From Flavobacteriales bacterium (GTDB lineage: Bacteria; Bacteroidota; Bacteroidia; Flavobacteriales_F; PHOS-HE28): a stretch of DNA of 64,000 nucleotides. This document shows, one piece after another, positions 1 through 64,000 of the stretch. The notes beneath the pieces were generated by a model that saw only the letters and a program-made list of their open reading frames with translations, was not told where the DNA came from and did no database searches. The stretch lies in contig JAEUTA010000007.1 in assembly GCA_016788205.1 (NCBI GenBank), positions 99,327-163,326 of the forward strand, in the 5' to 3' direction. The translations under genes were made by a program, and so were the position numbers. The stretch's first letter is position 1. Each line of letters opens with the position of its first letter.

Positions 1-2034
1 CGACCCCGCAGTGCGCTCGCTCTTGTTCCCGGTCAGCGTGTTCGGATAAACGAGCATACGGGCACTCGTTCCTGTGGAAGGCGTCGAGAACACGAGATCA
101 TTACCTTCCAAGGTATTCCCGTCGGCGTGCAACACTGCCCGTGCCTCACAACGTAATGCTGTAGCGTTCTGTGAAAGTCGCACCTTATGCACCAGCACCT
201 GTGCGGCACCATCGGCCAGTATCGCGGTACCCCGCAAACCGGTGTAAATACCTCGGATCACCGCTACCGTTCCTGTGCCGATCCGCAGGCCATCGGTCGT
301 GTTCGTCCTCGCACCCACCATCGTCACATCACGCAACACTCCGTTCACATGCTCCAATTGCACGAACTGCTGTGCGGCATCCTCGAAGCGTACCTCACGC
401 ATCTCCACTTCTCCCCCGTTGATCAGCAAGGAAGCATCGGCGCGATTCTCCTGGAACACCGTGGAATTCAGTAGCGTGCGTGCGACACCTTGAACAGTGA
501 CCATACCTCCACACTTGTTACCCGCCACCTTAGCACCAGCACCGCCGGAAACATACAAACCACTGATGGCGCACTGTTGCGTTCCACTGCCCAGCACCGC
601 AACGGTCCCGAAAGGCGCACCATCCTCCTGCGGACGGATGAACACCGGGTTGCGCATCGTACCACGGATGTACAGATCACCCTTACACACCAGGCTTCTT
701 CCCGGTCCAAGGAAAACACGCGCTCCTTGCAACATCAGCACGGAACGGGTCGAAGGGAACTCGATGTCCTCGTTGATCATGTATTTGCCCCGTGGAAAGA
801 TGACCGAGTCGCCTTGGAGGATCAACTTGTACCGCTTGGCCAGGTGTGCGATCATGGCGGTGTCCTCCACCGTCGCGGCTGCCACGGACGGCATGACCAT
901 ACCGTTCATGAACGTGGCGTGACCGGGACCGGCGATAAGCGGCCTATCCAGTGCAGTGGCGGCATTGGCATCGGAAACATGCGCTACAGCTAACATCGTC
1001 TGCAACTCGCCAGAGTTCCAGCGTTGCCGCATCTCGGGTAACCTGGCAGCGAGTTCCGCTTGGCGTTTCGCGAACTGTGCCTTGAATCCGGCCCTGCGCA
1101 ACAACGGTGTAAGGAGGTTGTACGACAACGGCGCATCCGCATTGCGCCCACCCGTTCGCGCGGGTGGTTGATAGATCGGGCTGAAGCGACCGGTAGACCA
1201 ATTGTAGGCGAACATCACCGGCTCCGTTCGCAGGTCGCGACCATCCACCCAGGCCATGAGCAACCAGGCGATGGCGGACTTCTCATCCACGAGCCCTGCA
1301 AGCATATCGGTGTTTCCGCGCTGCACCTCCGAAAGCGCGCGTTCGATCACACCCCGCAAATGCACCCGCTCGGCGCTGTCCGCTTCGATCACGGCGAACT
1401 GGTGATCGGGACGTGAAGGATCGAAGCCTTGCTTCACCAGTATGGCCCCGCTGATGCCACGGCGTTCAAGCATCTCATCGTCCACCCATTCCGTTTGTAG
1501 ATACGTGCCCAACTCCTTACCACAGGAAAGAACACGCACAAGCGAGGTACCGGTGGTCACCAATCCAAGTTCCGAAGCGATCGACACGAGTTGCTGCGCT
1601 TGTACATGGCCTGTCGTGGTCGGTGTAAGCATGATCCTGCGCTGATCCCGATACGGAGCGTTCTTCTTGAACCGCACTACGAAGCCTTCGCGGTCCAATG
1701 AATTCCGCACTTCAACGGAATCACCATAGCCAACACCTTCGAACCAACGAGGATACCATGACCCACCGAGTTGATCCTCAACGCAGGCCCCTGTTCTACT
1801 GGATCCTCCGATGCGAAGGATGGTGGAACGAGCGCTATCCGGCTGCGTGATGGCCCGATCGAACAATGCCGAATAGGAATTCCACTCCCGGTCTCCAGCT
1901 TCGACCAACGGGAGGCGGCGCAACCAGTCGGCTTTGCCGAAGGTGAACAGGAGCACAAGCGACCCGCCCATCAGCACCGTGCCGATGAGCCAGGGCATCA
2001 CGCCCACCTTACGGGGCTTGATCGACCGCTTCAT
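1..2034 (-). CDS. CotH-like / parallel beta-helix protein (3' end missing, runs off left edge)
   Basis: An uninterrupted minus-strand frame of 678 codons runs from an ATG at 2034 to base 1, so the C-terminus lies outside the window. It begins MKRSIKPRKVGVMPW and has one N-terminal membrane segment (about residues 12-30). Residues about 60-340 look CotH-like (GTYLQTEWVDDEML resembles the GxYxxxE motif). The part after about residue 400 has the repetitive short-strand texture of a right-handed parallel beta-helix (for example GDLYIRGTMRNPVFIRP). The start lies inside the end of the upstream CotH gene (26 nt overlap), implying translational coupling. Known: CotH-family proteins are atypical protein kinases. 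The assignment of this copy is inferred from weak motifs plus its neighbour. A shortened beta-helix surface protein is the alternative. Confidence 0.72.
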   Translation of the reverse strand, partial: MKRSIKPRKVGVMPWLIGTVLMGGSLVLLFTFGKADWLRRLPLVEAGDREWNSYSALFDRAITQPDSARSTILRIGGSSRTGACVEDQLGGSWYPRWFEGVGYGDSVEVRNSLDREGFVVRFKKNAPYRDQRRIMLTPTTTGHVQAQQLVSIASELGLVTTGTSLVRVLSCGKELGTYLQTEWVDDEMLERRGISGAILVKQGFDPSRPDHQFAVIEADSAERVHLRGVIERALSEVQRGNTDMLAGLVDEKSAIAWLLMAWVDGRDLRTEPVMFAYNWSTGRFSPIYQPPARTGGRNADAPLSYNLLTPLLRRAGFKAQFAKRQAELAARLPEMRQRWNSGELQTMLAVAHVSDANAATALDRPLIAGPGHATFMNGMVMPSVAAATVEDTAMIAHLAKRYKLILQGDSVIFPRGKYMINEDIEFPSTRSVLMLQGARVFLGPGRSLVCKGDLYIRGTMRNPVFIRPQEDGAPFGTVAVLGSGTQQCAISGLYVSGGAGAKVAGNKCGGMVTVQGVARTLLNSTVFQENRADASLLINGGEVEMREVRFEDAAQQFVQLEHVNGVLRDVTMVGARTNTTDGLRIGTGTVAVIRGIYTGLRGTAILADGAAQVLVHKVRLSQNATALRCEARAVLHADGNTLEGNDLVFSTPSTGTSARMLVYPNTLTGNKSERTAGS

Positions 2035-3622
2035 CGGTTATGGCATTCGTGATCGTGAGCCCGGCTGGCACTCCGCCCGGGAAGGAGAGTTCAATGTCCA
2101 GTGGCTTCACCACGTAGTGTTGCCAATTCGCGAAGGGCCGGTCCCAGCTCCCCTCCGGAAGACCCACCTCGCGATGCACCATCAATGACCAACCACCCTC
2201 TTTGCGCATGGTGGTCAGCGTGTCCGCACCAACGATGACCACCGGTGGTGTCGATGCGAAACTGCGCCACCGCAGTTCCAGCGGCGCCTCGTTGGCCGTA
2301 GTGAGCCGGAGCGTGCTGCTACGCACCACAGCGACCTTCCCGTCCGATAAACGTGCCAGGGTGCGATCCCAGTAACCGCTCACCGTGGAGCGCATACCCG
2401 CGAAAGAACTGATAACGTGCGCCACGGAGAACCGATGAACGTCCGCCGGGACCAAGGAGACGTGCCCATACTTGTTCCGATCGGCCAGGACCGATGGCTT
2501 GATCCGCTCGATCGTCCGGTCGTATTCCGCCAGGAAGGCTCCACTACGATGAAGTTCGCGTAAGCCCTCAAAGGCGTAACGATCGCGCAGCAGACGCCAC
2601 TCGGGGATGCGCAGGAACCAATGTGCGAGCGCATCGTTGATGAAATAGAGCGGCTCGCCTTCCGGCGGGAACATGAGGAGACCGTCCCAGAAGATGGGGT
2701 AGAACAGACCCGTTCGCTCGGACATGACCAACCACTGATTGTGGTATTGGTCCATGTGCTTCGTGTTCACGACGAGCATGGCGGCGAGGTAGCGCGCATA
2801 GGCATCCACATCGATGAGGCTGCCGAGCGTATCCCTTCGCTGTGTGAGGGTGAGCGTGCTATCGTAGATCACGTCCACCAATGCCTGGAGATGTGCATGG
2901 GCCAATGAACTGTCAGCATCGCTCACATACTGCCAGTTCGAAGCCTTTCGCCAGAGCGTGCGCTTCTCCGTCAGCTCACGGCCGGTGATGGGGGGATATT
3001 CACCGCGATACACTGGAACTTCATCGGTGGTCAACCTCCTGTTCTTCTCGAAACGGCCATCCGGTTGCTCGTACATCTCCATGACGCCGTAATCCTCACC
3101 GTTCAAGCGAACGAACACCATTTCGTTCCATGGCACTGCCACACCCATCCTCCCGGCTATCCACATTCCCATGTGGTCGTTCACCATATTGAAGGACTTA
3201 GGGTTGATGAAATTCAACCGGCGATAGGGCCCGAATGGACCGTCCTTCCCCAATGTCAACCGGAACGACTTTTTACCACCTAGGTAGTGCGAAGCCGAGT
3301 AGATGCCGCGGTACCGGAACTTCACCGGGTATTCGACACCATGTTCAACTAGCATGGCTGGCACATTGTGATCGCCGCTCCAAGGCAGGTCACTGTTCAA
3401 TGTGTCCAAGTGTCCCTGATCGATCCGTAGATCAATGACCCGAAGGCGATGGGGACCAGGTGCTTCTGCCAACCCATCAACCGTGGTGCTCAGGAACGAT
3501 GCCACGGCGATGCGTGCGGTACGACCGGGGCCCAACAAGGCAGCGAAAACCACAAGCGAGACCAACACGATACCAAGCGCAATGAGCCACCCAACACCGG
3601 TGCCGCGGCGATCGCGTTTCAT
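2009..3622 (-). CDS. CotH kinase family protein
   Basis: A protein of about 537 residues starting MKRDRRGTGVGWL at 3622. I prefer this start to an ATG 38 codons upstream because it overlaps the stop of the preceding gene as ATGA and places a membrane anchor (about residues 10-30) at the N-terminus. CotH features are visible: KSFRLTLGKDGPFG, the GEDYGVMEMYEQPDG block (GxYxxxE type) and FYPIFWDGLLMFP near the middle. The C-terminal 100 residues look like a beta-sandwich. Family knowledge: CotH proteins phosphorylate secreted or spore-coat proteins, and in Bacteroidota they are often anchored outside the cytoplasm. It sits mid-operon between a small membrane protein and a second CotH-like gene. 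The substrate is unknown. Confidence 0.82.
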   Translation of the reverse strand: MKRDRRGTGVGWLIALGIVLVSLVVFAALLGPGRTARIAVASFLSTTVDGLAEAPGPHRLRVIDLRIDQGHLDTLNSDLPWSGDHNVPAMLVEHGVEYPVKFRYRGIYSASHYLGGKKSFRLTLGKDGPFGPYRRLNFINPKSFNMVNDHMGMWIAGRMGVAVPWNEMVFVRLNGEDYGVMEMYEQPDGRFEKNRRLTTDEVPVYRGEYPPITGRELTEKRTLWRKASNWQYVSDADSSLAHAHLQALVDVIYDSTLTLTQRRDTLGSLIDVDAYARYLAAMLVVNTKHMDQYHNQWLVMSERTGLFYPIFWDGLLMFPPEGEPLYFINDALAHWFLRIPEWRLLRDRYAFEGLRELHRSGAFLAEYDRTIERIKPSVLADRNKYGHVSLVPADVHRFSVAHVISSFAGMRSTVSGYWDRTLARLSDGKVAVVRSSTLRLTTANEAPLELRWRSFASTPPVVIVGADTLTTMRKEGGWSLMVHREVGLPEGSWDRPFANWQHYVVKPLDIELSFPGGVPAGLTITNAITDEAVDQAP

Positions 3623-4026
3623 CGGTTGCGACCTGCGCTGAGCAACAGGACGAGCATGATAAGCAGGGTGAGCAGCAAGAAACTGAGATTGTAGCCCGAC
3701 CCCAGCAGTGCAGCAAGGAGCATCACTGGGATCCATAGGCCACGGTGGCTACCTACGCGCGCGATTACACCTGCGACCATCACCCCTACAGCGATGATGA
3801 TCGCCGGCCACAGCCCTTCTTTGAAATGACGCAGGACCAGTGCAAGAGCATATCCGGTGATCAATAACTGCCATGGGATCACACCCGGACGGTCCGACGG
3901 CCGCAGGCCCCGGTTCCAACACCATCCGATAAGCAGAAGCGCGACAAGCAACATGCCGAAGAGCGTAAGCACTTCGACCCATCCGTGCAGCAAGGCACCA
4001 GTCCACCGTTCGGCTTCGGTACGCAT
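3619..4026 (-). CDS. small four-helix membrane protein upstream of CotH genes
   Basis: A 135-residue protein almost entirely made of hydrophobic segments (about residues 17-36, 50-65, 72-90 and 95-130), with a short charged N-terminus MRTEAERW. I do not recognise the family. In Bacteroidota, CotH genes are often next to small membrane proteins (for example DUF4956) but I cannot see enough to name it so. Its stop overlaps the next start (ATGA at 3619-3622), so it is the first gene of a three-gene leftward operon. The promoter should lie in the 154-bp divergent gap 4027-4180. Confidence 0.7.
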   Translation of the reverse strand: MRTEAERWTGALLHGWVEVLTLFGMLLVALLLIGWCWNRGLRPSDRPGVIPWQLLITGYALALVLRHFKEGLWPAIIIAVGVMVAGVIARVGSHRGLWIPVMLLAALLGSGYNLSFLLLTLLIMLVLLLSAGRNR

Positions 4027-4180
4027 GGATAGCGATACGTTGCGTGCAAGGTCGGCAGTTGAAAGGCGTTCGACCTATGCACGAGCAAGTAGTTTTCAAG
4101 ACCGCGTTGAGCAAAGCGCTGCTTTCGACCGTTCCGGTAACGCCCATACACCCAACGGGCCGCGCATTACCTTCCCGGCG

Positions 4181-5674
4181 ATGTCCTTGAACGCCGTTCC
4201 GAACACCACCCGTTGGACCGACCTACTACCGGGAGCGGTAACGGTCATCGGAATTGTGCTGGCGCTCATCCAATTCCTCCACTGCCGCAGCTTGTGGGTG
4301 GATGAAGCGATGCTTGCCTTGAACATCGTGGAGCGATCACCGAGAGAACTGTTCGCCCCATTGGCCGATCGCCAGGTGGCGCCCTTGCTTTTCCTGTTGC
4401 TGGAGAAACTCTTAAGCTGGATCATCCCGAACAGTGAGTACGGGCTGCGTCTTCTACCGCTCCTGTGCCATGCTGTGGCATCATTCGCTTTCCTCCGTAT
4501 CACTCAGTCGCTGTTCAAGCACGTGGCGGTGCAGGTGTTCGCCGTGTCGCTTTTCGCCTTCAATACCAACCTGATCCTCTATGCCAGTGAGGTGAAACAA
4601 TACATGGGCGATCTGGCGGTGTGTTGTTCCATGTTCTGGTTCGTGCTCCGTCCCTCCCTTGATCGTAGGGGCGTGCATCTCCTTGGTGCATTTGCGACCA
4701 TCGCCATCTGGTTCTCCAGCGCCACACCTATCATCACCGTTGCAGCTTTCGCCTACCTGTTGCATCGCACCTTCAACGAGCGCACGTTGGACCGCAGCTG
4801 GTTGCGCAACTCCTTTCTGTGGGGAGCGGTCTGGTGCATCGTTCTCGCGATCTACTATTTCGCCACCGTGCAAGACCACCCCGCCCGGGCTTTCATGGAA
4901 CGCTTCTGGCTCGATGCGAACGGCCTTCTCCCTAACGATCCTTTCTCCACGGCTTTCTACATGGCGCTCTACGAACGCGCGCATCAGGTCTTCACCGTAC
5001 TGCTTCCCTACGGGTTCCGCAACTTCTATCCGCTACAGGTCCTTTGTCCGATCGGTCTTTTGAGCCTTGCATTGTCGCCGCGAAAGGGGCTGCTCGTGCT
5101 GCTGCTCGCGCCCATCGCCCTGCATCTGGCACTGGCCATCCTGCACCTTTACCCGTTCGAGACCCGTTTGGTGCTTTACCTCATTCCCTGCTTCATCCTC
5201 TTGGGCGTTGAAGGTGCGCACCGCTCCTTCAAATGGATATCGAAAGCCCTGCCGGGGCTGGAGCACCCAGCCCTGTTGATCCTACTTCCAGCGATCGTTG
5301 CATTCCCGCTGTTCCGGGCGGGGTATCCACGGGAGAAGCAGGAGATCAAGCCTTGTCTGGCCCACATTGCCGATCATGCCAGACCCGGAGACCGCATCTA
5401 TGTGGACATTGGAGCCCAGGCCGCCTTTCGCTATTACGCGCACATCCGCGCATTCGACCTACCCGAGCACGTCGTCTTCGGGCCCGTGAACGACGATCAA
5501 GAATACTACCTACAGCAAGGGCTCACGCAACACGGTCCTACTTGGTTCGTGTTCACGCACATGCGGAAGCGGGATACGAACACGATCATTGCGGCACTCA
5601 CCGCGCAGGGGCTGAAGCCAACGGACCAGTTCGCAGCGCGCAGCGCGCAGGTGTACCGCTACGAATTGCCCTAG
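4181..5674 (+). CDS. polytopic membrane glycosyltransferase-like protein (GT39/ArnT-like)
   Basis: A 497-residue integral membrane protein with about ten hydrophobic segments. The early luminal motif RSLWVDEAMLALNIVERSP (about residues 32-50) is typical of GT-C dolichol/undecaprenyl-phosphate sugar transferases, where the D/E pair in the first loop is catalytic. YASEVKQYMGDLAV further in is also typical. The C-terminal soluble part (GDRIYVDIGAQAAFRYY) follows the membrane domain. I chose ATG 4181 because upstream codons of the open frame overlap the divergent gene and lack hydrophobic character. Donor and acceptor sugars cannot be read from the sequence. It is a single gene between a divergent CotH operon and a convergent small gene. 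Confidence 0.78.
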   Translation: MSLNAVPNTTRWTDLLPGAVTVIGIVLALIQFLHCRSLWVDEAMLALNIVERSPRELFAPLADRQVAPLLFLLLEKLLSWIIPNSEYGLRLLPLLCHAVASFAFLRITQSLFKHVAVQVFAVSLFAFNTNLILYASEVKQYMGDLAVCCSMFWFVLRPSLDRRGVHLLGAFATIAIWFSSATPIITVAAFAYLLHRTFNERTLDRSWLRNSFLWGAVWCIVLAIYYFATVQDHPARAFMERFWLDANGLLPNDPFSTAFYMALYERAHQVFTVLLPYGFRNFYPLQVLCPIGLLSLALSPRKGLLVLLLAPIALHLALAILHLYPFETRLVLYLIPCFILLGVEGAHRSFKWISKALPGLEHPALLILLPAIVAFPLFRAGYPREKQEIKPCLAHIADHARPGDRIYVDIGAQAAFRYYAHIRAFDLPEHVVFGPVNDDQEYYLQQGLTQHGPTWFVFTHMRKRDTNTIIAALTAQGLKPTDQFAARSAQVYRYELP

Positions 5675-5681
5675 CTCTTGC

Positions 5682-6188
5682 TCATCCCAGATAGCGCTCC
5701 AGCCAGGTGCTCTTCAGCGGGATACGGAAGCGTGCGCGGAGGTCGCCGAGCGTGGGCACAAGGTCATCGAACACGATGGTATCCGCAGTGATGGCCCCGT
5801 CCTTCAAGAGTTGCGGCAGTTCCTGCAAACGGCAACTCGTTACCTCGCCATCTACTTCATACACCACGATCATCCGATCAGTGAGCATCAGGTTGAGGTC
5901 GTGCTCGAGTTGTTTGATGAACCCGACGCTCTTGTCGATGCTGCAGCCGCTGGCCATGGCCTGTTCCTCGTCAACAGCCACGATAACGAAACGACCGTAG
6001 AGCACCTCCACCGTGGCATCCAACGGTGCGCCGTGCGCGGCCCAACCGCTGGTGAAGGCGGCACCGCGGTCACGCGCGAGTTTCTGTTCAGCATGGCTGA
6101 GGTCGCGCGCGGTCTTGTACACCCAGACACGGGCGTGGTCGGGCAGGTCGGTGAGGCGTTTGGCGGGTGAAAGGGCTGTCGCGGTCAT
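5682..6188 (-). CDS. conserved Bacteroidota protein often labelled 'ABC transporter ATPase'
   Basis: A 168-residue soluble protein. It has no Walker A or signature motif, so the label ABC transporter ATPase that databases attach to this family is unsupported. Conserved-looking blocks are the N-terminal DHARVWVYKTARDLSHAEQ, FVIVAVDEEQAMASGCSIDKS and the C-terminal DTIVFDDLVPTLGDLRARF. In Bacteroidota it usually follows the two Fe-S proteins and MlaD, and here it lies downstream of the same set, separated by an HD-domain gene. The function is not known. Confidence 0.75.
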   Translation of the reverse strand: MTATALSPAKRLTDLPDHARVWVYKTARDLSHAEQKLARDRGAAFTSGWAAHGAPLDATVEVLYGRFVIVAVDEEQAMASGCSIDKSVGFIKQLEHDLNLMLTDRMIVVYEVDGEVTSCRLQELPQLLKDGAITADTIVFDDLVPTLGDLRARFRIPLKSTWLERYLG

Positions 6189-6299
6189 GATCGGTCACGC
6201 TATTCGTTCAACACGAGGAACGCAAGGTAGGGCCTGGCGGTATGCCTGCCTGAAAGGATGACGTTGGGATGACCGATGGCGCTGCCCATACAATTGAAC

Positions 6300-6929
6300 C
6301 TAGGCTGTCAAGTGAGATAGCTCCCACTCCAAATTCTCCTTCGCAGACCGCTCATATCGCCCTCTGAACCACTCGGTCTTGAAGATCGCCGGTTGAGAAA
6401 GGAAGTGTTGCAGCACCTTTCGACGACCCGGCTTGTAGAGCAGATCCGGAAAACGGCGATACTCCTTCCGCACCTGGCTCGCATATCGTGCGTACTGCTC
6501 GCGTCCACTTCCGAGTATGCTCAGATCCGCGTCGACGAAGTAGTTCGTATCCGGATCATTCGAAGGCTCGTGCTTCTTCGTTGCCAGAATGTGGCCCTTT
6601 GTCCGGTTGACCAAAGCTTCGGGAAAACCAGCATCGGCCAACAGGATCTGCTGCATCCGCTCCGCGCTACGCTGCTCGTTGTCGCTCCTGGTCACCTTGA
6701 TGATCAGGTCATGATAGATGATCGCCAAGAGCACCGCGTCAGCGTCTTGTAACAGATCACGACATGGTTGAAGTTGCCGATGAAGACCCTCAATATGCGA
6801 GAGGCCATGATAGTGCCTACCGCTCGCTGAATATGCTGCTTCGACTTCTTCCCAGAGAGAGGCGACAAGATGGTCCGTCCCATGCTGCCTCCGTATCAGA
6901 TCTTCGAAAGCGTCGCGTAGCGCGGTCAT
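6300..6929 (-). CDS. HD-domain metal-dependent phosphohydrolase family protein
   Basis: A 209-residue protein with the pattern YHGLSHIEGL (about residues 39-48), an HD pair in LLAIIYHDLIIKV (about 68-78) and a following helix carrying NEQRSAERMQQ. This is the layout of the small predicted HD-superfamily phosphohydrolases that databases sometimes mislabel after NMDA receptor subunits. The His and Asp residues would bind metal for phosphoester hydrolysis; the substrate is unknown. It lies between the Fe-S gene and the small conserved gene, same strand, with about 20 bp to the upstream gene stop, so probably co-transcribed. Confidence 0.75.
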   Translation of the reverse strand: MTALRDAFEDLIRRQHGTDHLVASLWEEVEAAYSASGRHYHGLSHIEGLHRQLQPCRDLLQDADAVLLAIIYHDLIIKVTRSDNEQRSAERMQQILLADAGFPEALVNRTKGHILATKKHEPSNDPDTNYFVDADLSILGSGREQYARYASQVRKEYRRFPDLLYKPGRRKVLQHFLSQPAIFKTEWFRGRYERSAKENLEWELSHLTA

Positions 6930-6949
6930 CTCGACCGAGGTTCGGTTAC

Positions 6950-7741
6950 CTAAAGATCGCCCGCTTCAGCCACCAGTTCAGCAATGTCCTTCACACGGAC
7001 CTCGCCCTCCCTATTGAAATGCTTCACGCCATCCGTCAACATGGTGTTGCAGAACGGACAACCTGCGGCGATCACGTTCGGCTCCACACCCAGCGCTTCT
7101 TCACTACGTTCGACGTTCACCTCGCGTTTACCGGGTTCGGCTTCCTTGAACATCTGCGCTCCGCCGGCACCACAGCACAGACCGTTCTGCTTACTGCGCT
7201 TCAATTCCACCAGCGCCGCATCCAGTTTCAACAGCACTTCGCGTGGTGCTTCGTATTCGTTGTTGCCGCGGCCTAGATAACAGGGATCGTGGAAGGTGAT
7301 GCGTTTGCCCTTGAAGCTGCCGCCTTCCACCTTGATGCGGCCCTCCTTCATCAGCGCATTGATGAACTGCGTGTGGTGCAGCACTTCGTAGGTGCCACCC
7401 AGCGGTGGGTATTCGTTCTTCAGCGTGTTGAAGCAGTGTGGGCAGGCAGTGACGATGCGCTTCACGCCATATCCGTTCAGCACGGTGACGTTCTGCAACG
7501 CCTGCATCTGGAACAGGAACTCGTTGCCCGCGCGACGTGCAGGGTCACCCGTACACGTTTCTTCCTGACCAAGGATGGCGAACTTGACGTTGGCCGCGTT
7601 CAGGATGCGCACGAAGGCCTTCGTGATCTTCTTCGCACGATCATCGAACGAACCGGCGCAGCCCACCCAGAACAATACCTCGGGCACTTCGCCTGCTGCG
7701 GCGAATTCGGCCATGGTGCGGATCTGCAATGCTTCGCTCAT
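6950..7741 (-). CDS. (Fe-S)-binding protein, heterodisulfide reductase subunit B-like (CCG domains)
   Basis: A 263-residue protein with two cysteine-rich CCG modules. The first has WVGCAGSFDDR and CPHCFNTLKNEYP with FHDPCYLGRGN; the second has NGLCCGAGGAQMF and CPFCNTMLTDG. This is the HdrB / GlpC / LutA-type architecture that coordinates Fe-S clusters in electron transfer. Start MSEALQIRTM at 7741 is preferred because the 14 codons upstream contain a dispersed palindromic repeat. It lies 67 bp downstream of a membrane Fe-S partner, and the two probably form one complex linking a soluble donor to the quinone pool. The exact donor is not shown. Confidence 0.85.
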   Translation of the reverse strand: MSEALQIRTMAEFAAAGEVPEVLFWVGCAGSFDDRAKKITKAFVRILNAANVKFAILGQEETCTGDPARRAGNEFLFQMQALQNVTVLNGYGVKRIVTACPHCFNTLKNEYPPLGGTYEVLHHTQFINALMKEGRIKVEGGSFKGKRITFHDPCYLGRGNNEYEAPREVLLKLDAALVELKRSKQNGLCCGAGGAQMFKEAEPGKREVNVERSEEALGVEPNVIAAGCPFCNTMLTDGVKHFNREGEVRVKDIAELVAEAGDL

Positions 7742-7751
7742 GGGGTGGTGT

Positions 7752-7770
7752 GTCGACCCCGTGGGTCGAC
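7752..7770. repeat. dispersed palindrome, copy 1
   Basis: A perfect inverted repeat, GTCGACCC then three bases then GGGTCGAC, in the gap before the CCG-domain gene. The similarity to the copy at 27796 extends about 12 bases past the right arm (GACGnTACnGGTGC), so it is a copied element, not two chance palindromes. Confidence 0.8.
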
Positions 7771-7808
7771 GGTACAGGTGCATTCCATGAGGGCAGCGGG
7801 AATGGCCA

Positions 7809-9134
7809 TCATTGTTGCGTCCAATCCAATCGTTTATCCGGCCCGAACGCCCAGGGTGCGCCGTTGTTCTCCACGTTGTTGAACATGCTGGTCAACGCGG
7901 GGCGCGTCTTGCTCTCTTCCATTACCAGGTAGCGGCGCATCTCCACGATGATGTTGACCGGATCGATGTTGACCGGACAGGCCTGGGTACACGCGTTGCA
8001 GGTGGTGCAGGCCCACAACTCTTCGTCGGTGATGCGGGTGTGCAGGCTCTTACCATCGTCCTCCCACTTGCCTTTCGTATCGATGGCCTTGCCCACTTCT
8101 TCCATGCGATCGCGGGTGTCCATCATGATCTTGCGCGGGCTCAACAACTTCCCGGTGATGTTCGCTGGACACTCGCTGGTGCAACGGCCACATTCGGTGC
8201 AGCTGTAGGCGTCCATCAGGCTCTTCCAGCTGAGATCGAACACATCCTTGGCCCCGAACCGATCGGCCACCTCGTGACCAGCCACCGTGCGTGGTGCAGC
8301 GGGCGCAGGCGGTTGCACGCTGGGGTCGAGCATGCTCTTCACTTCACCGGTGACGCGCTCCATGTTGGCGATCTCCGTCTTCGGCTTCAGCTTGCTGTAC
8401 CACACGTTGGGGAAGGCCAGCAGGATGTGCAGGTGCTTGCTGTACGGCAGGTAGTTGAGGAAGGCCAGGATGCCGATGATGTGGAACCACCAGCAAATGC
8501 GTTCGATCGCTATCAACGAAGCAACGGAACAATTGGACAATGCGCCTGCGAGGACGCTACTTACCGGGAATGCTCCGGCTACGGTGTAGTGTTCGGCTCC
8601 TTTTTGTTGGAGGCTCCAGTCGGCGGCGTTCATCAGCAGGAAAGCCGTCATCAGCGCGATCTCGGTGGCGAGGATCAGGTTGGCATCGGTGCGTGGCCAG
8701 CCGTCCAGCTCCTTCATGATGAAGCGCTTCAGCTTGATGATGTTCCGGCGAACGAGGAAGATGGCGCAGGCCACCCACACACCCAGAGCAAGCCACTCGA
8801 AGCTACCGATGAGGAAGTCGTAGAAGCCCCCCATGAACGAGAGCACGCGGTGGGTTCCGAAGATGCCGTCGATGATGATCTCCAGCACTTCGATGTTGAT
8901 GATGACGAAGCCCGCGTAGACGATGATGTGCAGGAAACCCGCGATGGGGCGCACCACCATCTTGCTCTGGCCGAGCGCCACGCGCGTCATCACCGCCCAG
9001 CGCTCTCCCTTGCGATCGTCTATCACTTCTTCCTTGCCCAGCAGTATGTTGCGGCGCACACGCATGATGTTGCGCGCGAAGAGCCATGAGGAAGCACCGA
9101 CCAAGAGGATGAAGACGATGCTCGCGATACCCAT
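7809..9134 (-). CDS. membrane-bound 4Fe-4S dicluster protein (HdrE/HdrC-like, nitrate-reductase-gamma-like)
   Basis: A 441-residue protein. The N-terminal half has about five membrane helices (residues 5-25, 70-95, 110-130, 160-185 and 210-235) with histidines suited to haem b or quinone contact. The C-terminal half has two 4Fe-4S motifs, CTECGRCTSECP and CTTCNACTQACPVNIDP. This fusion of a NarI/HdrE-type membrane domain with an HdrC-type ferredoxin is common in Bacteroidota next to a CCG-domain protein, as here. The expected role is electron transfer between a cytoplasmic donor and menaquinone. Three bases separate it from the MlaD stop, so the genes are one operon. Confidence 0.85.
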   Translation of the reverse strand: MGIASIVFILLVGASSWLFARNIMRVRRNILLGKEEVIDDRKGERWAVMTRVALGQSKMVVRPIAGFLHIIVYAGFVIINIEVLEIIIDGIFGTHRVLSFMGGFYDFLIGSFEWLALGVWVACAIFLVRRNIIKLKRFIMKELDGWPRTDANLILATEIALMTAFLLMNAADWSLQQKGAEHYTVAGAFPVSSVLAGALSNCSVASLIAIERICWWFHIIGILAFLNYLPYSKHLHILLAFPNVWYSKLKPKTEIANMERVTGEVKSMLDPSVQPPAPAAPRTVAGHEVADRFGAKDVFDLSWKSLMDAYSCTECGRCTSECPANITGKLLSPRKIMMDTRDRMEEVGKAIDTKGKWEDDGKSLHTRITDEELWACTTCNACTQACPVNIDPVNIIVEMRRYLVMEESKTRPALTSMFNNVENNGAPWAFGPDKRLDWTQQ

Positions 9135-9137
9135 GGA

Positions 9138-10157
9138 TCAGTTCTTCTTTTCCTCGTCCAGGACCTTGCCGATACGTTCGATGTCGGCATCGCTCAATTT
9201 GGGTAGGCGATCCTTCTTGCCGAAGATACTGAGGTAGCGGTTCGGATTCACCCGCAGGTCCTCGAGCAACAGATCAAGCTCCCGTGATGCGCTGTTGAGG
9301 TTGGTATACAGGCTGTCATCCTTCATCAACTTGCCCATGGTGCCTTCCCCACTGCTTATGGCCATGGCCGCCTTTTTCATCTCGGTGCTCGCCACGGCCA
9401 GTTCGTCCATGATCTTCCGAAGGCGACCTTTCGCGAGGTCAGCGCTCAAGGTGTCGAGGTTGGTGAAGATGTGGTCCATCTCGTCACTGTTACGCGCCAG
9501 GGTACCGCTCACCGTTTCCAAGTTCTTCAACGTGGCGCTCAGCGTAACGCTTTCAACGGCCACGAGGCGATCCAACCTTTCCGCCGTGCTGCTCAGGCTC
9601 TCGAGCGCATCACGGATACTGGTGAAACTGCTGTCGATATCGCCGACGGCTTTCTTGTTGAGCATCTGCTGGAAGGCGTTCAGCACGGAGTCGACCTTCG
9701 AGATCATCCCTTCGGCCTTCGCTTTAAGCGGGTCCATCTGCGCACTTACCGCGTCGGTCAGGCTCAACTGTACATCACCCACCAAGGTATCACCCGCCTC
9801 CGCGAGTTCACCGGTCCCGAGATCCATCTGCAACGCCCGGCTGAACAGATCGGCGCTGTAGATCTGCACCTTGGTGTTCTTCGGTATCGCAAGGGCATCC
9901 TCGTTGATCTGGAAGCTCACCGCCACATGTCCACTGCCATCCGGCATCAGCGCAGTCTTGATCACCTGCCCCACTTTGAAGCCATTGTAGTAGACCGGGC
10001 TGGCGCTGGTGATGCCGGCTACGTTGTTGTACACGGCATGGTAGACGTTACGCTTCTGGAACAGGTCCAGCCCCCGAAGGAAATTGACCCCGAAGATGAG
10101 CAGCCCAACGCCCCCAAGGACCAGTGCGGCGATGGAATACTCTCGTTTGATCTTCAT
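9138..10157 (-). CDS. MlaD/MCE family lipid-transport protein
   Basis: A 339-residue protein with an N-terminal membrane anchor (YSIAALVLGGVGLLIFGVNFL) followed by an MCE domain (about residues 37-115) containing VYYNGFKVGQV and a long helical tail (about 130-300), ending in a charged segment. MCE proteins form hexameric periplasmic rings that pass phospholipids between membranes with an MlaE/MlaF ABC transporter. No permease or ATPase partner is in this window, so those must be elsewhere. It is in the leftward operon with amidase upstream (19 bp) and Fe-S proteins downstream, which is the usual Bacteroidota order. Confidence 0.9.
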   Translation of the reverse strand: MKIKREYSIAALVLGGVGLLIFGVNFLRGLDLFQKRNVYHAVYNNVAGITSASPVYYNGFKVGQVIKTALMPDGSGHVAVSFQINEDALAIPKNTKVQIYSADLFSRALQMDLGTGELAEAGDTLVGDVQLSLTDAVSAQMDPLKAKAEGMISKVDSVLNAFQQMLNKKAVGDIDSSFTSIRDALESLSSTAERLDRLVAVESVTLSATLKNLETVSGTLARNSDEMDHIFTNLDTLSADLAKGRLRKIMDELAVASTEMKKAAMAISSGEGTMGKLMKDDSLYTNLNSASRELDLLLEDLRVNPNRYLSIFGKKDRLPKLSDADIERIGKVLDEEKKN

Positions 10158-10175
10158 CCAGTGCGTGCTATGACC

Positions 10176-11402
10176 TTAGTGGGCCTCGGCGAATTTAAGG
10201 GCATCCGACATAGCGATGCGCTCGCCATTGCGGAATGCAACGATGAAACTCTCCGTATATCCCTTGGACTTGCAGACCTCCTGCACCTTGCGCGCCCCGG
10301 CGAGCGAAGGTTCTGAACCCACCGTGTACTTGTACATACCCGCCCCTTGGTGTTCTTGCACGCCCTGGATGCCGTTGAAGTTCTTCGCCTTCAATTCGAT
10401 CCGCTTGCTGCTCGTGGCGATCTGGACCTTGAAGACGAGGCTGGCCTCGGGCTCCTGCTTCACTGGTTCCTTCACCGGTTCCCTCTTGGTCGTATCCGGC
10501 TTCACAACGGGCGCCTCCGCCACTGGCGCTGCGGACCCCGTGCCTTCAACGGTGGCCTTGTATTCCTTGAAAGCCCGGTAGATGGCGCTGGCCATGTAGT
10601 CCTGCCCCTCGGCTTTCTGGAGGTAATCCTCTTCGTTGGCGTTGGTGAGGAAACCGAGTTCCACCAGAACGCTGGGCATCGTGTTGTAACTGATCACCAG
10701 GAAACCCGCCTGTTTCACACCGCGATCGGGGCGACCAACGCGTTCCTTGAACTGCTTTTGGATCAGCGCGCTGAGCAACAAACTATGGTCCAAGTGCGTG
10801 TTCTGGCGCAAGCTTAGCGCGATGATGCTCTCGGGATCCTTCGGGTCGTACCCATCATACTTCAACTCATGACCGTCCTCCAAGAGGATGGCGGAGTTCT
10901 CCTTCTGTGCCACGCGCATATTGGCCTCGGTCTTGTGCAAACCCATCACGTAGGTCTCGCAGCCGTGCGGGTCTTTGCTGTCGTTGGCGTTGCAGTGGAT
11001 ACTGATGAACACATCCGCCTTGGCCTTGTTCGCGATGTTGCAGCGTTCCTTCAGCTCAATGAAGGTGTCGTCCTCACGGGTGTAGATCACCTTGACGTCC
11101 GGGTAGGTCTCGTTGATGTACTTGCCGATGAGCTTGGCGACGTTGAGCGAAATGTGCTTCTCCGTGGTCTTGTACCGGCCAGTGCCCAGGTTGCCGGGAT
11201 CCTTGCCGCCGTGACCGGCATCGAGCACCACCGTGCGGATACGGTTAGGGTCGCGGCCCGGTGTTTGTGCTTGCGCGAAGCCCCACGCAGCCAGCATCAG
11301 CACCATGAACGTGGCGAAACGCCCGGACAGCAAGCCTTTCCTTACGGCGCGTACCGCTTCCGTACTTTTCGGCCCCGCCGAAAGGCGACCCACCCGGTCC
11401 AT
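10176..11402 (-). CDS. N-acetylmuramoyl-L-alanine amidase (Amidase_3) with C-terminal SPOR-like region
   Basis: The protein has the zinc amidase motifs in order: VVLDAGHGGKDPGN (His), KTTEKHISLNVAK (Glu), FISIHCNANDS (His) and PSVLVELGFLTNANEE (catalytic Glu). The last 85 residues (FKVQIATSSKRIELKAKNF through YTESFIVAFRNGERI) resemble a SPOR-like peptidoglycan-binding module. A signal peptide ends at GFAQAQ. The start is uncertain: ATG at 11492, 11423 or 11402 are all in frame. I give 11402 because the longer ones overlap the divergent lptD start. It cleaves the amide between muramic acid and the stem peptide for cell separation or wall remodelling. Confidence 0.88.
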   Translation of the reverse strand: MDRVGRLSAGPKSTEAVRAVRKGLLSGRFATFMVLMLAAWGFAQAQTPGRDPNRIRTVVLDAGHGGKDPGNLGTGRYKTTEKHISLNVAKLIGKYINETYPDVKVIYTREDDTFIELKERCNIANKAKADVFISIHCNANDSKDPHGCETYVMGLHKTEANMRVAQKENSAILLEDGHELKYDGYDPKDPESIIALSLRQNTHLDHSLLLSALIQKQFKERVGRPDRGVKQAGFLVISYNTMPSVLVELGFLTNANEEDYLQKAEGQDYMASAIYRAFKEYKATVEGTGSAAPVAEAPVVKPDTTKREPVKEPVKQEPEASLVFKVQIATSSKRIELKAKNFNGIQGVQEHQGAGMYKYTVGSEPSLAGARKVQEVCKSKGYTESFIVAFRNGERIAMSDALKFAEAH

Positions 11403-11421
11403 GCCAGAAACGCGTTGCTCC

Positions 11422-13971
11422 ATGCCCTTGCGGCGCGAAACTAGAGGGGGAGCATGGTGGGCTTCCCCCACGGTAGGTGCAGTTTTCATCACGTTCCTGT
11501 TGATGTGCGCGTCCGGGATGACATCTGCGCAGACCTTGCAGAGCGAGGTGCGCTATGGTGCCCGTGACAGCATGCGTTACGATATCGCTGAGCAAACAGT
11601 GTACCTCTATGGGGGCGCAACGGTGAAATACGGCACTGTTGAGATGACGGCGGACCGGATCATCTTCAGCTTCAAGAACGATGAAGCACAGGCTTTTGGT
11701 GCCCCGGACAGCTCAGGGACCATCGCCGGTAAACCGCAGTTCACGCAAGATGGCACCATGATCGAGGCGGACAGCATCCGTTACAACTTCAAGACGAAGC
11801 AGGGCCTCATACGCCAGGTGCGCACCCACGAACAGGAAAGCTGGGTGAGCGCCAGCCTGAGCAAACGCCACGCGAACGGCGAAGTACACAGCAAGGGTGG
11901 CATGCTTACGACTTGCGATCGCCCCAAGCCCCACTATCATTTCAAGGTGAGCAAGATGATGGTGATCCCGGACGACAAGATCATCACCGGGCCCACGTAC
12001 ATGAAGGTGGGTAACGTACCCACGCCACTTGCGCTGCCTTTCGGGCTCTTCCCGAACACCAAAGGCGGCAGCGCGGGCGTGCTGATCCCCACCTGGGGCA
12101 ACGACCAGACGCGCGGCTACTACCTCCTCAATGGCGGCTGGTACCAACCCATCAGCGACCATGCGGACCTTTCGCTCACAGGGGATATCTATAGCCGGGG
12201 TTCGTGGGCCCTGCGCGCCGGAAGCCGCTACAGAACGCGCTACCGGTTCGGCGGGAACGTGGACCTGAGCTACAGTACGCTGTTGAACAGCGATCCGGAG
12301 TATCCTGACTTCAGCAGGCAAAGGAACTTCTTCATCCGTTGGAACCACCAGGTGGACCCCAAAGCCAGCCTCACCGATCGCTTCAGCGCTGCTGTGAACC
12401 TGGGCACCAACCAGAACTTCACCAGCAATTTCAACAGCAGTGCCGTCGACTTCCTGAGCAATACGTTCCAGAGCAACATCGCTTACGGTCATCTGTGGAC
12501 AGGCAAACCGTATTCACTCTCGGTGAACATGCGCCATAGCCAGAACACCCGAGACCGAACCTTCACCATTACGGCGCCTTCCGCAAACTTCAACCTGCAA
12601 CGCATCTTCCCCTTCCAGATGATGCGCGCTACGGCAGCACCATCGCGCTTCTACGACCAGATCGGCATCCAATACACCGCCGACTTCCAGAACGTGTTGA
12701 ACACGACCGAGCAACAGCTCTTCTGGGCCAATGTGCCGAACCTTGTACAACGGATGCGCAACGGGATCCGGCATTCGGCCGCGGTAAGTTCCACCGTTAA
12801 GAACGCCTACTTCACCCTCAACCCCGAGTTCCGCGTCATCGACCGGATGTACTTCGAGCAGCTGCGGAAGACGACGATCAGCACGCCGGAAGGCCTTTCG
12901 ACGATCACGGACACGGTGCCCACCTTCGCCGCACCGTTCGAGTGGAACGCGAGCGTAGCCCTCACCAGCAAGCTCTATGGCATGTATACCTTCCGGGGAG
13001 ACCGCATCAAGGCCATCCGTCATGTGATCACGCCCAGCGCCACCTTCACCTACCGTCCTGACCAGAGCACACAGATCGAAGGACCTTTCGGCACGAACGG
13101 CACCCTGAGCAGCTACTCGCCTTACGACATCGGCATCTTCGGAAAACCCACGGCCGGCGAAAGTGGCGCCGTGAACCTCAGTCTTATCCAAAGCCTGGAA
13201 GCGAAGGTGCGCGACGGCAAGGCCATGGCGGATAGCACCGCTGTTTCCGATGCCGTGCAATTGAAGAAGATCAAGTTGTTCGACTTCGTAGGCGTAAGCA
13301 CCAACTACGACATGATGCAGGATTCGCTGCGGTGGTCGCCGCTGAGCCTGGCTGCACGTACCGTGCTCTTCAACAAGGTGAACATCAACTTCAACAGCAT
13401 ATGGGATCCGTATGCGGTGAACGACCTTGGCCAGCGGATCGATCGCAGCGAACGCTCACGGACCGGTCGTTGGGCGCGCATGACCTACACGAACATCGCC
13501 GCTGGTTTCGATCTGAAGAGCAAGCGGTACGGCCAGGCACCTTCAAGCAACGATGGCAACGACCGTCAGGTGGTGGAGGACAGCGACCCCAGCAAAGGTG
13601 CACGCATCAACTTCACACTGCCTTGGCACTTGAACGTGAACTACAGCTACGACGTAACACGCAGCTACGCGAACAACACCACCACCGACACGCAGCGCCA
13701 GAGCATCCTCTTCAACGGGGACCTGAACGTGTTGAAGTATTGGAAGATCGGGTTCAGCAGTGGTTACGATCTCGAAGCCAGGGACTGGACCTACACAAGC
13801 CTCAACCTCTACTGGGATCTTCACTGCTGGGAGTTCAACCTCAACGTGATCCCGCTGGGCACGCGCAAGAGCTTCAGCTTCCGGATCAACGTGAAGGCGA
13901 GCATCCTCCGCGACCTGAAGTTCGAGCAGCGCAGACCTTACGGGAACAACGACAACAACCTGTTGTTCTGA
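11422..13971 (+). CDS. LptD-like LPS-assembly outer-membrane protein
   Basis: About 849 residues. The N-terminal signal peptide (VGAVFITFLLMCASGMTSAQ) is followed by an OstA/LptA-like beta-jellyroll (MRYDIAEQTVYLYGGATVKYGTVEMTADRI type strands, about residues 50-160). A large beta-barrel rich in alternating aromatic strands follows to the C-terminus. This matches the Bacteroidota putative LPS assembly protein LptD, which inserts lipopolysaccharide into the outer leaflet. Start 11422 is chosen so that the signal peptide is near the N-terminus; a start at 11233 would lie inside the divergent amidase. It ends one base before the convergent trpG/pabA-type gene stop. Confidence 0.85.
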   Translation: MPLRRETRGGAWWASPTVGAVFITFLLMCASGMTSAQTLQSEVRYGARDSMRYDIAEQTVYLYGGATVKYGTVEMTADRIIFSFKNDEAQAFGAPDSSGTIAGKPQFTQDGTMIEADSIRYNFKTKQGLIRQVRTHEQESWVSASLSKRHANGEVHSKGGMLTTCDRPKPHYHFKVSKMMVIPDDKIITGPTYMKVGNVPTPLALPFGLFPNTKGGSAGVLIPTWGNDQTRGYYLLNGGWYQPISDHADLSLTGDIYSRGSWALRAGSRYRTRYRFGGNVDLSYSTLLNSDPEYPDFSRQRNFFIRWNHQVDPKASLTDRFSAAVNLGTNQNFTSNFNSSAVDFLSNTFQSNIAYGHLWTGKPYSLSVNMRHSQNTRDRTFTITAPSANFNLQRIFPFQMMRATAAPSRFYDQIGIQYTADFQNVLNTTEQQLFWANVPNLVQRMRNGIRHSAAVSSTVKNAYFTLNPEFRVIDRMYFEQLRKTTISTPEGLSTITDTVPTFAAPFEWNASVALTSKLYGMYTFRGDRIKAIRHVITPSATFTYRPDQSTQIEGPFGTNGTLSSYSPYDIGIFGKPTAGESGAVNLSLIQSLEAKVRDGKAMADSTAVSDAVQLKKIKLFDFVGVSTNYDMMQDSLRWSPLSLAARTVLFNKVNINFNSIWDPYAVNDLGQRIDRSERSRTGRWARMTYTNIAAGFDLKSKRYGQAPSSNDGNDRQVVEDSDPSKGARINFTLPWHLNVNYSYDVTRSYANNTTTDTQRQSILFNGDLNVLKYWKIGFSSGYDLEARDWTYTSLNLYWDLHCWEFNLNVIPLGTRKSFSFRINVKASILRDLKFEQRRPYGNNDNNLLF

Positions 13972-14535
13972 TCAGCCCACGATCCAATTCGCGATGATCT
14001 TCTCTCCCGTGGGCGTCAGCACGCTTTCCGGATGGAACTGCACACCGCACACATCGTACTGCATGTGTCGTACGGCCATGATCACATCCGCCTGGCTGCG
14101 AGCGGTGATCCGAAGGGTTGATGGAAGTGACTTCGGATCGGCGGCCCAACTGTGGTAGAGCCCCACCGGGAAAGTTGAAGGCATCTCCGCGAAGAGCGGA
14201 TCGCGCGGTTCCATGTGTACACAATCCACCGCCACACCGTGCATCACGCGATGCTGGTTGAAGAGCTTGCCTCCACATACTTCAACGATCGCTTGCATGC
14301 CGAGGCAAACGCCAAGGATGGGGTGCGTTGGCATGAGCTTCTGCAACAGTTCCATGGTGATACCCGCTTCCACCGGAAGGCCAGGTCCGGGCGAGATCAC
14401 GATACGATCGTAACGCGCGGCATCGTCCACGGTGATGCGATCGTTCAACACCACATCCACTTCAGCATGCGGCTCCAGCAGGTGGTGTAGGTTCCAGGTG
14501 AAGCTGTCGTAGTTGTCGAGGAGAAGGATGCGCAT
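13972..14535 (-). CDS. anthranilate / aminodeoxychorismate synthase glutamine amidotransferase (TrpG/PabA)
   Basis: A 187-residue class I glutamine amidotransferase. The start is RILLLDNYDSFTWNL, the oxyanion strand is VISPGPGLP, the nucleophile elbow is GVCLGMQAI with the catalytic Cys, and the catalytic His-Glu pair is in GVQFHPES. It transfers ammonia from glutamine to chorismate bound by a TrpE or PabB partner, for tryptophan or folate synthesis. No synthase large subunit is adjacent, so TrpG and PabA cannot be told apart and it may be shared. It is convergent with lptD. Confidence 0.93.
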   Translation of the reverse strand: MRILLLDNYDSFTWNLHHLLEPHAEVDVVLNDRITVDDAARYDRIVISPGPGLPVEAGITMELLQKLMPTHPILGVCLGMQAIVEVCGGKLFNQHRVMHGVAVDCVHMEPRDPLFAEMPSTFPVGLYHSWAADPKSLPSTLRITARSQADVIMAVRHMQYDVCGVQFHPESVLTPTGEKIIANWIVG

Positions 14536-14568
14536 GAGCTGAGAAAAGTGCAGAAGCGAGGGCGATGC

Positions 14569-14973
14569 CTACTGCTCCTGACCCTTGAGTTTCCCGATCC
14601 ACCCCAGGTGCGTGTGCTGGAAGCTGTCGCCGAACTTGAGACCGTAGCCGAAGATGCGGTCCATGCTGGCGTGGCCGTAAAGGATGAATGCACTGACATA
14701 GAGCATATGATCCGGGCCTCTCATTTCCGGTGCGTGAACGCTAATCATCCCTAACACGACACCAAAAGCGCCTGTCAAAATTGCAATTCCCTTATGATGT
14801 AGTGCGTTGTAGGTCAACGCCCCAGCACGAGTATCGATCAAATAACCGATCATCCCAATATCAGGACCGACAGCAAGTAGGATATAGACCCACCAAGGAA
14901 CATCAAGAACATACAATGCAAGCGCACATGCAAGGAACTGCGCCAGTTCTTCAAGCTTCAGCAGGTTCTTCAT
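14569..14973 (-). CDS. DUF4260 family membrane protein
   Basis: A 134-residue protein with four hydrophobic segments and the conserved features of DUF4260: KLEELAQFL at the N-terminus, GPDIGMIGYLIDTRAGALTYNALHHKG in the middle, and ASMDRIFGYGLKFGDSFQHTHLGWIGK at the C-terminus. The several histidines and aspartates suggest metal or lipid contact but the family function is unknown. A 33-bp gap separates it from the downstream amidotransferase, so they may be co-transcribed. Its AT content is slightly higher than that of its neighbours. Confidence 0.88.
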   Translation of the reverse strand: MKNLLKLEELAQFLACALALYVLDVPWWVYILLAVGPDIGMIGYLIDTRAGALTYNALHHKGIAILTGAFGVVLGMISVHAPEMRGPDHMLYVSAFILYGHASMDRIFGYGLKFGDSFQHTHLGWIGKLKGQEQ

Positions 14974-15011
14974 TCGCTAATCGGCTAATTGTCGCATCAG
15001 CTAATCGGTCC

Positions 15012-15776
15012 TCACCACTCAATCCCCACCGGGCAATGGTCACTGCCCATGACCTCGTTGAGGATGAAGGCATCCTTCACCTTCTTCTCGAATCCTTTGC
15101 TCACCAGCACGTAGTCAATGCGCCAACCCACGTTCTTCTCACGGGCACCGAAACGCTGGCTCCACCAGCTGTACTTCACCACTTCGGGGTGCAGGTGCCG
15201 GAATGTGTCCACGTAACCGGTGCCGAGCAGCGCGGTGATACCATCGATCTCGCTCTGCATGTAACCGGCGGTCTTGTTGTAGTTGGGCTTTGGGCGCGCG
15301 ATGTCGATGGGTTGGTGCGCCACATTCAGATCACCGGTGAAGATGACCGGTAGTTTGCCACTGGCGAGCTTCACCAAGTAGTTGCGCAGGGTTTCATCCC
15401 ATGTACCGCGATAACCCAAGCGTTTGAGGTCCTGGCCGCTGTTGGGCACGTAGGTGTTCACCACGATGTGATCCTTGAAGGTGGCGGTGATCACACGGCC
15501 TTCCTTGTTGTGCTCATCGGCATCCGGAATGCCGTAGACCACGCTGGTCGGTTGCTGCTTGCTCATGATGGCGGTACCGCTGTACCCGGGCTTTTCGGCA
15601 CCGCTGGCGTGTACGTGGTAGCCCTCCACCCCTTTCAGGGCTTCGGCCACTTGTTCCGGCGTGGCTTTGGTCTCCTGAAAACAGACCACATCGGCGGCCA
15701 TGGAGCGCAGGGAAGCGTGAAGGCCTTTGGTGACGCTGGCCCGTATTCCATTCACGTTGAACGAGACGAGTTTCAT
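15012..15776 (-). CDS. xth: exodeoxyribonuclease III
   Basis: A 254-residue member of the Xth/Ape1 endonuclease-exonuclease-phosphatase family, full length. Motifs in order: VSFNVNGIRA, CFQETKA (metal-binding Glu), NTYVPNSG, FTGDLNVAHQPIDIA (catalytic Asp-Asn), WSQRFGAREKNVGWRIDYVLVS and GSDHCPVGIEW (catalytic Asp-His). It repairs abasic sites and removes 3'-blocking groups from DNA. It lies alone on the minus strand, with 302 bp to the divergent DUF1800 gene. Confidence 0.95.
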   Translation of the reverse strand: MKLVSFNVNGIRASVTKGLHASLRSMAADVVCFQETKATPEQVAEALKGVEGYHVHASGAEKPGYSGTAIMSKQQPTSVVYGIPDADEHNKEGRVITATFKDHIVVNTYVPNSGQDLKRLGYRGTWDETLRNYLVKLASGKLPVIFTGDLNVAHQPIDIARPKPNYNKTAGYMQSEIDGITALLGTGYVDTFRHLHPEVVKYSWWSQRFGAREKNVGWRIDYVLVSKGFEKKVKDAFILNEVMGSDHCPVGIEW

Positions 15777-16078
15777 GCTGGTCGATCAATTCGGTAGGGA
15801 TGCGAACCTACACCATCGGCCCGGCGTAAAACGCCCGTGCCGTGCGACGGATATCGGCCTTCCACCTTGACACGCTATCCACGAAACCGCTGTTAAATGT
15901 TCATATCCCCTGACTATCACGGCATTCCGGAAGGTCAACCGGAACAGGCTTCATCGGCTCGAAGCCCGTATTCGCCTGCAACACAGGCCCGTCGGGCAAA
16001 TTTCCGGGTCTCGGCAAGACCGAACCTCCATTCTTTGCAGCCGCCAAAGCGGATAGTCGTCCAAAACAGTAGCTCGCC
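15777..16078. other. divergent intergenic region, xth / DUF1800
   Basis: No gene, RNA or clear repeat is visible. It should hold the promoters for both divergent genes but I see no convincing Bacteroidota -33/-7 pair (TTTG and TAnnTTTG). Confidence 0.4.
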
Positions 16079-17737
16079 ATGCCTGTAACTCCCTACAGTG
16101 GAACGTTCGGTCGAGAGGAGTTGAAGCACCTCCTGCGTCGCACCATGTTCGGCGCGACGAATGTCGATATCGCCTATTTCTCAGGCCAGTCATTGGGGCA
16201 GGTGGTGGATGCGCTGTTGACCATCAACACCGCACAGACACCACCGCTGAAGAACTATTGGGTGCTCAACGGCGGTGTACGCGACCCCAACGCAGTGGAT
16301 GCCGCCGTACCCTTCGGCAGCACCTGGGTGGGGACACCACACACCGTTACGGCAGTGAACGCCAACGTTTACCGCATGTACAGCTTCATGGCGTGGCGCA
16401 CTGGCCTGATGATCCATCAGGAGCGTTCCATCCTGGAGAAAATGCTCCTGTTCTGGTACAACCACATGCCCATTCAGGTGAGCGTGGTGTTCAACGGGCT
16501 GCTGCACTACGGGTACGATCAGCTGCTTCGCAACAAATGCTTGGGCAACTTCAGGCAGTTGATGTACGATGTGACGTTGGACCCCTGCATGCTCGAATAT
16601 TTGAACGGCAAGCAGAACATGGCCTCGGCCCCGGACGAGAACTACGCCCGCGAGCTGATGGAACTGTTCACCTTGGGAGAAGGAAGCGGCTACACCGAAA
16701 CCGATGTACAAGCTGCCAGCAAGGTGCTCACCGGTTGGTCCACGCGAGAGACGCTCGACGGATCACCGATGATGCCGCAGACCTACTTCGCCCCGGGCAA
16801 CCATACCACCAGCAACAAGCAGTTCTCCTCGTTCTTCAACAACACGATCATCCAAGGGCAGAGCGGCACAAATGCAGGTACCACCGAGCTGAACGCCCTG
16901 CTAGACATGATCTTCGCCAAACAGGAGGTCTCGCTCTTCATCTGCCGCCAGCTCTACCGGTTCTTCGTGCACGGAGAGATCAATGCCCAGACGGAGAGCG
17001 AACTGATCGTGCCCCTGGCGGAGCTGTTCCGCAACAATGCCGGTTCGCCCGACCAACTGAAAGTGGTGATGCGCGCGTTGCTCACGAGCGATCATTTCTT
17101 CAACGCGAACAACCGTGCATGCATGGTGATGAGCACTGCGGATATCGTCATCGGCATGATCCGCAAAATGCACTTCACCTTCCCGAGTGAAAGCACCCAG
17201 CTTGAAGCGCGATACAGGATGTTCCTGGACGCGTACTACATCTGCGTCAATTGCGGTCAGAACCTGTTCGACCCGCCGAATGTGGCCGGTTGGCCCGCCT
17301 ATTACCAAGGACCCCAGTTCGACGAGCTGTGGGTGGACACGGCCGCTTATGCCGCGCGCAACTTCGCCGTGCAAGGCATCATCGGACAGGGCTTCACGAC
17401 CGGTGCTGATTTCTACCAGGCCGCGAGCCGCAACGTGTCCATAGACCCAGATTACATGGCCATCGCTGCGGAGTTCGATGCACCGAACGACCCCGACAAC
17501 GTGGTGAGCGGTTGTGCGGACATGCTCTATGCCATCCCTGTTTCGCAAGGCGTGAAGAACACCCTGAAGACCCAACGTCTGCTCCTTGGCCAATCCAGTG
17601 ATGTTTACTGGACCGAGGCCTATGAACTGCGCGTGGCCGACCCGAACACCACGAACCAGACCGCGCAAATGGTACCCAGCTTGATCAACTTCCTGCTCTT
17701 GGATATGGCCAAGGCAGGTGAATCACAGATGTTCTGA
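16079..17737 (+). CDS. DUF1800 family protein, copy 1
   Basis: A 552-residue protein with the DUF1800 landmarks HLLRRTMFGATN near the N-terminus, LLFWYNHMP, LDPCMLEYLNGKQNMASAPDENYARELMELFTLGEG (about residues 160-200), VLTGWS, and FDPPNVAGWPAY in the C-terminal third. No signal peptide is obvious. The family is uncharacterised but is almost always encoded just before a DUF1501 sulfatase-like protein, and here it is 11 bp upstream of one. The gene shares extensive identity with the copy at 19552, so the pair has been duplicated in tandem. Confidence 0.9.
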   Translation: MPVTPYSGTFGREELKHLLRRTMFGATNVDIAYFSGQSLGQVVDALLTINTAQTPPLKNYWVLNGGVRDPNAVDAAVPFGSTWVGTPHTVTAVNANVYRMYSFMAWRTGLMIHQERSILEKMLLFWYNHMPIQVSVVFNGLLHYGYDQLLRNKCLGNFRQLMYDVTLDPCMLEYLNGKQNMASAPDENYARELMELFTLGEGSGYTETDVQAASKVLTGWSTRETLDGSPMMPQTYFAPGNHTTSNKQFSSFFNNTIIQGQSGTNAGTTELNALLDMIFAKQEVSLFICRQLYRFFVHGEINAQTESELIVPLAELFRNNAGSPDQLKVVMRALLTSDHFFNANNRACMVMSTADIVIGMIRKMHFTFPSESTQLEARYRMFLDAYYICVNCGQNLFDPPNVAGWPAYYQGPQFDELWVDTAAYAARNFAVQGIIGQGFTTGADFYQAASRNVSIDPDYMAIAAEFDAPNDPDNVVSGCADMLYAIPVSQGVKNTLKTQRLLLGQSSDVYWTEAYELRVADPNTTNQTAQMVPSLINFLLLDMAKAGESQMF

Positions 17738-17748
17738 ACCGCACCACC

Positions 17749-19329
17749 ATGAACAGACGTCATTTCCTTCGGTCGGCAGGAACCGTTACCATCGGTGGCA
17801 TGGCAGTGCGCGGCCTCAGCGCTCCGTTGCTCGCCCCCCTGAGCCGCAGCGTTGCAGAGGACCGTGTGCTGGTGATCATACAGCTCTATGGTGGCAACGA
17901 TGGCTTGAACACGGTGATCCCCATCAGCTCATACAGCCAGCTGAGCGCGCTGCGATCCCAAGTGATCATCCCACAGTCCTCCGTGCTCCCTCTGAGCGGT
18001 CTCAGTGGCACAGGTCTGCATCCAGCCATGGGAGGTATGCAGCAGCTCTGGAACGATGGTAAGCTATCGATCGTGCAAGGTGTGAGCTACCCAGACCCGA
18101 ACTTCAGTCACTTCCGCGCTGCGGACATCTACGAGACCGGTTCCGATGCGGATCAGATCCTGAGCTCGGGCTGGGCCGGACGCTACCTCAGCTTCGAGTA
18201 TCCCAATTACCCGGTGGGCTACCCCAATACCAACATGACCGACCCGCTCGCCATACGCGTGGATGGTGGTGTGGGTATCGGACTGCAGAACATGGGGGTG
18301 AACATGGGGATGAGCATCAACAACACGAACGACCCGCTCAACCTCACCGGCAACATCTACACCGATCCGGTCACAGCCGATTGCAAGGGCGACAAACTCG
18401 CGATGCTCCGCACCGTTCAACGCCAGACGGATCTGTACGGCAACGTTATCGAGAGCGCGGCGGGAAGCAGTTGTACGCACAGTACCCTATATCCCACTTT
18501 CAGCACCGAAGCCACTCGTTTGGGCAACGCGCTGAAGATCGTATCCCAACTCATCTGTGGTGGGCTCAAGACCAAGATCTACTGGGTCAGCATGGGTGGA
18601 TTCGATACGCATGCATCGCAGGTCGACCCCGGGAATCATGCCACCGGTACACATGCCAATCTGCTGCGTGCGGTGAGCGATAATATCCGTGCCTTCCAGC
18701 ATGACCTGCAGATCATGGGCGTGGAAGACCGCGTGATGGGTATGACCTTCAGCGAATTCGGCCGACGTATCACCAGCAATGCCTCCTACGGCACCGACCA
18801 CGGCAGCGCACAACCCATGTTCCTGTTCGGCACCAGTGTTCTGCCGGGGATGCTGGGGACCAACCCCGTGATCCCCACGAACACCACCTCGGCCACCAAT
18901 CTGGCCATGCAGTACGACTTCCGCAGTGTCTACGCCAGTGTGCTGCGGGACTGGTTCTGCCTGGAGCAGCATGATATCGATACCGTTCTGCTGAACACTT
19001 ACCAGCCCTTGAACGTGATCAACAACGCAGGCTGCATCAGTACGGACATCCGTGAGGCGAACCAGAACGCGGGTGTGGAATTGCTCAATGCCTATCCGAA
19101 CCCTTTCGTGGAACGCACCACGTTGGAGTACACCACGCTCGGAGGGCCCACCATGCTGCAAGTGTTCAACGAACAAGGGCAGATCGTGCGCACCTTGTTC
19201 AACAAGGTGATGGCTCCGGGAACCTACAAGGCCGACCTCGATCTCGGAGATATGCAGACGGGTATCTACTATGCACGTCTGCAGAACGGGACCAACCAAC
19301 AGGTGCGAAACCTGCTGAAGGTGCGCTGA
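17749..19329 (+). CDS. DUF1501 protein with T9SS sorting domain, copy 1
   Basis: A 526-residue protein. The N-terminus MNRRHFLRSAGTVTIGG carries a twin-arginine-like RR motif and small hydrophobic core. The DUF1501 body contains VLVIIQLYGGNDGLNTVIP, GLHPAMGG, YPDPNFSHFRAADIYETG, WVSMGGFDTHASQ and MTFSEFGRRITSNASYGTDHG, which places metal-binding His/Asp in an alkaline-phosphatase-like fold. The last 80 residues (LLNAYPNPFVERTTLEY to RNLLKVR) are a T9SS type A sorting domain, so the mature protein is surface-attached or secreted. Substrate unknown. Followed by 222 bp without a gene. Confidence 0.9.
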   Translation: MNRRHFLRSAGTVTIGGMAVRGLSAPLLAPLSRSVAEDRVLVIIQLYGGNDGLNTVIPISSYSQLSALRSQVIIPQSSVLPLSGLSGTGLHPAMGGMQQLWNDGKLSIVQGVSYPDPNFSHFRAADIYETGSDADQILSSGWAGRYLSFEYPNYPVGYPNTNMTDPLAIRVDGGVGIGLQNMGVNMGMSINNTNDPLNLTGNIYTDPVTADCKGDKLAMLRTVQRQTDLYGNVIESAAGSSCTHSTLYPTFSTEATRLGNALKIVSQLICGGLKTKIYWVSMGGFDTHASQVDPGNHATGTHANLLRAVSDNIRAFQHDLQIMGVEDRVMGMTFSEFGRRITSNASYGTDHGSAQPMFLFGTSVLPGMLGTNPVIPTNTTSATNLAMQYDFRSVYASVLRDWFCLEQHDIDTVLLNTYQPLNVINNAGCISTDIREANQNAGVELLNAYPNPFVERTTLEYTTLGGPTMLQVFNEQGQIVRTLFNKVMAPGTYKADLDLGDMQTGIYYARLQNGTNQQVRNLLKVR

Positions 19330-19551
19330 ACCTACCCTCTTCCATGCTCCGATCCCGGCCCCGAAGGCCGGGATCGTTCGTTGAAGCCTTGGGAAATGGG
19401 CCGGATACGAGCGCCTGTGCACCTCCTCGTAGGCAATGAATTGAACTTCGTCGTCGTTCCAACGTCACACCGTCTACATGTTGATCACTTTGACCGTCCA
19501 TCCGCGTAGCACCACCTGAGCCTTCCTAGTTTTCGGAACCGAGCCATCACC

Positions 19552-21204
19552 ATGCCCATCACCCCATACACCGGCCCCTTTGAAAGAGCGGAGCTCCAAC
19601 ACCTCTTGCGGCGTAGCTTGTTCGGTTGTACCGTAGCCGATCGCGCACACTTCGCAGGCATGAGCCTTACCGCCGTGGTGGACGAATTGCTCAGCTTCAC
19701 CAACGATAGTGTACCTCCGGTACGCACCTACACCGACGAGAACGGCAACCCCGATGGTATCGACCCGGCGGTGCCCTTCGGCCAGACCTGGGTGAGCACG
19801 CCCATCGTTCCAACGAATGATACCGACATCATCGAACTACGGCTGCGCAGTTGGGCAGCTTGGTGGATGGGGCAGATGGTGGATCAGCAACGGAACCTGC
19901 GCGAAAAACTCACGCTCTTCTGGCACAACCACATGCCCACGCAAACGGCCGTCGTTTACCAGAGCGAGATGCAGTACAGCATGAACCAGTTGTTGCGCAC
20001 GCAATGCAAAGGCAACTTCAGGCAGTTGATCCACGATGTGACACTGGAACCTGCGATGTTGTATTACCTGAACGGCTACTTGAACATCGCCAGTGCTCCG
20101 GACGAGAACTACGGAAGGGAGTTGCTGGAGCTTTTCACACTGGGCCAGGGAAGCGGTTACACGGAGGAAGATGTGCAAGCGGCGGCGCGTGTTCTGACCG
20201 GATGGACCTTCAGGCAGGAGGATGAGAACGATCAGCCGATCCTCCCGCAGAGCTACTTCTACGCTCCCAACCACACCACGACGGACAAGCAATTCAGTGG
20301 CTTCTTCAACAACACGGTTATCCAGGGACAGAGCGGAGCGAACGCGGGCGAGACCGAACTGAACGTGTTGCTGGATATGATCCTCGCTACGGAAGAATGC
20401 CCGCGCTTCATCTGTCGCGAGCTCTACCGCTTCTTCGTACATGGTGAGATCAGCGAGCAGGCCGAAGCAGACGTGATCGTGCCGCTAGCCGAACTCTTCC
20501 ACGACAACGTTGACGCGCCTGACCAGATCGCGATCGTCATGCGCGCACTGCTCACGAGCGATCACTTCTTCAGCCCCATCATCCGTGGCTGCATGGTGAA
20601 GAGCCCCGTGGACCTGGTCGTTGGCGACTATCGTCTCTTCGGATTCCCCACCCCGAACCAAGCGTTGCCCGAAGCGCGACACATCGTGAACCTGGAGCAA
20701 TACTGGCTCGTGGCGTACGCCGGACAGAATCTGCTGGAACCACCGAACGTAGCAGGCTGGCCAGCCTATTATCTCTATCCCAGTTACGACGAACTCTGGC
20801 TGGACACCGCTACTTATCCGCAGCGGAACAATTCCCTGCTCGCCGTGGTCTATGGTTCCGTGGAAACGCCCAACAACACCGTCCTGCCGGACAATGCGAA
20901 CCTGGAGTTCAGGGTGGATATCGTCGCTTTCGCAGAGCAGCTCAGCGATCCAGCCGACCCTAACGTCTTGATCCAGGATCTGGTGGACCTGTTCTATGTG
21001 AACACTATCTCGGCCACGGTCAAGCAGCAACTGAAACAGCAATACCTGCTCTTCGGCCAGTTGAGCGACATCTATTGGACCGAGGCTTACGAACTCTACA
21101 TCAGCGATCCGAACACCACGAACATGACGGCACAACTCGTACCAGAGATCCTGCGTTGGCTGATCGGAGATATACAGAAGGCCGCTGAACGTCACATCTT
21201 CTGA
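19552..21204 (+). CDS. DUF1800 family protein, copy 2
   Basis: A 550-residue paralogue of the copy at 16079 with the same landmarks: HLLRRSLFGCTVADR, LFWHNHMPTQ, LEPAMLYYLNGYLNIASAPDENYGRELLELFTLGQG, VLTGWTFRQ and LEPPNVAGWPAYY. Conservation is strong in these blocks and weak in the C-terminal third (about residues 400-480), where the two copies differ in sequence and in the spacing of loops, so the duplication is not recent. It lies 11 bp upstream of its DUF1501 partner, the same spacing as in copy 1. Confidence 0.9.
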   Translation: MPITPYTGPFERAELQHLLRRSLFGCTVADRAHFAGMSLTAVVDELLSFTNDSVPPVRTYTDENGNPDGIDPAVPFGQTWVSTPIVPTNDTDIIELRLRSWAAWWMGQMVDQQRNLREKLTLFWHNHMPTQTAVVYQSEMQYSMNQLLRTQCKGNFRQLIHDVTLEPAMLYYLNGYLNIASAPDENYGRELLELFTLGQGSGYTEEDVQAAARVLTGWTFRQEDENDQPILPQSYFYAPNHTTTDKQFSGFFNNTVIQGQSGANAGETELNVLLDMILATEECPRFICRELYRFFVHGEISEQAEADVIVPLAELFHDNVDAPDQIAIVMRALLTSDHFFSPIIRGCMVKSPVDLVVGDYRLFGFPTPNQALPEARHIVNLEQYWLVAYAGQNLLEPPNVAGWPAYYLYPSYDELWLDTATYPQRNNSLLAVVYGSVETPNNTVLPDNANLEFRVDIVAFAEQLSDPADPNVLIQDLVDLFYVNTISATVKQQLKQQYLLFGQLSDIYWTEAYELYISDPNTTNMTAQLVPEILRWLIGDIQKAAERHIF

Positions 21205-21215
21205 CCCACACCACC

Positions 21216-22793
21216 ATGCGCCGCCGCTCCTTCCTCCGCTCCGCCTCGGCCGCCACCCTTGGTGGTTTCGCCGTTCGTGGTTTCAGCAACCCGATGCTCG
21301 CTCCGCTGCTGAGCGATGTGGCTGAAGACCGCGTGCTGGTCATCATTCAACTCTACGGTGGCAACGATGGCCTGAATACCGTGATCCCCCTCGATCAGTA
21401 CGGAGTACTCTCGACCGTACGGTCCAACGTGCTGATCCCCGAAAGTGCCGTGCTCGACCTACCCGGACTTTCCGCCACAGGCCTGCATCCCGTCATGGGC
21501 GGCATGCGCGAACTGTGGCAGAACGGCAAGCTCAGCATCATCCAAGGGGTGGGCTATCCTAATCCTGACTTCTCACATTTCCGCAGCACCGACATCTGGG
21601 AGACCGGCGCGAACAGCGACCAACTGCTCGCCAGTGGATGGACCGGCCGATACCTGCACAACGAATATCCCAACTTCCCGAACGGCTACCCGAACGCCAC
21701 GATGCCCGATCCGTTGGCGATCCGCATCGGTGGGCCTATCAGCATCGGCCTGCAGCATCAAGGTGTGGCCATGGGCGCTTCCATCTATAACACGGAGGAT
21801 TCGCTCAACCTGACCGGCAACCTATTCAATGATCCCGTGACCGCGGATTGCATGGGCTCGAAGCTCGATTTCGTGCGCACCGTGCAACGCCAGGCCGATC
21901 TCTACGGCGATGTGATCGAGGCGGCGGCACAACCGGGCTGCAACATGAGCACCCTTTATCCCACCGGCAACGAGCCCGGTGCAGAGCTAGCGAACGCGTT
22001 GAAGATCGTGGCACAATTGATCTGCGGCGGTTTGAGAACACGGATCTACTGGGTGGGTATCGATGGCTTCGATACCCATGCCCAACAAGTGGTCGCAGGC
22101 AACACGACGACCGGCGCACATGCCGATCTCCTGAAGGGACTATCGGACAGTGTACACGCTTTCCAGAACGACCTTGAGCTGCTCGGCTTGGACCAGCGCG
22201 TGATCGGCATGACCTTCTCCGAGTTCGGGCGTAGGATCAAGAGCAACGCTTCACGTGGCACCGATCACGGAACGGCGGCTCCGCTCTTCCTCTTCGGCAC
22301 CAATGTGCTTCCAGGCATGCTTGGCGAGAACCCCGACATCCCGGCTAACACCACCTACGACACGAACCTGCCCATGCAATACGATTTCCGCAGCTTGTAT
22401 GCGAGCGTGCTGAAGGATTGGTTCTGCCTCGACCAGGATGCGGTGGACACCGTTCTGCTCGATACGTATCAAACCCTTTCCCTCCTAGACCCCAGCGGTT
22501 GCATGGATACGAGCGTCCGTGATGCCAACCAGACCGCTGGAATATCCATGCTCGATGTGTTCCCGAACCCATTCACAGCTGTGATCAACTTACGCTTCGA
22601 TGCGAGCGGTGATCGGACGCTCGTTCAGGTCTACGGAGAGAATGGGCAGGTGGTGCGCACGATATTCAACGGTCCGCTGGCGCGTGGCGAACACCGCCTG
22701 CAGGTGGACCTCTCGGATCTTCCGTCGGGTGCATACTACTGCCGCGTGCAGAACGGCATGCAGCAGCAAGTGAAAGCCGTGATCAAAATGTGA
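21216..22793 (+). CDS. DUF1501 protein with T9SS sorting domain, copy 2
   Basis: A 525-residue paralogue of the copy at 17749. It has a Tat-like start (MRRRSFLRSASAATLGG), VLVIIQLYGGNDGLNTVIP, the HFRSTDIWETG block, WVGIDGFDTHAQQ and MTFSEFGRRIKSNASRGTDHG. The C-terminal 80 residues (MLDVFPNPFTAVINLRF to VKAVIKM) form a T9SS type A sorting domain. The export signal plus T9SS tail predicts a cell-surface enzyme. Directly after the stop there is a perfect 10-bp hairpin. Confidence 0.9.
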   Translation: MRRRSFLRSASAATLGGFAVRGFSNPMLAPLLSDVAEDRVLVIIQLYGGNDGLNTVIPLDQYGVLSTVRSNVLIPESAVLDLPGLSATGLHPVMGGMRELWQNGKLSIIQGVGYPNPDFSHFRSTDIWETGANSDQLLASGWTGRYLHNEYPNFPNGYPNATMPDPLAIRIGGPISIGLQHQGVAMGASIYNTEDSLNLTGNLFNDPVTADCMGSKLDFVRTVQRQADLYGDVIEAAAQPGCNMSTLYPTGNEPGAELANALKIVAQLICGGLRTRIYWVGIDGFDTHAQQVVAGNTTTGAHADLLKGLSDSVHAFQNDLELLGLDQRVIGMTFSEFGRRIKSNASRGTDHGTAAPLFLFGTNVLPGMLGENPDIPANTTYDTNLPMQYDFRSLYASVLKDWFCLDQDAVDTVLLDTYQTLSLLDPSGCMDTSVRDANQTAGISMLDVFPNPFTAVINLRFDASGDRTLVQVYGENGQVVRTIFNGPLARGEHRLQVDLSDLPSGAYYCRVQNGMQQQVKAVIKM

Positions 22794-22796
22794 TCG

Positions 22797-22822
22797 CCTC
22801 GCGTGCGCGTATGCACGCGAGG
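22797..22822 (+). terminator. hairpin after DUF1501 copy 2
   Basis: A perfect 10-bp stem, CCTCGCGTGC / GCACGCGAGG, with a 6-nt loop, starts 3 nt after the stop codon. There is no U-tract, so intrinsic termination is not certain. Confidence 0.5.
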
Positions 22823-23035
22823 GCACGTACACGCCCATGCGCAAGCCTGCACCTGCGTTCACTTGATGCGAACAGCCGTGCAGAAAATTATTTTGCCCCA
22901 GCGAGCAACCATCGCGCAACGCGTGCCGTCTTGACCATCGAAATGCGGAAGCTGTACACGATAACAAGCGATCAGCGCAACCTCTTCGAGAGGAACGGGC
23001 GACCTTGAACGGAGTGACCAACATCACCCACCGAG

Positions 23036-23294
23036 GAAGCCCCGACCACAAGCCGGGGCTTCGCATTTCAGGACATGATAACAGAAAAGGTCGATCATGA
23101 TCGACCCCAACAGACGAGCATGAAGAACAACGACAGCATCGAGCGACGGACAGCATTACGCATGCGGGAGCATGCGATACTGCCCTCAAGCTTCCAGGGT
23201 TTCGATGAGAAACCCTGCCCAATACGGAACCGGATACGGTAACGAGCTGCACACGCAACTCCGTTCACGAACCCGGTCCGCAACGACCGGGTTC
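23036..23294. repeat. cluster of perfect hairpins upstream of the tRNA-like array
   Basis: Five separate inverted repeats in 260 bp of non-coding DNA: GAAGCCCCG / CGGGGCTTC (23036-23062), the 18-bp palindrome GGTCGATCATGATCGACC (23089-23106), CGCATGC / GCATGCG (23159-23176), CAGGGTTTC / GAAACCCTG (23195-23217) and GAACCCGGTC / GACCGGGTTC (23269-23294, followed by GCTGTTTT and so terminator-like). Their sequences are unrelated to one another. Confidence 0.75.
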
Positions 23295-23325
23295 GCTGTT
23301 TTACAGCGGTCCCGCGATACGCGAA

Positions 23326-23390
23326 GGGGATCCCTGCAATAGGCTGAACTACGATCCGGAACAACACCGGACCGTAGCGCAGGGATCCCC
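23326..23390 (+). ncRNA. large hairpin just upstream of the first tRNA-like gene
   Basis: Outer 12-bp perfect stem GGGGATCCCTGC / GCAGGGATCCCC, an asymmetric internal loop, then CTACG / CGTAG and TCCGG / CCGGA stems closed by a 7-nt loop. It ends 12 nt before the Leu-like tRNA. It could be a leader, a processing signal or an independent small RNA; the sequence does not decide. Confidence 0.6.
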
Positions 23391-23402
23391 GATCATCGAT
23401 AA

Positions 23403-23475
23403 GCCAGGTTGGTGAAATGGCAGACACGCCTCGCTCAGAACGAGGATGCTGGGGGTTCGACTCCCTCACTGGGCA
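23403..23475 (+). tRNA. tRNA-Leu(CAG)-like, lacking the long variable arm
   Basis: Cloverleaf parts: acceptor GCCAGGT with ACTGGGC (one A-G mismatch and one G-U), a Leu-type D-arm (GTG...CAC with AAATGGCAGA), anticodon arm CCTCG-CTCAGAA-CGAGG (anticodon CAG, U33 and A37 present), a 5-nt variable loop ATGCT, T-arm GGGGG-TTCGACT-CCCTC, discriminator A. Bacterial leucine tRNAs are class II with a long variable arm; here that arm is absent. No CCA is encoded. It may be a non-translating tRNA mimic or a decayed gene. Confidence 0.65.
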
Positions 23476-23635
23476 CGAAGACGTTCTTTACATACTGTGC
23501 TTTCAGCACAAAAGACCTTGCTCGAAAGGGCAAGCACGAGGAGAGGCCGAATGTGTCGGACCAGATGCGGGTTTCAACGCCCCATGGTGCCGTAGCGCTT
23601 CGCTCGCGGTATGCCGCCGCACAGGAGTTCTGTTC

Positions 23636-23712
23636 CTCACAATTGGAAGTCGCAGGTTCGAATCCTGCCGTGGTCACTAGGCCATGTAGCTCAGTTCGGT
23701 TAGAGCACCAAT
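23636..23712 (+). tRNA. circularly permuted tRNA-like element A (possible Val)
   Basis: The 3' half comes first: anticodon-stem strand ATTGG (23642-23646), variable AAGTC, T-arm GCAGG-TTCGAAT-CCTGC (23652-23668), acceptor CGTGGTC, discriminator A (23676). After a 3-nt linker the 5' half follows: acceptor GGCCATG (23680-23686), TA, D-arm GCTC...GAGC (to 23706), A, and anticodon-stem strand CCAAT (23708-23712). Acceptors pair 7 of 7 (two G-U) and the anticodon stem CCAAT/ATTGG 5 of 5. The break falls in or beside the anticodon loop. If the loop is CTCACAA from the 3' half the anticodon would be CAC (Val), with a 4-bp stem. The halves sum to about 74 nt, normal tRNA size. Confidence 0.65.
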
Positions 23713-23716
23713 CCAT

Positions 23717-23796
23717 GGGTCACGGGTTCGAATCCCGTTCTTGACCACTCGTCAAGATAGCTCAGTGGTAGAGCACTGGACTGTTAATCCAGATGG
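23717..23796 (+). tRNA. circularly permuted tRNA-Asn(GTT)-like element B
   Basis: The 3' half comes first: GGGTC, T-arm ACGGG-TTCGAAT-CCCGT (23722-23738), acceptor TCTTGAC (23739-23745), C. After a 4-nt linker the 5' half follows: acceptor GTCAAGA (23751-23757), TA, D-arm GCTC-AGTGGTA-GAGC, A, complete anticodon arm CTGGA-CTGTTAA-TCCAG (23776-23792, anticodon GTT, U33 and A37 present). The acceptor strands pair 7 of 7 with Watson-Crick pairs. The break is in the variable loop. Only four bases separate element A's last stem strand from this element's first. Total about 72 nt. Confidence 0.7.
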
Positions 23797-24164
23797 AATG
23801 GTCGGGTACCATCTCAAAAATGCCCATCCCTGAAAGCGATGTTGGATCCACCGGTCCTGCATGTTGCCCTTGAACGCGCACGACGACCGGCGTCCGTCCT
23901 GCGGATCCCACTCTGCACGGCAGCGGCCATCGAACACCCTTCACCCGAACGCATCGGGACCACTTCACGCATTTCGTGTTGCGGCAATGATGCACAACGG
24001 TGAGCGGTCAACGGTCGGCCAACGCCACGCAACGGGTTCCCCGCCGAACGCGGGTGGTGGATCCTCATCGCTTTCTCTTGAACAATACAAGTGATCCCAT
24101 CACTCATGAAATAACCGGTCAACGGTGCCCACCGGAAGCGGCACCACAACTCACCAACGTTTCG
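23797..24164. other. non-coding stretch between permuted elements and SPFH gene
   Basis: No convincing ORF. A short hairpin ATGGT / ACCAT follows element B near 23799, and GGTGCC / GGCACC pairs near 24124-24146. No clear promoter was seen. It could be the 5' leader of the SPFH gene. Confidence 0.4.
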
Positions 24165-24205
24165 CATGGTACTGCGATGCGCTGGCCAACACCTGATGTA
24201 CCATG
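24165..24205 (+). promoter_or_regulatory. inverted repeat covering the SPFH start codon
   Basis: CATGGTAC at 24165-24172 is perfectly complementary to GTACCATG at 24198-24205, and the right arm contains the ATG at 24203. In the mRNA this would place the start codon in a stem. No Shine-Dalgarno is visible just upstream. Confidence 0.45.
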
Positions 24206-25309
24206 ATGACCATACGTATCCAGGAAGGCAAGGTCGCGCTCGTCTTCCGCAACGGTAACTACCTGCGCGTCCTGAAGCCCGGCTTCCATTTCATCGGCTT
24301 GTTCGATGCCGTGAAGGTCTACGACACCGCGCTGCCCTTCAACGCGCCTGTCACTCTGGAACTGCTCCTGCGCGATGCCGAGCTCGCCGCGATGCTCACC
24401 ATCGTGGAGGTGGGTGACAACCAGCTGGTGCTGAAGTACCGCAACGGCAACTTCCAAGAGGTGCTGAAGCCCGGCCGCTATGCCTTCTTCAACTCCTTGA
24501 TCCAACTCACGTTCATCACGATGGACCTGGGCGATATCGAGATCACGAAGGAGATCGATCGCGACCTGCTGATGAAGCCCGCACTGCTCCCCTACATCCG
24601 GGTGTACAGCGTGGATCCGCACGAACAGGGCATCCTGATGGTGGACGGTGAAGCCAAGGCCTTGCTGCAGCCCGGTGTGTACTTCTATGCGAAGAACAGC
24701 ACCGTGATCCAAGTGCTGAAGGCGGACCTGCGTTTGCTCCAACTGGAAGTGAACGGCCAGGACATCCTCACGAAGGACAAGGCCGCACTGCGCATCAACT
24801 TCAACACGCAGTACCGCGTTACCGACATCCGCAAGGCGCTGTTGGAGACCAAGGACTTCGAGAAGCAGTTGTATGTGACCGTGCAGCTGGCACTGCGCGA
24901 GTTCATCGGTACGAAGACGCTGGACGAGATCCTCGGCAACAAGGAAGAAGTGACGGCCTACGTGGACGCCACCGTGAAGGAGAAGGCCGAGGCCATCGGT
25001 GTGGCGATCAAGTACAACGGTATCAAGGACATCATCCTTCCCGGCGACATGAAGGAGATCATGAACCAGGTGCTGATCGCGCAGAAGAAGGCGGAAGCGA
25101 ACACCATCATGCGCCGCGAGGAAACGGCAAGCACGCGCAGCCTGCTGAACACCGCGAAGCTGATGGAGGACAACGCCATGCTCTTCAAGCTGAAGGAGAT
25201 GGAGTACGTGGAGAAGATCGCCGAAAAGGTGATCACGCTCTCCCTCAACGGTAACGCCAAGGTGCTGGACCAACTGAAGGAGATCTTCTCTCCGGGCAAG
25301 GCGCCTTGA
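24203..25309 (+). CDS. SPFH / slipin-like protein, RtcB-linked
   Basis: 368 residues. There is no transmembrane hairpin at the N-terminus, unlike canonical slipins. Three similar segments open the protein: EGKVALVFRNGNYLRVLKPGFHF, DNQLVLKYRNGNFQEVLKPGRY and EQGILMVDGEAKALLQPGVYFY (about residues 8-30, 71-93 and 142-163). The SPFH core follows, with KAALRINFNTQYRVTDI and QLYVTVQLALREFIGTKTLDEIL, then a charged coiled-coil (about 285-345) ending near GKAP. SPFH proteins oligomerise into rings at membranes. From memory, slipin-type genes recur beside RNA ligase RtcB in bacterial RNA-repair loci. Here tRNA-like elements flank it on both sides, and all are on the same strand. A start at the second ATG (24206) is possible. 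Confidence 0.85.
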   Translation: MMTIRIQEGKVALVFRNGNYLRVLKPGFHFIGLFDAVKVYDTALPFNAPVTLELLLRDAELAAMLTIVEVGDNQLVLKYRNGNFQEVLKPGRYAFFNSLIQLTFITMDLGDIEITKEIDRDLLMKPALLPYIRVYSVDPHEQGILMVDGEAKALLQPGVYFYAKNSTVIQVLKADLRLLQLEVNGQDILTKDKAALRINFNTQYRVTDIRKALLETKDFEKQLYVTVQLALREFIGTKTLDEILGNKEEVTAYVDATVKEKAEAIGVAIKYNGIKDIILPGDMKEIMNQVLIAQKKAEANTIMRREETASTRSLLNTAKLMEDNAMLFKLKEMEYVEKIAEKVITLSLNGNAKVLDQLKEIFSPGKAP

Positions 25310-25341
25310 GTCTTCGGCTCCGCTCGGACTGACAAGGCGCC
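25300..25341 (+). terminator. hairpin overlapping the SPFH stop codon
   Basis: GGCGCCTTG (25300-25308) pairs perfectly with CAAGGCGCC (25333-25341), with an inner AGTC/GACT pairing. The left arm includes the last sense codons. No U-tract, so it may instead mark a processing point before the downstream tRNA-like array. Confidence 0.45.
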
Positions 25342-25370
25342 GATAGATCGAGTTGAATGAACGGTGAATG

Positions 25371-25402
25371 GTGATGTGCGGACGGACGCGTTCGCACATC
25401 AC
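25371..25402 (+). repeat. hairpin before the second tRNA-like array
   Basis: A perfect 10-bp stem, GTGATGTGCG / CGCACATCAC, with a 12-nt loop, lies 13 nt upstream of the Arg-like tRNA. Similar perfect hairpins recur between the tRNA-like genes: GCGCTGATC / GATCAGCGC at 25507-25529 and GGGCGA / TCGCCC at 25780-25799. Confidence 0.65.
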
Positions 25403-25415
25403 TGGACACCACCAC

Positions 25416-25490
25416 CCATCAGAAGCTGAAATGGATGCCAGCGCCGCTTTGCGAAGGCGGAGGATGTCGGTTCGAGTCCGGCCTGATGGT
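25416..25490 (+). tRNA. tRNA-like, anticodon GCG (Arg-like)
   Basis: Acceptor CCATCAG / CTGATGG pairs 7 of 7. D-arm GCTG...CAGC, anticodon arm CCGCT-TTGCGAA-GGCGG with U33 and anticodon GCG, variable AGGAT, T-arm GTCGG-TTCGAGT-CCGGC. Odd features: position 1 is C, and anticodon GCG is not the usual bacterial Arg anticodon (ACG, read as inosine). The D-loop is unusual (AAATGGATGC). No CCA encoded. Confidence 0.6.
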
Positions 25491-25545
25491 CAATGGAACG
25501 CTGATAGCGCTGATCCAACTGATCAGCGCAGATCTGGAAATGAAT

Positions 25546-25619
25546 GGAGGGTTCGTCTAGCAGGAACAGGATAGCGCGCTTTCAACGCGTTGACGCGGGT
25601 TCGATCCCCGCACCCTCTG
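25546..25619 (+). tRNA. tRNA-Glu(TTC)
   Basis: Acceptor GGAGGGT / ACCCTCT (one G-U), Glu-type D-arm starting TTCGTCTAGC, anticodon arm GCGCG-CTTTCAA-CGCGT with anticodon TTC, short variable TGAC, T-arm GCGGG-TTCGATC-CCCGC, discriminator G as is usual for Glu. No CCA encoded. The cloverleaf is intact, so it could be translationally active. Confidence 0.82.
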
Positions 25620-25623
25620 CAAT

Positions 25624-25695
25624 GGTGCCGTAGTTGAGCGGTACGATGCCCGGCTGTCTACCGGGAGTTCACGGGTTCGATCCCCGTCGGCACCG
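25624..25695 (+). tRNA. tRNA-Asp(GTC)
   Basis: Acceptor GGTGCCG / CGGCACC pairs perfectly. D-arm as in Asp tRNAs, anticodon arm CCCGG-CTGTCTA-CCGGG with anticodon GTC, variable AGTTC, T-arm ACGGG-TTCGATC-CCCGT, discriminator G. It starts 4 nt after the Glu tRNA. Its first ten bases plus two preceding bases recur at 23583 in the first array. Confidence 0.85.
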
Positions 25696-25699
25696 CTAA

Positions 25700-25772
25700 T
25701 TGGCTTGGAGGTCGTATGGCAGACTACTCGGCTTTTAACCGAGGGGTGCGGGTTCGAATCACGCCGGCCAAC
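25700..25772 (+). tRNA. tRNA-Lys(TTT)-like
   Basis: Acceptor TTGGCTT / CGGCCAA pairs 5 of 7 plus one G-U and one mismatch. D-arm GGTC...GACT, anticodon arm CTCGG-CTTTTAA-CCGAG with anticodon TTT, variable GGGT, T-stem GCGGG / CACGC with one G-A mismatch around TTCGAAT. It begins 4 nt after the Asp gene. The mismatches and U at position 1 suggest a weakened tRNA or a mimic. Confidence 0.68.
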
Positions 25773-25804
25773 AGTGCAAGGGCGACGTATGCATCGCCCG
25801 ATAT

Positions 25805-25875
25805 GGAAGAGCAGCTCTCGGGTAGAGCGGCCGGTTGAAGCCCGGTAGGTGATGGTTCGACCCCATCCTCTTCCA
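25805..25875 (+). tRNA. tRNA-Phe(GAA)
   Basis: Acceptor GGAAGAG / CTCTTCC pairs perfectly. D-arm GCTC-TCGGGTA-GAGC, anticodon arm GCCGG-TTGAAGC-CCGGT with anticodon GAA, T-arm GATGG-TTCGACC-CCATC, discriminator A. The variable loop is short (AGGT) and position 38 is C. No CCA encoded. Confidence 0.78.
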
Positions 25876-25878
25876 CAT

Positions 25879-25965
25879 GGACGTGCGCCAGCGCTGGAGA
25901 GCTGGGCCGGTCTGTAAAACCGGAGCCTTCGGGCTGAGCAGGTCCGGATCCTGCGACTTCCACCA
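25879..25965 (+). tRNA. tRNA-Tyr(GTA)-like, degenerate, with encoded CCA
   Basis: A class II variable arm (AGCCTTCGGGCT) and anticodon arm CCGGT-CTGTAAA-ACCGG (anticodon GTA) identify Tyr. The acceptor GGACGTG / GACTTCC has two mismatches. The T-loop is TCCGGAT instead of the TTCnAnT consensus, so base 55 is C and the usual D-loop/T-loop contact is lost. A CCA follows the discriminator, unlike the other elements. Only 3 nt separate it from the Phe gene, and RtcB starts 27 nt downstream. Confidence 0.65.
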
Positions 25966-25992
25966 AAGAAGTGAACATTAGCAACGAAGAAG

Positions 25993-27408
25993 ATGAAAGG
26001 CTTGAAACTACATGGCAAAGACCTGATCGCCGCCGGATTCCCGGAAGGACGCGCGATCGGCATCGCTATCAACGTGATGTTGAAGCATCACCGCAAAACG
26101 AACAAGGACGAAGTGTTGGCCGAGCTGGCCCGCATCGCCTCCGACCCATCCGCCTTTGCGGACCACGAAGTATACGCGCCCATCGCGGATGCGTTGACCG
26201 GTCGCGACCGCAAGAGTGAAGCGCAGCACGAGCTGGTGGCCCGCAAGGACTACCGCGCCTACGGCAGCGAGCACATCGAGCAAGGCGCCATCCATCAGAT
26301 GGAAGTAGCGATGAAGTTGCCCGTGACGGTGTCCGGTGCGCTGATGCCCGATGCGCACCAGGGCTATGGCCTGCCCATCGGTGGCGTACTCGCCGTGGAG
26401 AACGCGGTAATCCCCTATGGCGTGGGTGTGGACATCGGTTGCCGCATGTGCCTGAGCATCTTCAACATCGCACCCGAAGTGATGGAGAAGAACCGTGCGG
26501 ACTACAAGCGCTTGCTGGTGGAGCACACGCGTTTCGGTCGTGCTGTACATGAGAAGCGCATGGATGACCCTGTCTTGGAACGCGCGGAGTTCAACACCAT
26601 TCCCGTAGTGAAGCACCTGAAGGACCGTGCATGGATGCAGATCGGCTCCAGCGGTAGCGGCAACCACTTCGTGGAGTTCGGTGTGGTGGAGATCACCGAT
26701 GCGCAGAACGAATTCGGCCTGCCCTTGGGGAATTATCTCGCGCTGCTCTCGCACAGCGGATCGCGCGGCATGGGTGCCGGTATCGCGGCGCATTACACGC
26801 GTGTGGCGAAGGAGCAATGCAAGCTGCCTGCGGAGGCACAAAACCTCGCGTGGCTATCGTTGGACAGCTCCGCCGGTATGGAGTACTGGCTGGCCATGAA
26901 CCTGGCCGGTGACTTTGCTTCGGCCTGCCATCACCACATCCATGCGCGCATCGCGAAAGCGTTGGGTGAAAAGCCCGCCGCCATGGTGGAGAACCATCAC
27001 AACTTCGCGTGGAAAGAGATCCACGGCGGCAAGGAAGTGATCGTTCATCGCAAAGGCGCGACGCCTGCGGGGAAAGGTGTGTTGGGGGTGATCCCCGGCA
27101 GCATGACCGCTCCAGGGTACATCGTACGCGGGACCGGTGTGGCGGAGAGCATCTCTTCAGCGAGCCACGGGGCTGGACGCTTGATGAGCCGTACAAAGGC
27201 CAAGGAGGCGCTGGATGCGAAGAGCGTGAAGCAGCACTTGGAGGAACACGGCATCGACCTGATCGGTGGCGGGCTGGATGAAGCACCCATGGCCTACAAG
27301 GACATCCATACGGTGATGAACAGCCAGCGTGAACTGGTGGAAGTGATCGGTTCATTCACGCCGAAAGTGGTGCGGATGTGCGGCGATGGAAGTGCGGCGG
27401 AGGATTGA
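25993..27408 (+). CDS. rtcB: RtcB family RNA ligase (long form)
   Basis: 471 residues, longer than the E. coli enzyme (about 408) by an N-terminal region of about 80 residues (GLKLHGKDLIAAGFPEG... KHHRKTNKDEVLAELARIASDP). Core motifs: LMPDAHQGYGLPIGGV, VGVDIGCRMCLS (metal-binding Asp and Cys; Arg where many RtcB proteins have Gly), MQIGSSGSGNHFVEFG, LSHSGSRGMG, and SISSASHGAGRLMSR, whose His accepts GMP. RtcB joins 2',3'-cyclic-phosphate or 3'-phosphate RNA ends to 5'-OH ends using GTP, as needed to reseal cleaved tRNAs or to close permuted ones. The start has a GA-rich ribosome site (GAAGAAG) 27 nt after the Tyr-like tRNA, so co-transcription with the array is likely. No archease is in the window. 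Confidence 0.93.
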   Translation: MKGLKLHGKDLIAAGFPEGRAIGIAINVMLKHHRKTNKDEVLAELARIASDPSAFADHEVYAPIADALTGRDRKSEAQHELVARKDYRAYGSEHIEQGAIHQMEVAMKLPVTVSGALMPDAHQGYGLPIGGVLAVENAVIPYGVGVDIGCRMCLSIFNIAPEVMEKNRADYKRLLVEHTRFGRAVHEKRMDDPVLERAEFNTIPVVKHLKDRAWMQIGSSGSGNHFVEFGVVEITDAQNEFGLPLGNYLALLSHSGSRGMGAGIAAHYTRVAKEQCKLPAEAQNLAWLSLDSSAGMEYWLAMNLAGDFASACHHHIHARIAKALGEKPAAMVENHHNFAWKEIHGGKEVIVHRKGATPAGKGVLGVIPGSMTAPGYIVRGTGVAESISSASHGAGRLMSRTKAKEALDAKSVKQHLEEHGIDLIGGGLDEAPMAYKDIHTVMNSQRELVEVIGSFTPKVVRMCGDGSAAED

Positions 27409-27466
27409 CGGCCTACTTTGATACGAACGAGGGGTGTGAGGAATGACCCTCATGCCTCTCGCTCGT

Positions 27467-29851
27467 TTACGCCTCCTTCTTCACCCACGCCTGCACCATC
27501 CGGAGCTTCCCGAAGCTGAACCGGTCACCGAAGTTGGCACGAGCCTCGTTGAGCCCTTTGCCTTCGTTCTCACGCATCCAATCGGCGATGGTCTCGCGCT
27601 CCTCTGCGGGCATCACGGACTCGATGTCCAGTACACCTTCGGCGATGCCCCGTGCGAAATGGCCTTCGATGGTGCTCTTCGCCATGGACCGCGTTGAGGC
27701 GATCTCGTCTATGCCCATGCCTTCCTTCTGCAAGGCGTAGGTGGTTTCGTAGGTGCTGCCTTTGGCGGGGCGTTCCTTGGGCTTGGCACCTACGTGTCGA
27801 CCCAGTGGGTCGACGCTACTGGTGCTGTCGGGAACGTCATCCGTATCCGAACTGCGTTTGCGCTTTTTGCCAGTTCTGCCCTTCGGTCGGTTCTCTTCGG
27901 CCCAGATGCGCACCTCACCCACCATGGCCGCGCGCTTTTCGGCAAGGCCACGTTCGATCTCGGGGCGCTTCTTCACCTCCTCACCGTTGAGAATGCAACC
28001 CGCCACGTAGCCGACTTTGGCGATGGTGGCGATCTTCTTCATCAACATACCGTCGATCTCCTTCAACGCGTTGCCGTATTCCTTGGCCTTGCTCAACAGC
28101 TCCACTTGCGCCAGGTGCTCGAACAACGCGCGCATGCTCTTCTGCAACATGCCATTGTAGTACGCACCGCCCTTCTCGATGCGTTCCAACAGTTCCTCAC
28201 GCTTATCCTCGAACATCAAGCGCATCAACTGGCCACGGAACTTCTGTGTATTCTCCTCTTCGGCCCGCAACTTCTCCCGCAACACCTGCAACGCGGTCTT
28301 CATGCTGTCATCGGCGAACTGCGCGGTCTCCGGATGATCCTTTTGTGTGTATTCGATCTTCCGCAGCATATCACCGAAGTCGAACGTTCCGCCTAGCAAC
28401 AGTTGCAGGTATTCGCGCTGGCGGGCTTTCAATTGGTCCACCAAAGGATCTTGAGCGAAGCCGCGTTCGGTGAAGGCGACCACCTCCCTATCGTTGCTCA
28501 CCACGGAGGGATCGATGCGCGTACGGAGGATCAGACCATCGAGGGAACGCAAGCGTGACAAGGCCACATAGACCTGCCCCGGTGCGAAGGCACTGCCCAC
28601 GTCGATGATGGCCTTGTCGAACGTAAGGCCCTGGCTCTTGTGTACGGTGATCGCCCACGCGAGCTTGATCGGGTACTGCTCGAAGGTGCCCAGCAACTGT
28701 TCCTCTTGTTCCTTGGTGGTGGCGTTCACCACGTAACGCTTGTTCTCCCAGCTTTCACGCTTCAACTTATACACCTCGCCGGTATCCATGCGCACGGTGA
28801 TGCCATCCACAGCGAGCGTTTCCACTTTCGCGAGCTTGCCATTGAAGTAAGCCTTCTCCATATCGTTCTTCACGAACATCACCTGGGCACCCTCCTTCAG
28901 TTCGATACGCTCCAGCACGGGATACATGCTCTCGGGGAAGTCGCCATCGCTGATCGCCTCGAACATGTAGGTACGCCCGGGCAGTTTGGCCAGCGCGCGC
29001 TGGTTCAGCTCATCGGCCTTGTAGTTGTGGGTGGTCAGGGTGATGATGCCCTCGCTTTCCTTTTCGCTTATCTCGTTCCGGTAGTGCTCGTTCAGCGTAG
29101 CGATGTCCGCTTGCGTGACCGTGTTGTTGCGCAGGTTGTTGAGGATGTGGATGAAGTCGCCATCCTGCTGGCGGAAGATCTTGTCCAGCTCGATGTGCGC
29201 GTAGCCATACTGTTGCATCACATGGCTCTCGAAGAAGTGCGGACTGCGGTACCAACGTTGCAGCACACGGAACTCCTCGTCCTTCACCACAGGGGGCAAC
29301 TGGTACAGATCACCGATCAAGAGCACTTGTGCGCCACCGAAGCTCTGCTGCCTATTCTGACGCACGGCACGCATGCGGAAATCAATGGCATCGAGCACAT
29401 CGGCGCGCAGCATGCTCACCTCGTCGATGATGAGCAGGTCCACTTCGCGCAGCACGTTGCGCCGGATGTTGTTGAGCGGGTGGCGCTTCGTGAGCGTGTC
29501 CTGATCATGGAACTGCCCGCTGGTGATGTCCGCAGGCAGGTGCTTTTCCGGAATGAACGTCCCGAACGGCAACAGGAATTGCGAGTGGATGGTGACACCC
29601 TTCGCGTTGAGCGCCGCGATGCCCGTGGGGGCCAGGATCACATACCGCTTGTGGGTGCTGGCGGCCAGCTTGTGGAGGAAGGTGGTCTTTCCGGTGCCGG
29701 CCTTCCCGGTAAGGAATACGTGGCGATTCGTGCTGTTTACGAAGCGCGCGGCCAGGGTGGCCATTTCGGTCTCGACGTGCGCATCGGAGGTTGAACGGTC
29801 GGAATTCACTTCGCGAAGGTCGGAAGTGCGTGCTTCATTCGGGAAGAACAT
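27467..29851 (-). CDS. PIF1/RecD-like helicase with C-terminal Helicase_HTH domain
   Basis: 794 residues. Walker A FLTGKAGTGKTTFLHKL (about 45-61), VILAPTGIAALNAKGVTIHSQFLLPFG, Walker B LLIIDEVSMLRADVLDAID, IGDLYQLPPVV, and motif VI ITVHKSQGLTFDKAIIDVG with VYVALSRLRSLDGLIL. This is a superfamily 1B 5'-3' DNA helicase. The tail (about 700-760, SMAKSTIEGHFARGIAEG) is a Helicase_HTH DNA-binding module. The common Bacteroidota form has this architecture. Start may be 29851 or MATLAARFV at 29764. A low-complexity linker (about 655-690) holds a dispersed palindrome that encodes SSVDPLGRHVG. Confidence 0.9.
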   Translation of the reverse strand: MFFPNEARTSDLREVNSDRSTSDAHVETEMATLAARFVNSTNRHVFLTGKAGTGKTTFLHKLAASTHKRYVILAPTGIAALNAKGVTIHSQFLLPFGTFIPEKHLPADITSGQFHDQDTLTKRHPLNNIRRNVLREVDLLIIDEVSMLRADVLDAIDFRMRAVRQNRQQSFGGAQVLLIGDLYQLPPVVKDEEFRVLQRWYRSPHFFESHVMQQYGYAHIELDKIFRQQDGDFIHILNNLRNNTVTQADIATLNEHYRNEISEKESEGIITLTTHNYKADELNQRALAKLPGRTYMFEAISDGDFPESMYPVLERIELKEGAQVMFVKNDMEKAYFNGKLAKVETLAVDGITVRMDTGEVYKLKRESWENKRYVVNATTKEQEEQLLGTFEQYPIKLAWAITVHKSQGLTFDKAIIDVGSAFAPGQVYVALSRLRSLDGLILRTRIDPSVVSNDREVVAFTERGFAQDPLVDQLKARQREYLQLLLGGTFDFGDMLRKIEYTQKDHPETAQFADDSMKTALQVLREKLRAEEENTQKFRGQLMRLMFEDKREELLERIEKGGAYYNGMLQKSMRALFEHLAQVELLSKAKEYGNALKEIDGMLMKKIATIAKVGYVAGCILNGEEVKKRPEIERGLAEKRAAMVGEVRIWAEENRPKGRTGKKRKRSSDTDDVPDSTSSVDPLGRHVGAKPKERPAKGSTYETTYALQKEGMGIDEIASTRSMAKSTIEGHFARGIAEGVLDIESVMPAEERETIADWMRENEGKGLNEARANFGDRFSFGKLRMVQAWVKKEA
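27796..27814. repeat. dispersed palindrome, copy 2 (inside the helicase gene)
   Basis: GTCGACCC, three bases, GGGTCGAC, in frame within the PIF1-like helicase linker, where it encodes SVDPLGR. It shares about 31 positions of alignment with copy 1 at 7752. Confidence 0.8.
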
Positions 29852-30162
29852 GTTTCATGGTGATGCAGAACGGCTCCGGTCGTCACTGACACGAAAAGTG
29901 TCACCGGCACGCGAGCAAGATAGTACCTGCGATCTCAGGCCTCGAATGGTAAGCACTCTCCGATCCCGATCGTAAGTGGCCCTGGATCCCCGCGAAGGAA
30001 TGCGGCCCCACCGCACTTACCCGAAATGCGGACTTCGGCGTACTACCGGCTGGTGCGGCCATGGGCATCCGTGCACTTCCCCAACGCTAAGAACTGAAAT
30101 GCGGATGCTGCCGGACCCACCCCTCTCGAGCGCTGGGCAACTGTTAGGATGATGGGAAATGA
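29852..30162. other. non-coding gap between hybrid kinase end and helicase start
   Basis: No gene seen. One small hairpin (GACAC / GTGTC) lies near 29890. It should contain the helicase promoter and the 3' region of the kinase operon. Confidence 0.4.
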
Positions 30163-33100
30163 TCACAGGACCTGCTGAATGGCCGCAGCCAGTTCTTCCT
30201 GTTCGAAAGGCTTCGGAATGAAACCGTCCATGCCTTCCTGCTTGCAGCGCTCCACTTCGGCCTCCATCACGTTCGCCGTCATGGCGATGATCGGCACGCG
30301 TGAGCGTCCACCCGCCAAGGCCCGGATGGCACGTGCGGCTTCGTAACCGTCCATCACCGGCATTTGCACATCCATCAATACCAGGTCATAGTCGGTCATA
30401 CTGGCCATCTCCAGAGCGCGTTCACCATTCTCCGCTACGTCCACTGTCGCGTTGGGATAGACCTCTGCCAGTTCGGCCTGGGCTACCATCACGTTCAGGG
30501 GATGGTCTTCGGCGAGGAGGATCCGCAACGGCGTTGCGCCTTGACGGGCTCCGTGGTGAGAGTTCGCACTGGTCCGCGCAGTCGTGTGCGCTTCTACCGC
30601 TGCAATGGCATACGGTATCGTCACGCTGAACGTGCTCCCCTTCCCGGCTTCGCTTTCCACCTTGATGCTGCCGCCCTGCATCTCCACCAGGCGTTTGCTG
30701 ATCGCCAGTCCCAATCCGGTTCCCCCGAATTTCCGTGAATGGTCGGTCTCCGCCTGTGTGAATTCCTCGAAGATCCGACCGATCCGGTCCGGTGCGATCC
30801 CCACGCCCGTGTCGGTGATCGTGTAATGAATACCGACCACTTCGCCGGTCCTCTCACCGTTCGGGTCGACCGATCGGGTCGACGATAAGGGTGGATTCTG
30901 TACGTGTTGCGTCACATCCAAGCGGACGCGTACCGTTCCATGAGCTGTGAACTTGATCGCGTTGCCCACGAGGTTGATCAGCACCTGATCCAGGCGTGTG
31001 GGATCACCGATCACCGTGTCCGGAACATCCGGTGCGATCTCCATCGCCAGGGTGAGACCCTTCTCTTCGGCGCGGTAGCGCATCACGTCCAGCACGTGTT
31101 CCAATTGCTCCTGGGGTCCCATCTCCACCTTCTCCAGGTCCAGTTTACCCGCTTCGATCTTGCTGAGGTCCAGGATGTCGTTGACGATGACGAGCAGGTG
31201 TTCGCTGCTGCTCGCGATGGCGTTCAGCTGCGCTGTTTCCACCGGTGAATGCACACCACGACGCAGGATGTTGGTGAGGCCCATGATGGCGTTCATGGGG
31301 GTGCGGATCTCGTGGCTCATGTTCGCCAGGAATTGCTGCTTCACCTGTTCGCTGTGTTCCGCACGGTCCTTCGCAGCGACCAATTCCACCGTGCGCTGGG
31401 CCACGGTACGTTCCAGCTTCCGGTTCCGCTCCCGCAACGAACGCAGATACCACCAGACCGCGCCACCAAGGGCTATCACAGCGATCGCGTAGAACCACCA
31501 GGTGCGGTACCACGGCGGTAATACGGTGAGCAGGAATGATGTGCCCCGTCCATCCCAGATGCCATCGCGGTTGTCGCCGCGCACGCGGAAGGTGTAACTA
31601 CCTGGATCGAGGTTGGTGTAGACCGCGCTACGGTCCGTGCCCGCCATGATCCAATCCGTATCGAACCCTTCCATCATGTACTGGTAACGGTGTTCGTTCG
31701 GCGCGGAGAATTCCATGCTCGCGAACTCGAACGTTACCATATTGGTACTGTGCGGGATGGTCATGCCGTCGCTCAAATACGCTGGAGCGTTGAGCGGTGA
31801 ACCCACAGCGCGATGATCCACGGCCTTGTTGATCAACTTGATGCCCGTGATGCGGATGGCGCTAGCCGAGCTATCGTCCTCCAATCCCTCGGGTTTGAAG
31901 TAGTTGAAGCCTCTCACCCCGCCGAAGAAGAGGGTGCCATCGGCCTGCTTGCAGTACGCGTATCGATTGAATTCATCGCTCTGCAATCCATCGCTCGCAT
32001 CGTAATTACGGAACGAGCCATTTCTGGGATCGAAGCGGGCAATGCCCTTGTTGGTGCTCATCCACAAGCAGCCGCGTTCATCACTGAGGATGCCATACAC
32101 CACATCGTTCGGTAACCCGTTCCGCATGCTGTAGCGTCGGAATTCCCCAGTGCGCGAATCCAAGCGGTTCAAGCCGCCGCCGTTGGTGCCGATCCAGAGC
32201 ACATGGTGGGGTTCCAGCGGGTCAGCGGCGATGGTGTACACGATGTCCGTGGATATGGACGCGCTGGCCGAGGGATCGTTGATGTAGACCTTCCAAGGAT
32301 CGGTACCGGCCTTCGCATTCCGTTCGTACCGGAAGAGGCCGGCCGATGTACCGAGCCACAAGGTGCCGTCCGGTGCCCGATGGATGACATGAAGGAATTG
32401 TTCCGTGTCGCCTCTTCGTGTGCGCGGGAATGGAACATGGTGATAGGTCAGCGTGCGGCGATCGAAGCGGCACAGCGTTGTGGCCGTGCCGGACCAGATG
32501 TTGGAATCACCTTCCAGGAACAACGCCTCGTGGTACGTCTCTTCCGGGTACGCCGCCACTGCCAGGCGGTCTCGTGGGAATCGAACGATCCGATCCCGCT
32601 TGATATCATAGGTCAGGATCCCGGCGTGATTGAACCAGTACAGGCCCCGCTCATCCTGCTGCATACTCTTGGTCGCACGGTTGAGCATATGCAGTTCCGG
32701 ATGATCGTTCTTCGAAGCACCTGGGACCCAAACCGGCCATGTGCGCGTTCGCGGATCGAATTCGTTCACGAAGCCGTCGTAGAAGGTGACGAAAACGCGA
32801 CCATTTCGCAAAGGCCGCATCGCGCCACAGCTCCCACTAGCCACCGTGTGGAATCGCCCTTCGCGCGGTTCATAGGTGAATATGCCGTAACCCGTGGTGC
32901 CCATCCAGATCAGACCGTTGGTATCGCGATATGCGCATTTCGCCCTGTTCGCTGACCGTAGCAGGTTCGGGTCGCTTGGTAGCACCCGCGATAACACCCG
33001 GGTGGCTGGATCGAAGACATAGATCCCCGTGAACACGGAGATCCACAAACGGCCCTTCGCATCCAACGCGGCATTCGCGCCGCGCATTTCGCCCAACTGA

Positions 33101-33906
33101 TCGCCCAGTTCGATCAACGAATGCACGCGCGCCGAACGTGCGTCGATCTCTACGATGCCGAACATGTGCAACCCGTAGATGCGCCTGCCGATGGTGTCCT
33201 CGACGATGGTAAGACCGGTAAGGTCCGTCATGGAGCGCCCGGTTCGTGCATTGCCAGCCGGACGATCGAGATGGAGGGTATCGACCACATCGCTACCGTT
33301 ATGATCCGGAAGGATGCGAAAGCCCGCAAGGTCCAGTTGACCCACCCATACATTGCCCGCGCGATCGGAGCTTACGAAGCATGTACGGTCCAACACGTTC
33401 TTGCTTGTACAGGCCGGCATTCCATCGTTGCCGATGGCTCCGGTGAAGGTGAGCTTGACAACGCCGTTGTTGTGCGACACCCAGAGATCATCGTTCGCAT
33501 CCTGCGCGATCGTGTGCACGATGTCCTTGATGAACGAAGACCCTGCTTGCACATGGAGGAAGGTTTCGCTCGACCGGTCGAACAGGTCCAATCCCGTTCC
33601 CGTACCCACCCACAACCGCCCCTGCCGATCCTCCAGCAAGGAATAGATGTAGTTGTGCTGCACCGTTCCACTATCCCCAGGGTCATGACGGTAGACGGTG
33701 AACGTATAGCCGTCGTAGCGGTTCAACCCATCCTTCGTGGCGAACCACATGAAGCCGTACTTGTCCTGGATGATGTTGTTCACCATGCCCTGCGACAAGC
33801 CATCCTCGATGGTCAAGGCCCGGAACGGCAAGGTGAGCGTATCCATCTGGGCACGCCCCCCCGCACAAAGGGCCATCAGCATGAAGAGCGGTGCCGCACG
33901 GAACAT
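30163..33906 (-). CDS. hybrid two-component sensor: Reg_prop propeller, Y_Y_Y, HisKA, HATPase, receiver
   Basis: 1247 residues. After a signal peptide (MFRAAPLFMLMALCAGGRA) comes a periplasmic double propeller of Reg_prop repeats (for example ALTIEDGLSQGMVNNIIQDKYGFMWFAT; LWVGTGTGLDLFD; LWIGTNGGGLNRLD; about 25-720), a Y_Y_Y domain (about 730-800) and one membrane helix (about 805-825). The HisKA phospho-acceptor is FLANMSHEIRTPMN; the HATPase has NLVGNAIKFT and FGGTGLGLAISKRL. A receiver domain follows (LRILLAEDHPLN; phospho-acceptor in YDLVLMDVQMPVMDGYEA). Such sensors often detect glycans. There is no AraC output domain, so output must go through the HPt and LuxR regulator encoded upstream in the same operon. 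A dispersed palindrome lies between the kinase motifs. Confidence 0.92.
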   Translation of the reverse strand: MFRAAPLFMLMALCAGGRAQMDTLTLPFRALTIEDGLSQGMVNNIIQDKYGFMWFATKDGLNRYDGYTFTVYRHDPGDSGTVQHNYIYSLLEDRQGRLWVGTGTGLDLFDRSSETFLHVQAGSSFIKDIVHTIAQDANDDLWVSHNNGVVKLTFTGAIGNDGMPACTSKNVLDRTCFVSSDRAGNVWVGQLDLAGFRILPDHNGSDVVDTLHLDRPAGNARTGRSMTDLTGLTIVEDTIGRRIYGLHMFGIVEIDARSARVHSLIELGDQLGEMRGANAALDAKGRLWISVFTGIYVFDPATRVLSRVLPSDPNLLRSANRAKCAYRDTNGLIWMGTTGYGIFTYEPREGRFHTVASGSCGAMRPLRNGRVFVTFYDGFVNEFDPRTRTWPVWVPGASKNDHPELHMLNRATKSMQQDERGLYWFNHAGILTYDIKRDRIVRFPRDRLAVAAYPEETYHEALFLEGDSNIWSGTATTLCRFDRRTLTYHHVPFPRTRRGDTEQFLHVIHRAPDGTLWLGTSAGLFRYERNAKAGTDPWKVYINDPSASASISTDIVYTIAADPLEPHHVLWIGTNGGGLNRLDSRTGEFRRYSMRNGLPNDVVYGILSDERGCLWMSTNKGIARFDPRNGSFRNYDASDGLQSDEFNRYAYCKQADGTLFFGGVRGFNYFKPEGLEDDSSASAIRITGIKLINKAVDHRAVGSPLNAPAYLSDGMTIPHSTNMVTFEFASMEFSAPNEHRYQYMMEGFDTDWIMAGTDRSAVYTNLDPGSYTFRVRGDNRDGIWDGRGTSFLLTVLPPWYRTWWFYAIAVIALGGAVWWYLRSLRERNRKLERTVAQRTVELVAAKDRAEHSEQVKQQFLANMSHEIRTPMNAIMGLTNILRRGVHSPVETAQLNAIASSSEHLLVIVNDILDLSKIEAGKLDLEKVEMGPQEQLEHVLDVMRYRAEEKGLTLAMEIAPDVPDTVIGDPTRLDQVLINLVGNAIKFTAHGTVRVRLDVTQHVQNPPLSSTRSVDPNGERTGEVVGIHYTITDTGVGIAPDRIGRIFEEFTQAETDHSRKFGGTGLGLAISKRLVEMQGGSIKVESEAGKGSTFSVTIPYAIAAVEAHTTARTSANSHHGARQGATPLRILLAEDHPLNVMVAQAELAEVYPNATVDVAENGERALEMASMTDYDLVLMDVQMPVMDGYEAARAIRALAGGRSRVPIIAMTANVMEAEVERCKQEGMDGFIPKPFEQEELAAAIQQVL
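30865..30883. repeat. dispersed palindrome, copy 3 (inside the hybrid kinase gene)
   Basis: GTCGACC...GGGTCGAC within the ATPase domain coding region, adding the peptide STRSVDPNGERTG at a surface loop. The right flank (GACGATAAGGGTG) aligns with copies 1 and 2. The left arm is one base shorter. Confidence 0.65.
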
Positions 33907-33907
33907 G

Positions 33908-34639
33908 TCACGGCGTGTAACGTCCCGTCGTCATGGCATACACCACCAGACCCGCCACGTTCTTCGCCCCGGTCTTCAACAGCAGGTTGTTACGGTGGAA
34001 CTCCACCGTGCGGGGGCTCAAGAATAATTTCCCGGCGATCTCGGTGGTGGTCATCTCCTGACAAATGGCGCGCAGCACTTCAACCTCGCGTTCCGTGAGC
34101 GCATCAAGGTCTTTGAACTTCGGCAGGAGCTTCTCCTTCTTCACCAGGCCTTGCAGCATCACACGGCTCACCCGATCGCTGAAGTAGTAACCCGTGGTGG
34201 CCACCGAATGGATCGCATTCTCCAATTCGTCAGGCTCCGCTGTCTTCAGCACGTAGCCGTTGGCACCCAGTTCCATCAGGTGTGCTATGTACTTCTCCTC
34301 GGTGTGCATGCTGAGTACGATCACTTTCACCGCCGGGTGATCCGCGCGGATACGCTTCATCGCTTCACTGCCGTCCATCACGGGCATCTCCAGATCGAGC
34401 AGTACGATATCGACTGCGTTCCCGTTGAGCCCGGTGAGCAGTTCCTCACCGTTGGCGCACTCGAACACGACCTGCACATCCGACATGTCACGTAGGAGCA
34501 TGGAGAAACCCCGACGGAAAAGCGGCTGATCATCTGCAACGGCGAGGCGGATCATCGGGAGTTCGTTCACGGGTGCAAGTTCCATGTTCGTCATTGTTCC
34601 TTTCCCCGTATTTCCACGGGTTCCAGCCCTGCTGCTCAT
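33908..34639 (-). CDS. LuxR/NarL-family response regulator
   Basis: 243 residues. The N-terminal receiver has RLAVADDQPLFRRGFSML, the phospho-acceptor in VDIVLLDLEMPVMDGSEA and VIVLSMHTEEKYIAHLMELGANGYVLK. The C-terminal GerE helix-turn-helix is LTEREVEVLRAICQEMTTTEIAGKLFLSPRTVEFHRNNL. It would bind DNA when phosphorylated. I keep ATG 34639 because it overlaps the HPt stop as ATGA, although MTNMELAPV at 34594 also fits. Its stop is one base from the hybrid kinase start, so HPt, regulator and kinase form one operon. Confidence 0.92.
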   Translation of the reverse strand: MSSRAGTRGNTGKGTMTNMELAPVNELPMIRLAVADDQPLFRRGFSMLLRDMSDVQVVFECANGEELLTGLNGNAVDIVLLDLEMPVMDGSEAMKRIRADHPAVKVIVLSMHTEEKYIAHLMELGANGYVLKTAEPDELENAIHSVATTGYYFSDRVSRVMLQGLVKKEKLLPKFKDLDALTEREVEVLRAICQEMTTTEIAGKLFLSPRTVEFHRNNLLLKTGAKNVAGLVVYAMTTGRYTP

Positions 34640-34989
34640 GGCCTGACCGATCCTTCCAAGACTTCGTGCAATTCAACGGACAAAGCACCGCCGATGGGCA
34701 AGGCCAGGTCCACCAGATCGATCCGTAGCACGGGTGGTTCCAAACGTGCTTGTTGATCGATCGTCTCCAGCAACTCGGCCAGGCGATGCGCACCCATGTA
34801 GTGCACCTGCGGACGGAGGTCATGCGTAGCGGCGCTCAGTGCCTTCGCATCGCCACGCTGTGCCGCTTCAGTCAGATCCTCATAGAGCCTGGGAGCCGTG
34901 GTCAGGTATGCGCGGATGAACTCGGCCATACGGGCATGATCGCCCTTGCAGATGCGACGCAAGAAACCGAGATCGACGTGGAGAGCCAT
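34636..34989 (-). CDS. HPt domain phosphotransfer protein
   Basis: 117 residues, almost entirely helical. The phospho-acceptor candidate is in AATHDLRPQVHYMGAHRL, matching the HPt pattern HxLKxxxxxxG with Arg-Pro for Lys. Residues 1-60 supply the first two helices of the bundle. It would carry phosphate from the receiver of the hybrid kinase to the LuxR-type regulator, and the ATGA overlap with the regulator gene supports equimolar expression. Confidence 0.85.
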   Translation of the reverse strand: MALHVDLGFLRRICKGDHARMAEFIRAYLTTAPRLYEDLTEAAQRGDAKALSAATHDLRPQVHYMGAHRLAELLETIDQQARLEPPVLRIDLVDLALPIGGALSVELHEVLEGSVRP

Positions 34990-35103
34990 CGGAGCGGCAA
35001 ATTAGAGCACCCGCTCCGATCGCGCCTTCCCAACCCAGCACAACGGACAGGGCGGACCTCCTCACGAAGACCCGCCCTGAAATGCCGAGCACTCCAGCAG
35101 TGC

Positions 35104-38100
35104 CTAGTGCTGTACCATGATCTTGATCACTTGTCGCTCACCATCGCGGGTGGCGAGCAGGTAGTACGCACCGGAGGCCACATCGCTCATGTCCATGTCG
35201 ATGGCGCGTTGACCGGCCAAGGTGAACGGTGCCAGCACTTCCTGGCCCAAGGCGTTGCGCACACTGATGCGCAGCGGCCTTCCACTGGTCGTTGGTGTTC
35301 GCAATTGGAAGATGCCACTGGTCGGGTTCGGTTGAACCGTGAACCAATCATCCGATCCGGCCTCGTTGATCGTGATGCCTGTGTTGAAGTCCACGACCAC
35401 TGTTGTGCAACTTGTGAGCTCGCAGGTACCGACCATCGCTGTAACACAGAGTTGTACCGGACCAGCGGTGTTGTTCGCGGTGGCAACAAGGGCGAAGGCG
35501 GTGTTGTCGCCCGACGTCCAACCGTTGGGCAGGTCCCAGGTGTAGCTCGTCGCGTTGGCCACAGGCGTCACGATGAAGGCGCTGCTCGTGTTGCCAGCCA
35601 CCGTTGTGGGTCCGGTCACGGTACCGATGCTGAGCGTTGTCCCGCTGCAGGCGCAATCCGTTCCCCGCACATCGTTCACGGTGCAGGGGTCGCCATCGTC
35701 GCAGGGGCTACCGGGTAAAGCGCTACCGCCTATGGACCCTTCGCAATCGATCAACTGACCAGCGCAGGTGCAGTTCGCGGTGTACACGTCGTTCCCCGTG
35801 GTGGCATCACCATCATTACAAGATGTCCCGGGTTGTGCGGCACCTCCAGCGACACCTTCGCAATCATTGGCAAGCGTTCCGGCGCAGATGCAGTTCGCGG
35901 TGTACACATCGTTGCTGGTCGCCGCATTGCCGTCGTTGCATGCGGTGCCGATCGTGTTCGTTCCACCGGCGACACCTTCGCAATCGATCAACTGGCCAAC
36001 GCAATTGCAGTTCGCGTTGATCAGGTCGTTGCCGGTGTTCGCATTGCCATCATCGCACGGCAGTCCGGGTAGGGCCGGTCCACCGACCATGCCCTCGCAG
36101 TCGATCAGTTGTCCTTCGCATTGGCAGGACGCGCTCCACGTATCGTTACCTGTATCGGCATCGCCATCATCGCAAGCGGTGCCGGGCTGTGCTGTTCCAC
36201 CCACCACGCCGGCGCAATCCGTTGCGGCAACACCCAGGCAAACGCAGTCCCCGTTCCATTCATCGTTGCTCGTCTCCGGGTTCTGGTCGTCGCAAGCAGT
36301 GCCCGGGAATGCGGATCCACCGGGCACGCTCAGGCAATCGTACACCTGTCCGGCGCACACGCAGCCCAGGTCGTAGGTATCGTTGCCGGTCGTGGGGTTG
36401 TTGTCATCACAAGCCGTTCCGGGCTGCGCGGGGCCTCCTTCCACACCAGCGCAATCCGTGGCAAAGGTGCCCGCGCACAGGCAGTTGGGCGTGAACATGT
36501 CACCACCGGTGAGCGGGTTGCCATCGTTGCACGCTGTTCCCGGTAGCGTAGTACCGCCGATCACACCGAGGCAGTCGATCTCGAAGCCGAAGCACGTGCA
36601 GGCGAAGTTGTAGACATCACCCCCGGTGGTCGCGTCACCATCATCGCAGGCCGTGCCGGGCAACGCACCGCCCCCGGGCAAGCCTTCGCAGTCGATCAAC
36701 TGACCGGTGCATTGGCAGGAAGCGTTATACGCATCGTTCGCCGTGTTGAGGTTGCCATCGTCGCAGGGGCTTCCCGGACCGACAGGACCACCCGGTGTGC
36801 CTTCGCAATCCTCGGCGGTACCGATGCACTGGCAGTTCGCGCTCCAGGTATCATTTCCTGTACTGGCGTTGTTGTCGTTGCAGGCCGTTCCGGGCAGTGC
36901 AGGACCGTTGTTCGCACCCAGGCAATCCTGTGGCGTGTTCGCATTGATCACCACCGCATAGTCCTCCGTTTCGCCCAACGAATAGTTGTAGCAGGCGTTG
37001 AGGATGGCGGGTTCATTGCCCAACACATGCGCACCACGCACACGCATCCTGGTGGTGCCGAGTGCGGCGTTGTCGGGTACGGTGAAGAAGAGGTTGACAG
37101 CGCTGCCGGGCGTGGCGTTGGGTAACTGCCCGACCGTCTCGCTCGCCTCGAAGGTGTTGTCCTGGTCCCAATCGATCCAGGCGGCGTAGCTACCGCCCGC
37201 GTTGGTGCCGCTGGTGATGGTAAGCACGGTTGGCGCGTTGCGCGAAAGTGTCGTGCTCTGCTGCGCGCTGTGGTCGGTGTAGGTAGGACCGCTTACACCA
37301 CCCGTGCCGGTGTTGTTGATGCTGCCGATCTGCACGCCATCGATGTAGTCACCGAAGGCGGGACCCGAAGCGCTTGTCGGCTCGCAATAGCTGCCGAAGT
37401 TGCCGGGGCCATAATGCGCGGCGATGGTAACGCTGGAACTGATCTCCGGTTCGCACAGCGAATAGAGGTACAACTCGATGCTGTAGTCCGGACCAATGGG
37501 AAGATCCGGCTCGGAGAGGACCAGGTTCGTTACGCTGAGGCACTGGCCACCGGGGATGGTGACATCCTTTCCATTCCCGGTGGAATTGAGCGGATCGCCC
37601 AGCACCTCCAATTCGCCGCTCTCCGTATTGGTTTCGTTGCGGAATTTGAGGTAGTAGGTCATTTCATCGGTGCTGTTGTTGCAGATGTACAACGGGAAGC
37701 CGACAGGTTCGCCGAAAGGAACCTCGTTCACCACCATGTAGTTGTTCCCGGGTGCGCCCACGCTCAGCGACGGCTGCTCACGTTGGTAGCCTCCTTCGTA
37801 GCCGCAGCTGGTCTCGGAGACCAGGGTATCGAGTTCGAACACGTACGTACCGAAGACCTTGTCCTGCTTGATCTTCACGCGGAAACGGTCACCGAGGTCA
37901 TCATCCTCCATGTGGTAGGTCACGGTGTTGGTCACCGTGTTCGACTGGTTCTGGCCCACGCCATAGCCGTTGCTGAAGTGTGCGCCACCTCCGGCGGTGA
38001 TGCCCGACCCACCGATGTTCACACCGAATTCGTAGGACAAGCCCGCATCCAACGCTGCTTCGTAGTTGATGGCGTAGCTCTCGGTCGTTGTGGTCGTCAG

Positions 38101-39357
38101 CGCATGGTCGATCACCGCACCCGCACCGAAGAAGTTCTCGGGAGCTGCACCTTCGGTCGCATCGGCCTTGATCGCATCGTTCATGTCCAGCGTCTGCTGC
38201 CACACGCTCAACTGGGTTTGTGCGGCCTTGTACGCCACGCTATCGGCGACCGGGTCCAGGGCATCCAGCATTTCCTGTATCTCGGGCATCAGCACATCCT
38301 TGATATCGCTCTCTGTGGCCCTGTAACTGCCCAGGTTCTCCACAGGCACGGTAACCATGTAGTTGGTCTTGTTGATCACGGCGCAGGTAGGCCGATCGAT
38401 GATCTTCGCCATGCCGTAAGCGAAGCGCGTGGCGGTGAGCATGAACAGGTCGCTCGGCGGGCCCACAGGATTCGTGCTGTAGGTGGTGGACGATTCCAAA
38501 CACGTGAGGTTCTCGAAATTCTCCGTCTCCGTCTGTGTTGCGCTGATGTCCGCGCCGACCTCACCGTAGATCTCCACAGGCACCGTCATCACGAAACCGA
38601 GCGTGAACGACACGCCGATCCGTGCTTTGAAGTAGCCGTTCTGCGAGTTGCCCGTTGTCACTGCGCGGGTCTCACCCACACAGGCACCATTGGCCAGCGT
38701 AATGCTGCTGTAACTGGCGTCACCGGGCGGATCGCGCAGGATGTACTGCGGAAGCGCGGGCGTGTTGTAGTGGCCCAGCACGTTAGTGAAGACGTTGCCC
38801 ACGAACACCACTTTGAAACGGATATCCGCGACGGGCTGTCCGCCTTGCTTGTAGCGCAGACCGATCTCGCGCACGCCATTGTTGGGTTCGCTCCAGGCAT
38901 CGCCCATCTGGTGCGTGATGGTGATGTAGTCCTGGATGGTGATGTCCGTGACCCCGGGTATGCCGTTGACCGAATGGGAATTGACCGTCGCCGCACAGCT
39001 CGAGCAGTACTGCCCATCAACGTAGACGTCGTAGGTCGGTTGGGCTTCGTTGGCGGATGAATAACCGAAGGCCACGTTGAACGACTGCGGCCCCTTCGCC
39101 GCAGGTAATGAATAGTAGTTGGCTGTTGTGCCGATCGCACCTCCCCAAGGCGCCGAGGGATCGGCCATGGTGTAGCGGTAGTTCAGCACACCGCATCCGG
39201 GGCCCGTGGTCCCGTAGATGGTGAGGTAGGAGCTGTTGACCCCGCCAGCACTACCGTTGATAGCCTGGCCGATCTGGTTGGATTGGGCATGCGCGCCCAA
39301 GGCGGCGAAGCCGAGCGACAGGGCCACGGCGTGTGAGACGAGCGTACTGAGTTTCAT
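35104..39357 (-). CDS. large secreted repeat protein with GEVED and T9SS sorting domains
   Basis: 1417 residues from ATG 39357, chosen because a signal peptide (MKLSTLVSHAVALSLGFAALGAHAQ) starts there. The first 600 residues are an unrecognised globular region. A GEVED-type domain follows (WIDWDQDNTFEASETVG to YSLGETEDYAVVI). Eleven tandem Cys-rich repeats come next, each near 40 residues, pattern DCxGxxGGxxxPGTxCDDGnxxTxND...CxCxG (35640-36940). Before the end there is a PKD-like segment (TYTWDLPNGWTSGDNTAF type) and a T9SS type A sorting domain (FTVQPNPTSGIFQLRT to IMVQH). The Asp/Asn-rich repeats look able to bind calcium. A cell-surface adhesin or structural role is inference. Confidence 0.88.
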   Translation of the reverse strand: MKLSTLVSHAVALSLGFAALGAHAQSNQIGQAINGSAGGVNSSYLTIYGTTGPGCGVLNYRYTMADPSAPWGGAIGTTANYYSLPAAKGPQSFNVAFGYSSANEAQPTYDVYVDGQYCSSCAATVNSHSVNGIPGVTDITIQDYITITHQMGDAWSEPNNGVREIGLRYKQGGQPVADIRFKVVFVGNVFTNVLGHYNTPALPQYILRDPPGDASYSSITLANGACVGETRAVTTGNSQNGYFKARIGVSFTLGFVMTVPVEIYGEVGADISATQTETENFENLTCLESSTTYSTNPVGPPSDLFMLTATRFAYGMAKIIDRPTCAVINKTNYMVTVPVENLGSYRATESDIKDVLMPEIQEMLDALDPVADSVAYKAAQTQLSVWQQTLDMNDAIKADATEGAAPENFFGAGAVIDHALTTTTTESYAINYEAALDAGLSYEFGVNIGGSGITAGGGAHFSNGYGVGQNQSNTVTNTVTYHMEDDDLGDRFRVKIKQDKVFGTYVFELDTLVSETSCGYEGGYQREQPSLSVGAPGNNYMVVNEVPFGEPVGFPLYICNNSTDEMTYYLKFRNETNTESGELEVLGDPLNSTGNGKDVTIPGGQCLSVTNLVLSEPDLPIGPDYSIELYLYSLCEPEISSSVTIAAHYGPGNFGSYCEPTSASGPAFGDYIDGVQIGSINNTGTGGVSGPTYTDHSAQQSTTLSRNAPTVLTITSGTNAGGSYAAWIDWDQDNTFEASETVGQLPNATPGSAVNLFFTVPDNAALGTTRMRVRGAHVLGNEPAILNACYNYSLGETEDYAVVINANTPQDCLGANNGPALPGTACNDNNASTGNDTWSANCQCIGTAEDCEGTPGGPVGPGSPCDDGNLNTANDAYNASCQCTGQLIDCEGLPGGGALPGTACDDGDATTGGDVYNFACTCFGFEIDCLGVIGGTTLPGTACNDGNPLTGGDMFTPNCLCAGTFATDCAGVEGGPAQPGTACDDNNPTTGNDTYDLGCVCAGQVYDCLSVPGGSAFPGTACDDQNPETSNDEWNGDCVCLGVAATDCAGVVGGTAQPGTACDDGDADTGNDTWSASCQCEGQLIDCEGMVGGPALPGLPCDDGNANTGNDLINANCNCVGQLIDCEGVAGGTNTIGTACNDGNAATSNDVYTANCICAGTLANDCEGVAGGAAQPGTSCNDGDATTGNDVYTANCTCAGQLIDCEGSIGGSALPGSPCDDGDPCTVNDVRGTDCACSGTTLSIGTVTGPTTVAGNTSSAFIVTPVANATSYTWDLPNGWTSGDNTAFALVATANNTAGPVQLCVTAMVGTCELTSCTTVVVDFNTGITINEAGSDDWFTVQPNPTSGIFQLRTPTTSGRPLRISVRNALGQEVLAPFTLAGQRAIDMDMSDVASGAYYLLATRDGERQVIKIMVQH
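35640..36940 (-). repeat. eleven tandem coding repeats (about 120 bp each)
   Basis: The DNA of the Cys-rich repeats in the 1417-residue protein. Units keep the DCEG...GTACDDG...TGND...CxCxG frame but have diverged individually, and adjacent unit starts differ in length by small multiples of three. Confidence 0.85.
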
Positions 39358-39462
39358 GGGAAAGGTGGGATTGGTCCGAGGATCGGTCCAAAACTCCGGG
39401 ATCGCCATGGCGTGCCGCCCCGTAGAAATACCGGTTCTACTGTCCGGTCGGTGACCGTGCCA

Positions 39463-41502
39463 TCAACCGCGATGCACGAAGTACATCTCCATGGCACCCT
39501 TGCCCTTCACCTCCACATGCCCACGTGGCTTGAAGCTCAATCCCGGTGAATCCTTCACGGCGGCATAGGTGGCTCCGCTGATGTTGACCCGACCCACCTC
39601 GCCGGTGCTTTCCATACGACTGGCGGTGTTCACGGTATCGCCCCAGATGTCGTACTGGAACTTCTTCACGCCCACGATGCCGGCCACCACAGGCCCGGTA
39701 TGTATGCCCAACCGCATCTCGAACGCGGGCTTGCCCTCCGCCATCCGTTCAACACGGCGTTTCAGCATGAACTCCTGCATCTCCAACGCGGCCAGCACCA
39801 CAGCGAGCGGCCCGGCCGAACGCGGATCGGGCAGGCCACCAGCGCACATGTACGCATCGCCGATGGTCTTGATCTTCTCCACACCGTGCGCATCGATGAT
39901 GTCATCGAACGCATGGAAGCAGGTGTTCAATTCCTTCAGCAGTTCACCGGCATCCACTTGGGCGGCCATGCTGGTGAAGCCTTTGAAGTCGGTGAAGAGC
40001 ACCGAAGCCTCGTCGAAGTGACGTGCTGCCGCCGAACCTTGCGATTTCAATTCCTCGGCGACTTCAGCGGGAAGGATGTTCAATAGGAGCTCATCGGAAC
40101 GCTCCTTCTCCTTGCGCAATTCCGCCGTGCGTTCCTGCACCTCGCGATCCAGATCATCACGCTGCCGTTCCACCAACCGGTTGTGGTGCGCACTGCGGAT
40201 GGCGAGGTACACCGCCACGGAAACCGGCACCGCCACATAGGAGCAATAGTCGGCTACCAACGTCAACCAGGACGACATGCCCAAGCCGGTGGCCGAACTG
40301 ATCACGTTCAGGAACAAGGCGAACAAACTGGAAGCCACGGCACCGCCGCCCACCCAACGCACATAGCCCTTCTTGCGCAGCAGCCGGATGCCCAGGCGGA
40401 TGACATCGATGGAGAACCACGCCACCGTGATACCGAACACCGTGATCAGGAACAAGCCGGGGATGATCACCCAGGGCGAATCGTTCAGGAGCGCCAGTCC
40501 GTTCTCGCTCTCCGCAAGGCCCGCACGTTCGGCCCACAGGTATCCAGCACAGGTGAGCGTGACCAGCAACACCCCGATGGTATACAGCCGTTTGCGCCGT
40601 GCGGTGAGTTCCACGCCCATGGAGCCCAGGACCAGGATGAGCAGGTACATGGGCCATGGCAGGAGCAGGATGTCCAGCGCATGCAACACGGCCAGGGCAC
40701 TTTTCGAAAGACCGAGCAGCCCCATCTCACTGGCCACTTCGCAAATGGTGTCCAGCGCGGATACGAACGAGAGCAGGGCCAGTAACAACCAGCTCCAACC
40801 GCGCTTCTCCAGCGACCAGATCACCAAGGCGAGCAACATGATGATGAGGTTGATGCCCACGAAGACGCCGAAGTGCATCACCCGCCGTTGAACACCGAAG
40901 CTGGCGTCCGCCGGGTGGAGCGTCATGCTCAGCTCCGTGTCTCGAAGCGGCTTTCCCGGATCGCCTTCGAACCGCAAGGCCAACAGCTCCGGTGATCCAT
41001 CACAACGCAACATCAACGGCACGTTCATCACCGAGATGCTATCGGGCTTCGCCGCCCCCGAACCCGCCAGACGTGCATCGCCGTGCACCAGGGACCGTCC
41101 GTTGTGGAAGACCTCGAAACCATCCTCCACAGCGATGGTGAGCAACAACGGCACACCCTTGAGCGAAACATCCGGATCCACCCAGGTGCGGAACCAATGC
41201 ACGCGCTCACCAGGTACCAAGGTGTCCAATGCATCGTTCAGCAACACCCAGGTACTGTCCTCCAACAAGGGCGATGCGTACAACGCGCTATCGCCGATCC
41301 TGTGCCGTGTGCTGTTCCGGATCAGATCGATACCGGCCACCTCGCCACCCTGACCGGGAACCTCGGTGGTCCCCTCTTCCAGATCGCGCAGGTCGAACGA
41401 CACCATGCTCTCCGGTGTGTTGAACCGGATGCTCTGCGCCGTGGCCGCGAACGCCAGGAACGAACAGGCCAAGAAGAGGAGAGCACGGCGCAGGTGGCGC
41501 AT
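39463..41502 (-). CDS. membrane adenylate/guanylate cyclase with extracellular sensor domain
   Basis: 679 residues from ATG 41502, where a signal peptide begins (HLRRALLFLACSFLAFAATA). An extracellular beta-rich domain (about 25-200) precedes seven membrane helices (about 205-430), the 7TMR-DISM arrangement. A coiled coil (RQRDDLDREVQERTAELRKEKERSDELLLNILPAEVAEEL) connects to a class III cyclase domain: VLFTDFKGFTSMA, IKTIGDAYMCAGG, LGIHTGPVVAGIVGVKKFQYDIWGDTVNTASRME. The Lys (KKFQYD) and Asp at the purine-specificity positions favour adenylate cyclase. Ligand unknown. It is divergent from the AAA ATPase gene with a 72-bp gap. Confidence 0.92.
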   Translation of the reverse strand: MRHLRRALLFLACSFLAFAATAQSIRFNTPESMVSFDLRDLEEGTTEVPGQGGEVAGIDLIRNSTRHRIGDSALYASPLLEDSTWVLLNDALDTLVPGERVHWFRTWVDPDVSLKGVPLLLTIAVEDGFEVFHNGRSLVHGDARLAGSGAAKPDSISVMNVPLMLRCDGSPELLALRFEGDPGKPLRDTELSMTLHPADASFGVQRRVMHFGVFVGINLIIMLLALVIWSLEKRGWSWLLLALLSFVSALDTICEVASEMGLLGLSKSALAVLHALDILLLPWPMYLLILVLGSMGVELTARRKRLYTIGVLLVTLTCAGYLWAERAGLAESENGLALLNDSPWVIIPGLFLITVFGITVAWFSIDVIRLGIRLLRKKGYVRWVGGGAVASSLFALFLNVISSATGLGMSSWLTLVADYCSYVAVPVSVAVYLAIRSAHHNRLVERQRDDLDREVQERTAELRKEKERSDELLLNILPAEVAEELKSQGSAAARHFDEASVLFTDFKGFTSMAAQVDAGELLKELNTCFHAFDDIIDAHGVEKIKTIGDAYMCAGGLPDPRSAGPLAVVLAALEMQEFMLKRRVERMAEGKPAFEMRLGIHTGPVVAGIVGVKKFQYDIWGDTVNTASRMESTGEVGRVNISGATYAAVKDSPGLSFKPRGHVEVKGKGAMEMYFVHRG

Positions 41503-41574
41503 GGCGAAATGTAGGGAGGGATCCCTTGTCCGGAAGCATCCCATGCGCTGCTACCTTGCGGTCCACTTACTTCC

Positions 41575-42909
41575 ATGGACATCAACGACCTGCTCCAGAA
41601 CCTGCGTGAAGCACTGGAGCTGACACCGGACAACGACAAGTTGCGCGCACATCTGGCACGCACGCTGCTCACGGCGGGCAAGGCGGAAGAGGCGGCGACG
41701 GAATTCAAGCGCGTGCTACAGAACGCCCCGCACGACAAGCAGAGCAAGCTGGGACTGGCACGTGCCTTCGCCGCCCAACAACAATGGAGCGCAGCCATCG
41801 TGATCCTGGAAGACCTGCACCACCAAGGCCCTCCCGAACACGAGGTGCACTTGCTCTACAGCCGTGTGCTGTTGAACGAAGGCAGCTTCGGCAAGGCCAT
41901 GGACATTTACGAGGAGCTCTTGAAGCGCTGGCCAGACCGACCCGATGCCGAGTTGGATGAGCACTTCCGCGTGACGGGTCAGGGACCCGATCAGGAGGAT
42001 GACGACGCGGAGTATGACGATGGCCCACCGGGCGAACTGAGCGCGCGCGACCTGATCGTGAAGAGCGACACCACCTTCGCCGACGTCGGTGGCATGCAAG
42101 GCGTGAAGGATGAGATCGGGCTGAAGATCATCCAACCGCTGCTGCACCCGGATCTTTACAAGGCCTACGGTAAGAAGATCGGCGGTGGTATTCTGCTCTA
42201 TGGTCCGCCCGGTTGTGGAAAGACGCACATGGCGCGCGCTACGGCCGGTGAGATCAAGGCCACCTTCATCAGCATGGGCATCGCCGATGTGCTGGACATG
42301 TGGATCGGCAAGAGCGAGCGCAACATGAAGCGCATCTTCGAAGTGGCGCGCAAGAACAAGCCGTGCGTGCTCTTCATCGACGAGATCGATGCACTTGGCG
42401 CGAACCGCAGCCACATGAAACACAGCGCCGGCAGCCACGTGATCAACCAGTTCCTCACCGAGATGGACGGCATCGACGCGGACAACGAAGGCCTGCTCGT
42501 GATCGGTGCCACCAACATGCCGTGGCACATCGACCCGGCGTTCCGTCGCCCCGGCCGTTTCGACCGCACCATCTTCGTTCCACCACCGGACATGGCAGGG
42601 CGCACGAGCATCCTGGAGATCCTGCTGAAAGGAAAACCGGTGAAAGATGTGGCTGCGCAGGACATCGCGAAGAAGACCGAACACTTCAGTGGCGCCGACT
42701 TGAAAGCGGTGATCGATATCGCGATCGAGGAGAAGCTGAGGAGCGCCATGAAGACCGGCATCCCCGAACCGTTGAGTACGAAGGACCTGCTGAAGGCCGC
42801 CGGCACGCACAAGGCCACCACGCGCGAATGGTTCACCACGGCGAAGAACTACGCGCTGTATGCCAACGAGAGCGGGCTGTACGACGAGATCCTGAAGTAC
42901 ACGAAATAG
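41575..42909 (+). CDS. TPR-containing AAA+ ATPase
   Basis: 444 residues. The N-terminal 130 residues are TPR-like helices (LRAHLARTLLTAGKAEEAATEFKRVLQNAP), an acidic linker follows (DQEDDDAEYDD), then an AAA module of the FtsH/Cdc48 type: FADVGGMQGVKDEI, Walker A LLYGPPGCGKTHMA, Walker B CVLFIDEIDALG, sensor region VIGATNMPWHIDPAFRRPGRFD. It should form a hexameric ATP-driven remodelling ring. No protease domain is present, so it may unfold or disassemble partners recruited by the TPRs. The downstream TPR membrane protein (14 bp later) is a candidate partner. Confidence 0.9.
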   Translation: MDINDLLQNLREALELTPDNDKLRAHLARTLLTAGKAEEAATEFKRVLQNAPHDKQSKLGLARAFAAQQQWSAAIVILEDLHHQGPPEHEVHLLYSRVLLNEGSFGKAMDIYEELLKRWPDRPDAELDEHFRVTGQGPDQEDDDAEYDDGPPGELSARDLIVKSDTTFADVGGMQGVKDEIGLKIIQPLLHPDLYKAYGKKIGGGILLYGPPGCGKTHMARATAGEIKATFISMGIADVLDMWIGKSERNMKRIFEVARKNKPCVLFIDEIDALGANRSHMKHSAGSHVINQFLTEMDGIDADNEGLLVIGATNMPWHIDPAFRRPGRFDRTIFVPPPDMAGRTSILEILLKGKPVKDVAAQDIAKKTEHFSGADLKAVIDIAIEEKLRSAMKTGIPEPLSTKDLLKAAGTHKATTREWFTTAKNYALYANESGLYDEILKYTK

Positions 42910-42923
42910 CGCGTAGCCGAACG

Positions 42924-44171
42924 ATGGAAGACAACCGCTTCGCCCACGCCGTGCTGCTCTACAACCAGCGTCGCTATGCCGATGCCGAGAAGGCGCTGCG
43001 CGACATCCTAACCGGTGATCCGCAACAGGGGCACGCCTTGCATCTGCTGGCCGCTACGTACCTGCAACAGGACCGTCATGCAGAAGCGCGCAACATCGCA
43101 CAGCAGGTGCTGGGCATGCATCCGCACAGCGCCGATGCGCACAACCTGCTCGCACGCATCGAACTCGCGGATGGTGCGGCCGCAAAAGCCGAGGAGCACG
43201 CGAAGCAGGCCGTTGAACTGGACCCCGGCGATAGCTCCAATCACGCCATTCTCGCGTTCGTGCTGCTGCGTCGCTCGGAGCCTCTGCGCGCGCTGGAGTC
43301 CGCTGATCGCGGATTGGCGATAGACCCGGAGGACATCCAATGCCTCAACATCCGAACGGAAGCGCTCGCACGTCTGGGCCGCAAGGAGGAAGCGGACCGC
43401 ACCATCGACAAGAGCCTGGAGCTGGATCCGGAGAACCCGTACACGCACAGCAACACCGGCTGGGCCGTGCTGCGCCGTGGCGACCACTCCAAGGCATTGG
43501 ACCATTTCCGCGAAGCGCTGCGCCGCGACCCGATGAACGCACATGCCAAGGCCGGCATGGTGGAAGCTTTGAAGGCGCGTTACTGGATCTATCGCCTTTG
43601 GTTGCGTTATGCCTTCTGGGTAAGCAACCTGAAAGGCAATGTGCAGGTGATGCTGATGGTGGGGCTCTACCTGCTGAACCGGCTGCTCAACAACCTCATC
43701 GAATCCAACCCCGCGCTGGCTCCCTTCCTCTATCCCATCTTGATCGCCTACCTGCTCTTCGCGCTCAGCACCTGGATCCTTGTTCCCGTGAGCAACCTGT
43801 TCCTGCGCTTCAACAAGTACGGGCGCTATGCACTGGACAAGGAAGAGACCTTGAGCAGCACGCTCACCGGCGTATCCTTGGGCATCAGCGTACTTGCGTT
43901 CATCAGTTGGCTGGTCACGGATGGTGCGGGCTCGCTCGCGCTGTGCGGCGTGGGCTTCTTGATGATGATCCCGCTGGGCAGCATGCTGCGTCCGGGTCGC
44001 AAACACCGGTGGATCCTCGTAGGCGCCTGCATCCTCCTGGCTGCGCTGGGGCTGCTTGGAACCTTCATCGCCTCCACCACCGGCATCGTGCTCAACGGCA
44101 TCATCGGCTACTTCCTCACCGGCTTGTTGATCTACCAGTTCGGCGCCAGCTTCCTCGCTTCGCGGGATTGA
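42924..44171 (+). CDS. TPR repeat membrane protein
   Basis: 415 residues from ATG 42924. The open frame extends upstream but inside the ATPase gene. Residues 1-215 hold six or so TPR helix pairs (for example AVLLYNQRRYADAEKALRDILTGDPQQ; AHNLLARIELADGAAAKAEEHAKQAVELDP). The C-terminal half has about six hydrophobic segments (ARYWIYRLWLRYAFW; VQVMLMVGLYLLNRLL; FLYPILIAYLLFALSTWIL). The tandem arrangement with the TPR-AAA gene suggests a membrane anchor for that ATPase. The function is not otherwise evident. Confidence 0.85.
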   Translation: MEDNRFAHAVLLYNQRRYADAEKALRDILTGDPQQGHALHLLAATYLQQDRHAEARNIAQQVLGMHPHSADAHNLLARIELADGAAAKAEEHAKQAVELDPGDSSNHAILAFVLLRRSEPLRALESADRGLAIDPEDIQCLNIRTEALARLGRKEEADRTIDKSLELDPENPYTHSNTGWAVLRRGDHSKALDHFREALRRDPMNAHAKAGMVEALKARYWIYRLWLRYAFWVSNLKGNVQVMLMVGLYLLNRLLNNLIESNPALAPFLYPILIAYLLFALSTWILVPVSNLFLRFNKYGRYALDKEETLSSTLTGVSLGISVLAFISWLVTDGAGSLALCGVGFLMMIPLGSMLRPGRKHRWILVGACILLAALGLLGTFIASTTGIVLNGIIGYFLTGLLIYQFGASFLASRD

Positions 44172-44178
44172 TCACCCG

Positions 44179-44454
44179 CTAGGTCAGCCATCGCTCGAAC
44201 GCGTGCAGCACATCCGGCCAGTCGCAGGGTTCGCTCTTGCCCGGACCGATGAAGTACTGAACGCGCTCCTGCCATTGGCCATCATCGCCGAGCTTGGTGC
44301 TCTTCGCCCGGAAGAACGCGAACGCAGGGGAGTGCCCGGGTACCTCCACATGCAACCGGCCACGGCGCTTCACGAAGAGCACCGTTACCGGATGTACGCC
44401 ATGGCGGTTCAGCGTGGCGGTAAGGTCGGCGTGTTCGTGCGGAAGGAAACGCAT
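44179..44454 (-). CDS. small conserved-looking hypothetical protein
   Basis: 91 residues, basic and soluble, no signal. The phrase TVLFVKRRGRLHVEVPGHSPAFAFFRAKSTKLGDDGQWQERVQYFIGPG reads as a compact beta-rich domain. I do not recognise the family. It is convergent with the TPR membrane gene (7-bp gap) and its codon use matches its neighbours. Confidence 0.55.
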   Translation of the reverse strand: MRFLPHEHADLTATLNRHGVHPVTVLFVKRRGRLHVEVPGHSPAFAFFRAKSTKLGDDGQWQERVQYFIGPGKSEPCDWPDVLHAFERWLT

Positions 44455-44583
44455 GGCTGGTCGATCACGAAGTTCTGAACTATGACCCGGGTGCCGTGCA
44501 TGAACTGTTCACAAAACAAGGATCTTCGACCCAACCAAGCGTACCCGTTCCGCGTGTACGCTTGGCGAGCAACGAGCACACGC

Positions 44584-47232
44584 ATGCCCTCCATTCTCCG
44601 GCCCCTCGCTGCCTTGTCAGCGTTCACGCTCACCGCCTCGGTGATCCTCGCGCAATCCTGGAACGCACCAGTGGAAGTACCTGATCATCGCGGCACCGGT
44701 GGCGATATCGGCACCTTCAACAGCCTGGCCATCATCAACGGACACCCGGCCATTGCCACGGTGGACAGAACGCACCAATGCATCCGCTATGTGCGTGCCG
44801 CCGACGCTGCGGGCACTGCTTGGGGCACACCCGTTTCGATCAGCGCGATACCCGTGGACGGTACGCACCTCTCCCTTGCCGAAGTGAACGGCAGGCCGGC
44901 CATCGCGTACCAGAGCGACTTCTCGCTGGACCTGATGTACGTGCGCGCGAACGATGCGAACGGCGATACCTGGGGAACATCCATCACCCTGGCGGACAAC
45001 GGTGATGTGGGGAAAGCCGCAAGCCTCGCCGTTGTGAACGGCAAGCCCGCCATCGCCTACTACCAGGCGGGCACCAACGGCATCAACCGCCTGTGCTACG
45101 TGCGTGCCACGGATACCAATGGAACGACCTGGGGAGCACCGGTGAACCCCGAAGCCATCGTCGGTCTCGTACACCGCACTGAGTTGAGGACCGTGAACGG
45201 CAACCCGGCCATCGGCTTCGGGCGGGGGGGCAACTCGCGGTACATCCGCGCTGCCGACGCGGACGGCACCACGTGGAACAGTGGCATTACCATTGTTACC
45301 GGCACCAACAATGGAACGGCGCCAACACTGGCCGTTGTGGGTGGCATGCCGTGCATGGCCTTCCACAACGTGGCCACTTCACGGCTCATGTTCCTTCGGG
45401 CGAACACCCCGAGCGGGGACAGCTGGGGCAGCGACATCATGGTGCATGCCGTATCCGGACAGAACGTAGGTGGACATGCGCGCATCCTGGACGTTGGTGG
45501 CGTTCCGGCCATCGTATTCCAGAACGTGACCAACGCCGACCTGCTCTACACACGAGCCAACGATGCAACCGGAACGACATGGACAGCGCCCTCGGTACTG
45601 GCCGCTGATGGACAAGTGGGCACCGATATCAGCGCGGTGCTGGTGGAGGGCCGACCGGCCACCGTCTGCTATGATGCCACACAAGGCGACCTCCTCTTCG
45701 CGGCCGCCAACAACCCAACGGGCACCGGTCCGAATGCCTGGAACGCACCGATCCACATCGACACGCATCCTGCCCTCGGCGCACACACGAGCCTGGCGAT
45801 GGTGAACGGACTCCCCGCACTGGCTTACTACGATGCCAGCAACAAGGACCTGCGCTACATCCGGGCCGTGGATGCGGAGGGTACCCAATGGTCCACCTCC
45901 ATCACCGTGGACTCCGTGGGTGAGCTGGGAGCCTATTGCAGGTTGTTGGTCGTGAACGGGCGACCGGCCATCGCCTACTTCGATGAGCTCCAGAACGTGC
46001 GCTACGTGCGCGCCAACGATGCCAACGGCGAGACCTGGGGCACACCCACGAGCATGGACAACAGCCAGAGCGGGCCACGCGGACAGGGCATCGCGCTCGC
46101 CCTCATCGGAGGAAGGCCCGCCATCGCCTACCAGAACAACACCAACGGCAACGTGCGCTACCTGCGCGCGCTGGATGCCAACGGCGACACTTGGCCCACC
46201 AACGGCTACACGCTGGGGTCCAGTGCCGACTTCGATGTGGAAGTCGCGCTCATCGACCTCAATGGGAGACCTGCTGTAGCCTTCAACCAACAGAACGGTG
46301 CCCTGCTCTTCACCACGGGAACGAACGCCGACTTCAGCGCCGGCGCGGCCGTTAGCACCACGGTCACCACGGGTTTCGCCCAGCCACGCTTCGCGAGCCT
46401 CGCCGTGGTGAACGGCAACCCAGCGGTGAGCTATTGGAGCGGCGCCCAGAACGCATTGATCTTCGCACGGGCCAACACGGCTACCGGATCCACCTGGGGC
46501 CTGCCCGTTACCGTGGACCTGAACGGTGGGCAATACGGCGTGCTGGGCGTTCACGAAGGCCTGCCCATCATCGTTCACAGTCGTGCAGGCATGCGCTACG
46601 CGAAGGCCTCGGACCTGAACGGTGCCGCATGGGGGAGCCCCACGCAGCTCCACTCACGGATCAACCGGTACAACAGCATGGTGGTGGAGAACGAGCACAT
46701 CCGTATCGGCTTCCACGACCCGGGGCGCGAGCAAGCCTTCTTCGTTACCACGGCAGCGTGCGCATTGAACCTCGGCGTGATCAGCGATGGCAGCAGCCTT
46801 ACCGCGCTCGCCGATGGTGCGGAGTACCAATGGCTCGATTGCCTGAACGACTTCGCCCCGATACCCGATGCGACCGGGCAGACCATCGCACCACCGGATG
46901 GCGAATACGCGGTGCGCATCGCCCTGGGTGCCTGTGTGGACACCAGTGCCTGCGTGCAGATCCTGAGCACCGACATGCAAGCGATCACATCCTCCGCCAT
47001 CCGCCTCTTCCCCAACCCGGCACATGAGCGCGTTACGATCAGCGGACTGATGAGCGATCGTGCGCACACCGTGTCCTTAGCGGACATCACCGGGCGTGTC
47101 GTCCTTCAGCAGCAGTTCCTTGGCAACGCTGATATCCAGCTGGATCTTGCACGGATGCGCACTGGCGCCTATCTCCTGCGCATCATCGGCGCCACGGGCA
47201 TCACCACCGTGCACCAGCTGGTCTTGGAATAG
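44584..47232 (+). CDS. secreted repeat protein with T9SS sorting domain
   Basis: 882 residues from ATG 44584, where a signal peptide begins (MPSILRPLAALSAFTLTASVILAQ); an upstream in-frame ATG at 44482 would not give an N-terminal signal. The body consists of about 12 repeats near 55 residues with the pattern VNGxPAIAYxxxxxxxLxYVRAxDAxGxTWGxP, a predicted beta-propeller-like repeat. It ends with a T9SS type A sorting domain (AIRLFPNPAHERVTISGL to VHQLVLE). It should be exported and fixed to the surface. Ligand unknown. Confidence 0.88.
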   Translation: MPSILRPLAALSAFTLTASVILAQSWNAPVEVPDHRGTGGDIGTFNSLAIINGHPAIATVDRTHQCIRYVRAADAAGTAWGTPVSISAIPVDGTHLSLAEVNGRPAIAYQSDFSLDLMYVRANDANGDTWGTSITLADNGDVGKAASLAVVNGKPAIAYYQAGTNGINRLCYVRATDTNGTTWGAPVNPEAIVGLVHRTELRTVNGNPAIGFGRGGNSRYIRAADADGTTWNSGITIVTGTNNGTAPTLAVVGGMPCMAFHNVATSRLMFLRANTPSGDSWGSDIMVHAVSGQNVGGHARILDVGGVPAIVFQNVTNADLLYTRANDATGTTWTAPSVLAADGQVGTDISAVLVEGRPATVCYDATQGDLLFAAANNPTGTGPNAWNAPIHIDTHPALGAHTSLAMVNGLPALAYYDASNKDLRYIRAVDAEGTQWSTSITVDSVGELGAYCRLLVVNGRPAIAYFDELQNVRYVRANDANGETWGTPTSMDNSQSGPRGQGIALALIGGRPAIAYQNNTNGNVRYLRALDANGDTWPTNGYTLGSSADFDVEVALIDLNGRPAVAFNQQNGALLFTTGTNADFSAGAAVSTTVTTGFAQPRFASLAVVNGNPAVSYWSGAQNALIFARANTATGSTWGLPVTVDLNGGQYGVLGVHEGLPIIVHSRAGMRYAKASDLNGAAWGSPTQLHSRINRYNSMVVENEHIRIGFHDPGREQAFFVTTAACALNLGVISDGSSLTALADGAEYQWLDCLNDFAPIPDATGQTIAPPDGEYAVRIALGACVDTSACVQILSTDMQAITSSAIRLFPNPAHERVTISGLMSDRAHTVSLADITGRVVLQQQFLGNADIQLDLARMRTGAYLLRIIGATGITTVHQLVLE

Positions 47233-47239
47233 CGGGCGC

Positions 47240-47845
47240 TCAGGCCGTCATCGTCAGCGGGAAGGTGCGCACGTGCTGGTCTATGCTCGTGGCATCCAGT
47301 TCACGCTTCATCAGCACCACGTCGCTCACCCGTTGCTGGATGGTGTTACCCTGATCGGCCAGCAGCGCCCACGCGCTGTTGAACTGATCGGCCTTCAGGC
47401 CCGAAGCGATCACCAGCCGCGGATGTTCCACCACCTCCACGCCCAGCTTCTTGATGCGCCGGTTGGTGCGCACATGGTCCACCACGCGCTGGCGCAGTGC
47501 GGCGATGGTGCCGCGCTCACCCAGTTCGATGCCGATGCTCTTCTTGTCCTCCGTATGCGAGACCACGCCCAGGCTCAGGGCGAACGGTGGAAAGCCTTCC
47601 GCGCCGCGCTCGATGGCATCGGCCAGCGGTCCTTCGTACTCCGGTGGCAGTTCGCTGTTGAAGAGCACGATGCCCGGCATCTGGTACGCCTCGTTGAAGG
47701 TGCCGATGCGTTGTCGCAGCAGCTGACGCCATTCCATCACGCGTGCCGCCAAGTGGCTCGCCGGGTCTATGACCAGCCGGTACTGGCAGGTATAGACCAG
47801 TGTGTCGAAGAGCGACAATGCATCGGCGGTGGCCTTGCGCGGCAT
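47240..47845 (-). CDS. degenerate 2H phosphoesterase-like (2'-5' RNA ligase superfamily-like) protein
   Basis: 201 residues. The C-terminal motif VVEHPRLVIASGLKADQFNSAWALL resembles the second HxT motif of 2H phosphoesterases, and GIVLFNSELPPEYEG occupies the place of the first motif but lacks its His. The helix between them (RGTIAALRQRVVDHVRTN) fits the family fold. If correct, one catalytic His is missing and the enzyme may be inactive or binding-only. The assignment is weak; it could be another protein with a similar beta-strand pattern. Confidence 0.45.
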   Translation of the reverse strand: MPRKATADALSLFDTLVYTCQYRLVIDPASHLAARVMEWRQLLRQRIGTFNEAYQMPGIVLFNSELPPEYEGPLADAIERGAEGFPPFALSLGVVSHTEDKKSIGIELGERGTIAALRQRVVDHVRTNRRIKKLGVEVVEHPRLVIASGLKADQFNSAWALLADQGNTIQQRVSDVVLMKRELDATSIDQHVRTFPLTMTA

Positions 47846-47947
47846 GGCACAAAGGAACCGCGGCCATCCGCTACGGTCAACACCGCCGCCAGCACTTCAT
47901 CAACACCTGCATGATCACGGGGATGTCCGACCCGGCGCAGGAACCCT

Positions 47948-48922
47948 TCAGTCCAACTCGAACGCCTTGCTGCGCACCTGTTCGCCATCGCCACCGAGCA
48001 GGACGATGCGGTAACGGCCCGGCAGCAGCTCCTTCTTCCCTTCCGGCTGACGCACACTTGCCCACCACCGCAACGGCGGCACACACAGCGCACGATCCTC
48101 CCAGTCCGCCCAGGGCATGCCGCAGTCCATCTGCGCGAACGGCATCGGGAGGCGCTCCACCCATCCGCTGTCCGTGTGCATCTCCAGCGCGACGAACGGG
48201 TCGTTGCTCGCGCAGCCGCCATCCAACGTCACGCGGCCGGTGACCCGCAGGCAGACCGTATCGCCGCTCACACGCTCCAATTCCACCTTCTTCAGCCCCA
48301 CCGATCGTTCTTGCTTCGGATGAACGGGCGGAACACCTGCTTCCTTCTTCGTCTCCGCCTCCTTCATTTCCCTTCTCCTGCGTTCTTCGGCCGCCACCGA
48401 GCGCCGGTATTCCGCCAGGTCGGTTTCCTTCATCCGATCCACGATCCGCTGGGCGGCTTTCGCGGACCATGGCTCAAAGGCCAGCTCTTCCAGCACGAAA
48501 TGCCCTGCGCGGAAACGAAGCACTTCGGGCGTATCCCTGGTGGAGCGTTGCATGGCGTGGAGTTGGATCCTCGTATACGTTCCCGGCAGATCCACACGCA
48601 TGGTGTCGGCGCCGCTGGTGATGAGCAGGTACGATACGGCCACGCTCTCACTGGGGCGGTACACGATCCACCCATCGGGCTCGTCGCGCACCAGGGGCCC
48701 GCGCTGGATGGGGATGGAACGCAACGGCCCAAGCCAGCTGCCATCGGCATTGATGTACGACTGGTGCTCGCGGAAATACTGCACCACCTGCACCTCGCGC
48801 ACCAGCGGCCGCAGTGCGTCGCGGTCTTCCGCCAGGGTGATGAGGAGCGAGGGCGGGCCGGGTTGGGCGTTCGCCTTCAACACGCAGAGCAGCACCAGCG
48901 GCACCAAGGCTCCGTACCTCAT
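47948..48922 (-). CDS. secreted hypothetical protein, paralogue 1
   Basis: 324 residues with a signal peptide (ALVPLVLLCVLKANAQ). Shared blocks with the upstream gene are LITSGADTMRVDLPGTY, EVLRFRAGHFVLEELAF, a charged helix (RIVDRMKETDLAEYRRS) and the C-terminal strand LPGRYRIVLLGGDGEQVRSKAFELD. A Cys-containing beta-rich domain lies in the C-terminal half (CLRVTGRVTLDGGCASNDPFVALE). Its start overlaps the preceding stop as ATGA, so the pair are co-expressed. No family recognised. No sorting domain is evident. Confidence 0.7.
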   Translation of the reverse strand: MRYGALVPLVLLCVLKANAQPGPPSLLITLAEDRDALRPLVREVQVVQYFREHQSYINADGSWLGPLRSIPIQRGPLVRDEPDGWIVYRPSESVAVSYLLITSGADTMRVDLPGTYTRIQLHAMQRSTRDTPEVLRFRAGHFVLEELAFEPWSAKAAQRIVDRMKETDLAEYRRSVAAEERRRREMKEAETKKEAGVPPVHPKQERSVGLKKVELERVSGDTVCLRVTGRVTLDGGCASNDPFVALEMHTDSGWVERLPMPFAQMDCGMPWADWEDRALCVPPLRWWASVRQPEGKKELLPGRYRIVLLGGDGEQVRSKAFELD

Positions 48923-49833
48923 CGCAGCTTCAGCGTGAAGGTGCCTCCGTTGCTACAGCCCGACAAGTGGACCAGGTGGTCGCCAACGGGCCAGTCGCTC
49001 ACGTCCACCCAAGATCGGGCCACCGCACCCGCCCGAACGTTGATGTGGACCGGGTCCTTGCGCTCTTCCGGTCGGTACGGCACGAAGGTGATGGAGTACT
49101 GCGCGCTGGTACCCCACGGCGGGAACGATACGAAGTGCGTGCAGCAATACGCCGACCGCATCACCCACACATCGGTCTGGTTGGGACCGCCGGCCTCCAC
49201 CGGTACATCCAGGTCCGCGGGCACGGTCAGTTCCTGTCGGCACGTGTCCGTGTTCAACTGTGGGATGATGCGCTCACGCTTCATCGCCTTCGCCCACAAC
49301 GCGTCGAACCGCTGCGTCAGGTCCGCCGTGCGCGGGTCCATGGCATCGTTCGTATCATCGGCGTAGCGCCTGCCGTTCGCCCGGAAGCGACCGGCACGGA
49401 ACGGCAGCACCACGGGTGGGCGGCGCGCGCTGTCCATGTGCTTGCAGCGCTCGTCCACATCGGAACGGAAGCCCGCGTAGTACGCCGTTAGCTCCACCAC
49501 CATGGTGTCCGCACCGCGCACCACCACCAGCTTCTCATCCGGCAGTTCGGTGCCTTGCGCCGGTGTGGCCAGGAAACGCGGCAGGTCCGGTGCGAAGAGC
49601 GGCAGCAGGCGCATCCCCTTCTCCGGTAGCGCAACTATCGGGTAGTAGTGCAGCGGCATGCTCCACCACATGCCGGAGCGCAGGTAGTACACCGCGTACG
49701 GGCCCTGCAACGGAAGCAGCACGGCGCTGTCCTCCACTACGGTGTAGCGTGTCCAGTACGGGTTCTGGTCCGGGTCCTGCGCACGCAGGTGCAGGGCTAC
49801 CAAGGCCAGCAGAACAAGCAAGGGTGAACGCAT
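48919..49833 (-). CDS. secreted hypothetical protein, paralogue 2
   Basis: 304 residues from ATG 49833, selected because the signal peptide (MRSPLLVLLALVALHLRAQ) starts there. It matches the downstream gene in order of blocks: VVRGADTMVVELTAYYAGF, PVVLPFRAGRFRANGRRY, and the C-terminal VGDHLVHLSGCSNGGTFTLKLR. It probably arose by tandem duplication. The function is unknown. The next gene on the other strand is feoA, 98 bp away. Confidence 0.7.
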   Translation of the reverse strand: MRSPLLVLLALVALHLRAQDPDQNPYWTRYTVVEDSAVLLPLQGPYAVYYLRSGMWWSMPLHYYPIVALPEKGMRLLPLFAPDLPRFLATPAQGTELPDEKLVVVRGADTMVVELTAYYAGFRSDVDERCKHMDSARRPPVVLPFRAGRFRANGRRYADDTNDAMDPRTADLTQRFDALWAKAMKRERIIPQLNTDTCRQELTVPADLDVPVEAGGPNQTDVWVMRSAYCCTHFVSFPPWGTSAQYSITFVPYRPEERKDPVHINVRAGAVARSWVDVSDWPVGDHLVHLSGCSNGGTFTLKLR

Positions 49834-49931
49834 CGCAGGGCGGTACACCGAAAGTAGCCGAACGTTCACCGTGCAGTTCTAACACGGCCATGACGGGCAG
49901 AACCATCCAAGCCTGACCTTTGCACCCTGCC

Positions 49932-50198
49932 ATGCCCACCCGCAGCGCACCGCTCCCCCTCAACGAACTGCCCGAGCAGCGCTGGGCCACGGTGGCCGAC
50001 ATCACCGTGCCCGATCATGGGCCCGACCGCGAACTGGTGCTGCGCCTGGTGGAACTGGGCTTCGTGCCGGGCGAGCGCCTGCGCATCGTGGCCGAAGGCA
50101 TCGCCGGGCGCGACCCCCTGGCCGTGCGCGTGGGCCACACCACCTTCGCCCTGCGCCGCTACGAAGCCTCCTTCATCCTTGTTGAGCCGCTGAGCTGA
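49932..50198 (+). CDS. feoA: FeoA ferrous-iron transport accessory protein
   Basis: 88 residues with the SH3-like FeoA fold pattern: TVADITVPDHGPDRELVLRLVELGFVPGERLRIVAEGIAGRDPLAVRVGHTTFALRRYEASFILVE. FeoA is a small cytosolic partner needed by FeoB for Fe(II) uptake. Start ATG 49932 gives the family length; an in-frame ATG 12 bp upstream is less likely. It ends 3 bp before feoB. Confidence 0.92.
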   Translation: MPTRSAPLPLNELPEQRWATVADITVPDHGPDRELVLRLVELGFVPGERLRIVAEGIAGRDPLAVRVGHTTFALRRYEASFILVEPLS

Positions 50199-50201
50199 TC
50201 C

Positions 50202-52055
50202 ATGCCACTGACCCAGCTCGCCTTCCCGGCCAACATCGCCCTGCTGGGCAACCCCAACTGCGGCAAAACGGCCCTCTTCAACCTGCTTACCGGCAGCCGA
50301 CAGAAGGTGGCCAACTACGCGGGGGTCACCGTGGAACGCAAAGAAGGACGCCTGCGCACCGCCGGTGGCCGACGCGTGAACGTGCTGGACCTGCCCGGCG
50401 CATACAGCCTCAACGCCCTCTCCAACGACGAGGCCGTGACCCGCGACGTGATCACCGGCCACAGCGCAGAAGCCCTGCCGGACCTGCTGGTGTGCGTGAC
50501 CGATGCCACCAACCTGCGGCTGCACCTGCGCATGGTGCTGGAGGCGAAACAGCTGGGCCTGCCCCTGGTGGTGGCGGTGAACAAGATGGACCGCGCGAAG
50601 AAGCTCGGCATCCGCATAGACCTGGAAGCCCTCGCCCGCGAGCTGGGCATGCCCGTGGTGGGCACCGTGAGCATACAGGCCCACGGCGCACAAGAGCTCC
50701 TGAAGGTGCTGGACAAACCCCTCGCCCGCCGCACACCCTCCACTTGGCAGCCGCCGGACCTGCATGCCGTGCGCCACACCCAGCACGAGGTGCAACGCAT
50801 CTTCCGCAGCACCGTGCACGAACCGGCCGTGGACGCCGACCCCAGCGAACGCATCGACCGGGTGATCATGCATCCCTTCTGGGGCCTGCTCATCCTCGGC
50901 GTGGTGCTCTTCGTCACCTTCATCTCCGTGTTCTCCGTGGGCGCCTGGCTCACCGGCTTCATCGAACAAGGCACCGCCTGGGTGGCCGCACTTGTGGAAA
51001 GCGCCATGGCCGATGGGCCCTTGCGCGGCCTGCTGGTGGAAGGCCTCATCGGCGGCGTGGGCGGCGTGCTCGTGTTCCTGCCGCAGATCCTCATCCTCTT
51101 CCTCTTCATCCTCGCGCTGGAAGACTCCGGCTACCTGCCGCGCGCAGCCTTCCTGCTGGACAAGCCCATGAGCAAAGCGGGCCTCTCGGGCCGCTCCTTC
51201 ATCCCCCTGCTCTCCAGCTTCGCGTGCGCCATACCGGGCATCATGGCCACCCGCTCCATCACCAACTGGCGCGACCGGCTCACCACCATCATGATCGCGC
51301 CGCTCATGGCCTGCTCGGCGCGCATCCCCGTGTACACCCTGCTGGTGGCCGCCCTCTTCCCCGGCGACCCGCTGGAGGCCACCCTGCTCATGATCGGCCT
51401 GTACGTGCTGGGCATCGTAAGCGCCATGGCCGTGGCCTGGGTCATGAAGCGCAGCACCGGCAGCACACGCCATTCGGTGCTGCTCATGGAACTGCCCAGC
51501 TACCAGTGGCCGGACTGGCGCAGCCTCGCCATCGGCTTGTACGAGCGCGCCATGATCTTCCTCAAGCGCGTGGGCACCATCATCCTGGCGCTCACCATCG
51601 TGATGTGGGCGCTCTACACCATCCCCTCGCCCCGCACGCGGAACGGCGGCTCCCCCATCGAGAACAGCCTGGCCGGCGAGATCGGCCATGCCCTCAAGCA
51701 TGTGTTCGCGCCCATCGGCTTCAACGAGCACATCGCCATCGCGCTGGTGCCCGGCATGGCCGCGCGCGAAGTGGTGGTGAGCTCCCTGGGCCTGGTCTAC
51801 GCCATGGAAGGCAACGAGGCCGAAGTGGGCAGCCAGCTGGAGGCGCACATCGCCCGCGAGTGGTCGCTGGCCACCAAGCTCTCCTTGCTGCTGTGGATGG
51901 TCTTCGCCCCCCAGTGCCTCAGCACCTTCGTGGTCGTGAAACGCGAGACCAACTCGTGGACCTACATGTGGCTCATGGGCGGCTACCTCTTCGCACTGGC
52001 CTACCTTGCCAGCCTCTTCACCTACCAGCTCACCAGCTACCTCACCGCGCACTGA
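50202..52055 (+). CDS. feoB: FeoB ferrous-iron transporter (GTPase)
   Basis: 617 residues, shorter than E. coli FeoB (773). The N-terminal G domain has G1 GNPNCGKTALF, switch I NYAGVTVERKEG, G3 DLPGAYSL, G4 NKMD. Membrane region begins near 225 and includes the two Gate motifs with SGYLPRAAFLLDKPM and SSFACAIPGIMATRSI. Fe(II) is carried across the inner membrane; GTP hydrolysis is regulatory or energising. The stop overlaps the next start (TGATG). Confidence 0.95.
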   Translation: MPLTQLAFPANIALLGNPNCGKTALFNLLTGSRQKVANYAGVTVERKEGRLRTAGGRRVNVLDLPGAYSLNALSNDEAVTRDVITGHSAEALPDLLVCVTDATNLRLHLRMVLEAKQLGLPLVVAVNKMDRAKKLGIRIDLEALARELGMPVVGTVSIQAHGAQELLKVLDKPLARRTPSTWQPPDLHAVRHTQHEVQRIFRSTVHEPAVDADPSERIDRVIMHPFWGLLILGVVLFVTFISVFSVGAWLTGFIEQGTAWVAALVESAMADGPLRGLLVEGLIGGVGGVLVFLPQILILFLFILALEDSGYLPRAAFLLDKPMSKAGLSGRSFIPLLSSFACAIPGIMATRSITNWRDRLTTIMIAPLMACSARIPVYTLLVAALFPGDPLEATLLMIGLYVLGIVSAMAVAWVMKRSTGSTRHSVLLMELPSYQWPDWRSLAIGLYERAMIFLKRVGTIILALTIVMWALYTIPSPRTRNGGSPIENSLAGEIGHALKHVFAPIGFNEHIAIALVPGMAAREVVVSSLGLVYAMEGNEAEVGSQLEAHIAREWSLATKLSLLLWMVFAPQCLSTFVVVKRETNSWTYMWLMGGYLFALAYLASLFTYQLTSYLTAH

Positions 52056-52231
52056 TGCAAACGCTGATCGCCATACTCGTTGTGCTGGCCGCCGTGGCCT
52101 ACGTGGCGTGGGAATGGATGCCCAGGACCTGGCGCAACGCGGTGCTGCTGAAGCGCGCGCCGGTGGTGCAGCCCATGGCTCCCACCTGTCCCGCGTGCGC
52201 GACGTGCGGGGGGTGCGGGAAGGGAGCGTAG
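52055..52231 (+). CDS. small Cys-rich membrane peptide following feoB
   Basis: 58 residues, start codon sharing the A of the feoB stop (TGATG). One membrane helix (LIAILVVLAAVAYVAWEW) and a C-terminal cysteine cluster CPACATCGGCGKG. This fits the FeoB-associated Cys-rich membrane protein class (FeoC-like in position but not in fold). The four cysteines may bind iron or a cluster. Its exact role in Feo transport is not established. Confidence 0.8.
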   Translation: MQTLIAILVVLAAVAYVAWEWMPRTWRNAVLLKRAPVVQPMAPTCPACATCGGCGKGA

Positions 52232-52276
52232 CTCAACTGCACGCAACGCTGCCCAGCCGCACCGCGCAACGTACAC

Positions 52277-53857
52277 CTACTCCACCACCACCCGCTCGAG
52301 GCACACGCCGCTGGGGCTGGTGAATTTGATGGCATAGGTGCCCGCACCGAAGCGTGACAGGTCCACCTCCTCCACCGTGGCGCCGGTGGGCAGCCTGCGT
52401 TGCACCAGCAATTTGCCCATGGTGTCGTACACGCTGTAGTAACTCTCGGCACGCAACGGGTCTGCGAACTGCACGGTGAAGTGGCCCGTGTTGGGGTTGG
52501 GGCGGATGTGAAATGACACTTCTTCAATAGGGGGAATGCTGTTATAGACACAACCTTCGTAGGACTCGAACACAGGTACATTCAGGTTCTCGAATTGCAC
52601 ATTCTCCATGTCCGCTCCATCGTTCGCACTGATGGTGAATGCACTATCCATCGGTGCAAGGTCCGTTACATACACTGGCAGCTGCCGGTCGAAACACGGC
52701 AACCGCCCCATTGTGTCGGTCTTGAAGAAGTAGGACCGTGTGATCAAAGGACTCCATGAGAAGCTCCCGGTGGCTCTTCCGTTGATCAAGAATCCACCAT
52801 CGGACATCGCCAATAGACCCATCACTTCATACACGAAGCCATCGGCCCCCTGCCATCTTGTCCATAGTGTATCTCCGTCAAGCTGTAGCTTCATCAACAT
52901 CGAGCCCGTTGATGAGCTTACCATGAACACTTCTCGCCCATCGCTCGTTGGCGTTGCGCGCGCGGAATACTGGACATCCCATACCGCTTCTGCATCAAAA
53001 CCTCTGCAACCTTGAATATCGCCTGCCCCGTCCAGTTCCATGACAAATAGGCTTGGGTCGTATCCTGGTGGTGGTGGGTACTCGTGCGGTCGTCCAGTGG
53101 TAAAGCCCACCACAGCGAATGAACCGTCGGAGCGGATAATGGCATCGCACATGACGCCTGTCGGTCGGAAATAGGACCTGCACCACAGGACCTCTCCCAT
53201 CGGGGACATTCTTAGCACTGTTGCCCCTGCACCATCCATGGAAACACCCGCAAGAAGGTCTCCGCTTGGAAGTTCCTTGATGAAATCGAATCCGCCAGAA
53301 CCATTGAATCGCTTAGCCCAGATGACCTCACCCGACGCAGATGCCTTCAACGCATAGAAACTGGACTTACCCCAGATCAGTACAGAACCATCACTGGTGA
53401 CCAAGAGGTCGTCGGGGTGGCCCGTACAATCCGGACCGTTCAATCGATAGCGATGCAACTCCGACACCCTTCCCAATGAATCCATGAATCCAATCGCTGG
53501 ATCGAAGTGTCGCGTTGTGGATCCCGAGTTCATTGTACAGCTCCCACTGTACATCACAGAAGTGAAAACATAGCGATCCCCATCGTATGCAGCAATACCA
53601 CGCATCCAAGGATATTCGCTGTATGGGGTGGAAAAGGAATTCATCTCAATGTGTGAACCGCCCTGATCCATCACTGCAATACCTGAAAATACGACACCGA
53701 TAAGAACGCTGCCACCGGGTAGCTCAGTAGGACAATTATTGTAGAAGGATGAATCATCATAGAAGTGCATCCATGATGTTTGGGCATCCCCCTCCGTTCG
53801 CAAGAGGATCGCTATGGAACAAGCACCTATATAGTTCATCCGTATCCTGCGTCTCAT
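52277..53857 (-). CDS. secreted protein with T9SS sorting domain, lower GC than its surroundings
   Basis: About 526 residues; ATG 53857 (MRRRIRMNYIGACSIAILL) or 53839 are the likely starts, with a signal-like N-terminus. The body has repeated short motifs of the kind VxxxDGSVLIWGKSS; SDGSFAVVGFTTG; SDGGFLINGRATG (delta-60-like, about 100-420). A T9SS type A sorting domain ends it (FHIRPNPNTGHFTVQFADP to LERVVVE). Codon choice is clearly more AT-rich than in neighbouring genes, for example at 52560-53880. Role unknown. Confidence 0.78.
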   Translation of the reverse strand: MRRRIRMNYIGACSIAILLRTEGDAQTSWMHFYDDSSFYNNCPTELPGGSVLIGVVFSGIAVMDQGGSHIEMNSFSTPYSEYPWMRGIAAYDGDRYVFTSVMYSGSCTMNSGSTTRHFDPAIGFMDSLGRVSELHRYRLNGPDCTGHPDDLLVTSDGSVLIWGKSSFYALKASASGEVIWAKRFNGSGGFDFIKELPSGDLLAGVSMDGAGATVLRMSPMGEVLWCRSYFRPTGVMCDAIIRSDGSFAVVGFTTGRPHEYPPPPGYDPSLFVMELDGAGDIQGCRGFDAEAVWDVQYSARATPTSDGREVFMVSSSTGSMLMKLQLDGDTLWTRWQGADGFVYEVMGLLAMSDGGFLINGRATGSFSWSPLITRSYFFKTDTMGRLPCFDRQLPVYVTDLAPMDSAFTISANDGADMENVQFENLNVPVFESYEGCVYNSIPPIEEVSFHIRPNPNTGHFTVQFADPLRAESYYSVYDTMGKLLVQRRLPTGATVEEVDLSRFGAGTYAIKFTSPSGVCLERVVVE

Positions 53858-53887
53858 GTACTTGGTTCTTTGCAATTCAGCCGCCAC

Positions 53888-54254
53888 AGGTACTCGTGCT
53901 CTGGCTCTTCACAGCGGAACACCTACACCACTGCGAACGAATTCAGCAGCGAAGCGGCAAGGTGTAGTAGTTCGCTTCAGAAAGATATGGACGAACGACC
54001 CTTAAACCTACGCAGCGTCTTCCGTCTTCGGAGACCCTGCGCCACCGCGAACGAACAGTTCCAAGAGCCGGGTCCACACGCTCATACATGACGGTAAGAT
54101 AAGCGCGACCGGTCGAGGCACCGCTGCACACGCCACCAGCCGCACGCTCCGCCTTCCCTGCAACGCGGCGTGTGCACACCGATGCAGCGCGCGAGTACCA
54201 TGCCCAACCAGAAGCTGGAGCGGATGCTATGTTCGCACGACCGTTCGCATCCCC
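53888..54254. other. non-coding gap
   Basis: No supported gene or repeat. It separates the leftward low-GC T9SS gene from a rightward small membrane gene and should hold both promoters. Confidence 0.4.
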
Positions 54255-54608
54255 ATGTCCCGCACCCGCATCCTTTTCTGGGCAGCGCGCATCACCGGCA
54301 CGGTGTGGTTGCTGTTCCTGCTCTTCATGCTGGTGGGCCACCTCACGGGCGATGCCAACGGCCCGCACGGCATGCGCTTCAACGGCACGCGCGAGGTGGT
54401 GGGCTTCGTGCTATTCCCGGTATGCAGCATCGCCGGGCTCGCACTGGCCTACGCCAGGCCGGGCTTGGGTGCGGCATTGGTGGTGGGCAGCTTGGTGGCC
54501 ATCGTTGCCATACAGCCGCACCTGTTGCAGCCCACCTTCCTGTTGATGCTGCTGCCGGGCGTGCTGTACGCGCTGTATGCCTGGAGCACGCGGCGCGCCA
54601 CCGCGTGA
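54255..54608 (+). CDS. small four-helix membrane protein
   Basis: 117 residues, hydrophobic segments at about 9-28, 48-67, 70-90 and 92-110, short charged C-terminus STRRATA. I do not recognise the family. ATG 54255 gives a compact protein; other in-frame sites are not needed. It is convergent with the lipoprotein gene. Confidence 0.65.
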   Translation: MSRTRILFWAARITGTVWLLFLLFMLVGHLTGDANGPHGMRFNGTREVVGFVLFPVCSIAGLALAYARPGLGAALVVGSLVAIVAIQPHLLQPTFLLMLLPGVLYALYAWSTRRATA

Positions 54609-54663
54609 CAGCAGAAGGCCGCCCTCGCGAGCGGCCTTCGCTGAACCAAACTACAACCGATGT

Positions 54664-55554
54664 CTACTGGTCGCAGCCCATGGTGCCGAAACCGGGCACC
54701 GTGCTGGCGCTGCCATCCCCTTCTTCATCTTCTTCGAAGAAACCCACGCCTTCCAGCGCGTAGTAGTTGCCGTTGAAGCCGATGGAACCACCGCTCACCT
54801 GCAACTCACCATCCTGCGAGAGGTAGATGCCGCCTTCGTTCTGGAAGCTCACCACGAAGGAGAAGCCGAAGTTCTCCAGATCCTCCTCGTCCTGGTCCAG
54901 GTCGTCTATCCAGTTGAGCACCTCGTAGCTGTTGTTGCCCAGCTGCTCGGCATAGACCAGGTAGTACGCGAAGCCGTGGAAGTAGTCGAAGAGGTCCTCC
55001 TCGCCGGAGGAGAAGTCCCCGTTGATCAAGGCATCGAAGTCGCCCGCGATGCCGATGACGCCCGCCACATCGTTGATGCCGGTATCGAACAGGTCCATGC
55101 CCAGTCCCTCTTCATCGAAGCTGAAGCAGACCGCCAGTTCGATGTCCAGTGAGGCATCGCCGGCCACCACCGTGCCACCGCCGCCGCCCGTGCCGCTGCT
55201 CGGTTCGGTCAGGATCATCAGGCCCTGGGTCTCGCTCCAGGTCCACTGCCCGCCGTTGCTGCTGGCGAAGTCGATGCCACCGGTGGGTGGGTCCACGAAG
55301 TTGAAGCTGCGGCTGCCATCGGGCAGGCTCTTGAACACGATCACCTTATTCATGGTGCGGTTGTAGATGCCTACGCCCGGCAGCTGCTGCACCTGCTCGC
55401 GGATGCGCTGCTGCACCGCGGGGTCCAGCGTGCGTGCGGTGCGCGGGGTGGCCACCGCTCCCTCTTTGGAGCAACCGGCCAGCAGGCCCGCGCCCAGCAG
55501 CACCGCGCCCACCAGGGGCAGTGCGGCCCGCTTGTATGTACGTATGCCGTTCAT
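54664..55554 (-). CDS. lipoprotein of unknown function
   Basis: 296 residues from ATG 55554. The signal ends in a lipobox (GAGLLAGC, lipidated Cys) followed by SKEGAVATP. The mature domain includes NKVIVFKSLPDGSRSFNFVDPP, an acidic central part (DGDFSSGEEDLFDYFHG, DLDQDEEDLENFG) and ends in CDQ. I know no named family for it. The upstream start of the same frame gives 40 extra residues before a poor signal, so I reject it. It is one gene of a leftward pair with the barrel gene upstream. Confidence 0.75.
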   Translation of the reverse strand: MNGIRTYKRAALPLVGAVLLGAGLLAGCSKEGAVATPRTARTLDPAVQQRIREQVQQLPGVGIYNRTMNKVIVFKSLPDGSRSFNFVDPPTGGIDFASSNGGQWTWSETQGLMILTEPSSGTGGGGGTVVAGDASLDIELAVCFSFDEEGLGMDLFDTGINDVAGVIGIAGDFDALINGDFSSGEEDLFDYFHGFAYYLVYAEQLGNNSYEVLNWIDDLDQDEEDLENFGFSFVVSFQNEGGIYLSQDGELQVSGGSIGFNGNYYALEGVGFFEEDEEGDGSASTVPGFGTMGCDQ

Positions 55555-55579
55555 GTGCGTGTGCTTGTGCGCTGCCCCA

Positions 55580-56257
55580 CTAGAACACCCAGCCCAGACG
55601 CAGCTGACCGATGACGTTGGGGCCCACGTTGAACTTCGCCTGGTTGTCCACGTTGCTCTCCGAGTCCTGTGCACCCGTCACGTTCTCCCAGCTGATCTTG
55701 TTGGTGAGGTCGTTGCTCAGCGCCACGCCGAAACCGATCTCCGTGCCCAGGTACAGTTTGTTCGCCACGTAGTAGTCGAAACCGGCCACCGCGTTGAGGC
55801 CCAGGTCCAGCGAACCACCCTTGGTGATCTTGGCGCCCACCGCGTTGTTGGGCTCCTGCTGTTCCTCGCGCTTGTTGGTCATGCCATAGCCTACGTTGAG
55901 CACCGCACCGATGTAGGGCGAGAGGCGCTCGGTGCCCGCGAAGTGCTTCTCGATGCCGGGCTGTATGCTGATGGTGGTCTCGCTTTCCTTGTCCTTCAGT
56001 TCCACCTGGCTCAAGGTGTTGTCCTCGTCCTGCGTGGTGGTGGTGGTGTTCGCGTGGCCCAGGAACAGCGCCAGGCGGAAGGCCTTGGTCTCGCTGCTGA
56101 ACTTCCGGTACTTGATGCCGCCGATGCTCACCGGCGTGCCGCCCAGGGGAGCGAAGTTCACCTCCAGCGTGCGTTCGCCAGCGGCAGGTTTGTACTGTGC
56201 GCTGGCCGTACCAGCGATACCGGCCACCACGGCCGTGAGAAGGAGAGCTCGTTTCAT
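55580..56257 (-). CDS. outer-membrane beta-barrel protein
   Basis: 225 residues with a classic signal peptide (MKRALLLTAVVAGIAGTASAQ). The rest is alternating strands with turns typical of porin-like barrels (RTLEVNFAPLGG; SPYIGAVLNVGYGM; LYLGTEIGFGVALS), ending in a strand with a terminal aromatic residue (VIGQLRLGWVF) as a barrel-insertion signal. Such proteins insert in the outer membrane. No specific role can be named. The downstream lipoprotein gene starts 26 bp after its stop. Confidence 0.82.
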   Translation of the reverse strand: MKRALLLTAVVAGIAGTASAQYKPAAGERTLEVNFAPLGGTPVSIGGIKYRKFSSETKAFRLALFLGHANTTTTTQDEDNTLSQVELKDKESETTISIQPGIEKHFAGTERLSPYIGAVLNVGYGMTNKREEQQEPNNAVGAKITKGGSLDLGLNAVAGFDYYVANKLYLGTEIGFGVALSNDLTNKISWENVTGAQDSESNVDNQAKFNVGPNVIGQLRLGWVF

Positions 56258-56452
56258 GTCGTTCTAGGATTGGTGCTGCGAAAGTGGACCGCTCAACGCC
56301 ACCTGTTCCGCGCCCTGTGCATGCTCTTCGCACACCCTGCTGCAAACAAGTCCCCGGGAATTACGGTGGGTACCGTATTGCGTGCCACGCGCCATTGGCA
56401 GGCCCTGCCCACGGCGCACGGCGCCACCCCGGTGCGGCGCTACCTTGTACCC

Positions 56453-57247
56453 ATGCAAGTGAAGATCGCGCTGGTGCAGCTGGACATCGTACCCATGGAG
56501 CCCTTGAAGAACCTGGCCCGCATGGAGGAGCATGCCGCCAAGGCCAAAGCCGCCGGGGCCCAACTGGTGGTGTTCCCCGAAGATGCCGTGTGCGGTCCGC
56601 TGCAGGGGCAAACGGCCTTCGTGCCCTACGCCGCCGAGTACCTCGCGCGCATGCAGGCCCTGGCGCTGCGCCTGGGGGTGGACATCGTGCCCGGCTCGTG
56701 GACCGTGGCGGAGAACGGTGTGCTCTACAACCGCACCTTCTACATCAACGCCGATGGCACACTGGCCGGGTGGTACAGCAAGGTGAACCTGTGGGCCACG
56801 GAGAAGCTGCACATCGCTCCCGGGCCCGGCGTAAGCGTGTTCCCCACGCGCTTCGGCCTGGTGGGCCTCATCATTTGTTGGGACATCTCCTTCCCCGAGA
56901 TGTTCATCGCCATGCGCCACCTCGGCGCACGCCTGGTGATCTCGCCCACCTACTGGTCGTTCCCCAAGAAGGCCCTGCGTTCCGAGGAACTGCTGGATGA
57001 TGAAGTGCTGCTGATCGACTCGCTCTGCACCACGCGTGCCTTCGAGAACGACATCCTCTTCGCCTACTGCAACGCCGCCGGTGAATTGCAGAACCCCGAT
57101 GGCTCACTGGCCGTGCTCAGTGGGCGGAGCCAGGTGACGCATCCCTTGCAGAAGGTGCTGGTGCAGGCCCCAGGCAATGCGGAGGAGATGCTCCTTTGCG
57201 ATGCCGTACTGGACGCACCACCTGCGGCAGCTGCGGCCGTGGCCTGA
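56453..57247 (+). CDS. carbon-nitrogen hydrolase (nitrilase superfamily)
   Basis: 264 residues with the catalytic triad in place: Glu in VVFPEDAVCG, Lys in YSKVNLWATEKL and Cys in LIICWDISFPEM. The length matches the omega-amidase / Nit-type amidohydrolases (about 260-280). It hydrolyses amide or nitrile bonds of small compounds; the substrate is unclear. ATG 56453 is taken because it begins directly with MQVKIALVQLDIV, the family start. The stop overlaps the following kinase gene (TGATG), so both are co-translated. Confidence 0.9.
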   Translation: MQVKIALVQLDIVPMEPLKNLARMEEHAAKAKAAGAQLVVFPEDAVCGPLQGQTAFVPYAAEYLARMQALALRLGVDIVPGSWTVAENGVLYNRTFYINADGTLAGWYSKVNLWATEKLHIAPGPGVSVFPTRFGLVGLIICWDISFPEMFIAMRHLGARLVISPTYWSFPKKALRSEELLDDEVLLIDSLCTTRAFENDILFAYCNAAGELQNPDGSLAVLSGRSQVTHPLQKVLVQAPGNAEEMLLCDAVLDAPPAAAAAVA

Positions 57248-59877
57248 TGCCCTGGCCTTACATCACCGTCTTTCGCAGCGCTGTCGAACCCCGCCCCGTT
57301 CGTCACTATCTTGCTCCCGGTTTGACCTCTCCCCGGACGCCCGTCTTCAACATCATCCTGCTGCTGGCCCTCGCAGCGTTCGCCGTAGGCATGTTCCTCG
57401 GCCTGCGCGGTGTGGATCGCATCGTAGCGGCACGCAACGCCGTGGAGCACGGCTACACGGTGGAGAAGAGCGCCACCGCATTGCTCAGTTCCCTGAAGGA
57501 CCTGGAGGTGGGCCAGCGCGGCTACCTCCTGAGCCGCGACACCTCCTACCTGGGCCCCTACCTCGTGGCCGCCAGTGAGGTTCCCGTTCAGTTCCGCCAA
57601 CTGCGGGCCTTGTTGGACGACCTGCCCGGCCAGACACTGGCCCTGGACTCGGCGGAAGACCTGCTGCGCCTGAAATTGCAGGAGCTGCGCACCAGCGTTT
57701 CCCTGGGCGAAGCGGGCAAGTGGGGCGAAGCACAGGAGGTCGTGCGCGCCGGCTCTGGCCGCCACTACATGGACCTGCTGCGCGCGCGCTTCGCACGGAT
57801 GTTGCGCTCCGAGGGCGAGCGAATCGCCTTCAAACAACAACAACGGCTGCGCGCCCTCACCGAGTTGCGCATCGTGCTCATCGGCACCGGCGTGCTGGGC
57901 TCCCTGCTGCTGCTCTCCGCCTGGTTCAGCGCAAGACGCCATATGCACCTTCGCGAAGAGGCCGCACGGGCCGTGGACGCGCAACGGACCTACCTGCGCA
58001 CCACCCTGCGCAGCATCGGCGACGGCGTCATCACCACCGATGCGCACGGCCGTGTGGACACCCTGAACAAGGTGGCCGAGGAACTCACCGGATGGACCAT
58101 GCAGGAGGCCCAGGGACAGCCCTTGGAGACCATCTTCCCCATCGTGAACGAGACCACGCGCGCCACCGTGGAAAACCCCGCGCTACGCGCCCTGCGCGAA
58201 GGCGTGGTGGTGGGCCTGGCCAACCATACGGTGCTCCTGCGCCGCGATGGTACCGAAGTGGCCATAGACGATAGTGCGGCCCCCATCCGCATGGAGGATG
58301 GTACCGTGGCGGGCAGCGTGCTCATCTTCCGGGACATCGGTGTGCAGCGCGCGGCGGCACGGCGCATCGAGGTGAGCGAGGCCCGCAACCGCGCCATGCT
58401 GGCCACGGCCCTGGACGCCATCATCACCATCGACCACGAAGGACGCATCGTGGAGTTCAATGCTTCGGCCGAACGCATCTTCGGCCACGCCCGTGCCAAC
58501 GTCGTAGGGCAGGAACTGGCGGCCCTCATCATACCGCCCAACTTCCGCGACCAGCACCGCCGCGGCATGGCCCACTTCCTCAGCACCGGCGAAGGACCCA
58601 TCCTGGACAAACGCCTGGAGTTGGAAGCCCTGCGTGCCGATGGGGAGTTGTTCCCCTGCGAGCTCACCGTGGCCAAGGTGCAGGTGCACGGCGACCCGCT
58701 CTTCACCGCTTTCCTGCGCGACATCACCGATCGCCGCAAGGCCGAGAACGAGCTGCGCACCCTGGCCGCAGACCTCTCCGATGCCAACCGACGCAAGGCC
58801 CAGTTCATCGCCACCCTGGCCCACGAACTGCGCAACCCGCTGGCCCCACTGAGCAACGCCATGGAACTGCTGAAGCTGGACGAGCGCCGCAACGAACAAC
58901 GGGAGACCCTCGAGCTCATGGACCGCCAGGTGAACATGCTGGTCCGCCTCATAGACGACCTGCTGGACATGAGCCGCATCGAACGCGGCCTCATCGTGCT
59001 CCGCGAAGAGCCCCTGGACCTGGTGCAGGTGGTACGCCAGGCCGTGGAGACCAGTCAACCCTTGATCGCCGCAGCCGGCCATCACTTGCAGCTGGACCTG
59101 CCCCCGCACCCCGTCATGGTGATGGGCGACCTGGCGCGCCTGGCACAGGTGTTCGCCAACCTGCTCAACAACAGCGCCAAATACACTCCCAAAGGGGGGC
59201 ACGTGCGCATGGCCATGCAGGTGGAGCCCGAGTGGGTGCAGGTGGATGTGCAGGACAATGGCATGGGCATTCCACAGGCCATGCTGCGCAAGGTGTTCGA
59301 CCTCTTCACCCAGATGGACCATACCATGGCCCACGCGCAGGGCGGCCTCGGCATCGGCCTCACCCTGGTGAAGAAGCTGGTGGCCCTGCACGAAGGCAAG
59401 GTGGAAGTGACCAGCCCCGGGGTGGACCAAGGCGCCACCTTCTCCGTGCGCCTGCCACGCCGCACCGCCGCGCCCGAGGGCGCCGCCGCCGGGCCCAAGG
59501 CAGCCGAGGCCTTCACCATGCGCCGCATCCTGGTGGTGGACGATAACCCCGATTCCCTCTTCACACTCTCCCTGTTGCTGAAACGCCTGGGCCACGAGGT
59601 GAGCACCGCCGCCGATGGACAAGAGGCCGTGGACGCAGTGAACGAGCAGCGGCCGGAAATGGTGCTCATGGACATCGGCATGCCGCGCCTCAACGGGTAC
59701 GAGGCCGCCATGCAGATACGCGCCATGGACGATGCCGCCTACCGCCCCGTCCTCATCGCCCTTACCGGCTGGGGCCAGGAGCAGGACCGCGAACGGGCCA
59801 TGCAGGCCGGGTTCGACCACCACTTGGTGAAGCCCGTGGAACTGGATGCCCTCAAGCGCTTGATCAGCGGCATCTGA
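57247..59877 (+). CDS. CHASE3-PAS-PAS hybrid histidine kinase with receiver
   Basis: 876 residues, ATG 57247 overlapping the amidohydrolase stop. A membrane helix (about 36-55) and a CHASE3 sensor (about 65-200, LEVGQRGYLLSRDTSYLGPY) are followed by a second helix (about 215-235), two PAS domains (about 250-500; LDAIITIDHEGRIVEFNASAERIFG), HisKA (FIATLAHELRNPLAPLSNA; phospho-His), HATPase (NNSAKYT; DNGMGIP; GGLGIGLTLVKKL) and a receiver (ILVVDDNPDSLFTLSLLL; MVLMDIGMPRLNGYEA; LIALTG; LVKPVE). It should autophosphorylate and pass phosphate to its own receiver. Target genes unknown. Confidence 0.92.
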   Translation: MPWPYITVFRSAVEPRPVRHYLAPGLTSPRTPVFNIILLLALAAFAVGMFLGLRGVDRIVAARNAVEHGYTVEKSATALLSSLKDLEVGQRGYLLSRDTSYLGPYLVAASEVPVQFRQLRALLDDLPGQTLALDSAEDLLRLKLQELRTSVSLGEAGKWGEAQEVVRAGSGRHYMDLLRARFARMLRSEGERIAFKQQQRLRALTELRIVLIGTGVLGSLLLLSAWFSARRHMHLREEAARAVDAQRTYLRTTLRSIGDGVITTDAHGRVDTLNKVAEELTGWTMQEAQGQPLETIFPIVNETTRATVENPALRALREGVVVGLANHTVLLRRDGTEVAIDDSAAPIRMEDGTVAGSVLIFRDIGVQRAAARRIEVSEARNRAMLATALDAIITIDHEGRIVEFNASAERIFGHARANVVGQELAALIIPPNFRDQHRRGMAHFLSTGEGPILDKRLELEALRADGELFPCELTVAKVQVHGDPLFTAFLRDITDRRKAENELRTLAADLSDANRRKAQFIATLAHELRNPLAPLSNAMELLKLDERRNEQRETLELMDRQVNMLVRLIDDLLDMSRIERGLIVLREEPLDLVQVVRQAVETSQPLIAAAGHHLQLDLPPHPVMVMGDLARLAQVFANLLNNSAKYTPKGGHVRMAMQVEPEWVQVDVQDNGMGIPQAMLRKVFDLFTQMDHTMAHAQGGLGIGLTLVKKLVALHEGKVEVTSPGVDQGATFSVRLPRRTAAPEGAAAGPKAAEAFTMRRILVVDDNPDSLFTLSLLLKRLGHEVSTAADGQEAVDAVNEQRPEMVLMDIGMPRLNGYEAAMQIRAMDDAAYRPVLIALTGWGQEQDRERAMQAGFDHHLVKPVELDALKRLISGI

Positions 59878-59889
59878 ACCAACACGTGA

Positions 59890-60273
59890 CTAGCGCGACG
59901 GCTGCGACAGCTGCTCGTTGCACGGGCCGCGCAAGGCGCGCAAGGCGGCCACACCGGCTTTTCGGCGCGCGCTCAACGCTTCGTGCAACACCCGCACATG
60001 GGTGGCACCGTGGCGCGTGAGGCAGGCCTGCAGCTGCGGGTCGGCCAGGGTGCGCGCCAGGTGCGTGGTGTGGCTCAGGTACAGGTTCACCGGCACCACC
60101 ACACCTTGTTTGTACACGAAGTGGCACACCACGAACACGCACGGGCCATGCACGTTCATCGCGTCCGCCAGCGGCAGCACATCGAAGGGGGTGGCCGTGC
60201 CGTTCACTTCTTCCAGGTGTACGCTGGGCACGGCGGCGGGTGGTACAGGTCGGGGGCTCGGGGTTCGGCTCAT
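59890..60273 (-). CDS. hypothetical protein
   Basis: 127 residues, no signal or membrane segment. It contains MNVHGPCVFVVCHFVYKQGVVVPVNLYLSHTTHLARTLADP and a basic C-terminus (SARRKAGVAALRALRGP). The family is not recognised. ATG 60273 is chosen for its length; longer frames lack support. It is convergent with the hybrid kinase. Confidence 0.5.
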   Translation of the reverse strand: MSRTPSPRPVPPAAVPSVHLEEVNGTATPFDVLPLADAMNVHGPCVFVVCHFVYKQGVVVPVNLYLSHTTHLARTLADPQLQACLTRHGATHVRVLHEALSARRKAGVAALRALRGPCNEQLSQPSR

Positions 60274-60631
60274 GGGTGGTGAGGCATGGAAGCGGTGAAG
60301 GACATCAACGGAACGGCGCGCTACGCTACGCTCGCATTCTCCCACACCTGCACGCGCATCCGCCGTCACGCGCACAATACATGCCACGCACCACGCGCGG
60401 TGCGCAGGCCTGCCTCCACAAGGCGCCACCAGGGAGGTGCAACGTTGCACTGCGTTGCGGCAACACCGTGCAGGCCTTGGGGTGCAGCGCTACGCGCCGC
60501 CGCCGGTGCGCCACGTCCAACCCTACCGATCGTGTACACCGCACCGTGGTTCGCGACCAACGCACGTGGAACTTCCGCCCCACCACCACGCCTGGGGGTG
60601 CCAGGGTGTACAGGCCCTTGCACCGTGGGCA
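60274..60631. other. non-coding gap with a 14-bp palindrome
   Basis: No credible gene. A perfect 14-nt palindrome, GTGCAACGTTGCAC, lies at 60437-60450. The rest is GC-rich and has no clear structure. Confidence 0.45.
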
Positions 60632-61021
60632 CTACCCTTCCACCAGCACCAAGCTGTAGCCGTACACGTAGCTGCGCTCCGGCGCATCGGGCAGCAGCCG
60701 CGCCAGGGTGCTGCGCTCGCAGCTCCACGGCACGCTCTGCCGCCAGTTCCACAACCAGTCCGCCTGGAATTCGATGGTGCCCCGGTCTTCCACCCGTTGC
60801 AGCGGACGTAGCAGCAGGTTCTGGAACAGGATGCGCTCGATGGTGTCCACCAGGTCCTGGTGCTCCATCCCGATCTCGATGTACGCGAAACGCTCCGGAC
60901 GCACCACCTCGGCGGCACGGATAACGGGACACAGCTGCTGGACACGGTCCAGCGTATTGGCCCACTCGGCCTGCACGGCACCGAAGGGTAGCATGGTATG
61001 GGGCAAGGGGAAATGAAGCAT
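60632..61021 (-). CDS. hypothetical protein
   Basis: 129 residues. Text such as AEVVRPERFAYIEIGMEHQDLVDTIERILFQNLLLRPLQRVEDRGTIEFQADWLWNW looks like a folded soluble domain. No family is recognised. A shorter start is available at 60994 (MLPFGAVQ). Confidence 0.45.
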   Translation of the reverse strand: MLHFPLPHTMLPFGAVQAEWANTLDRVQQLCPVIRAAEVVRPERFAYIEIGMEHQDLVDTIERILFQNLLLRPLQRVEDRGTIEFQADWLWNWRQSVPWSCERSTLARLLPDAPERSYVYGYSLVLVEG

Positions 61022-61157
61022 GATGTCGGATATTTCGTCAAACTGAGGACAACAATATAGTCATGCGATAGCACGGCGTGCATCTGCCGCTCCGTTCATT
61101 CCAACGGACGCGGTGTACCCCTGAAGCTGGTGCACGGGGCCCAGGTACCAGAACGGC

Positions 61158-61186
61158 AAAACCCCCAGGGACGACCTGGGGGTTTT
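61158..61186. terminator. bidirectional intrinsic terminator
   Basis: AAAACCCCCAGG and CCTGGGGGTTTT form a 12-bp stem with a 5-nt loop and runs of A/T at both ends, so it can stop transcription from either side. It follows the leftward fn3 gene by about 55 bp and lies downstream of no rightward gene. Confidence 0.85.
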
Positions 61187-61240
61187 GACAAAGCGTGGTG
61201 GCGACCCCGTTACCGGGCGGGGCATCCGTAGGCGTGCGGC

Positions 61241-61864
61241 TTATGCGGCGCGGCCCATGACGATGTCGCTCGGCAGGCCCTGGCTGTCCTTACCGATGGC
61301 CACGATGCGGAACCAGTGGGCGGCGTACGGCTCCAACCCGTTCACATCGAAGTAGACCTTGCTGGTCATGCCCACGGAGGTCCAGGTGGTGGTGCCCAAC
61401 GTAGGGTCGCCATCGGCCTGTTCCACATCGTACAGCTTGCCGCCGAACGCATGATTCCAACGCAGGCGCAACTGGCCGCTCTGGTCCGTGGCACGGGCAC
61501 GCAGGTTGCCCGCTACACCCACTACCGTGATGGGCTCTGGCTTCTTCGCCAGTTCGAACCCACCGCTCGCCAACTTCTCGGCATCACCGGCGCAAACGGC
61601 GCGCTGGTAATCCGCCTGCATGCGCAGCACCTCCTTGGCCTCCGCCACCTTGGCGTCCCGGTGCTTGCGCTGCTGCACGCTACCTCCGATGGCCGCTTCT
61701 ACCGCCGCCATCAGCTCGTCGCCCAGGGTGCTCATGGACGCCATGGACACGGGCGGGTTCGGGAAGTGGATGTTGCCCGTCATCATCTTGCATACCCGGT
61801 TATACAATACCACCAGTGCGACTGGCAACAACAACGAAAGGGCGGTTCTGATATTTGAACGCAT
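61241..61864 (-). CDS. fibronectin type III domain protein
   Basis: 207 residues if ATG 61864 is used (an N-terminal hydrophobic segment LSLLLPVALVVLYN), or 181 residues from 61786 (MMTGNIHFP). A helical middle (DELMAAVEAAIGGSVQQRKHRDAKVAEAKEVLR) precedes a C-terminal fn3-like domain (QLRLRWNHAFGGKLYDVEQADG to HWFRIVAIGKDSQGLPSDI). Small hypothetical proteins of this kind occur repeatedly in Bacteroidota. It ends upstream of an intrinsic terminator. Confidence 0.7.
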   Translation of the reverse strand: MRSNIRTALSLLLPVALVVLYNRVCKMMTGNIHFPNPPVSMASMSTLGDELMAAVEAAIGGSVQQRKHRDAKVAEAKEVLRMQADYQRAVCAGDAEKLASGGFELAKKPEPITVVGVAGNLRARATDQSGQLRLRWNHAFGGKLYDVEQADGDPTLGTTTWTSVGMTSKVYFDVNGLEPYAAHWFRIVAIGKDSQGLPSDIVMGRAA

Positions 61865-62280
61865 CTTGCGCGGGACTTTCCGTGCCTCCGGTATGCCCTC
61901 CGGATTCTGTTAGTGGCACGGTACACTTAAACCTCAACCGCTGGGAAAGGTGTCGTTCAGGTGTAGGCCCGGCAACACCGCTGCTCACTTGGCCACGTGG
62001 TCGCCGCACATGTGGCATACGACCGTGCTGCAAGGCCACAACGCCCATCGGTAAGCAGGGCATATCCGCAGCATCCAGCGTGCACAGGCAGGGCATGCAC
62101 CGGCCGCTGCAACCGCACGCAGGCCCCTCGCGCAACGCGTGCTTTACCAACACGCCCGCTCCTGCACCACGGGCGGCAGCGCCGGATGCGACAGGGCCGT
62201 GCTGGTATAGTATGTCCAACGCAACGCTACACGCGGTGCACCGTGGTGCGCCGCATCAACGGCGTGGTACTGCACCAGCA
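61865..62280. other. non-coding stretch with degenerate copies of the 22-bp repeat
   Basis: No gene supported. Fragments resembling the 22-bp unit appear near 62023 (CGACCGTGCTGC) and at 62238-62280 (CACCGTGGTGC, CGGCGTGGTACTGCACC), suggesting that an older array extended left of the conserved core. Confidence 0.5.
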
Positions 62281-62698
62281 CGGTCGTTAGGCTCCACCAC
62301 GTCGACCGTTGTACCCAACGCACACGGCCGTTATGCTTCAACAGGTGGACCGTTGTGCCGCGCGTGCACGACCGTTGTGTTGCAGCACATCGACCGTGGT
62401 GACGAACCTATACGGCCATGGTGCTGCATCCTGTTGACCGTTATGCTCCACCAACACGGCCATGGTGCTGCACCCTAACGACCGTTATGCTCCACCAAGT
62501 CGACCGTTGTGCCACACCAACACGGCCATGGTACTACACCCTAACGACCGTTATGCTCCACCAACACGGCCATGGTGCTACACCCTAACGACCGTTATGC
62601 ACCACCAACACGGCCATGGTGCTGCACCCTAACGACCGTTATGCTCCACCAGGTCGACCGTTGTGCAGCGTGTACACGGCCATGGTGTCGCACGTACA
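62281..62698. repeat. 22-bp tandem repeat array, 19 units in exact register
   Basis: Nineteen consecutive units of exactly 22 bp with core CGRCCRTKRTGC. From 62413 on two sub-types mostly alternate, one with CGGCCATGGTGCTGC and one with CGACCGTTATGCTCC, giving a 44-bp higher-order period. Units at the ends are more diverged than those at the centre. There are no spacers between repeats. The array is non-coding and lies about 400 bp upstream of an XRE-type regulator gene. Confidence 0.9.
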
Positions 62699-63095
62699 CC
62701 ACCCTGCTACTGCACTACAATGTGCACAGCGCACCGGACCACGAACGTTGCGCGCAATGCCCGGTGCCGAGGTGCGCTCACCCACCGCTCCACCACCTGC
62801 TCGGCAACGGCGCATTGGACCCGCAGAACGGCGGTGTGGACTGGCTGTTGAAAACTCGTCGCCTGTGAGCAAGGGCACCGCCCCACCCCTAGGAATACCT
62901 GTATGCAGGGTCCGGCCAGCATACCACGCAAGTGTTCAGCGTCCACACCGCCTCCGTAGGAAACCAACCGAAAGTCCCGCCCATTCCACGATTTTCCGAA
63001 AGGGGTGGGTTAAAGTACTAAGCCCCTTTTCTTGCATATCACCAAGCGGTCATACACATTCGGCCCGGTCCCTCCCAGCACAGGACCACCACCGC
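62699..63095. other. non-coding gap between repeat array and XRE regulator
   Basis: A twentieth, weak unit (CCACCCTGCTACTGC) follows the array. The remainder shows no gene or clear repeat. An open frame continuous with the regulator runs through the repeats but has no coding character, so the regulator start is taken at 63096. Confidence 0.45.
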
Positions 63096-63380
63096 ATGAA
63101 CCGGATAAACCTGGGCGAACGCCTGAAACGGATGCGCGAATTCCGCAACCTCACCCAAGCCCAGCTCGCAGCCATGCTCAACTTCCACCGCTCACGCATC
63201 AGCCGATACGAGAAAGGACGGCACCCCAGCATGCACGTGCTGCAAGAGATAGCCGAAGCGCTCCAATGCAGCTTCAGCGCCTTGCTGGGCGAACACCCCC
63301 ACGGGTTCGACCCGCGCCGCTGCGCCCTGGAGCTGCGCAGCGTATGGGGCAAGTTGGACGGCGGGGCGCAGTATGCGTAG
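63096..63380 (+). CDS. XRE-family helix-turn-helix regulator
   Basis: 94 residues. The DNA-binding domain is clear: LGERLKRMREFRNLTQAQLAAMLNFHRSRISRYEKGRHPSMHVLQEIAEALQCSFSALLG (about residues 6-65). It precedes a type I restriction-modification gene by 117 bp, so it may be a controller of that locus. ATG 63096 is selected as the HTH start; the upstream extension is repeat DNA. The regulator might also bind the neighbouring 22-bp repeats; that is only a suggestion. Confidence 0.85.
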   Translation: MNRINLGERLKRMREFRNLTQAQLAAMLNFHRSRISRYEKGRHPSMHVLQEIAEALQCSFSALLGEHPHGFDPRRCALELRSVWGKLDGGAQYA

Positions 63381-63497
63381 GGATGCAGGTGCGGGCTCGC
63401 GCGTGCATGGTGCTGCATCCGCACCCATGCGCCACACCACCGCGGAACGAACAGGAGGGGTGAAGCACGCAGGCTCTACTTTCACCGCCCACACCTC

Positions 63498-64000
63498 ATG
63501 ACAGCCAAGCAGAAACTCGAAGCCACCCTCTGGGACATCGCCAACACCCTGCGCGGCAAGATGAGCGCGGACGACTTCCGCGACTACATCCTCGGCTTCA
63601 TCTTCTTCAAGTACCTCAGCGAGAAGATGGAGCTCTATGCCGACGAGATCCTGCACCCGGACGGCATCACCTACGACGAGATCAAGCCCAGCACCAAGGA
63701 CCGCACCGCCTACCTGAAGGCCGTGAGCGAGCTGAGCGTGGAGCACCTCGGCTACTTCCTGGAGCCCGAAGAGCTCTTCAAGAACATCGTGCCCACCGGC
63801 GAAGAGGCCGAAGGTGCCGATGCGCCCTTCATCCTGGACAAGCTCACCGCCGTGCTCCGCCACATCAGCGACAGCACGCGCGGGCACGAGAGCGAGGACG
63901 ATTTCGCCAACCTCTTCGAGGACCTCGACCTCACCAGCAGCAAGCTCGGCAAGGGCGAGAAGGACAAGAACAACCTGGTGGTGAAGGTGCTGCGCAAGCT
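63498..64000 (+). CDS. hsdM: type I restriction-modification methyltransferase subunit HsdM (5' part, runs off right edge)
   Basis: 167 codons from ATG 63498 to the window edge. The N-terminal HsdM helical domain is visible: KQKLEATLWDIANTLRGKMSADDFRDYILGFIFFKYLSEKME, then LEPEELFKNI and FANLFEDLDLTSSKLGKGEKDKNNLVVKVL. The methyltransferase catalytic NPPF motif would lie beyond the edge. Type I systems use HsdM with HsdS for adenine methylation and HsdR for cleavage. Neither HsdS nor HsdR is in view. Confidence 0.9.
   Translation, partial: MTAKQKLEATLWDIANTLRGKMSADDFRDYILGFIFFKYLSEKMELYADEILHPDGITYDEIKPSTKDRTAYLKAVSELSVEHLGYFLEPEELFKNIVPTGEEAEGADAPFILDKLTAVLRHISDSTRGHESEDDFANLFEDLDLTSSKLGKGEKDKNNLVVKVLRK

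Follow-up and report, generated by a model that had tools for sequence, protein, structure and literature searches.

The closest described systems are the bacterial Y RNAs, permuted tRNA genes and a stress regulon of Anabaena. YrlA, a bacterial Y RNA of RNA-repair operons, is reported to mimic tRNA by its T, D and acceptor arms, to undergo modification by tRNA enzymes and to act as a tether between Rsr and PNPase (PMC8394870). The bacterial Y RNA structure 6CU1 is described as superposing on tRNA by circular permutation (PMC11472068). The tRNA-like domain of YrlA has been suggested to be a competitive inhibitor of an anticodon nuclease, and the same source, in the part drawn on here, reports Salmonella YrlA as uncut by the nuclease that cuts tRNAs there (PMC7790460). 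In some bacteria YrlA lies beside RtcB, as does the RNA described below (PMC8394870; PMC7790460). Circularly permuted tRNA genes of algae and archaea place the 3' part before the 5' part with a short linker, again like the modules described below (PMC3978253; PMC3218864), and are reported to give ligated, working tRNA (PMC3978253). The repressor TrcR of Anabaena controls rtcB, a slipin gene and a 26-tRNA operon, all of them tied to translational stress, which releases the tRNA operon from TrcR (PMC10272220). A slipin gene, rtcB and extra tRNAs thus respond together there, much as they sit together in the present island, but the Anabaena genes are scattered and the sections of the two reports drawn on mention no permuted tRNA-like RNA (PMC10272220; PMC9938897); the authors of one of them warn of an erythromycin effect (PMC9938897).

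The locus described here lies in a 64,000-nucleotide stretch of Flavobacteriales DNA (the window), where a predicted structured RNA precedes a slipin gene and an RtcB gene. In 2016 Burroughs and Aravind reportedly described a novel tRNA-like RNA that is the partner of SPFH/Band-7 modules within RNA-repair systems (Nucleic Acids Res 44:8525). We presume that this is very likely the family of the window's RNA; the likeness lies in the company of a slipin/Band-7 gene and RtcB. Because the permuted topology of Y RNA is in print and a Band-7 RNA was reportedly described in 2016, the family is probably known in outline. We regard the window's RNA as a new variant: it combines two modules with an anticodon arm of changing anticodon, and our searches traced it to no publication. 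Our literature search, which took in few subscription papers, returned no description of this RNA, and we do not claim its absence from print.

Two tandem modules occupy positions 23642-23792 of the window (all features are on the + strand unless stated), each ordered T-arm, acceptor 3' strand, short loop, acceptor 5' strand, D-arm, and each with an acceptor that pairs inside its own module. Module 1 (23642-23712) is closed by the basal stem ATTGG/CCAAT, the strands of which (23642-23646 and 23708-23712) form 5/5 pairs. It contains a T-arm recognised by sequence (23652-23668), an acceptor hairpin CGTGGTC-ACTA-GGCCATG (23669-23686) placed by pairing and by the free fold, with the 3' strand at 23669-23675, the 4-nt loop ACTA at 23676-23679 and the 5' strand at 23680-23686, and a D-arm placed by motif location (23689-23706). 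Module 2, also placed by motif location, spans 23722-23792 including its anticodon arm. Its T-arm (23722-23738) was assigned by sequence and alignment, its acceptor hairpin TCTTGAC-CACTC-GTCAAGA (23739-23757; 3' strand 23739-23745, loop CACTC 23746-23750, 5' strand 23751-23757) by pairing and by compensatory changes in 30 aligned sequences, and its D-arm (23760-23774) by motif location and alignment. The anticodon arm CTGGA-CTGTTAA-TCCAG (23776-23792) carries the Asn-type anticodon GTT at 23783-23785.

An earlier note on this DNA had proposed two tRNA-like elements with the 3' part ahead of the 5' part, and both module location and the pairing tests given below bear this out. Re-reading gave the same counts as that note: 7/7 acceptor pairs including two G-U pairs in the first element, and 7/7 Watson-Crick pairs together with a GTT anticodon arm in the second. 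The 5/5 'anticodon stem' that it assigned to the first element does pair, but it has no loop and is instead the basal stem, the RNA's way in and out of the module. This stem reads ATCGG/CCGAT in the ortholog L066, and in the first modules of 27 loci it forms 3.26/5 pairs versus 2.59 after permutation, with 0/2000 permutations as good. In the free RNA fold, both T-arms and the capped acceptor hairpin of module 1 form. Two foldings compared with shuffled sequences gave z scores of -2.62 (2/200 as good) and -1.92 (6/100 as good).

We examined the permuted pairing in 84 regions upstream of slipin genes, comprising 80 slipin loci, the window and three further orthologs from the host family. Only the T-arm and D-arm motifs and their spacing were used to pick modules, and the acceptor was scored afterwards. 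The 94 modules found in 64 of the 84 regions, a few of which may be ordinary neighbouring tRNAs, have acceptors forming 6.27/7 pairs in cis versus 3.34 between loci; they include 83 distinct acceptor pairs, and their summed cis pairing was reached by 0/10,000 permutations. At the 28 loci with two or three modules, a permuted reading gives 6.33/7 pairs (58 modules) and a linear reading 3.00/7 (30 neighbour pairs), so that linear pairing in multi-module loci stands at the background level. A covariation alignment of 30 rows was drawn from 39 sequences with a clean anticodon arm; its anticodon-stem rows were picked for a full stem, while the acceptor was no criterion. In this alignment 95.5% of cells are paired versus 65.9% after shuffling, the covariation score was reached by 0/500 shuffles, and all seven acceptor pairs show changes on both sides; the fourth and last D-stem pair is unpaired in 14/30 rows. 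With a looser detector that required acceptor pairing, a module was found in 61/79 slipin loci, the matches at L098 and L115 scoring poorly, and none in the other 18, of which 3 have less than 370 nt upstream.

These results bear on whether the locus is debris of ordinary tandem tRNA genes, brought into this order by deletions. The Rfam tRNA model, which has a cut-off of 29 bits, does weakly accept both linear readings, at 34.9 and 34.0 bits, with an arm omitted or displaced. Passing that cut-off notwithstanding, acceptor strands enclosing D, anticodon and T arms, as in a linear tRNA, were not found, the linear pairing being 3.00/7, and ARAGORN reported no tRNA at 23642-23792. The same permuted order is kept in relatives, among which intact linear tRNAs at this locus, as the earlier note would have expected of such debris, were not seen. 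Given the cis pairing of 94 modules within the permuted unit, the background level of linear pairing and the compensatory acceptor changes, we consider this origin ruled out for practical purposes and give it next to no weight.

The connectivity of the modules is that of bacterial Y RNA. A permissive Rfam search of 23400-24000 matched YrlA (RF02553) to both modules, at 23644-23711 (38.1 bits, model positions 23-86 of 114) and at 23714-23781 (35.5 bits, positions 23-88), with a family cut-off of 69; each match includes the T-arm of its module, and the scores in three orthologs range from 30.1 to 46.6 bits. The matches did not extend to model positions 1-22 and 89-114, the outer part that binds Ro. 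The YrlA consensus runs T-arm, capped hairpin, D-arm, and the window RNA has the T-arm, capped acceptor and D-arm together with a basal stem, which in YrlA, as in module 1, takes the place of the anticodon arm. The window RNA differs from YrlA in scoring below the family cut-off, in belonging to a family that usually has two modules, the last of which adds an anticodon arm with a varying anticodon, and in having a slipin as its partner gene. It differs further in that no Ro60/Rsr (TROVE) gene was found in its own genome, which is 94% complete; TROVE is present in 10 of the 42 module-bearing genomes searched. The comparison extends Y-RNA-type tRNA mimicry to genomes where no Ro60 was found.

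The earlier note had read the two elements as permuted tRNA genes, cut and joined by RtcB into tRNAs, here a tRNA-Asn and a second tRNA. In its favour, ARAGORN takes module 2 with its halves swapped for a tRNA-Asn(GTT) of 74 bases, and an RtcB gene does lie nearby; module 1 has no anticodon loop and gave nothing after the swap. The algal and archaeal genes yield functional tRNAs, whereas here one module lacks an anticodon loop and the genome has intact tRNAs, including a tRNA-Asn(GTT) and three tRNA-Met genes. The acceptors are closed by short loops (4 nt being commonest, in 30 of 89 tips counted), the anticodon changes among orthologs and reads as a stop codon in 2/38 last arms across Bacteroidota, and Y RNA already provides a bacterial example of the order T-arm, capped acceptor, D-arm. 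In view of the intact tRNA-Asn(GTT), the loopless module 1, the shifting anticodon and the Y RNA precedent, we find that reading unsupported and rate it as very improbable; processing of module 2 into a tRNA is unlikely.

No tRNA identity is conserved in the orthologs, as the anticodon differs among the nine host-family sequences. Their last arms carry GTT (window, L076), TGT (L079), TCG (L065), GAG (L077), GAT (L071) and GCA (L078, L080), and L066 is without a clean anticodon arm. More widely, 39/61 last modules have a 5/5 anticodon stem directly after the D-arm and 22/61 have no such clean arm. The 39 clean arms have U33 in 38, a purine at position 37 in 38, and 16 different anticodons, so that the predicted arm keeps its loop framework while the anticodon varies. 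In L078 and L080 a simple hairpin, with a Cys-type (GCA) anticodon arm behind it, stands in place of module 2; the T and D arms are lost there and the anticodon arm is kept. A second anticodon-type hairpin, ATGGA-ct-NNN-aa-TCCAT, lies beyond the tRNA-like anticodon arm in L114, L122, L149, L152 and others. We also considered whether the mimicked anticodon and the nearby linear tRNAs complement each other in their tasks and rejected this, as 6 overlaps were seen in 24 loci with 5.56 expected.

The modules form part of a longer predicted structured RNA at 23487-23860, outlined by the ortholog alignment and consisting of a 5' domain, the two modules, the anticodon arm, a 3' hairpin and a 3' tail. 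Both ends are estimates from conservation in nine distinct orthologs of the host family, in which identity is 1.00 over 23487-23511 and 0.87 over 23837-23861; because moderate identity (0.48-0.93) continues as far as the start of slipin, the position of the 3' end is uncertain. The nine sequences share a 5' block starting TTTACATACTGTGCTTTCAGCACAA, the modules, the anticodon arm, the hairpin and a 3' block, with two modules in five of them and one in four. Within TTTACATACTGTGCTTTCAGCACAA, a perfect inverted repeat, TGTGC-TTTCA-GCACA (23496-23510), is identical in all nine and is possibly the first hairpin of the RNA or an operator. The 3' hairpin after the anticodon arm, ATGGT-CGGGT-ACCAT (23798-23812), was read from the sequence without a formal test and appears in orthologs as GGAAG..CTTCC or GGGAG..CTCCC. 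Searches of Rfam 15 gave no family covering the RNA above threshold. Further upstream, ahead of a tRNA-Leu gene, inverted repeats GGGGATCCCT...AGGGATCCCC lie at about 23325-23392, and similar GGGATCCC stretches occur upstream in most of the host-family orthologs compared.

Downstream of the RNA lie a slipin gene (24203-25309; SPFH/Band-7, 368 aa, Pfam Band_7 113.9 bits) and an RtcB RNA ligase gene (25993-27408; 471 aa, Pfam RtcB 273.2 bits), the latter being the ligase gene that had been placed 2.2 kb downstream from the letters alone. Among 45 host-family genomes, the RNA was found in 9, and all 9 have a slipin gene downstream of it. A tenth slipin genome, G012, is without the RNA, and its contig starts 361 nt ahead of slipin. 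In the RNA carrier G063, the slipin match is partial and RtcB lies on another contig. A long RtcB was found in 8/9 RNA carriers and also in G018 and G033, both without slipin and without the RNA. Of the 80 slipin loci, 56 have RtcB within the flanks retrieved, some of these with no more than 27-37% identity, and 49 have ARAGORN tRNAs; RtcB is present in 40 of 42 module-bearing genomes searched. When a covariance model of module 2 was run on 395 genomes of the phylum with slipin ignored, 11 of 29 loci had slipin downstream, including all 7 loci from other genomes that scored at least 67 bits; matches below 67 bits are mixed with apparent ordinary neighbouring tRNAs. In its own genome this model gave 77.1 bits for module 2, which is itself a row of the model, 51.0 for module 1 and 39.3 for the next match. 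Judged by these comparisons, the predicted RNA goes with the slipin (Band-7) gene. As a census of the phylum the model was discarded as unspecific, some match, apparently to ordinary neighbouring tRNAs, being found in 392/395 genomes at E 1e-4, and we therefore claim no frequency for the RNA.

Neither slipin nor RtcB had a match in the defence library search, and an NCBIfam search gave sub-cut-off matches only. A 20-tRNA array stands directly behind an RtcB gene (59% identical to that of the window) at L058:7654-9402. Convergent with the window's RtcB gene, a PIF1-like helicase with a C-terminal HTH_40 domain is encoded on the - strand at 27467-29851, with weak matches to candidate defence models.

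Another reading is a cis-acting leader of slipin, in which cleavage or binding of the modules would control slipin and the genes behind it, as in other tRNA-sensing leaders. At the 80 slipin loci all modules detected share the strand of slipin, the D-arm ends 315-792 nt from the slipin ATG, conservation stays moderate up to the slipin start, and a scan of the + strand found no terminator-like site between the RNA and slipin. The distance to the gene is nevertheless long and variable, conservation is highest in the RNA itself, and co-transcription alone predicts the same orientation. We hold a leader function to be improbable. A scan of the RNA/slipin locus for sigma-70-type promoters found none.

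Sequence comparison establishes, for a predicted RNA, the permuted order of the modules, compensatory changes in their capped acceptor hairpins, an association with slipin, and a varying anticodon on an arm with a kept loop framework. The explanation to which we lean, if only slightly, is that these are tandem modules of one conserved predicted RNA with Y-RNA connectivity, set upstream of slipin and RtcB, which during RNA repair would be a docking platform or a decoy for tRNA and not a source of tRNA; its decoy part has perhaps an even chance at best. The locus would be transcribed, each module would fold into a tRNA-like elbow, and the free anticodon arm may draw nucleases specific for the anticodon loops of tRNAs. 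With an acceptor tip closed into a loop, the mimic would stay uncharged and outside translation. At the membrane, slipin might anchor the RNA or a damage complex, while RtcB could rejoin cut tRNAs or the cut mimic, which would be mended or replaced with RtcB's help; the neighbouring low-scoring tRNAs may be further spares or mimics. Several observations count against a decoy or platform. No nuclease to be decoyed was found, 22/61 last modules have no clean arm and 18/79 slipin loci no module, the mimicked amino acid is not kept apart from those of nearby tRNAs (6 versus 5.56 expected), the last D-stem pair fails in 14/30 rows, and YrlA was reported as uncut in the part of the literature drawn on (PMC7790460).

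A rival reading is a scaffold without a decoy. The RNA would then be to slipin what Y RNA is elsewhere, serving as tether or gate between a slipin ring and RtcB or some other RNA enzyme, and the anticodon arm would be only part of a recognised shape. The connectivity shared with YrlA agrees with such a role, as do the reported tethering of Rsr and PNPase by YrlA (PMC8394870), the strict co-occurrence with slipin and the Y-like module 1 without an anticodon loop. A scaffold alone, however, leaves unexplained why 16 anticodons occupy positions 34-36 while U33 and purine 37 stay, and why some relatives have extra anticodon-type hairpins, and we think it unlikely, if well within the range of serious possibilities. 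Returning to the decoy or docking platform, we also put forward, tentatively and with more doubt than belief, that the RNA belongs to a Ro-free, Y-RNA-like class in Bacteroidota that acts as an anticodon display. An unchargeable permuted scaffold would carry an arm swapped between species to bait different anticodon nucleases, with slipin as holder, RtcB as repairer and the adjacent tRNAs in the same bait set. Should the anticodon arm prove to be bait, the anticodons listed for the various species would be a readable record of the tRNAs under attack. The RNA explains the broken or missing tRNAs that tRNA finders report ahead of slipin genes, and supplies a testable partner for puzzling pairs of slipin and RtcB genes.

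The linear tRNAs of the island are themselves unusual. A 74-nt tRNA-Leu(CAG)-like gene without a long variable arm (23403-23476; ARAGORN; 53.3 bits) ends 10 nt ahead of the conserved 5' block of the RNA, and ARAGORN finds a Leu or Met tRNA at this position in 5/9 host-family sequences. Between slipin and RtcB, a cluster located by ARAGORN at 25416-25876 contains tRNAs for Arg(GCG), Glu, Asp, Lys and Phe (49.5, 54, 57.7, 30.8 and 51.8 bits). All six score 30.8-57.7 bits, below every one of the 28 short-variable-arm core tRNAs (at least 58.6 bits), the short- and long-variable-arm kinds being told apart by the usual grouping of Leu, Ser and Tyr tRNAs. The five core tRNA-Leu genes measure 83-86 nt versus the 74 nt of the island gene, and the genome has core copies of the island's Leu(CAG), Glu, Asp, Lys(TTT) and Phe tRNAs. 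Because of the low scores and the 74-nt tRNA-Leu, the island's linear tRNAs may be mimics or spares and not working tRNAs. At 17749-22793, two similar DUF1501-type proteins flank a DUF1800 protein of 550 aa, and the second of them has a type IX secretion tail.
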